Virus record (IMG/VR): IMGVR_UViG_3300039191_000134
Coordinates: 1 to 21,703 of that record
Strand: one strand, 5' to 3'
Length of the DNA stretch: 21,703 nucleotides
Origin: a virus
The notes below the pieces were generated by a model. It was not told where the DNA came from. It was given only the letters and a program-made list of their open reading frames with translations, and searched no databases. This document shows positions 1 to 21,703 of the stretch, piece after piece (the stretch's first letter is position 1; every line of letters begins with the position of its first letter). A program made the translations under genes and the position numbers.

Positions 1-83
1 AAGAGTGCATCGTCTACATCATCAGTAATGCGAAGAATCGCCTTTACTTCTGCCAGAGTTGTGTAGCCATCAGTAATTGCCAT
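1..83 (-). CDS. Head-tail connector protein, HK97 gp6-like (N-terminal fragment)
   Basis: Only the first 27 codons are present; the gene runs off the left edge. The visible N-terminus contains TTLAEVKAILRITDDVDDAL. This matches the opening helix of HK97 gp6-like connectors, which form a ring beneath the portal and join the head to the tail. It lies downstream of the major capsid gene, the usual place for a connector, and is separated from it by an intrinsic terminator. The start is the ATG at 83. With so little sequence the family call rests on one motif plus gene order. Confidence 0.6.
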   Translation of the reverse strand, partial: MAITDGYTTLAEVKAILRITDDVDDAL

Positions 84-111
84 GTGTCTAGTTTACCTTT
101 ATCAGCCGTGC

Positions 112-148
112 AAGACAAAGCCCTCATGGAACCTACAACCATGAGGGC
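112..148 (-). terminator. Intrinsic terminator downstream of the major capsid gene
   Basis: A perfect 10-bp inverted repeat (120-129 with 139-148, GCCCTCATGG / CCATGAGGGC) encloses a 9-nt loop. On the minus strand it is followed by TTTGTCTT. It sits 20 bp after the capsid stop codon and before the connector gene. It would end or reduce capsid transcripts, a common way to set capsid level apart from connector and tail genes. Confidence 0.85.
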
Positions 149-167
149 CTCGACTTATTTCGTGAGA

Positions 168-1340
168 TTAGCTTGCGCCACCAACGAAGTGCTTGATTTC
201 GGTGTTACTGGTCAAGTCGCCGTCAACACGAAGAAGGAATCTCCAAGTGGTTAGGTCGTTCTGGAAAGCGAACTCGGTTGAAGAAGCAACGTCTAGCCCA
301 CCTGCAAGGCGAACCTTGTAGCTGTCAATAGAACCTGCGATAACGGACTTTGCGTCAATAGCGGAGTCTGCCATGTGTGGGTTCTCTAGTACGTTGAAGC
401 CAGCAAACGTGTCCTGACCTCCGGGTCCTACCTGAGAGATGTTGTATAGGTAGTTTCCAGCGGTGTCCTTTAGCTTGCGAGCAGCACCGATTGAGCTGGT
501 GTTCATCATCAGCGCGAAGCTTGGCTTGCGCCTCGTAGCTGCATCAACCGAGTACAGAAGGTCAATTAGGTCGTCAGCAGTAAACGCACCAGCTACACCA
601 GTTGCTCCGGTAACTCCTGCACCAGAAGCGGTTACGATACCTCTTGGCTTTGAGGAACCGTCGCCTACGGTTAGTGCTTCGTTGACTGCGTAACCCATTC
701 CGTTACCAGCTTGCTGAGCCAAGTGTGCGCCCAAGTCGAAGCCTGAGTCGGATACTAGTTCGTTTGCGGCTTGGATTATGCCACCATATTTAAACGATTG
801 TAGTGTGATGCTTGAGTAGGTAGGCTCAACATCGTCAAGCTCTGCCCCGGCACCCTTTAGGGTCATTGCGGAATAAGAACTCAAAGTTGGGATTGTCAAA
901 TCTTCGCCAGAGGTTGTCTGGATGATTTGTGGAACCTCAAGCATTGGTCCTACTGCGCGAGCAACGTCAAACACTTCGTCGTAGAACGACTTTGGTACTG
1001 TGTTTGCAGAAGGCACGAGAACTGCACGTCTTTCAAAGGTGTGTCCACGCTGTTCACCCATCGCAAGTGCGCGAAAGATGTCAGACGAAGAACGTTCCTC
1101 AGATACCGAAGGGATAAATCCTTTGGCAGCTACGGATGCTTCTAGGGCGCGTGACTCGCTGCGTGTTGCAGCAGTGATAGTCTCGTCAGCTTTTGAGATG
1201 TCAACTTCGATTGCGTTGATTTTTGATAGTTCAGCAGCGTCAAGTCCGCGAGCCTCTGATTCTGCGAAGTCAATAACTTCACGAACCTGTGTAATGAGGT
1301 TGTTGCGGAGTTCCTGCTGAGATTTGATAAACTCAGACAT
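168..1340 (-). CDS. Major capsid protein, HK97 fold
   Basis: This 390-residue protein is the expected size for an HK97-type capsid precursor. Roughly the first 85 residues are charged and helical, as in the scaffold-like delta domain that the prohead protease removes. The rest carries family-like stretches such as YGGIIQAANELVSDS, the EALTVGDGSSKPRGIV segment and a C-terminal part containing RVDGDL. It assembles into the icosahedral shell. The start ATG at 1340 has a strong Shine-Dalgarno sequence (AAGGAG, 6 nt away). An intrinsic terminator lies on each side, so the gene is probably expressed as its own unit or by read-through from upstream. No promoter was identified with confidence in the 118-bp leader. 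Confidence 0.93.
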   Translation of the reverse strand: MSEFIKSQQELRNNLITQVREVIDFAESEARGLDAAELSKINAIEVDISKADETITAATRSESRALEASVAAKGFIPSVSEERSSSDIFRALAMGEQRGHTFERRAVLVPSANTVPKSFYDEVFDVARAVGPMLEVPQIIQTTSGEDLTIPTLSSYSAMTLKGAGAELDDVEPTYSSITLQSFKYGGIIQAANELVSDSGFDLGAHLAQQAGNGMGYAVNEALTVGDGSSKPRGIVTASGAGVTGATGVAGAFTADDLIDLLYSVDAATRRKPSFALMMNTSSIGAARKLKDTAGNYLYNISQVGPGGQDTFAGFNVLENPHMADSAIDAKSVIAGSIDSYKVRLAGGLDVASSTEFAFQNDLTTWRFLLRVDGDLTSNTEIKHFVGGAS

Positions 1341-1513
1341 TGTGTCTCCTTAGTAATAATTGACAGATGACAGTCGCGTTGACGCTGACCGAATACGGCA
1401 GAGCTAACTCACGTCCGATAGTTCAATTTTAGTAGAAGTTTCCACAGGGTAAAGGAAACCCCCAGAGAGAAGGGTAAATCTCTGGGGGGAGCCCGCCTGA
1501 ATGCGTAGTGAGA
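1341..1513. other. Non-coding leader of the capsid gene
   Basis: This 173-bp gap separates the 75-residue protein gene from the capsid gene. It contains the terminator at 1451-1488 and the capsid Shine-Dalgarno sequence. It also has one GACCGAAT (about 1387-1394), a variant of the octamer that recurs through the window. A promoter for the capsid gene would be expected here. I see only weak candidates, such as TTGAAC on the minus strand near 1425 without a good -10. Confidence 0.5.
1451..1488 (-). terminator. Intrinsic terminator upstream of the capsid gene
   Basis: A perfect 10-bp stem (1459-1468 CCCCCAGAGA with 1479-1488 TCTCTGGGGG) has a 10-nt loop. On the minus strand it is followed by TTTCCTTT. 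Leftward transcripts from the terminase-portal-protease genes would meet it before the capsid gene. It therefore implies either partial read-through or a separate capsid promoter. Confidence 0.85.
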
Positions 1514-1741
1514 CTACCGCGTCTCGTCAGCCTTTGTTATGCGGGTTTCTTTTGCTGGCCTGTCGAATTTGGCTGTCTGAACGACTTTGCCTTCACTTTT
1601 TACAGCGTCTAGGTCAACTTTTACGGTATCAAGTGCAACTATTGCATCGGCCCACTTGCCTGCAAGGTTAAACACATTACCAGACTCAGGGTTTCCAGCA
1701 ACCTCTAGGATTGCCTTTTTGATTTCATCTTTGGTTGCCAT
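1514..1741 (-). CDS. Small head-module protein of unknown function (75 aa)
   Basis: A 75-residue hydrophilic protein, Lys- and Asp-rich, ending in KETRITKADETR. I do not recognise a family. It starts 1 nt after the protease stop (TAA, C, ATG) with an AGGA-like ribosome site, so it is very likely co-translated with the protease. It is cut off from the capsid gene by a terminator. Small genes between protease and capsid in phages can encode scaffold or decoration proteins, but nothing in the sequence proves that here. The N-terminus MATKDEIKKAILEVAGNP looks helical. Confidence 0.7.
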   Translation of the reverse strand: MATKDEIKKAILEVAGNPESGNVFNLAGKWADAIVALDTVKVDLDAVKSEGKVVQTAKFDRPAKETRITKADETR

Positions 1742-1742
1742 G

Positions 1743-2495
1743 TTAGTTCCTGTCCATTAGCTGTAGCTTCTTTTTCTTTAGCTCAAGCATTGCCAAGTCG
1801 TGAGCGACTTTTTGCTCTGCTTCTAAGTCTACTTCAGGTTCGACTACTGCTTCAGTCTTGGCTTCGGGTGCAAGAGTTGTTATAACTCTGTTTAGCATCT
1901 CTTGCTCGTCGCCAGTGATGTTCAAGCCATCTTCAAGCTTGCCTAGGGCGTCTGCTAAAGCCTCGACGTTTACATCGGCGCGCTCAGCAGCTTTCTGAAA
2001 CTTACGGACTGACACCGTACCGCCTGTTGCGGTATAGGCAGGCCAAGCTACTACTGAAACTTCGTGAAGCCTGACTGAACGCAAGGTACGCTCTGAGCCA
2101 TCGTTAGACCATGTATCCCCACCTTGAGGGACACTAAAGCCAAAGCTCATCGCATCTACATCCCCACGCTTTAGCAGCTCTGCTACATCACGTCCGCGAG
2201 AAGTATGTGGGAGCATACCTTCTACCTTTAGTCCGCGGTCATCTTCGCTCAGTGTCATTGTGCGTGCGCGAGTAGAACCTAGTATCTCGCCTGAGTCGTG
2301 GTTCCACAAGAACTTTATGTCGTTGCGAGCGCTTAGTGAGCGCTTGAAGGCGCCTTTAGCAATTCGCTCAGTAAAAGGTAGTGGCTCAGAAGGGCTGTCA
2401 AACAAGGCGGCATACCCAGTGAAGTGCATACCGTCGCTTTCTTCGCGTACTTCAAAGCCAGCGGTATTGACGCGCTGTTCCATCTTAGGAGTCAT
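1743..2495 (-). CDS. Prohead maturation protease, HK97 (peptidase S78) type
   Basis: With the start placed at the ATG at 2495 the product is 250 residues, close to the usual size of HK97-type proteases. The catalytic motifs are visible: His66 in FLWNHD, Ser117 in DAMSFGF, and the LHEVSVVAWPAY strand near 143-154. It cleaves the capsid delta domain and then itself during prohead maturation. The frame stays open upstream to 2807, giving 354 residues. I reject that extension because it overlaps the portal gene by about 100 bp and runs in a shifted frame over a better small gene (2504-2674). The chosen ATG has AAAGG 4-5 nt upstream and lies 8 nt after that gene's stop. The ATG at 2699 remains a second possibility. 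Confidence 0.88.
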   Translation of the reverse strand: MTPKMEQRVNTAGFEVREESDGMHFTGYAALFDSPSEPLPFTERIAKGAFKRSLSARNDIKFLWNHDSGEILGSTRARTMTLSEDDRGLKVEGMLPHTSRGRDVAELLKRGDVDAMSFGFSVPQGGDTWSNDGSERTLRSVRLHEVSVVAWPAYTATGGTVSVRKFQKAAERADVNVEALADALGKLEDGLNITGDEQEMLNRVITTLAPEAKTEAVVEPEVDLEAEQKVAHDLAMLELKKKKLQLMDRN

Positions 2496-2503
2496 GTTGC
2501 CTT

Positions 2504-2674
2504 TCAGCTTTTGTACTTCTTTTTTAAGTCTACTTGTACGGGCGTCACAGACTTGACAGTCTCCTGAACAGTCTTGACAGGGGCCACTGGTAGAGGCTTG
2601 GTCACTTCCGGCTTCTTTACTTCTGGCTGCTTGTTCGTTGACGGCAACTTCGAGCCGTTTGGTATTAGTGCCAT
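2504..2674 (-). CDS. Small Pro/Lys/Val-rich protein between portal and protease (56 aa)
   Basis: The ORF starts with ATG at 2674, about 35 bp after the portal stop, and ends with TGA at 2504-2506, 8 nt before the protease ATG. The product begins MALIPNGSKLPSTNKQPEV and continues with a repeated KPEV/KPLPVAPV pattern, then QVDLKKKYKS. This low-complexity, extended Pro-rich composition resembles a real linker-like protein. An AAAGGA ribosome site lies about 11 nt upstream, rather far. Function is unknown; position suggests a role in head assembly. The alternative is that this stretch is the N-terminus of the protease in the overlapping frame. I favour the separate gene because of its internal amino-acid repeats and tidy fit between neighbours. 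Confidence 0.62.
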   Translation of the reverse strand: MALIPNGSKLPSTNKQPEVKKPEVTKPLPVAPVKTVQETVKSVTPVQVDLKKKYKS

Positions 2675-2709
2675 TGGTTTCTCTTTCCTTTATTGTCATT
2701 AGAACTACC

Positions 2710-4026
2710 TTATAAATCTTCCATTTGTAGCTGGACTGAATCCTTGCCAGTGTGTGAGATTGCTGGCAGTCCAAGCTTTGCCATAACATCGGCAGGGTCA
2801 AAGCCAATCTGAATAAGCTGCTGCGCCATCTCGACCTTTGAGTTCATGGCGCTTAGGTCTGCTGCGGCTATGTTTACGCTAGCAAGCGGTACACGAACGG
2901 TATCGGCTGATTCGTCAGCTATGGGCGTCAGGTCCTCAAAAGACCTAACATCGTTTATCGAGTAGACACCAGCTTGCAATAGCGTGCTGTAAGCCTGCGT
3001 CCGAGCGGTCACATCTGCTCTGAGAAGTCCGCCTAGGCTTATCTTTACAAAGGATGCTTCTAGACCTGTCTCCTGAGAAAGCAGTCCAGTAAGTGCGCCC
3101 TCTATCTTCTGAGCAATCGGTCTAAGAGTGTGTGTGACAAAGGCTATGTTGTTTTGCTCGACTGAAGCATAGGTGTTTGTTCCCGGTAGACCTAGAAGGT
3201 GAGGCGGGATGTTAAAAGCTCTTGCAACGTCCTCCACTGCCATTCTGCGGCTGTCTAGGAACTGAGCTTGGTCGTTAGGCACGTTAGTTGCTTTGTACTG
3301 AGCGCCGCCTGTAACGATTGCAGTCTTGTGAGCTTTTGACCATCCTCTGTGGCGAGAGTCAAAAGCATTTTGCATATCCTTTGCCTGCTCAGCAGTTAGA
3401 CTGCCCGGCACTTCTAAGATACCTGAAGTCTGTGTACCTGAACCAAAGAACTTGGCTGCATAGTTCTCAAGAGCCTTAGCAAGTCCTAGGTTTTCTTTGA
3501 GGGCGTCTACGCGAGAGATACCTCTCATGCTGCCCGGTCTTACTACATCAGGAATAAAGAGTAAATCTTCCGAGCTAAGCATCTGGCTTTCGCCTTTTAC
3601 TTCAAACATGACTCGGCCTAAGCCGTTGCGTCTAATCTCTACATCTATCGGATTTAGTATTACTAGGTTTACTACTTGCCCACTGTCGTTGCGATAAATG
3701 CGAATAAAGGTGTTGCCGTCTAAGAGCAGCGAAACGATAGCAGAGCCGTAGAAGGCTTCGCGGGTTGTGTCTACGTCTGGCTTGTTGACCCACGTTGGCT
3801 TTGGTCTAAGAGGGTACCTAGCGCCATCCCGACGTATGTATGCGTCCACTGGCAAAGTTGCCAAGGTGTCAGAGATGAGAGAAACAGCGGAAAAGACTGC
3901 GTTGACAGTCATTGCGGTTTCAGAGTTTATTGCGGTTCCAGATAGGGACTGTCCAGTTTCGTAGTCACCTGAACCCCAGATAGTTTGAAAGTTTACTTCT
4001 CGCTTTTCAAAGAAGTTTCCTAGCAT
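2710..4026 (-). CDS. Portal protein, HK97 family
   Basis: A 438-residue protein with clear portal features: VFSAVSLISDTLATLPVDAY near 44-63, the GNTFIRIYRN strand, the LLFIPD segment, and ENYAAKFFGSG with the following helix. The conserved MAVEDVARAFNIPPHLLG stretch is also present. It forms the dodecameric ring at one capsid vertex through which DNA is packaged. The ATG at 4026 overlaps the stop of the small membrane-protein gene upstream (TAATG), so translation is coupled. The C-terminus ends QLQMEDL at 2710. Family and length are typical. Confidence 0.93.
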   Translation of the reverse strand: MLGNFFEKREVNFQTIWGSGDYETGQSLSGTAINSETAMTVNAVFSAVSLISDTLATLPVDAYIRRDGARYPLRPKPTWVNKPDVDTTREAFYGSAIVSLLLDGNTFIRIYRNDSGQVVNLVILNPIDVEIRRNGLGRVMFEVKGESQMLSSEDLLFIPDVVRPGSMRGISRVDALKENLGLAKALENYAAKFFGSGTQTSGILEVPGSLTAEQAKDMQNAFDSRHRGWSKAHKTAIVTGGAQYKATNVPNDQAQFLDSRRMAVEDVARAFNIPPHLLGLPGTNTYASVEQNNIAFVTHTLRPIAQKIEGALTGLLSQETGLEASFVKISLGGLLRADVTARTQAYSTLLQAGVYSINDVRSFEDLTPIADESADTVRVPLASVNIAAADLSAMNSKVEMAQQLIQIGFDPADVMAKLGLPAISHTGKDSVQLQMEDL

Positions 4027-4160
4027 TACTTACGCTCCATAGCGATTCCGAAAAGGAGTGCGGCAGCACCAGCGAGCATCAAGCCAGCGGGTAGCCAAAC
4101 GATTGCGGCACCGACTGAAATCAAAGCCGCGCCTAAAACCTGCAAAATTATTACTAACAT
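4026..4160 (-). CDS. Small two-helix membrane protein between TerL and portal (44 aa)
   Basis: The ORF runs from ATG 4160 to TAA 4026-4028. The product is MLVIILQVLGAALISVGAAI, then VWLPAGLMLAGAAALLFGIA and MERK. It forms two hydrophobic helices separated by a Trp-Leu-Pro turn, with a positive C-terminus. It starts 6 nt after the terminase stop with AGGCGG as ribosome site, and its stop shares a base with the portal ATG. Similar tiny hydrophobic proteins between terminase and portal are common in actinobacterial phages, but I know of no proven function. The tight coupling and clear membrane pattern make the gene convincing. Confidence 0.85.
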   Translation of the reverse strand: MLVIILQVLGAALISVGAAIVWLPAGLMLAGAAALLFGIAMERK

Positions 4161-4166
4161 AACCGC

Positions 4167-5678
4167 CTATACAAATACTTGAGGCACTATTTCTTCCATT
4201 CTACCTGCGGTAGCCCTATCGTAAGCAATCACGGCAGCTACGGCAGCGTCAATGCGCCTGTTGGACTTTCTATTTTCTTTTACTATTCGGGGACCTATGC
4301 TGTCTATCTTCAAGACAGCGTTATCTAGGTGTCTAGCGACCAAGGGGTCACCAGAGTGTGTCAGCTTGTTATCCATAACCGCATCAAAGAAAGTTGCGGA
4401 AGCTTTTACCATTCGGGCGGCAGAAGTAGATGGGAACTCTACAATCGGTAGTCCCATTTCCTCAAGGATTGCCATAGAGCGCTGCCAGCGATAAGGGTCA
4501 CACGCAACCTCTCGGATTTTAGGGTGCGAGGCGCAGAAAGCGATGATTGTATCTTCTACCTCTGTGATGTTGACTCGCCAGTTGTTGTCGTCGGTAGGCT
4601 GCTTCTCCCACGCCTTGATTAGAAACAGGTGAGGTGGGTTATCGCCCTTTTCTACAGTGCAACCGACAAGCACAGTTGTGTCACCACTGAACGAGCCGTC
4701 AAAGCCGATAATAAGTTCGTCGTCAGGTGTTATTTCTCGCTCGCCTTCTAGGGCGTCCCATGAGCCAGCCGGAAGCCAAGTCAAGTTGCTTGACACCCAC
4801 TGGTTGCAACGCTTGGTACGGAACTCCGCCTCTGGCGTTCTCAAGACTGTGCTTTTAAAGTCCTCAATGCTGTTGATATCTCCGTAGCCGGGGTTGGCAT
4901 CTTCCCATGTCTTAGGGTCTTTATAGTCCGCGTCTGCTTCTGCTTCCCACCACGCCATAAAGAAACGAGGGTCCTCTATCTCACCTCGCGATACTTTCTG
5001 ACCATACTGATAGAGGCTGTAGGCAATTGAGTCCTGACCTGATTTGTCTGACTTCTGACCAGCGGTTGTGATACAGAACATCGTTGCCATGTTGCCGCGT
5101 GCGCCCTGAGCAAGTTGCATTACGTCAAACAGCTCGCGAGTCGGCTGAGCGTGAAGCTCGTCAAAGATGACCATTGTGGGAGACAGCCCCTCTTTAGTGA
5201 AGGCTTCGGCAGATAGAACTCGGTAGACCGAACCAGTAGAAGGTATCTCTATCGCGTCTCTGTAAATCTTTGCCATCTCAGCAAGCTCAGGTTCGTACTC
5301 TAGCATTTTCTTGGCTTCACCAAACACGATGCGGGCTTGGTCCTTGTCCGCAGCGCAAGAGTAAACCTCGCCCCCCCGGGGTCCTGTAAGTAATGACCAG
5401 AGTGCTAGTCCTGACGCGAGCGCCGACTTGCCATTCTTTCTAGGCTGACCGACAAGTGAGACTGAGTGCCTAAAGCCATCGCCATGAGAAGCAAAGGCAT
5501 TGTCTAGCAAGTTCATCTGCCAAGGTCTAAGGCGCATTGCCGAACCTGCCTTACCTCCGACTGAATCTTTTGTAACTACAGCAAAGGTGTTTATAAAGTC
5601 AGACGCCTTCATGCCGTGCGAGCTTGCAAGAGCTTCGTCAGGTACAGGCGTTATCCATCTAGGTGGCCAGTTGGTCAT
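4167..5678 (-). CDS. terL: Terminase large subunit
   Basis: This is the ATPase-nuclease that cuts and pumps DNA into the prohead. The Walker A-like loop GQPRKNGKS is at about residues 77-85 and Walker B with the catalytic Glu (MVIFDELHA) at about 169-177. The C-terminal RNase H-like nuclease shows acidic residues in IIGFDGSFSGD (about 327), VACDPYRW (about 394) and RRIDAAVAAV (about 477). I place the start at ATG 5678, giving 503 residues, because GGAG lies 5 nt upstream. A GTG at 5684 is also in frame. The gene overlaps terS by 20 bp. Length and motif order fit the Terminase_1/HK97 group. Confidence 0.95.
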   Translation of the reverse strand: MTNWPPRWITPVPDEALASSHGMKASDFINTFAVVTKDSVGGKAGSAMRLRPWQMNLLDNAFASHGDGFRHSVSLVGQPRKNGKSALASGLALWSLLTGPRGGEVYSCAADKDQARIVFGEAKKMLEYEPELAEMAKIYRDAIEIPSTGSVYRVLSAEAFTKEGLSPTMVIFDELHAQPTRELFDVMQLAQGARGNMATMFCITTAGQKSDKSGQDSIAYSLYQYGQKVSRGEIEDPRFFMAWWEAEADADYKDPKTWEDANPGYGDINSIEDFKSTVLRTPEAEFRTKRCNQWVSSNLTWLPAGSWDALEGEREITPDDELIIGFDGSFSGDTTVLVGCTVEKGDNPPHLFLIKAWEKQPTDDNNWRVNITEVEDTIIAFCASHPKIREVACDPYRWQRSMAILEEMGLPIVEFPSTSAARMVKASATFFDAVMDNKLTHSGDPLVARHLDNAVLKIDSIGPRIVKENRKSNRRIDAAVAAVIAYDRATAGRMEEIVPQVFV

Positions 5679-6111
5679 TGGCACTCCACTTATGTTGCAG
5701 TTCCTCTAGCTTAGAACGAGCCTTTACCTCGGCGTATCCAAGCTTGGTGCGGTCTGCTGGCGTGAGTCCGAGCTTGCCCATGTTGTTACTAATCATTACC
5801 TCTAAGTCGTGTAGCTGCCTGAACACTCGCCAGTTCTCAGGGTCAGCGTTGGCAACCTGCATAAGCATCTGCCTGCGGTCATGCTGCTCGCAAACCATCT
5901 GCAAGAAGTGAGTGTCTGTGCGGCTGCTAATCCACAGTTCGCCCTTGTCAAAGATGGAATCCCATAGCGTCAGCCCTGCTTCGCCTAGGTCGCGTAGTGG
6001 TGGCACATACCCTCCCGGTACAGAGATGGTTGCTAGGGCATCAGGAAGCTTGCGCTGTCCGGGGTTTCCTAGCAGTCTCTTTTGCTCGATTGGTTTCGGT
6101 GGTCTACCCAT
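5659..6111 (-). CDS. terS: Terminase small subunit, P27-like
   Basis: The product is 150 residues when started at ATG 6111: MGRPPKPIEQKRLLGNPGQR. This opening (MGRPPKP, then GNPG-R) is typical of P27-type small terminases, which bind the packaging site and recruit the large subunit. The C-terminal part LTPADRTKLGYAEVKARSKLEEL is a helical oligomerisation region. The open frame extends to 6207 but its first 32 residues look non-coding. No clear Shine-Dalgarno sequence precedes the ATG. A TATGGT 12 nt upstream could be a -10 element giving a nearly leaderless message, but this is weak. It is the first gene of the late leftward operon. Confidence 0.9.
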   Translation of the reverse strand: MGRPPKPIEQKRLLGNPGQRKLPDALATISVPGGYVPPLRDLGEAGLTLWDSIFDKGELWISSRTDTHFLQMVCEQHDRRQMLMQVANADPENWRVFRQLHDLEVMISNNMGKLGLTPADRTKLGYAEVKARSKLEELQHKWSANDQLAT

Positions 6112-6328
6112 GCAAATCAGGCTACCATAAAACTTTAGTTTCGCAGGAATATACGCGACAGCAGCGCCGGGGTGCCTGAAGCTCCGGCAGGTCAAGGCTG
6201 GACCCACTCCGGGGGAGTGCCGTGGGGGGTGCTAGGTTGCCGACTGTGGGCAGTTTGCCCCGGTCCTAGGTATGATAACCCCGGGCGCGGTGCTATCGCC
6301 TTAGAATGCCGCTCAGAGCCTTAGGGCG

Positions 6329-6440
6329 TGCCGGGCTACGCCTTGGCAGATAACGTGGCCGGGCTGCCGGGTTGCCGGGGTCGCTTGCCGGGTTGCTTCA
6401 GTCGGTGCCGGGGCAGGTCGCGGCCCGGCAAGCTGCCGGA
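6329..6440 (+). repeat. Cluster of TGCCGGG direct repeats upstream of terS
   Basis: TGCCGGG occurs at 6329-6335, 6365-6371, 6373-6379, 6386-6392 and 6406-6412. There is a near match GGCCGGG at 6357-6363 and TGCCGGA at 6434-6440. An inverted copy CCCGGCA at 6424-6430 makes a perfect 6-3-6 palindrome with TGCCGG at 6434-6439. Such a cluster next to terS could bind the small terminase or a late regulator. The word is also frequent in the neighbouring early genes, so part of the enrichment may be compositional. Confidence 0.6.
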
Positions 6441-6454
6441 GTCCGTTCACCGGG

Positions 6455-6491
6455 CAGACAAAAGCCCGCCAAGCCGTTAGGCGTAGCGGGC
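6455..6491 (-). terminator. Intrinsic terminator (distal of tandem pair)
   Basis: Outer stem GCCCGC (6464-6469) with GCGGGC (6486-6491), plus an inner GCC/GGC stem around GTTA. On the minus strand it is followed by TTTTGTCT. It closely resembles the hairpin 48 bp to the right, sharing the CCCGCC...GCCGTTAGGC...GCGGG layout. The pair looks duplicated and together would insulate the late operon from early leftward transcription. Confidence 0.8.
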
Positions 6492-6504
6492 ATTGTCAGA
6501 GGTT

Positions 6505-6541
6505 AAAGCTAAACCCGCCGGGCCGTTAGGCCAAGCGGGTT
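6505..6541 (-). terminator. Intrinsic terminator (proximal of tandem pair)
   Basis: Stem AACCCGC (6512-6518) with GCGGGTT (6535-6541), an inner GGCC/GGCC stem and a GTTA loop. On the minus strand the run after the stem is TAGCTTT, weaker than in the distal copy. It lies about 20 bp after the stop of the 238-residue gene and ends the early leftward operon. Confidence 0.75.
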
Positions 6542-6559
6542 AGCGGGGGGCGGTCTTGT

Positions 6560-7276
6560 TTACTGCAGTGCGTGGCTGCCGCAACAAGGGCAACCGTCTT
6601 TTAAGCTCCAAGCGTGGCCAAACTCTGGCCCGTTCGCGTCCGGTATCTTGTTATCGGTAGCGCCGCAACCCTCGCCGCATTCGCTCCCGTGTTCGCTAGT
6701 ATCGGGGCGGTCTTGCTCATAATCGGTGTATGCGTCGCAATCGCCACACGTTACCGTCAGGCGGTCATAATCGTATAGGTCGGTCCAATCATCTAGGGCG
6801 AACACTTTGGGGGCCGTGTAGCCCCCTCTAACGTCCGCGCCGCCGTGTACTTGCAGTAACACCCAATCAGACCCGCCAAGCGTAAACGTTACGAATTGTA
6901 AAGTTTGGCTTAGATTACATTCGCAGTTATAGGTGTTGACTATCCCGTTGGCCTCGGCGCCTATCGCGGCCGGCCAATCGTTCATACCGTCCCACTCTGT
7001 TAGGTCGGGGTCAGACTTTACCCACCTATCAAAAGCGGCGGTCATAGCCTGGCTAAACTCCACCCGGTCATTCAAAAAATGGTAAGTGTCTAGGACCGCA
7101 TAATCATCTTCAATGTAGACACGGGGCGCGGCTAGAAACTCCCGCGCCGTCTTGCCGGCGTTGCGTTCGTGGTGCCTCCCATAAGCGCCGCCGCTATCTA
7201 AGAAGTGTCGTCCGGTGTTCTCGGTAAACATTCCCGCCAAGACCTCGGCGGTGTTAGTTGTGGTTTCAATTGTCAT
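6560..7276 (-). CDS. Conserved phage protein with Cys-rich C-terminus (238 aa)
   Basis: The N-terminal third contains FTENTGRHFLDSGGAYGRHH (about 17-36). I recognise this Gly-rich signature from uncharacterised proteins in many phages, but it has no assigned function. The C-terminal part is Cys-rich: CGDC near 178-181, CGEGC near 201-205, and CPCC near 230-233, consistent with a metal-binding ribbon. The middle is acidic and aromatic. The start ATG at 7276 has AAGGGA 8 nt upstream. It is the last gene of the early block, just before the tandem terminators. No membrane segment or signal peptide is visible. Confidence 0.85.
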   Translation of the reverse strand: MTIETTTNTAEVLAGMFTENTGRHFLDSGGAYGRHHERNAGKTAREFLAAPRVYIEDDYAVLDTYHFLNDRVEFSQAMTAAFDRWVKSDPDLTEWDGMNDWPAAIGAEANGIVNTYNCECNLSQTLQFVTFTLGGSDWVLLQVHGGADVRGGYTAPKVFALDDWTDLYDYDRLTVTCGDCDAYTDYEQDRPDTSEHGSECGEGCGATDNKIPDANGPEFGHAWSLKDGCPCCGSHALQ

Positions 7277-7298
7277 AATTTTGTCCCTTATCTGTCGG

Positions 7299-7607
7299 TT
7301 AGTGCGTTCTTAGTCTGGCGTGATGCCCGGTTGCCGCTGCAAACTCTGCCGGGTTATCGTATCTAACGCGTATCCCGGGGCCTTGTAGCCCGTCCCGGGT
7401 AATCGCTTGGTGGTGGCTTGTTGTCTTGCTATAAAGCGCGTCATTGTAGAAGATAGCGCCGTCCGGCAGAACAACGGCTAGGGCGTTGGTATAGCTCGTA
7501 ACAACGTAATTTAGGCCGCGATAAGTGGCGGCTAAGGCGCCGTTAGTTGTAAAAGCTAGGCGCTGCCTTATCCAATTAGGCGCTTCATCGGTGGTTACTC
7601 TTGGCAT
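7299..7607 (-). CDS. Hypothetical phage protein (102 aa)
   Basis: A small globular protein of 102 residues. The central part reads YVVTSYTNALAVVLPDG, then IFYNDALYSKTTSHHQAITR. The YSxTTSxHQ pattern recurs in uncharacterised small phage proteins, where it follows a beta-hairpin, but I cannot assign a role. It begins at ATG 7607, overlapping the stop of the 91-residue gene upstream (TAATG-type junction). It is part of a run of five tightly packed small genes read from a common leftward transcript. Confidence 0.8.
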   Translation of the reverse strand: MPRVTTDEAPNWIRQRLAFTTNGALAATYRGLNYVVTSYTNALAVVLPDGAIFYNDALYSKTTSHHQAITRDGLQGPGIRVRYDNPAEFAAATGHHARLRTH

Positions 7608-7882
7608 TAGTTGCCCCCTTTATTAGGCGTTTTTGTTTGTCGGTATTGTCTGGCGTATTTTGCAAAAGCGCGGCGTGCTTCAGCTAGATAAGTAAACGTT
7701 AGCCAAAAGTGTTCGCCTTGGGTGTCGTATCCCCTTACGTGATAGCAGCCTTCTTTTGAGAGAATTCCATAGCTGCCGCGCTCATTGCTCCAGTCGCCAA
7801 AACGTTCGTCATAGCCGCACGCGAACCCTTTGGCCGTAACGTGCCAATAGTTGAGCTTTTTACGGGTTAGTTCGTTTTTCAT
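7607..7882 (-). CDS. Hypothetical phage protein (91 aa)
   Basis: A basic, aromatic-rich 91-residue protein: MKNELTRKKLNYWHVTAKGF at the N-terminus, then YDERFGDWSNERGSYGILSK, ending in a Lys/Arg-rich tail. No family recognised. Its start overlaps the end of the upstream gene and its end overlaps the start of the downstream gene, so translation is coupled. The high pI could fit nucleic-acid binding, which is inference only. Confidence 0.78.
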   Translation of the reverse strand: MKNELTRKKLNYWHVTAKGFACGYDERFGDWSNERGSYGILSKEGCYHVRGYDTQGEHFWLTFTYLAEARRAFAKYARQYRQTKTPNKGGN

Positions 7883-8067
7883 TAGTTGCCCCTTAATAAA
7901 AACTTGTTTAGCTCGTTTCGCTCAATAGCTAGAAACGCCCGGCGCGTTTCAATTAGCCGGTGCAGGTTGCCTATGTCGTACTTACCAAAGTAAGTTGTCC
8001 CGTCGTCTCGGACTTTTTCACACCGCTCTATTTGGTCGTCCAAGTACTTCAAGAATTCGTTATTCAT
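7882..8067 (-). CDS. Hypothetical small helical protein (61 aa)
   Basis: A 61-residue charged protein (EFLKYLDDQIERCEKVRDDG, then HRLIETRRAFLAIERNELNK) predicted to be mostly alpha-helical. No known family. It begins with ATG 8067, sharing bases with the stop of the small membrane protein upstream. It could be an adaptor or inhibitor-type microprotein, but the sequence does not say which. Confidence 0.75.
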   Translation of the reverse strand: MNNEFLKYLDDQIERCEKVRDDGTTYFGKYDIGNLHRLIETRRAFLAIERNELNKFLLRGN

Positions 8068-8210
8068 TAGTTACTCCTTGTCATTGTCATCAGATACAAC
8101 ACCGCGGCAGATAGCGCGGCGATTAGTCCTAGCCCGGGGTTTAGAAACGCTAAGCCATAGCCGATAAGGGCTAAGCCGATAGCTGCCCGGCGAGTGCCTT
8201 GGGCGCTCAA
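8067..8210 (-). CDS. Small membrane protein (47 aa), TTG start
   Basis: The coding part is SAQGTRRAAIGLALIGYGLA followed by FLNPGLGLIAALSAAVLYLM and MTMTRSN. It forms two hydrophobic segments divided by an Asn-Pro-Gly turn, with basic residues before the first. The frame is open to 8303. I place the start at TTG 8210 because the longer version would overlap the gene at 8207-8359 by about 95 bp and its extra residues look unstructured. The TTG overlaps the upstream TGA (TTGA), and GGAAA lies about 8 nt upstream. Confidence 0.65.
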   Translation of the reverse strand: MSAQGTRRAAIGLALIGYGLAFLNPGLGLIAALSAAVLYLMTMTRSN

Positions 8211-8359
8211 TTGTAAGTTTCCATAATCGTTAGGACTATGCCGGGGTTCTCTTGCAGAATGCGCGTAATTAGATAAGCCAAGTATGCAACCCCTAAAAAG
8301 CAAGCGGCTGCAACCGTACCGCTTGCACTAACGCTTTTTGTCTTTACTGTCTTTGTCAT
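8207..8359 (-). CDS. Small single-helix membrane protein (50 aa)
   Basis: The ORF runs from ATG 8359 to TGA 8207-8209. The product starts MTKTVKTKSVSASGTVAAAC and continues FLGVAYLAYLITRILQENPG to the end at METYN. It has a basic N-terminus, one transmembrane helix (about 16-35) and a short tail. AAGGGG lies 5 nt before the ATG, an excellent ribosome site. It is the first gene of this leftward cluster, and its stop overlaps the start of a second membrane protein. The two may act together. No family recognised. Confidence 0.78.
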   Translation of the reverse strand: MTKTVKTKSVSASGTVAAACFLGVAYLAYLITRILQENPGIVLTIMETYN

Positions 8360-8448
8360 TGTGTCCCCTTGTCGTTGCCCGGGTGTCTCCCGGTGCTAAA
8401 AACAAAGTTAGGGCTTTTTGCGTGCTTAAGGCGCAAGTGTTGCAAGTC

Positions 8449-8467
8449 GTTACCAAATCGTTATAAA
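8449..8467 (-). promoter_or_regulatory. 19-bp element, copy 1
   Basis: GTTACCAAATCGTTATAAA on the plus strand, identical to the copy at 11034-11052 and 4 mismatches from the copy at 16208-16226. It consists of two GTTA-led halves 11 bp apart, about one helical turn. All three copies precede leftward gene clusters. A TTGCAA at 8440-8445 could be a -35, but I see no good -10 at the proper distance. The layout suggests a regulator binding site. Confidence 0.65.
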
Positions 8468-8535
8468 GCCGTGCCTTTATTGGGACCGCGTTTCATAATG
8501 CCGCGAGTGCCTGCCGGGTGTGCCTTAACGCTGCA

Positions 8536-8562
8536 AACCCCCGCCTTTTTGGGACGGGGGTT
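8536..8562 (-). terminator. Hairpin, probable terminator of the upstream leftward operon
   Basis: A perfect 8-bp stem (8536-8543 AACCCCCG with 8555-8562 CGGGGGTT) with an 11-nt loop. On the minus strand only TTTGC follows, so the U-run is short. It lies about 110 bp past the stop of the 77-residue gene and before the 19-bp element. This is where the transcript of the 8672-10970 operon should end. Confidence 0.5.
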
Positions 8563-8567
8563 CACAA

Positions 8568-8583
8568 TAGAACAAGTGTTCGG
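8568..8583. promoter_or_regulatory. SOS-box-like palindrome
   Basis: TAGAACAAGTGTTCGG contains GAAC-N4-GTTC. The actinobacterial LexA site consensus is TCGAAC-N4-GTTCGA, so the core fits and the outer bases mostly do not. It lies between operons, where a host repressor could act. It may be chance. Confidence 0.3.
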
Positions 8584-8671
8584 GTCGCGCGCTCGCGTGT
8601 GTGCGCGTAGGCCCGTATGCCGCGCGCCTAATAAGTTTCTGACCGAATTTGAACTTTTTTCCGGTGAGAAT

Positions 8672-8905
8672 TTATTTTGCGTATCGCTTTACGTTTTCGT
8701 CATCTTTCTTCCAATGACGCCCATCCGCGTCATAGCCGCAATCTAATCCACACATCCATTCCTTGTAGAAAGATAGCCGTACCGCGTCTACATCTTTGTA
8801 ATCTTGAAACGCCTGCAACCAAGCGTCTACTAGGTTATCCGCGTTGTAAAACGTTGTAACGCCGCTCTTTGTTGTTACCGTGTATGTCTCTTGCTCAATC
8901 ATCAT
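8672..8905 (-). CDS. Hypothetical protein (77 aa)
   Basis: A 77-residue acidic protein: the N-terminus QETYTVTTKSGVTTFYNADN looks like a beta-hairpin, followed by a helix (LVDAWLQAFQDYKD) and a C-terminal part with two Cys and GRHWKKDDENVKRYAK. No family recognised. The start at 8905 overlaps the previous gene's stop by 11 bp; ATG 8902 is an equal alternative. It is the last gene of its operon, followed by the regulatory region. Confidence 0.75.
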   Translation of the reverse strand: MMIEQETYTVTTKSGVTTFYNADNLVDAWLQAFQDYKDVDAVRLSFYKEWMCGLDCGYDADGRHWKKDDENVKRYAK

Positions 8906-9407
8906 TATTTGGCCTCCCGAATAGCTTTATGTCATTTATTAGTTTCTGGTAAGCGTCTATAAGCCCGCTAGGTGTGCCTGCAAAAGCGTGTACACCTTGG
9001 TCAAACAAATCGTAGCGCCCGTCAGTGTACTCACAGAACACCATTTCTGGTCCGACGTGACAATAAATACCGTCTTTGGTGCAGCCAAACATAGGGTCAG
9101 TGCCGAACTTTTCGTAGGCGTTTGCGTAGTGCCAGAACTCTTCCTCGCTGCCGCCCGGTCCAAAATCCTTTGCAGATAGTTGAGAGTAAGTAATGGCTAT
9201 GTTTATCCACTTACGCCAATCGGTGCCAAGCGAGATAAACCAATCGTTAGAAACGTGCGACACCGCGATTACCTTGCCGCCCCCCCCTTTCTTTGTTTCC
9301 CAAACTCTCACGCTTAGGTCATCTTCACCCTCGCGCCAAGCTAGTTTGCCGTCTGGCTCCACCTGCCAATCAACAAGTGTCGCGTCTATTAGCTGTGCTT
9401 TATTCAT
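8895..9407 (-). CDS. Hypothetical protein (170 aa)
   Basis: The start is placed at ATG 9407 (MNKAQLIDATLVDWQV), which overlaps the upstream stop as TAATG. The frame stays open to 9506 but that extension lies inside the neighbouring gene. The product is 170 residues, Trp- and acidic-rich, with KKGGGGKVIAVSHVSNDWFI near 39-58. The four glycines come from a run of G on the coding strand (eight C at about 9280 on the plus strand). No motif identifies an activity. It belongs to a block of accessory proteins of unknown role. Confidence 0.78.
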   Translation of the reverse strand: MNKAQLIDATLVDWQVEPDGKLAWREGEDDLSVRVWETKKGGGGKVIAVSHVSNDWFISLGTDWRKWINIAITYSQLSAKDFGPGGSEEEFWHYANAYEKFGTDPMFGCTKDGIYCHVGPEMVFCEYTDGRYDLFDQGVHAFAGTPSGLIDAYQKLINDIKLFGRPNNDD

Positions 9408-9706
9408 TAGTCTTTCTTCCCTCCAAGTGAGCCAAGTGTTATTGCGCCGATAAACCAAGTAAACACTCCGGCTGCAAACACCGCGCCTACAACTGGTTTG
9501 TGCCACGGTTGTTCCATAAGTTCCGCGTAGAGTTCCGGCGGGTCATCGTAGGTCAAGCGTCTGACCTTGGCGTAGGTTGCATAGGTGTCGTACCTGTAAA
9601 CGCGTTCACGCTCTCCCCAATAGTGTTTCCGCATAGTCTGTTGTTCTTGCTTAGAGTAAGGGCGTAGTTGTTCGCTTACATACGCGGCGTAGGTTAGTTT
9701 TGCCAT
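9407..9706 (-). CDS. C-terminally membrane-anchored protein (99 aa)
   Basis: About 70 residues of charged, Tyr-rich sequence (YSKQEQQTMRKHYWGERERV) are followed by one hydrophobic helix PVVGAVFAAGVFTWFIGAIT (about 71-90) and SLGGKKD. This tail-anchor layout places the bulk in the cytoplasm. No family recognised. Start and stop overlap both neighbours at TAATG-type junctions. A host-membrane role such as superinfection interference is conceivable but not shown. Confidence 0.78.
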   Translation of the reverse strand: MAKLTYAAYVSEQLRPYSKQEQQTMRKHYWGERERVYRYDTYATYAKVRRLTYDDPPELYAELMEQPWHKPVVGAVFAAGVFTWFIGAITLGSLGGKKD

Positions 9707-10053
9707 TATGCTTTCTCCATTTCTTTGGCGGCGGCTATTGCCTCGCTTAGGGTTTCGTAGCTATTCCGGCAAAACTCGTACGACTCTACCCCCATTTCTT
9801 CTATTTCAAAATACGGGCGTGAGTCTTCAAAGTTTGTCTGGTTTCCATAGGCCACGGCTAATTGTTGGTCAGTTTTTATTCCTGCCTCCAACAAATCGGG
9901 CGTGTCTTCAATAAGCTGCCCTTGGCCAAAAGAACCAGGTACTACTAATTCAATCTGCCCAAATCGGACCACGCTAAACCTAGGGCCGTGCCAGACATAC
10001 TCGCCGCCGTCGCAATTTACGTAGAATTCCGGGCTTTCTAGTTGCTTTCTCAT
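9706..10053 (-). CDS. Hypothetical protein (115 aa)
   Basis: A 115-residue acidic protein with a beta-rich first half (EFYVNCDGGEYVWHGPRFSV, then QIELVVPGSFGQGQL) and a C-terminal helix (YETLSEAIAAAKEMEKA). No family recognised. Its ATG at 10053 overlaps the preceding gene by 4 bp (ATGA), so the two are translationally coupled. Confidence 0.78.
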   Translation of the reverse strand: MRKQLESPEFYVNCDGGEYVWHGPRFSVVRFGQIELVVPGSFGQGQLIEDTPDLLEAGIKTDQQLAVAYGNQTNFEDSRPYFEIEEMGVESYEFCRNSYETLSEAIAAAKEMEKA

Positions 10054-10403
10054 TTGTTATTCCTTTCTTGGCAATCGTTACAACGGTAAACACCGTCATC
10101 TTCGTGCATTTCTTCGTAGTGTCCTATGTAGTCGCAAGAGCCGCATTCCGCATCTTCGTCAGTCATCAGTGGATAGCCAAGTAGCTCACAGATACCCTCT
10201 CCGATTTCTGGCGCGTCCCATAGCTCAGAAGCGACTTGTACAAGTGCTTCGTAAGGTGTGTACATAATCATTCTGTTTTTGTAAACGGTTTTTACGGGTT
10301 TTTTGTTAGGTATTAAGTTCACGGTCAAAGTAAACCCGTCACTCGCGTGAAAATCAAAGTCAAAGTCATAAGGCTTGCCTTGTACCTCTATTATCTTGCT
10401 CAT
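10050..10403 (-). CDS. Zinc-ribbon protein (117 aa)
   Basis: The start is ATG 10403 (MSKIIEVQGKPYDFDFDFHA) with AAGGA 6-7 nt upstream; the longer frame to 10463 overlaps the Cys-rich microprotein and is rejected. The N-terminal half is beta-rich and acidic. The C-terminus carries CGSC and, 17 residues later, CNDC, a four-Cys zinc ribbon. The ATG shares bases with the upstream TAA. Function unknown; the ribbon may contact nucleic acid or protein. Confidence 0.8.
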   Translation of the reverse strand: MSKIIEVQGKPYDFDFDFHASDGFTLTVNLIPNKKPVKTVYKNRMIMYTPYEALVQVASELWDAPEIGEGICELLGYPLMTDEDAECGSCDYIGHYEEMHEDDGVYRCNDCQERNNK

Positions 10404-10501
10404 TAGTTTTCCTTTCGGTTGTAGGTTTGGTTGCCCTCGCATACTTGGCAAAATGGCGTGCAATCGTAGGCGCCATTATGGTTTGGGCAATCCTTAGTCA
10501 T
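10403..10501 (-). CDS. Cys-rich microprotein (32 aa), probable zinc knuckle
   Basis: The ORF runs from ATG 10501 to TAA 10403-10405. The product is MTKDCPNHNGAYDCTPFCQV then CEGNQTYNRKEN. Cys5, His8, Cys14, Cys18 and Cys21 provide enough ligands for one zinc site. GAGG lies about 7 nt before the ATG. The start overlaps the end of the 68-residue gene by 8 bp, and the stop overlaps the next ATG as TAATG. Such tight fitting and the ligand pattern support a real gene despite its size. Function unknown. Confidence 0.72.
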   Translation of the reverse strand: MTKDCPNHNGAYDCTPFCQVCEGNQTYNRKEN

Positions 10502-10700
10502 TTAGGTCCTCTATCTTTTCTGCAATTACCTCTAGCCAGAGTCCGTGTATTTGTACCGCGTCATCTATCTGAGTTATGAGCATTGACTTGACTGTCGCCA
10601 ACTGTTCGGCGTCACTTAGGTCCGCGTTCTGACTGTAAAAGTCATCATTGTCTTGAGTGTAAAATTCAACCTCTAGGTTTAGTGTCACTTTTTTATTCAT
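10494..10700 (-). CDS. Hypothetical acidic protein (68 aa)
   Basis: A 68-residue acidic protein: a beta-strand MNKKVTLNLEVEFYTQDNDD, then a long helix (DAEQLATVKSMLITQIDDAV) and LWLEVIAEKIEDLND. No family recognised. It follows the 88-residue zinc protein after 3 nt and overlaps the microprotein that follows. Low pI and compact size recall DNA-mimic or inhibitor proteins, but that is speculation. Confidence 0.75.
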   Translation of the reverse strand: MNKKVTLNLEVEFYTQDNDDFYSQNADLSDAEQLATVKSMLITQIDDAVQIHGLWLEVIAEKIEDLND

Positions 10701-10703
10701 CAG

Positions 10704-10970
10704 TTAGCCCCTTGTCGTTTGGTTGTATTTTGCAAACATTGTTAGTTGTTCTTCCGTGTGTTGCTCATCTTCGTTGTTTATCCAACCACATTGTTCGCAC
10801 TCTATTTGTGTGCCATTTAGAACTGGTGCAGAGAATTCAAACGGCCCATCTTCGTCGTAACAAACCTCGCAACGGTATTGCAATGGTGAGCAAGCGGTGC
10901 AGTTATAAGCGCCGCAACCATAACTTGACGCTTTGGTTTCTATTTCTGCTATCTGTTCTGCTGTCAACAT
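10704..10970 (-). CDS. Double zinc-knuckle protein (88 aa)
   Basis: The start is ATG 10970 (MLTAEQIAEIETKASSYGCG) with AAAGGG about 5 nt upstream; a TTG at 11000 is in frame but less likely. After a helical N-terminus come many Cys: CGAYNCTAC, CEVC and later CEQCGW, enough for two zinc sites. The C-terminal helix is Gln- and Thr-rich. It is the first gene of the leftward operon that runs to 8672, directly behind the intergenic region with the second copy of the 19-bp element. Its position suggests early expression. Function unknown. Confidence 0.78.
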   Translation of the reverse strand: MLTAEQIAEIETKASSYGCGAYNCTACSPLQYRCEVCYDEDGPFEFSAPVLNGTQIECEQCGWINNEDEQHTEEQLTMFAKYNQTTRG

Positions 10971-11021
10971 CTTTTCCCTTTCTGTCGGTGTTAGAGCCAA
11001 GCATTACACCAAGTACGGGTA

Positions 11022-11027
11022 TGTCAA
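11022..11027 (-). promoter_or_regulatory. Candidate -35 box of the 10970 operon
   Basis: TTGACA on the minus strand, 6 bp downstream of the 19-bp element and about 52 bp before the ATG. The -10 is unclear: TAATGC at 11001-11006 (15-bp spacer) is the nearest candidate and is poor. A promoter helped by an activator bound at the 19-bp element would fit. Confidence 0.45.
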
Positions 11028-11033
11028 GACACC

Positions 11034-11052
11034 GTTACCAAATCGTTATAAA
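11034..11052 (-). promoter_or_regulatory. 19-bp element, copy 2
   Basis: GTTACCAAATCGTTATAAA, identical over 19 bp to 8449-8467. It lies 6 bp upstream of a TTGACA box, an arrangement typical of an activator or repressor site at a promoter. Confidence 0.68.
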
Positions 11053-11102
11053 CGGGTCTTTTACTTTTTTTGGGGGGTATTTTGCCCCTACAGATTATTT
11101 CT

Positions 11103-11135
11103 GACTGAATTCCAGCTTTTTCTATCTGACTGAAT
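11103..11135 (-). repeat. Paired GAATTCAGTCAGA direct repeats
   Basis: Two copies of GACTGAATTC (11103-11112 and 11128-11137) lie 25 bp apart just downstream of the HNH gene. Each is preceded by TCT, so the shared unit is TCTGACTGAATTC. A related TTTCTGACCGAATTT occurs in the equivalent place in the intergenic region at 8637-8651. The spacing is about 2.4 helical turns. Confidence 0.6.
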
Positions 11136-11136
11136 T

Positions 11137-11451
11137 CTAGGTAAGTGGTTTGTCTCCACGCGAGGCGTTGCAAGACCTGTGAGCTGCTGCAAGTGCTGAA
11201 GCCGGATTACCGGGTTCTAAGTGGTCTGCTTGCCAAGGGTCAGTTAGGCGAGCGCCGTCACCACAGATGTGGCACTGAATTGCAGTAGCGCGAACGATAG
11301 CGGCCTGCTTGCGGTACTCAGAGTTGTAAAGGACTTTCTTTTTGCCTGCTCGCTTTATGTCGCGTAGCTGCTGTAAGCGGCGCTCATGGTCGTCACAGCG
11401 GCTCCCGTAGGATAACTGACCGCAGTCTAAGCAAGGTTTCTTAAATGCCAT
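11137..11451 (-). CDS. HNH endonuclease-like protein (104 aa)
   Basis: The C-terminal half has an HNH layout: CHICG (60-64), WQADHLEPG (74-81) with the metal-binding His77, and LAAAHRSCNASRGD (88-100) with His91, Cys94 and Asn95. An extra CLDC...CDDH zinc knuckle is at 7-22, and the linker is basic. HNH proteins nick or cut DNA and in phages serve in packaging, mobility or attack on other DNA; this one is far from terS. The ATG at 11451 has no strong ribosome site and is preceded by a 150-nt leader containing a terminator, so expression may be attenuated. A GACTGAAT lies 3 bp upstream of the start codon. Confidence 0.85.
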   Translation of the reverse strand: MAFKKPCLDCGQLSYGSRCDDHERRLQQLRDIKRAGKKKVLYNSEYRKQAAIVRATAIQCHICGDGARLTDPWQADHLEPGNPASALAAAHRSCNASRGDKPLT

Positions 11452-11476
11452 TATGACTGAATCCTAACAGGGTATG

Positions 11477-11519
11477 AGAAAAGGGGCCTAGAGGGACTGA
11501 TGAAAGTACGCTAGACCCC
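11477..11519 (-). terminator. Intrinsic terminator in the leader of the HNH gene
   Basis: A 9-bp stem with one G-U pair (11511-11519 with 11483-11491; in RNA GGGGUCUAG pairs with CUAGGCCCC) has a 19-nt loop and is followed by TTTTCTC on the minus strand. It sits between the promoter at 11606-11634 and the HNH start at 11451. Most transcripts should therefore stop before the gene unless the hairpin is prevented from forming. Confidence 0.75.
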
Positions 11520-11599
11520 TACTCAGGGAGACGGAACCGACAAAGGACAAACCAAGAAAGAAACACATACGACACACGAACCAAAAGGCTTTTCCGTCT
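11477..11599 (-). ncRNA. Candidate structured small RNA or attenuator leader (about 123 nt)
   Basis: The predicted start near 11599 follows a strong promoter, and the terminator above marks the end. The first eight bases AGACGGAA (11592-11599) are perfectly complementary to TTCCGTCT (11529-11536), which would close a long stem around a pyrimidine-rich loop. Next comes a small CCCT-GAGT-AGGG hairpin whose second arm overlaps the terminator stem, so the two structures are mutually exclusive. This is the layout of an attenuator or riboswitch, or of a stable phage small RNA. I do not recognise a known RNA family. Confidence 0.55.
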
Positions 11600-11605
11600 G
11601 CCTAT

Positions 11606-11634
11606 ATTATGGTCTGTGACTGAATGTTTGTCAA
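11606..11634 (-). promoter_or_regulatory. Strong sigma70-type promoter
   Basis: TTGACA (11629-11634) and CATAAT (11606-11611) on the minus strand, separated by exactly 17 bp. It is the best promoter match in the window. The expected start is near 11599. The spacer contains ATTCAGTC, one of the recurring octamers in its minus-strand form, which could be an operator. Confidence 0.8.
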
Positions 11635-11649
11635 GTTAGAACTGTAAGT

Positions 11650-11841
11650 TTATTTATTTGTTTCTGACTGCGGTTTGTCGTTGACATAGAACCCTGAGCC
11701 GTTGAACTTTAGCAAGCTGCTCTGAGGTCTACGGACCATGCCCCCCCTACAGTTGTCACAGGTTATTTTTGGGTCGTTGTGTATTGAGTGGGTGACTTTG
11801 TAAGACTGACCGCAACCGCACTCGTAGAGGTAGCTTGGCAC
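11650..11841 (-). CDS. FmdB-like zinc-ribbon protein (63 aa)
   Basis: Starting at GTG 11841 the product is MPSYLYECGCGQSYKVTHSI followed by CDNC and KFNGSGFYVNDKPQSETNK. The pattern Y-x-C-x-C at the start, CxxC about 16 residues later, and GSGFYVxD near the end is characteristic of FmdB family zinc ribbons, small proteins found across actinobacteria and their phages. The GTG overlaps the upstream stop (TAGTG). The open frame continues to 11913 but that part duplicates coding sequence of the neighbour in another frame. The coding strand has a run of seven G in the RGG segment. Likely regulatory or chaperone-like; the family has no firm function. Confidence 0.8.
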   Translation of the reverse strand: MPSYLYECGCGQSYKVTHSIHNDPKITCDNCRGGMVRRPQSSLLKFNGSGFYVNDKPQSETNK

Positions 11842-12044
11842 TATGCGTCGCCTAGCTCTTGCAGCTTTATAAAAGCCTGCCTTGCAGCGTAGTCGCGTGA
11901 GCCGCCTGCCCATCTGCCAGCATTGAAGTACATCTTTTTTTGTTCTTCGCTTGGCTGATAGACCATCTCATAGATAGTGTCAGGGGCTTCGCTGAGTAAA
12001 GCTTTTTCTCTCATTCCCTTTGCAAGCATCTCCCAGTCGGTCAT
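11841..12044 (-). CDS. Hypothetical protein (67 aa)
   Basis: A 67-residue helical protein: MTDWEMLAKGMREKALLSEA, then EMVYQPSEEQKKMYFNAGRW and a C-terminal helix. No family recognised. It begins with an ATGA overlap on the metallophosphoesterase stop and ends with a TAGTG overlap on the FmdB-like gene. All three are therefore translated from one message and may be functionally linked. Confidence 0.78.
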   Translation of the reverse strand: MTDWEMLAKGMREKALLSEAPDTIYEMVYQPSEEQKKMYFNAGRWAGGSRDYAARQAFIKLQELGDA

Positions 12045-13186
12045 TGCTTTGTGACCGTTCCGCTAAAGGGTGTGTGCTTGTCAAGCTCCATTGTGAGTAT
12101 GCCAGTGCTGCTGTCCTGACCTGACTTGCGCCGATACCAGTCGCTACCGTTGTCGCTGGTCGGACACTGCACCCAAAACTTTGAGCCATTGCCGTCGTGA
12201 CGCTGACCTAGTTCTTCGATAGCAAGGTGGTGAAAGTGCGCTGAGATTAGCACGTCACAGGCTGATGCCCACTGATTACCGAATGATGCGTCACTCCACC
12301 ACTTCTTTACGCCTGCCGGACGTGCTGCCTGATGCCCGTGGACCGCGCCGATAGTGTTTACGCCGTACTGGAACGCAAAGCCTTCTTCATCTGGTTGTGG
12401 TATCAGATAGTCAACATTCATACCAATCTCGGTTGTCAGGCGTCTGAGCTGCTGCAAGATGACTATACCCCAGTCATCTAGTCCCGGCTTGCCGACTGCT
12501 TGACCCATAAAGCGGTTCTGACAGTGGTTCGAGGCTATGGAGCCGTAGGTAACTGGTGCGTACTTGGCTGCCAGCTTGATTAGCTCAAACATCAGCGACG
12601 CTGCTAAATCTGTCTGCTGCATAGGACTAAGGGTGTTTGACTGAACTTGCTCGAACTTAGCCTTTGAGTTAAAGCTCTCAATAATGTCGCCCATGTCGAG
12701 AATGTAGATGCGCTCGTAGCCTTGCTTCATTTGAGTTTCAATCTTGCCAAAGCTTTCAAAGACTCTTGCAATTAGTTCTTCGTGACCACCTCGGCTTGCA
12801 CCCTTGCCGACCTGAAAGTCAGCAGGGCAGATAATGAGAGCCTTTTCGCTTACCTTTGCTTTTCTGCGAGTTACTGCCGATTTGGTCCTTTTTGCGACTG
12901 AAAACAGGGCAGGTAGGTCTAAATCTGCAACTTTCTTCCGAAAAGTGAAGCGGTAGGAAGTTAGGTATTCGCCGCCTTCTCGCTGTTGCCACTGCGAAGT
13001 CCTAGGGGTGCCGATAATCTCGTATTCCTCGGGAGGATAGCCACGCTCTAACAGGAAGTCGTCAAAATTAGGCTGCTCTGCCAGACCTTCTGTTGTTGCA
13101 GTGCCTTCGTTGCCCTCGTACTGAACGCCGGGTCGAAAGTCTTTTGGCACCTTCATTGTCGGTGCAGGTTCTAAGTTCTCTAGCAT
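12041..13186 (-). CDS. Divergent metallophosphoesterase, calcineurin-like fold (381 aa)
   Basis: Motifs of the family occur in order but altered: IICPADFQVGK (D123, with Gln125 where D-x-H has His), ILDMGDIIES (D164 and D167), IASNHCQNR (N220 and H221, with Cys where GNHD/E is acidic), GAVHGHQ (H283 and H285), and ISAHFHH (H317, H319, H320). The core spans about 115-325, with an N-terminal extension of about 110 residues. The family cleaves phosphodiesters using two metal ions and includes the Mre11/SbcD nucleases; similar proteins are common in phages near replication genes. The missing His in motif I suggests changed metal binding. Whether it is a nuclease is inference. Confidence 0.78.
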   Translation of the reverse strand: MLENLEPAPTMKVPKDFRPGVQYEGNEGTATTEGLAEQPNFDDFLLERGYPPEEYEIIGTPRTSQWQQREGGEYLTSYRFTFRKKVADLDLPALFSVAKRTKSAVTRRKAKVSEKALIICPADFQVGKGASRGGHEELIARVFESFGKIETQMKQGYERIYILDMGDIIESFNSKAKFEQVQSNTLSPMQQTDLAASLMFELIKLAAKYAPVTYGSIASNHCQNRFMGQAVGKPGLDDWGIVILQQLRRLTTEIGMNVDYLIPQPDEEGFAFQYGVNTIGAVHGHQAARPAGVKKWWSDASFGNQWASACDVLISAHFHHLAIEELGQRHDGNGSKFWVQCPTSDNGSDWYRRKSGQDSSTGILTMELDKHTPFSGTVTKQ

Positions 13187-13195
13187 TATTACAGC

Positions 13196-13426
13196 CTATC
13201 CTCTGTAGCAAGCGCAAGCTCGCCTTCGATGTTTGGTTATAGTAACGTCGGCAAGGCTAAGCCCTTTTAGGCGAAGCTGTGTTGAGAGTGTGCTAGCAGG
13301 CCAGTTCTGAGTGTCGGCTAATGCAACAGCTAGGATGTCTTTGTCTCCGGGTTCCAGTTCAGATAGTGTCATTTCTATCTTGCAATACACCGCCTTACTT
13401 TGCGGTCTTTCTAGTCCTTCAAGCAT
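13196..13426 (-). CDS. Small HTH-like protein (76 aa)
   Basis: The middle and end of the protein, ELEPGDKDILAVALADTQNW then PASTLSTQLRLKGLSLADVT and ITKHRRRACACYRG, follow a plan I know from small actinobacteriophage proteins. These have a helix with (D/E)...LAxAL, a helix-turn-helix ending in xxHRRGxCxC. The basic RRR with paired Cys at the end suggests nucleic-acid contact. The start ATG 13426 overlaps the DUF3310 stop by 8 bp. It could be a transcriptional regulator of the early region; no target is known. Confidence 0.65.
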   Translation of the reverse strand: MLEGLERPQSKAVYCKIEMTLSELEPGDKDILAVALADTQNWPASTLSTQLRLKGLSLADVTITKHRRRACACYRG

Positions 13427-13631
13427 CTTTGCCTTTCAGTCGTTTGATTTCATCGTTTAGATAAAACTGAGCTTTCTCTAGGTCTTGCACGTTGTTCTCT
13501 TTTAGGTCTGCCCGCCAAACGTACTTGATGACATTCCCTAGGTTGTAGGACATCCACCTAGTAATCTCTATGGCTTCTACGCCGCTCGGATGGCTTGTGT
13601 AGTGGCTTGGGTTGTTCACTAGGTCGTTCAT
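13419..13631 (-). CDS. DUF3310 family protein (70 aa)
   Basis: The sequence NPSHYTSHPSGVEAIEITRW then MSYNLGNVIKYVWRADLKEN and DLEKAQFYLNDEI is a textbook DUF3310 match: HY-x5-G-x-E near the N-terminus, N-x-GN-x-IKY-x-WR in the middle, and DL-KA at the end. The family is frequent in phages, is sometimes labelled nucleotide kinase without proof, and usually lies near nucleotide or DNA metabolism genes, as it does here. Length is normal. Start and stop overlap the neighbours. Confidence 0.9.
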   Translation of the reverse strand: MNDLVNNPSHYTSHPSGVEAIEITRWMSYNLGNVIKYVWRADLKENNVQDLEKAQFYLNDEIKRLKGKDA

Positions 13632-13846
13632 TAGATTGTGAAGTCGTTCTCTGTTGACAACAGCGCGTCTACTAGCTTTATAAGAGTTACATCGTTTGCA
13701 GCGCCTAGTTGCGCCTTAGAAGCTATAAACGCTGCCAGCGGTACCCTTATGGATTCGAAGTCCTCTGACCAAACTAAGTCGTGCGTTAGTAGCCCGGCTG
13801 CCTGCTCAAAGTCCAACTGAATTTTGTGCTTTAGGTTTCTAATCAT
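13631..13846 (-). CDS. Hypothetical protein (71 aa)
   Basis: A 71-residue mostly helical protein: MIRNLKHKIQLDFEQAAGLL, then VPLAAFIASKAQLGAANDVT and LIKLVDALLSTENDFTI. No family recognised. It is coupled on both sides: ATGA with the 55-residue gene upstream and TAATG with the DUF3310 gene downstream. Confidence 0.78.
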   Translation of the reverse strand: MIRNLKHKIQLDFEQAAGLLTHDLVWSEDFESIRVPLAAFIASKAQLGAANDVTLIKLVDALLSTENDFTI

Positions 13847-14010
13847 TGTTCGTTTGCCTGCTTTCTTAGTGACAGAAGCACTATCTGGGCTGCTACTTCT
13901 TCGCTAAACCCTTGTGCTACTAGCGAGTTCTTTAGTCCAGCCAGAGCTTCTGCAAAGCGGCTTATCTGGTCAATCATTTCTGGGGTACTGAGGTTTTGTT
14001 TCTTTTTCAT
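13843..14010 (-). CDS. Small helical protein (55 aa)
   Basis: The ORF runs from ATG 14010 to TGA 13843-13845. The product is MKKKQNLSTPEMIDQISRFA, EALAGLKNSLVAQGFSEEVA, AQIVLLSLRKQANEQ. The pattern ALAxLKxxLVxQGFSxExA followed by a final helix is one I recognise from short conserved actinophage proteins of unknown role. It begins within the stop of the 63-residue gene (ATGA) and ends within the start of the next (ATGA). The perfect fit in the chain makes it a secure gene although it is below 60 codons. Confidence 0.83.
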   Translation of the reverse strand: MKKKQNLSTPEMIDQISRFAEALAGLKNSLVAQGFSEEVAAQIVLLSLRKQANEQ

Positions 14011-14198
14011 TTTTCTTCCTCATCGTTGATGTATTGAATTAGGTCAGATAGGTACACTATTTCGCGTGACTCGCCTTTGCCTGACTCTTGCGTCTCTGCT
14101 AAGAATGTGGCTAACCGAATTGCCCTGCTGCGCTCAGACATTTTTCCTGAGTTGTATGCGTAATGACTACTTGTAGCGATTAGTTCGTTGATGCTCAT
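14007..14198 (-). CDS. Hypothetical protein (63 aa)
   Basis: A 63-residue helical protein, MSINELIATSSHYAYNSGKM then SERSRAIRLATFLAETQESG, ending in the acidic INDEEEK. No family recognised. It begins at an ATGA overlap with the 114-residue gene. A ribosome site AGGAAAGGG lies close upstream of ATG 14198. Confidence 0.75.
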   Translation of the reverse strand: MSINELIATSSHYAYNSGKMSERSRAIRLATFLAETQESGKGESREIVYLSDLIQYINDEEEK

Positions 14199-14539
14199 TT
14201 TGTCCCTTTCCTGTAGGTGTAAAAGGTAGCTTGGCGAGGGTGAAAAAGGTAGTGCTTACAATCGTTTAGCCCTCTAAACAATCGCAAGGGGTTTGATAAC
14301 ACTTGTAACCAATCGGTTACTATGGCCTTTGTGTCGTAAAAGTTACATTCCACTATTGTGGACGCTTGTCCATTTTTATGGATGCTGGCTTTTATGTTTT
14401 TGTGGATTGTCAGGAAACTACCGCTTTCGGTATAGTTCTGACATAAGTGGTAATTAGGTGCAAAGTATGCACTAACTTCCCTGCCAATCTTTGACCGTGT
14501 TTGCCTAGTCAAAAGCTTTGACCCTTTTTTCTTAGTCAT
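14195..14539 (-). CDS. Hypothetical basic protein (114 aa)
   Basis: A strongly basic protein: MTKKKGSKLLTRQTRSKIGR, then FLTIHKNIKASIHKNGQAST, then CNFYDTKAIVTDWLQVL and a basic C-terminus ending YRKGTK. No family recognised. The basic N-terminus suggests nucleic-acid binding. A perfect 6-4-6 palindrome GTAACC-AATC-GGTTAC lies inside the gene at 14305-14320. Both ends overlap neighbours. Confidence 0.75.
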   Translation of the reverse strand: MTKKKGSKLLTRQTRSKIGREVSAYFAPNYHLCQNYTESGSFLTIHKNIKASIHKNGQASTIVECNFYDTKAIVTDWLQVLSNPLRLFRGLNDCKHYLFHPRQATFYTYRKGTK

Positions 14540-14802
14540 CTTTTTACAACCTTGTCAATGATGTCCCAAAAGACAACTTCCCATTCATCTGTTTCAAACC
14601 AACCAGCCCGGTACAGATTGCCATAATAGTCATTGTTTTCAATAGCATCGTCTAAAGTTTCGCCAAAGCCAAGTGACCAGCCATTGTGACGCCCTCGAAA
14701 GTAGAAGTGTGTGCCTTCATCGGTGTGACCTTCAATTTGATTCGGGCATTTACCATAGTTATGTGTAATTATGTAAGTCATTTTGTTGCTTTCGTCAGTC
14801 AT
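14536..14802 (-). CDS. Hypothetical protein (88 aa)
   Basis: An aromatic-rich acidic protein: TYIITHNYGKCPNQIEGHTD, then HFYFRGRHNGWSLGFGETLD, then GNLYRAGWFETDEWEVVFWD. The FYFRGRHNGWSLGFGETLDDA piece looks like a beta-sheet protein with a final helix. No family recognised. Start M1 at 14802 overlaps the upstream gene by 8 bp; M8 is an in-frame alternative. Confidence 0.75.
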   Translation of the reverse strand: MTDESNKMTYIITHNYGKCPNQIEGHTDEGTHFYFRGRHNGWSLGFGETLDDAIENNDYYGNLYRAGWFETDEWEVVFWDIIDKVVKR

Positions 14803-15052
14803 CTTGTGCCTCCGTTTTAATTGGAAACAGTTGATGGCAAAGTTCGTGGTGGAATTGAGAGGTGTCTGGAAGCAATTCCCAGTCTGGGTGACCAGTAAGC
14901 ACTAAGTGCTTGTGGCAATTGTTGTGGTTTTGGTCGGCAACAATAAGCAAGTACCTGTGACCCCAATGGGTTGTGGCCCCAGCAATTTTTTTGCCAGTAA
15001 TTTTTTCTAGCCGCCTTACGCTTTTGGGGCTTAGGACTTCTTTGCTACTCAT
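14795..15052 (-). CDS. Hypothetical His-rich protein (85 aa)
   Basis: An 85-residue protein with a basic N-terminus (LSPKSVRRLEKITGKKIAGA) and many His residues (THWGHRY, NHNNCHKH, FHHELCHQ). The clustered His and two Cys could bind metal. No family recognised. It overlaps the gene upstream and downstream by 8 bp each. Confidence 0.72.
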   Translation of the reverse strand: MSSKEVLSPKSVRRLEKITGKKIAGATTHWGHRYLLIVADQNHNNCHKHLVLTGHPDWELLPDTSQFHHELCHQLFPIKTEAQDD

Positions 15053-15251
15053 CTTCTGCTTTCCTCAGATCTTGTCCCTCTTTAATAGCTGCTTCTATTT
15101 CCTCAGCAAGAAATGGGTAACTTAGTGTCTGCAAAATATCTCTGGTTGCAGCTAGGTCTTTCATTACCTTTATGATGCGCTCACGCTCTAGCTCGACCCC
15201 AGCTTCGTAGCCTAGTGTCCAGTAAAGCTTGTTGCTTATCTCATCATCCAT
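15045..15251 (-). CDS. Small helical protein, paralogue A (68 aa)
   Basis: The first 30 residues (ISNKLYWTLGYEAGVELERE, RIIKVM) closely match the next gene upstream (ISDKLYWTKGREAGVEVERN, RIHKSI). The two adjacent genes are therefore a tandem duplication that diverged in the C-terminal half. The signature is a helix with G-x-EAGVE-ER-RI. Function unknown. Both overlap neighbouring genes by 8 bp. The only GATC I found in the window lies in this gene (15068-15071). Confidence 0.77.
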   Translation of the reverse strand: MDDEISNKLYWTLGYEAGVELERERIIKVMKDLAATRDILQTLSYPFLAEEIEAAIKEGQDLRKAEDE

Positions 15252-15441
15252 TTTGTTCTTCCGTTTGGATTAGGGTCATTAGTTCCGCTTCGCTGATTTT
15301 GTGAGTTCTGTTTGATGCACCGTCAAATAGGCGAAAGTAACCATAAATTGACTTGTGGATTCGGTTGCGTTCTACCTCAACCCCGGCCTCACGGCCTTTT
15401 GTCCAATAAAGCTTGTCGCTTATGTCTTTCATTTCAATCAC
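15244..15441 (-). CDS. Small helical protein, paralogue B (65 aa)
   Basis: A 65-residue paralogue of the preceding gene in the N-terminal half (KLYW, EAGVE, ER-RI conserved). The C-terminal half RLFDGASNRTHKISEAELMT differs. I use the GTG at 15441, which overlaps the NrdH stop as GTGA and has GAGG about 7 nt upstream; ATG 15432 is the alternative. Function unknown. Confidence 0.75.
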   Translation of the reverse strand: MIEMKDISDKLYWTKGREAGVEVERNRIHKSIYGYFRLFDGASNRTHKISEAELMTLIQTEEQNG

Positions 15442-15695
15442 GCTTTAGCCTCATCACTTGCTAAAAAGTTAGCTAAGCTTCGTATCTTCTCGACACGGAA
15501 GCCCGACCAAGTTTTGCGGTCAGTAACAACTATCGGTGCAGTCGTGTGACCGATGAGCTTGAATCGCTCTAGCGCCTCCGGGTGCTGCGTTAGGTCTACT
15601 TTGTCATAGATAATGCCTAGCTTGTCCATAAGCCTTGTAGTGGCTGCACACTGGACGCACGATGGCGTTGTAAACACTTGCACTGGGATTCTCAT
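15438..15695 (-). CDS. nrdH: NrdH-like glutaredoxin
   Basis: An 85-residue thioredoxin-fold protein with the redox motif CVQC (Cys13-Cys16), TAPIVV (the cis-Pro strand), and WSGFR near 62-66, the combination typical of NrdH. NrdH donates electrons to class Ib ribonucleotide reductase and is reduced by thioredoxin reductase. No nrdE or nrdF lies in the window, so it would serve the host enzyme or one encoded elsewhere in the phage. It overlaps both neighbours by 4 bp. Length is normal. Confidence 0.9.
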   Translation of the reverse strand: MRIPVQVFTTPSCVQCAATTRLMDKLGIIYDKVDLTQHPEALERFKLIGHTTAPIVVTDRKTWSGFRVEKIRSLANFLASDEAKA

Positions 15696-15943
15696 ACTGA
15701 CGCTCTTGTCTGGCTTGCTATCTCTGGCTTTATGCGCTCTACTGCCACTATTGCGTGGTTGTAGCCGCGTTCTTCTGTCTTAGTAAGAGTCAAGCGGCGC
15801 TTTAGACCAACTTCAAAGCTCAGCTTTCTAGTTGCATACTCTGCGCCAATCCTGATGCCGTCCTTGTATGCACTATCCATTTGCTTGCCGAACAGCAAGT
15901 CTGCAACCTCGTACTTAAAGTCTGACCAGTTTCTAATCATCAT
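15692..15943 (-). CDS. Hypothetical helical protein (83 aa)
   Basis: An 83-residue basic protein: WSDFKYEVADLLFGKQMDSA, then YKDGIRIGAEYATRKLSFEV. The YKDGIRIGAEYATRKL helix resembles the G-x-EAGVE-ER-RI helix of the two paralogues downstream. This may be a more distant member of the same family. ATG 15943 or 15940 could be the start. It overlaps the first gene of the operon by 11 bp. Confidence 0.73.
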   Translation of the reverse strand: MMIRNWSDFKYEVADLLFGKQMDSAYKDGIRIGAEYATRKLSFEVGLKRRLTLTKTEERGYNHAIVAVERIKPEIASQTRASV

Positions 15944-16139
15944 TGGTCCAATCCTCTCCGTTGAGCTGAGATATCAGCTTCAGCAGTATTACTGCGGTAG
16001 TTTTATTGTTTGCGTTCCATTCACTGTCAGCGCGTTGCTGAATTTCTTCTATGACTGAATTCCAGCCAAGGTCGTAACCGGACTGAAAAAGCACATCTAG
16101 GTTTGCGTCAATTTGTTGCTTGAGGTCGTGTACTTTCAT
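15933..16139 (-). CDS. Hypothetical helical protein, first gene of operon (68 aa)
   Basis: A 68-residue acidic protein: MKVHDLKQQIDANLDVLFQS, then GYDLGWNSVIEEIQQRADSE. The GYDLGWNSVIEEI helix again resembles the motif of the neighbouring small helical proteins. ATG 16139 has AGAAGGG upstream. It is the first gene behind the promoter at 16163-16191. The GACTGAATTC octamer copy at 16053-16062 lies inside it. Confidence 0.75.
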   Translation of the reverse strand: MKVHDLKQQIDANLDVLFQSGYDLGWNSVIEEIQQRADSEWNANNKTTAVILLKLISQLNGEDWTNDD

Positions 16140-16162
16140 TTCTATTCCCTTCTTCTAATAAA

Positions 16163-16191
16163 AGACTAGGGCTTCAAAAGAGTAACTGCAA
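16163..16191 (-). promoter_or_regulatory. Sigma70-type promoter of the nrdH operon
   Basis: TTGCAG (16186-16191) and TAGTCT (16163-16168) on the minus strand, spaced by 17 bp. The predicted start is near 16156, about 17 nt before the first ATG at 16139. The 19-bp element lies 16 bp upstream of the -35. Confidence 0.6.
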
Positions 16192-16207
16192 GCTTATAAA
16201 GGCGTAT

Positions 16208-16226
16208 GTTACCGAACCGTTATAAA
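16208..16226 (-). promoter_or_regulatory. 19-bp element, copy 3
   Basis: GTTACCGAACCGTTATAAA differs from the other two copies only in the middle. It keeps both GTTA halves 11 bp apart and the ATAAA end. It overlaps the last codons and stop of the rusA gene, directly upstream of the nrdH-operon promoter. Confidence 0.62.
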
Positions 16227-16645
16227 GCGCTAATCGTAATGTCAGCGCCGGGTAGTCGGTCATCCGCGTAATACTTGCGGGCTATTAGCACGACAACAAG
16301 AGCGTCGTCGCCCCAGATAAGTCCGTCACCGACCTTGCCATTAAGTCCTTGAGAAATACCATCCAGAGTGGACCTGCAAATTTTATCCAAATCTGGGGCG
16401 ACTATTGGGTAGGCTCTTTTTGTCATTTTGACTGAATGTGGGCGGCTAAGGTAAAAGTCTATTTCTACGCTTACTGGCCCTAACAGGAATATGTGGTCAT
16501 CTGTTATCGAATCGTGACAAGCCTGAGCTATGGCCTTGCGCCAAGGTTTTAGAGTCTTAACTGACTGTTCTACTAATCTGCCGTGGTAAATGTTCTTAGA
16601 GCCCTGTGGTGCCGGATTGCCGAATACCTCAATCTTGATTGACAT
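16220..16645 (-). CDS. rusA: RusA-like Holliday junction resolvase
   Basis: The start at ATG 16645 (MSIKIEVFGNPAPQGSKNIY) gives 141 residues, near the usual size for RusA. The AGGGA ribosome site lies 5 nt upstream; the longer frame to 16765 covers another gene and is rejected. Family marks are PAPQGSK at 11-17, RPHSVK, the acidic PDLDKICRSTLDGI (Asp85, Asp87) and GLIWGDDALV (Asp113, Asp114). RusA cuts four-way junctions and in phages resolves recombination or replication intermediates. It fits with the YqaJ and ERF genes upstream. Confidence 0.9.
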   Translation of the reverse strand: MSIKIEVFGNPAPQGSKNIYHGRLVEQSVKTLKPWRKAIAQACHDSITDDHIFLLGPVSVEIDFYLSRPHSVKMTKRAYPIVAPDLDKICRSTLDGISQGLNGKVGDGLIWGDDALVVVLIARKYYADDRLPGADITISAL

Positions 16646-16775
16646 ACCAATCCCTGTAGACAGCGATGAGATGTAGGGCTGCCCACACAAAGGCGATGGT
16701 GCCAGTGATAGGTTCTGCCTGTGTGCCAAGTAACACAAGCAGCATTGCAGTGAACAGCCCCACAAACTTAACCAT
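16629..16775 (-). CDS. Small two-helix membrane protein (48 aa)
   Basis: The ORF runs from ATG 16775 to TGA 16629-16631. The product is MVKFVGLFTAMLLVLLGTQA, EPITGTIAFVWAALHLIAVY, RDWYVNQD. It has two hydrophobic helices with a short polar turn. The ATG shares a base with the preceding TGA (TGATG), and its end overlaps the rusA start by 17 bp. A membrane protein inside a replication and recombination operon is unexpected. Function unknown; no family recognised. Confidence 0.8.
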   Translation of the reverse strand: MVKFVGLFTAMLLVLLGTQAEPITGTIAFVWAALHLIAVYRDWYVNQD

Positions 16776-17053
16776 CAGAACGGAGCGTCCGAGCCAGCCT
16801 TGATGAGGGGGTTGTTTATGTGAATAGCAGCAGTGCGCTCTAGGTTGCCAGTGCGCTTGCTTGTGAATTCCTCGACGCGAGATGACAGGTCGCCAACAAT
16901 CTCGACAACATCACCTTCACTGAATTTCTCGTCTGTCCATACTTTGTAATACTCGTCGCGCATCTCGCCTAGAACCATAACCTGAGCCTTTGCGGTAAAG
17001 CCCTTTGAGTTTAGGAAAGCTACTGTTGCGTCTGTAATCTTGATTTGTGCCAT
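16775..17053 (-). CDS. Small OB-fold-like protein, possible ssDNA-binding protein (92 aa)
   Basis: The sequence FTAKAQVMVLGEMRDEYYKV, then FSEGDVVEIVGDLSSRVEEF and GNLERTAAIHINNPLI has the rhythm of an OB fold: strand, basic loop, G-D-x-V-x-[IV]-x-G, and a final strand. At 92 residues it is shorter than typical SSB. Its location between recombination genes supports ssDNA binding, but there are no diagnostic residues. A ribosome site GAAGGG precedes ATG 17053. Confidence 0.5.
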   Translation of the reverse strand: MAQIKITDATVAFLNSKGFTAKAQVMVLGEMRDEYYKVWTDEKFSEGDVVEIVGDLSSRVEEFTSKRTGNLERTAAIHINNPLIKAGSDAPF

Positions 17054-17057
17054 GTTC

Positions 17058-17321
17058 TTACCCTTCTATGTGTGCCGTCTGCACACAATCGTTGTTACCA
17101 CAAGTCCTGATGCCGTGGTGTACAGGGTGTCCCTCGTCGTCAATCGGTGTAACTAAATCTACTCCGAAGTTACCGTGCCAAGGCAAGCAAGCCTTATCTT
17201 CTGTTCTTATTGTTGTTGCTTTTGTTACTCTACAACTCTGACAAAGCATCCGCAACTTTCTTCTTTTGCGATTTACCTCAAAGGTATAACCGCAGCGATG
17301 ACAGTCAACGAATTCAAACAC
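17058..17321 (-). CDS. Zinc-finger protein, HNH-related (87 aa)
   Basis: Starts with GTG 17321. The N-terminus has CHRCGYTFEV and CQSC, a four-Cys zinc ribbon. The second half has CLPWHGNFG and GIRTCGNNDCVQTAHIE. The RTCGxxDCVxxxHI signature is close to the zinc and His motif in HNH/AP2-type phage proteins (CGHxxCVNPxHL). It could therefore be a small HNH-like nuclease or a DNA-binding finger. The family is common in actinophages near replication genes. It sits 4 bp before the ssDNA-binding-like gene. Confidence 0.7.
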   Translation of the reverse strand: MFEFVDCHRCGYTFEVNRKRRKLRMLCQSCRVTKATTIRTEDKACLPWHGNFGVDLVTPIDDEGHPVHHGIRTCGNNDCVQTAHIEG

Positions 17322-17324
17322 ACT

Positions 17325-17771
17325 TCAACTATAGATGTTTTCTTTCGCCCATGTGTGAAGTTGTGCCTGCGATTTGAACATGAAGTCCGTAAAGTCATTG
17401 TCTTTGCTCACTGATTCAAACATCCGCCACTTGTCTGCTTTCTTCGCTAAGGCTCTGCAACAGTCTGTACACGACATTACTTTTATTTGGTGAATACAGA
17501 TTGGCTCAGGTGCGACATTAGCAGGGGCTGGCTCATCGTTGACATTCTTAGTTGCGCGATGCCTAGCTTCCTTAGCCCAAGAGACAATGTGACGAGGCTC
17601 TAGGTAGTTGATAGTTGCATCTTGCCTTGCGAGTATCAGCGCAGCCTTAGCGGTTTCAAATTCTAGGTGTCCAATAACTGATTGCCAAGCAGAGGCCATA
17701 GTTTCATCTAACCTTCTGTTGTCAAGGACTGCTATTTCTTTTAGCAGCATCTTTGTCTCATTAAGATTCAT
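17325..17771 (-). CDS. Helicase loader / replisome organizer-like protein (148 aa)
   Basis: The N-terminal 65 residues (ETKMLLKEIAVLDNRRLDET, SAWQSVIGHLEFETAKAALI, LEPRHIVSWAKEAR) follow the pattern of small helical proteins in actinophages related to G39P-type helicase loaders: an ETxxLL helix, a DxR turn, W, F-x-x-A, and a P-x-HIV element. The C-terminal part has several Cys (CIHQIKVMSCTDCC) that may bind zinc. It overlaps the initiator by 11 bp with AAGGAG upstream of ATG 17771. In phages such proteins hand the host DnaB helicase to the origin. The call rests on pattern and position. Confidence 0.5.
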   Translation of the reverse strand: MNLNETKMLLKEIAVLDNRRLDETMASAWQSVIGHLEFETAKAALILARQDATINYLEPRHIVSWAKEARHRATKNVNDEPAPANVAPEPICIHQIKVMSCTDCCRALAKKADKWRMFESVSKDNDFTDFMFKSQAQLHTWAKENIYS

Positions 17772-18486
17772 TGCCCCACTCCTTCATGATTCGTTGTTGT
17801 TCCATTTTTTGATGTTCTCTGTCGTTACGAGTTCTGGCAAAACGCTTAGCTCTCTCTTGCTCCGTGTTCATCCACTTCTGAAACGCAAGGTCCCAGTTCT
17901 TCATCGGCTTTCCGTTAGACCTCCAATGAAGGCAGAAGTTTTCTGTTTGTAGCCGAGTATCTACGTCCGGCCATTTAGTCACAAACATAGCCATCAACTT
18001 GTCATTGGGTTCCCATTCATCCGGCAACCTTGTTGCCCTGACGGTTCTAGTAATGGTTCTTTGATGGTTATCTAATGGTTCGGGTGGTCTGGACACCACC
18101 CCCCCCGTGGTCTGTACACCACCCCCCTGTGTCGCAGATGCCATCCCCCCCTGTAGTATTTGTAGACGGGTGGTCTCCACACCACCCCCCTTCTTTTTGC
18201 GGTGCTGAGAGCTTCTATCGCAATCGTCAGGACAGGTAAGTGTAATCCTGTATCTGTTGGTAATACCCTCTCTGCGTTCTTCAGTCAGTTCGCCTAGCTC
18301 CATCAAAGCGTCTATTGAGCGCTGGACTGTTCTCCTGTTTATGCCGCCTGCAAGCCTGCCAATAGTTTCGATAGCTGGCCACGCTCCTTCTTCGCCCTCG
18401 AAGTTGGCAATCGCAATTAGCACCAGTCGGTTAGAGTATGTTGACTTTGAGTGGTAAAGCGACAGTGCCAAGGCTGAAATGCTCAT
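17761..18486 (-). CDS. Replication initiator-like protein with winged-helix domain (241 aa)
   Basis: Residues about 1-85 form a winged-helix domain: SNRLVLIAIANFEGEEGAWP, then TIGRLAGGINRRTVQRSIDA with the recognition helix, then a wing. The middle (about 95-135) is Gly-, Val- and Thr-rich and is encoded by the iteron array. The C-terminal part LPDEWEPNDKLMAMF...FCLHWRSNGKPMKNWDLAFQKW resembles the C-terminal module of phage replication proteins. Overall organisation recalls lambda O: a DNA-binding N-terminus, a linker containing the origin, and a C-terminal partner-binding part. The helicase-loader-like gene follows with an 11-bp overlap. ATG 18486 has AAAGGA upstream. Confidence 0.75.
   Translation of the reverse strand: MSISALALSLYHSKSTYSNRLVLIAIANFEGEEGAWPAIETIGRLAGGINRRTVQRSIDALMELGELTEERREGITNRYRITLTCPDDCDRSSQHRKKKGGGVETTRLQILQGGMASATQGGGVQTTGGVVSRPPEPLDNHQRTITRTVRATRLPDEWEPNDKLMAMFVTKWPDVDTRLQTENFCLHWRSNGKPMKNWDLAFQKWMNTEQERAKRFARTRNDREHQKMEQQRIMKEWGNES
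18051..18190. repeat. Iteron array, probable replication origin inside the initiator gene
   Basis: Left part: three contiguous 11-mers, TAATGGTTCTT (18051-18061), TGATGGTTATC (18062-18072) and TAATGGTTCGG (18073-18083). Right part: iterons of the form GTGGT-N6-ACCAC followed by a C-run at 18084-18106, 18107-18127 and 18170-18190. A degenerate unit is at 18129-18151. Steps of 11, 22 and 23 bp are not multiples of three, so the repeats cannot arise from protein repeats. The palindromic GTGGT/ACCAC arms suggest a dimeric binder. This is the classic layout of initiator sites beside an unwinding element. Confidence 0.75.
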
Positions 18487-18498
18487 CAGGTTCCTTTC

Positions 18499-18837
18499 TT
18501 AGATTAGGTAGCTAGGAGGCTCAGTTTCGTGCTTGCCGCCTTGCTTGTCAAGTGAGTACCAGATACGACGTGTGTAGTCAAGTATCGGATGGCCGGGTGC
18601 AGAGAACTTAGAGGCTTTGTGTCCGAAGTCCCTTGCCTCAGCAGCCACGTTAGCGTCGCTTTCCATGCGCCCGTTGTACTCAGAGCAGATGAGAATGACG
18701 TTCTGTAGGTTGTCTGCGATTTTAGAGCCGCCCATGCCTCTGTTCTGGACATGGTGCGGTACAAGGTCGTTAGATTCGCCGCAGTGCCAGCACCACAGGT
18801 CGCGAGCGCGTAGCTTGCGCGTTTCTGCGGCTTTCAC
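18499..18837 (-). CDS. HNH-type protein, altered second half of motif (112 aa)
   Basis: CWHCG (16-20), LVPHHVQNRGMGGSK (25-39) and NVILICSEYNGRMES (46-60) match the plan of actinobacterial HNH proteins with the HH...GMGGS core. In usual members the last part reads C-x2-CHG-x2-E. Here it is C-x2-YNG-x2-E, so one zinc Cys and the last His appear replaced by Tyr and Asn. It may be inactive or an HNN variant. The GTG start at 18837 overlaps the coiled-coil gene stop as GTGA. The gene lies directly upstream of the initiator. Confidence 0.78.
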   Translation of the reverse strand: MKAAETRKLRARDLWCWHCGESNDLVPHHVQNRGMGGSKIADNLQNVILICSEYNGRMESDANVAAEARDFGHKASKFSAPGHPILDYTRRIWYSLDKQGGKHETEPPSYLI

Positions 18838-19160
18838 AGTCGCGTTTCGGCTTGCATTAGTTTGGCTTGAGTGGCTGTAGCCATCAGTGCGCTTTCCAAT
18901 GACCGAATCTTTACACGGACTCGGTTCGCCTCAGCCTTGCGTAAATCGCGCTGTAAGCGTGCGTCAGCGGCTTCAAGGCGTGAAAGGGCAGTTCTATCCG
19001 CCACAGTGCCTTCAGCACGTATAAACGCCTTCTGTTCGATTAGGTCTAGCGTGTTTTCTGCTATCGCTAATTGGACTTCGCATTCGTATAGAGCCTCAGA
19101 CCCCCGGCGGTTCTCCGCCGTCAGGTCCGCTATCTCCTTTATTATCTCTGAGTGCAGCAC
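18834..19160 (-). CDS. Coiled-coil protein of the recombination module (108 aa)
   Basis: Nearly the whole protein is charged heptad-rich helix: EIADLTAENRRGSEALYECE, then FIRAEGTVADRTALSRLEAA and DARLQRDLRKAEANRVRVKI. The piece RAEGTVADR followed by A-x-ARL is one I recognise from conserved proteins that accompany annealing proteins in actinophages; their function is not established. The start GTG at 19160 lacks a good ribosome site. The exact N-terminus is uncertain because another frame (19096-19293) overlaps it. Confidence 0.72.
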   Translation of the reverse strand: MLHSEIIKEIADLTAENRRGSEALYECEVQLAIAENTLDLIEQKAFIRAEGTVADRTALSRLEAADARLQRDLRKAEANRVRVKIRSLESALMATATQAKLMQAETRL

Positions 19161-19293
19161 TTAGCACCAACAAATAATGAATGACTTCATTGTTCCAGAA
19201 CTTAGCCAGCTCATGCCGCCCCAGCTTTCTTGCTAGGTGATACGCTTCCTCGGTTTCCCGAATCTTCGCCTTCAGCACTGAAAGATTTTGCAC
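19096..19293 (-). CDS. Possible overlapping small protein (65 aa or less)
   Basis: A frame of 65 codons spans the gap between the annealing protein and the coiled-coil protein and overlaps both. It reads KAKIRETEEAYHLARKLGRH, ELAKFWNNEVIHYLLVLSAA, LRDNKGDSGPDGGEPPGV: helical, well balanced and unlike random sequence. No ATG or convincing ribosome site is present; GTG codons at 19293 and 19278 are the candidates. It would fill the 50-bp gap otherwise left between tightly packed genes. The overlap with two better-supported genes keeps confidence low. Confidence 0.35.
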   Translation of the reverse strand: MQNLSVLKAKIRETEEAYHLARKLGRHELAKFWNNEVIHYLLVLSAALRDNKGDSGPDGGEPPGV

Positions 19294-19837
19294 GTTCAGC
19301 CAGCCTCTCTAATACATCGGTAGTCGCGCCTTCGCCCTTTGCTTGAGCGTATAGCCAGCGTAATCCGTCTACATCTGTAAGTTTAGATGCCTCTGCTTCA
19401 TAGTCTCTTAAACTTGGCTTAGGGTAGTCTGTGAAGGTTTTGACACTGCCCACTCCACGCTGCACCTTTTCCATTTCTTCCCTAGATGCCAAGGTGTTAG
19501 AGTCTTTGTTCATGCTGTAACCCATCACCATTAGCGCTCGCCCAAGACTTGACGATTCTGAGTTTTCCATGGCGGAGGTCTGGTTTGCACCCGGTCCACC
19601 GTCTATTTCAAATGCGTGTCCAGTGGCTTTAGGTAGGTTGTTGGCTTGGTCGCCAGCAGTTAGGTACAGGGACGTCTTGATAACCCAGATTCGCTTTACG
19701 TTAGGGTCTTTTGCGTCCCAAGAACCATACTCGTTTGCGTTTATCCACTCGGTGACGATTCGCCCATCTTCGTGGTCTGCGTGAAACTTAGCCAGTCTTT
19801 CTGCGACTGTGCTGTACTTGCTTAAATCAAACTTCAT
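19211..19837 (-). CDS. ERF/Rad52-like single-strand annealing protein
   Basis: The product is 208 residues from ATG 19837 (MKFDLSKYSTVAERLAKFHA), preferred over ATG 19843 because GAGG lies about 6 nt upstream. Family traits are YSTVAERLAKF...DGRIVTEWI at the N-terminus, KTSLYLTAG, ATGHAFEIDG, then NQTSAMENSESSSLGRALMVMGY near 85-107, where the E-x-SSxGRAL motif is diagnostic. It pairs complementary single strands during phage recombination. It pairs functionally with the YqaJ exonuclease two genes upstream. The C-terminal tail after about residue 150 is linker-like and ends in basic residues. Confidence 0.85.
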   Translation of the reverse strand: MKFDLSKYSTVAERLAKFHADHEDGRIVTEWINANEYGSWDAKDPNVKRIWVIKTSLYLTAGDQANNLPKATGHAFEIDGGPGANQTSAMENSESSSLGRALMVMGYSMNKDSNTLASREEMEKVQRGVGSVKTFTDYPKPSLRDYEAEASKLTDVDGLRWLYAQAKGEGATTDVLERLAERAKSFSAEGEDSGNRGSVSPSKKAGAA

Positions 19838-20051
19838 CTTCATCCTCTGTTTCTTCGTCGGTTTTTATAAATCCCCAACCTGCGTCCATGTAGAACCACA
19901 GGTCTATTTCTTCAAGCGAGATGCGCTCTAGGATTCCGTCTGCCAGCTTCATGCCGTTTATCAGTCCGGTAATTAACGTGTCTCCTTTACGGAGTCCCAC
20001 GTAGCTGCCAAGCCCTATCTCTAGAGGCTCTGATTCTCTTTCTTCACTCAT
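19827..20051 (-). CDS. Small acidic protein between exonuclease and annealing protein (74 aa)
   Basis: The start ATG 20051 overlaps the exonuclease stop as ATGA; the frame to 20138 is an artefact. The product, MSEERESEPLEIGLGSYVGL then RKGDTLITGLINGMKLADGI, is acidic with a beta-barrel-like centre (GSYVGLRKGDTLITG) and ends in a run of Glu and Asp (EETEDEDEV). No family recognised. Its fixed place between the nuclease and the annealing protein suggests it could modulate one of them. Confidence 0.78.
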   Translation of the reverse strand: MSEERESEPLEIGLGSYVGLRKGDTLITGLINGMKLADGILERISLEEIDLWFYMDAGWGFIKTDEETEDEDEV

Positions 20052-20926
20052 AGGTTTGCTTTCTTGTTTACTATCAAAGACGGGGACCCGGCTCTGAGTT
20101 GTCGTGATGCTACCCGGACAGTGTTTACCACTCCCCACTTTGCAGAACCCATAGTATCTAAGGTCCTTGATTTGAGCAACATTAGGTACTTGTAACCCTC
20201 GTCGGCTGCTATTTGAGCGCGATAGAGTTCTTCGCCAAGAGGTCCTAGCTCGACTTCTACGCCCTCAAGGTCAGGGTTCATGTATCTGACAGCGTTGTAA
20301 GTGGCTTCTGAGCCATCCCAGTTAGGCTTTGTTTCTGTCTTAACTGAATTCCAAAAGCGCTCCAGAGCAGTGTTCTGCACATCTATCATGTCTTGGTTGT
20401 AAGGCACGTCGTATTCGTTCCAAGTCATTCCTGCAACTGCAACGATGATGCCCTTCTTTATCTTTGTAACTCCCATGTAGTGCTGCACCTGAGCTAAGTA
20501 AGCCCTAGGCACATCATCCCAAGTTGTCCTAGCGGTCTTGACTTCAATAACCACTAGCTCGCCAGTTACCCGGTGCTTAGCAATCGCGTCAGGGTTAGCG
20601 CGTCGGTAAGAGCAATGCTCATCTTCGTATGTGCCAGTCTCAAAGACTTCCCACTCCGGGTATTCCTCAGCCCAGAGCATAAGGATTGGCGCTTCAAAAG
20701 CTTTACCGAACCGAATTGCCCAGTTCTCTTTTATCTCTGACGGTATTAGGTTTAGCTTCTTTGCCCACAAGGCGTAGGCGCTCTCCCACGGGTTCAAACC
20801 TAGTATGGTGCCTACTTCACTACCCCCGATGCCTAAAGACCGCGCAGCGTGCCACTCAGGGCTTCCCGGAGGGTATATGCCAAGTAGCTTTGCTCCGTTC
20901 AGCGTTTCCGGTGCGTACAATTCCAT
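20048..20926 (-). CDS. YqaJ-type (lambda exonuclease-like) recombination exonuclease
   Basis: A 292-residue protein. Conserved pieces: PEWHAARSLGIGGSEVGTIL (23-42) with the GGS motif, RFGKAFEAPIL (Glu78), RRANPDAI (Asp113), VVIEVKTA (Glu128, Lys130), and YLAQVQHYM (Gln146, Gln148). Together they form the restriction-nuclease-like metal site. Such enzymes resect double-strand ends 5' to 3' and load the partner annealing protein. ATG 20926 has a near-perfect AAAGGAG upstream. It is the first gene of the long leftward operon, facing a divergent whiB gene across 35 bp. Confidence 0.93.
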   Translation of the reverse strand: MELYAPETLNGAKLLGIYPPGSPEWHAARSLGIGGSEVGTILGLNPWESAYALWAKKLNLIPSEIKENWAIRFGKAFEAPILMLWAEEYPEWEVFETGTYEDEHCSYRRANPDAIAKHRVTGELVVIEVKTARTTWDDVPRAYLAQVQHYMGVTKIKKGIIVAVAGMTWNEYDVPYNQDMIDVQNTALERFWNSVKTETKPNWDGSEATYNAVRYMNPDLEGVEVELGPLGEELYRAQIAADEGYKYLMLLKSRTLDTMGSAKWGVVNTVRVASRQLRAGSPSLIVNKKANL

Positions 20927-20961
20927 ATTTATCTCCTTTTGTTGGTATTGTGAAGATTACT
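20927..20961. promoter_or_regulatory. Divergent gap between exonuclease and whiB
   Basis: Only 35 bp separate the two divergent start codons. They hold the strong ribosome site of the exonuclease and a weaker GAAG before whiB. The promoters must overlap the 5' parts of the opposite genes. I see no convincing -35/-10 pair. A GTG at 20950 in frame with whiB is an alternative start. Confidence 0.4.
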
Positions 20962-21219
20962 ATGGGCAACGGACAGATTACAAGTAGGTATATTAAACTG
21001 TTATCAAGCATTCACCAAGAAGGTGGCGTTCCTTGCGAAAGAGTTCCGGCTTTGTTCTTTCCGGAAGATTTAGACACGACTGAATTGCGAGCCGCAGCAA
21101 CTAAGGCTGCAAAGGCTTTGTGTCATTCATGCCCGATTATTAACGAGTGCTTTGAGTTTGCTGTCGAGACTGACCAGAGGCACGGCGTGTGGGGCGGCAC
21201 ATCGGCAGACGAAAGATAG
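20962..21219 (+). CDS. whiB: WhiB-like Fe-S transcription factor 1 (85 aa)
   Basis: Start ATG 20962 (MGNGQITSRY). The four cluster Cys are at 25, 54, 57 and 63 (C-x28-C-x2-C-x5-C), followed by HGVWGGTSADER, the G-[VI]-W-G-G turn that contacts sigma factor. WhiB proteins bind a [4Fe-4S] cluster, dock on region 4 of the primary sigma factor and alter promoter choice; phage copies can redirect or silence host genes. The short C-terminus lacks the long basic helix of classical WhiB proteins, so DNA contact may be limited. It stands alone on the plus strand, divergent from the recombination operon. Confidence 0.93.
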   Translation: MGNGQITSRYIKLLSSIHQEGGVPCERVPALFFPEDLDTTELRAAATKAAKALCHSCPIINECFEFAVETDQRHGVWGGTSADER

Positions 21220-21220
21220 T

Positions 21221-21266
21221 TAAAGACAACCGCACCACCTCCTGATTGCTCAAAAGACAGTGCGGT
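21221..21266 (-). terminator. Possible terminator downstream of the tRNA-like sequence
   Basis: Seven-base arms ACCGCAC (21229-21235) and GTGCGGT (21260-21266) are perfect but separated by 24 nt. On the minus strand TGTCTTTA follows. It could end the tRNA-like transcript or act on the whiB message from the other side. The long loop and poor U-run keep this tentative. Confidence 0.35.
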
Positions 21267-21283
21267 GTTAATACCTTGCTTAG

Positions 21284-21354
21284 GGGTCGAACTAGGAATC
21301 GAACCTAGACTTCAACCCGTATTGGGGCTGTCTCTACCATTGGACTATGCGGCC
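21284..21354 (-). tRNA. tRNA-like sequence with abnormal anticodon arm
   Basis: A perfect T arm (CTAGG-TTCGATT-CCTAG), a D arm with AATGGTA, a TA junction and a 5-of-7 paired acceptor (GGCCGCA with TTCGACC) define a tRNA outline of 71 nt. The 3' end continues CTA rather than CCA. The anticodon arm can be drawn as AGCCC/GGGTT with a 6-nt loop CAATAC, or as CAGCC/GGTTG with an 8-nt loop CCAATACG. Neither has U33 or the standard 7 nt. The isotype therefore cannot be assigned. It may be a degenerate tRNA or one with an unusual loop. Confidence 0.5.
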
Positions 21355-21420
21355 TTGTACTGACAATACTAGCACGCTTTTGAGTTTGCTTTATTGCCCT
21401 CTGCTGAGTAGTGTTCCACC

Positions 21421-21693
21421 ATGAATTCAGAACAAGCGCACACAGCATTAGCCGACGGCATAAAAGAAACAGGCGCACCAGCGTGTCAGGAATCAGACCC
21501 AGACGCATGGTTCCCAGAAGGTGCCAACGGTGGCGTAAGAAGCGCTGCTGCGAAGCTTTGTGGTCACTGCCCGGTACAGATGCTCTGCTTGGAGTTTGCA
21601 CTAATAAATAACGAGCAGCACGGTATCTGGGGTGGCGTCAACACAAGAGAGCGCAACCGAATGAGAAAAAAGCTAAGCGCTACTTCTTTGTAA
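21421..21693 (+). CDS. whiB: WhiB-like Fe-S transcription factor 2 (90 aa)
   Basis: The four Cys are at 22, 47, 50 and 56 (C-x24-C-x2-C-x5-C), with WFPEG after the first and HGIWGGVNTRERNRMRKKL at the end. The basic tail after GIWGG fits a DNA-contacting helix, unlike the first copy. Start ATG 21421 has no obvious Shine-Dalgarno sequence. It lies about 200 bp downstream of whiB 1 with the tRNA-like sequence between on the other strand. The two proteins are paralogous but clearly diverged, so a recent tandem duplication is unlikely. Confidence 0.92.
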   Translation: MNSEQAHTALADGIKETGAPACQESDPDAWFPEGANGGVRSAAAKLCGHCPVQMLCLEFALINNEQHGIWGGVNTRERNRMRKKLSATSL

Positions 21694-21703
21694 TAATTGA
21701 GGT

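Follow-up and report, generated by a model that had tools for sequence, protein, structure and literature searches.

A promoter on the minus strand of a phage genome, here called P1, is predicted to give rise to an independent noncoding transcript, about 120-126 nt long, that is ended by an intrinsic terminator before a small HNH endonuclease gene, a conclusion that is well supported by the sequence and its conservation. The module to which this RNA belongs is very probably a real, conserved RNA gene of phages, apparently undescribed so far, and we give a probability of about 0.45 to the reading that a CU-rich stretch of the RNA regulates translation of the next operon by pairing with its ribosome-binding sites (RBS). 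The stretch analysed, referred to below as the window, is the IMG/VR phage record IMGVR_UViG_3300039191_000134 at its full length of 21,703 bases; nearly all of its genes, and all window features given below, lie on the minus strand, gene calls and start codons having been made by a simple script. The host is probably an aquatic actinobacterium, since the phage encodes WhiB-like proteins and its nearest isolate by HNH and terminase is Pontimonas phage phiPsal1 (terminase 60%, HNH 45% identity). A search against isolated phages found none with DNA similarity to the window, and phiPsal1 carries neither an intergenic RNA nor the ATTCRGTYA motif discussed below. A search of 12 related records, among them a 38.8-kb record with repeated ends, yielded no tyrosine integrase. 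That record (L264/L265, the 38,760-base contig of L166), which encodes a WhiB-like pair and likewise no tyrosine integrase, is probably a complete genome given the identical sequence at both ends.

P1 (11606-11634) consists of TTGACA (11634-11629), a 17-bp spacer and CATAAT (11611-11606). With 11 of 12 matches it is the sole site of this quality in the window, as the original prediction had it in naming P1 the best promoter there; 12% of whole-window dinucleotide shuffles hold one such site. TTGACA occupies the same position in 14 of 14 RNA-bearing relatives, and the -10 element of one of them, L003, reads CACAAT. P1 would be a strong sigma-70-type promoter with a noncoding RNA of its own, some 120-126 nt long to the 3' end depending on the choice of start site. 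Upstream of it lies the FmdB-like zinc-ribbon gene (11650-11913; TIGR02605 E 3e-5, PF09723 E 6e-5, both under the curated cut-off) and downstream the HNH gene (11137-11451; phrog_338 E 2e-5). From its predicted start the RNA covers about 126 nt (11474-11599; fold z -2.8 to -3.1) and would comprise a 5' hairpin, a CU-rich unpaired stretch and a terminator hairpin. The arms of the first hairpin, AGACGGAA (11592-11599) and TTCCGTCT (11529-11536), form the exact 8-bp pairing that had been claimed for the first eight bases of the transcript, and the relatives also have a 5' hairpin. The CU-rich stretch, TTTCTTTCTTGGTTTGTCCTTTGTCGG (11537-11563), has a mean unpaired probability of 0.76-0.80 versus 0.47 for the whole RNA and complements three ribosome-binding regions. 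The terminator (11476-11520), expected in the original prediction some 123 nt from the start and ahead of HNH, is indeed there, with a 10-bp stem, AGGGGTCTAG (11520-11511) and CTAGGCCCCT (11491-11482), containing one G-U pair, a 19-nt loop and a U-rich tail with TTTCTC after the stem; the loop exceeds the limit of a simple terminator scan, which missed it. The fold of the whole RNA of 126-127 nt is surpassed by hardly any shuffle (z = -3.06 and -2.76 in two runs), mainly owing to the terminator. Rfam, searched at gathering and E-value thresholds, held no relevant family, in keeping with the earlier statement that no matching family was known.

The conservation of the module carries most weight. 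To find relatives, viral contigs were scanned with two proteins encoded nearby, the exonuclease and HNH, and the order FmdB-like gene, promoter, RNA, long terminator hairpin and HNH is shared by 14 further contigs, near-identical to the window in L002 and L003 and diverged in L009, L165-L170, L187, L189, L190, L191 and L193. Among HNH relatives, all those at about 70% identity or above have the module except L194 (69% HNH identity, RNA absent); in more distant relatives HNH mostly comes right after another gene, or after other RNAs. Measured from a fixed point past the promoter, the RNAs of the relatives are 114-126 nt long with fold z of -2.5 to -7.0. A covariance model built from four RNAs and run against 377 kb found L190 (E 7e-4), L170 and L168 (0.02-0.04) and L167 (0.14), all correctly placed. 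In an eight-sequence alignment 16 of 23 pairs had changed on both sides (34 cells; 0 of 500 shuffles) and slid structures scored far worse, although this alignment leans towards the model to which it was fitted. The check proposed with the original prediction, a covariance comparison with related phages, therefore does return compensatory changes, whereas the window RNA itself is matched weakly: 13.7 bits (11469-11596) in a 501-nt scan and no match at genome scale. Its assignment to the family is a prediction that draws chiefly on where the module lies and how it is arranged. Of 10 RNAs, 7 contain the six-mer CCTTTC (shuffle mean 0.9; 0 of 500), which is absent from that of the window. A search for further relatives to serve as a held-out set yielded none new, and a scan of genome contigs gave a single distant match. 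Exact-pattern scans for the CU motif elsewhere were discarded, the matches being chance, unrelated or members already known.

The original prediction mentioned neither the RBS match of the RNA loop nor a directional motif, ATTCRGTYA, that lies within the P1 spacer. The operator-like copy there, ATTCAGTCA (11617-11625), recurs 3 nt before the HNH start codon (11454-11462), where all RNA-bearing relatives have TAGKATTCRGTYNNNATG or a near-identical sequence, and twice past HNH, right after the stop (11127-11135) and at 11102-11110; similar motifs follow HNH in relatives. In the window the minus strand has 11 copies of ATTCRGTYA and the plus strand has none, the reversed pattern used as a control giving 0, and most of 12 related records show a similar strand bias. 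Exact ATTCRGTCA copies stand at gene borders, namely the four positions just given, 8640, and before the capsid gene (1386); copies in coding regions may be due to codon chance. The promoter spacer also holds the motif in L002, L003, L166, L167 and L033-L034, and a near-match in L165 and L035, at a varying distance from the -35 and -10 elements, but not in L009, L168, L187, L189, L190, L191 or L193. This variable placement favours an operator, which is what we predict the motif to be, over a fixed activator site, and a DNA-binding protein with ATTCRGTYA in the spacer and around HNH as its recognition site probably acts as the switch of P1. Tandem copies also occur: the contig of L035 has an array of at least eight, and L263 (contig positions 1393-1487) has, about 4 kb downstream of HNH, an array of eight or more ATTCGGTCA units at a spacing of 10-12 nt, one 20-nt gap containing a degenerate unit. 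In the more distant phages L204, L208, L213, L216, L232 and L256, arrays of ATTYGGTY past HNH are followed by a TATA-like sequence, with a repeat of about 28 nt in L208 and L213.

The position of the motif bears on a different account of the locus. At PR'-tR' of phage lambda a strong promoter gives rise to the 6S RNA, a short terminated transcript ahead of downstream phage genes, and the Q-binding element sits between the -35 and -10 elements. P1 could likewise be a constitutive late promoter whose transcript, functionless in itself, ends at the terminator and extends into HNH and beyond once a phage antiterminator allows read-through. The strong promoter, the short leader and the terminator all precede HNH as such a scheme would have it, the motif falls between -35 and -10, and HNH has neither a visible Shine-Dalgarno before its start codon nor an obvious promoter of its own. 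We nevertheless regard this account as unlikely: the motif is not fixed relative to the promoter elements and is missing from the seven spacers listed above, no Q-like protein was identified, many of the ORFs being small and without assigned function, and the conservation of the 5' hairpin and of the seed is left unaccounted for. Moreover, HNH is followed not directly by terminase genes but by a second candidate promoter, P2 (11015-11052), and several kb of small variable genes. P2 is composed of the repeat TTTATAACGATTTGGTAACG (repeat family D3) and TTGACA (11027), an order of elements kept in relatives, where TTTATAACG...TAACG and then TTGACA sit behind HNH and before another operon. The repeat occurs three times in the window (8448-8467, 11033-11052 and 16207-16226), and its middle copy may be an activator site, as it immediately precedes the TTGACA of P2.

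Regulation of the operon behind P2 by the RNA is suggested by complementarity to its RBS. Ranked over the window genome, the three RBS with the best match are all found behind P2, before short ORFs of no assigned function: CGACAAGGGGCTAACTG (10701-10717) before ATG 10700 of a 68-aa ORF, GCCAAGAAAGGAATA (10058-10072) before ATG 10053 of a 115-aa ORF and GACAGATAAGGGACAAA (7280-7296) before ATG 7276 of a 238-aa ORF, scoring 29.0, 29.5 and 28.5 versus means of 17.8, 18.5 and 16.7 with the RNAs of other phages. The second pairs with TGTTTCTTTCTTGGT over 15 nt without gaps, G-U included. Of these, just the first site persists in L002 as well as in L003, identical up to -2; the second is not retained in L002, and at the third both phages diverge past ACCGACAGA. 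Exact complements between the unpaired stretch of the RNA and the RBS of the first P2 gene were found in L189 (CCTTTCTCTCT/AGAGAGAAAGG), L191 (TCCTTTCGTGT/ACACGAAAGGA) and L168 (TTTCTCTCTCT/AGAGAGAGAAA). This RBS tops the ranking of its contig in L168, L187, L189, L190 and L191, and RNAs match the first P2 gene of their own phage better than that of another (p = 0.0026; non-redundant p = 0.008). Across phages, computed probabilities leave most of the seed without a pairing partner.

When the top three RBS within 5 kb behind P2 were compared with a null of dinucleotide-shuffled RNA, p was 0.004 for the window, 0.015 for L189, 0.005 for L191 and 0.022 for L193, and 1.2e-4 by Fisher's method over seven non-redundant phages, values that are exploratory because the matches had been spotted by eye before testing, and that come from related phages as non-independent samples. 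The in-minus-out contrast was weaker (non-redundant p = 0.0024; window alone 0.05). RBS of genes elsewhere (p = 0.41) and the control regions -75 to -51 (p = 0.96) and +15 to +39 (p = 0.46) were at chance; the control region -50 to -26 was significant like the RBS themselves (p = 0.008), and L009, L165, L166 and L167 gave no RBS-match signal. We note that a CU-rich RNA matches RBS easily, these being purine-rich, and that the shuffles control for composition but not for a letter order that resembles an anti-Shine-Dalgarno sequence. RNAduplex energies with free bulges between the RNA and the P2 RBS were dominated by gapped duplexes (permutation p = 0.17), and ungapped scoring was used instead. 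In the mechanism that we propose, several genes of the operon behind P2 would have their translation hindered by pairing of the CU-rich stretch with their purine-rich Shine-Dalgarno regions, repression being the direction suggested by known RNAs of similar type. A more far-reaching version, in which the RNAs form a new phage sRNA family of dedicated anti-Shine-Dalgarno regulators of one adjoining operon, with a directional-motif operator and with seed and RBS co-evolving into a private pair in each phage, is doubtful.

Part of the same evidence could point to the host. Within the RNA, CUCCUUUCU is similar to the 3' terminus of the 16S rRNA of actinobacteria, so that host RBS would match the RNA too. 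An RNA that acts on host rather than phage genes, by matching host RBS or binding a host protein, would have a possible precedent in the abundant and toxic Pleft RNAs of mycobacteriophage L5 (PMC5712189). Against this, several phages match specifically their own P2 operon, and we consider action on the host quite unlikely.

An ordinary operon border, where the terminator of the upstream operon stands beside a promoter and the short transcript is meaningless, has in its favour that promoters and terminators commonly meet at such places and that the 5' part of the window RNA folds at chance: upstream of the terminator z is -0.23, so that the exact pairing of the first hairpin is by itself not above expectation. 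With P1 lying upstream of the terminator the promoter would be wasted, and the relatives conserve length, hairpins and double changes, which makes a mere border very unlikely. Least probable of these alternatives is an attenuator or riboswitch for HNH, in which a ligand, a protein or the ribosome toggles between terminator and antiterminator; the terminator does precede a same-strand gene and most RNAs have a CUCC-like stretch before GGAG, but in none of 11 RNAs does the upstream part pair with the 5' arm of the terminator better than dinucleotide shuffles do (p 0.25-0.85), the position of the CU tract relative to the stems differs between RNAs, and Rfam gave no riboswitch. The original prediction had left the choice between a small RNA and an attenuator, and it is the small RNA that is supported, by the conserved layout, length, hairpins and compensatory changes and the lack of an Rfam match. 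The CCCT/AGGG hairpin thought to compete with the terminator stem can form, yet is at chance against shuffles, and no leader peptide is conserved among the related RNAs, in line with its having been judged the less likely option. An RNA-based origin of replication (PMC7157519) was also considered and found no supporting evidence.

Other RNAs occupy the slot before HNH in related phages. One type, of 80-84 nt, is found in L307 (5822-5901), L252 (3822-3901) and L298 (5022-5102) as well as in L302, L312, L315, L316, L318, L319, L243 and L370. The RNAs of L307 and L252 match tmRNA (RF00023) above the gathering score, with 64 and 54 bits, and have the entire tag-coding part replaced by a stretch of 14-16 nt; the acceptor G3-U70 is retained and the T-arm shows compensatory changes. 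Mycobacterium phage DS6A is known, as cited in PMC11915505, for a tag-less tmRNA that acts as an inhibitor of the tmRNA of the host, and the L307/L252-type RNAs look like new tag-less members. Another, tRNA-like RNA with acceptor-like and T-arm-like sequence lies upstream of HNH in L033-L035 and in the gap before 5998 in L296; ARAGORN called no tRNA for it, and in L033-L035 it is preceded by a TTGACA promoter that has ATTCGGTCA or a sequence close to it. In the window, ARAGORN reports a tRNA-like gene with undefined anticodon at 21283-21354. Since related phages hold a tag-less tmRNA in the same place, the slot before HNH may be a general cassette for translation-acting RNAs.

To our knowledge, few phage-encoded base-pairing RNAs are understood, and a literature search brought up none from a phage of aquatic actinobacteria. 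If the RBS-pairing reading is true, one RNA would act through RBS to tune an entire block of accessory genes that change fast, and RNA and sites would change together, making the co-evolution of an sRNA with several target genes directly testable.

Among known systems, the stoperators of mycobacteriophages share with ATTCRGTYA its asymmetry, its orientation with transcription and its location at gene borders (11:0 strand bias). The Pleft RNAs of mycobacteriophages L5, D29 and StarStuff are abundant early noncoding RNAs made from a strong promoter in genomes with directional binding sites; they are about 500 nt long, are processed to 100-400 nt, and their mechanism is undescribed (PMC5712189). 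They are analogues in setting and not in sequence, and those phages or their parents have a repressor and an integrase, while the search of 12 records here gave no integrase of the tyrosine type. The C4 antisense RNA shares the strand of its target and is located upstream of it. In phages P1 and P7 it prevents translation of a phage gene, its hairpin loops pairing around the RBS (PMC12197685). The RNA described here is similarly a phage RNA with a loop complementary to the RBS of a downstream gene of its own phage, a likeness that is statistical (window p = 0.004, Fisher 1.2e-4). It differs in having its own promoter and terminator and several predicted targets, and in belonging to virulent-looking phages in which no antirepressor was seen; the Rfam C4 model gave no match at the gathering score nor, in the window region, at E <= 5. 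The 6C/B11 sRNA of mycobacteria is structured and pairs through C-rich loops with the RBS of several mRNAs (PMC10470900), and resembles the present RNA in being structured, in its actinobacterial setting and in being directed, by prediction for the latter, at several RBS. 6C/B11 is, unlike it, host-encoded and conserved; the present RNA has no Rfam 6C match, and its seeds are CU-rich (CU in the window, not runs of C) and vary from phage to phage. We read it as an RNA that would work like C4 or 6C/B11 while being a member of neither family.
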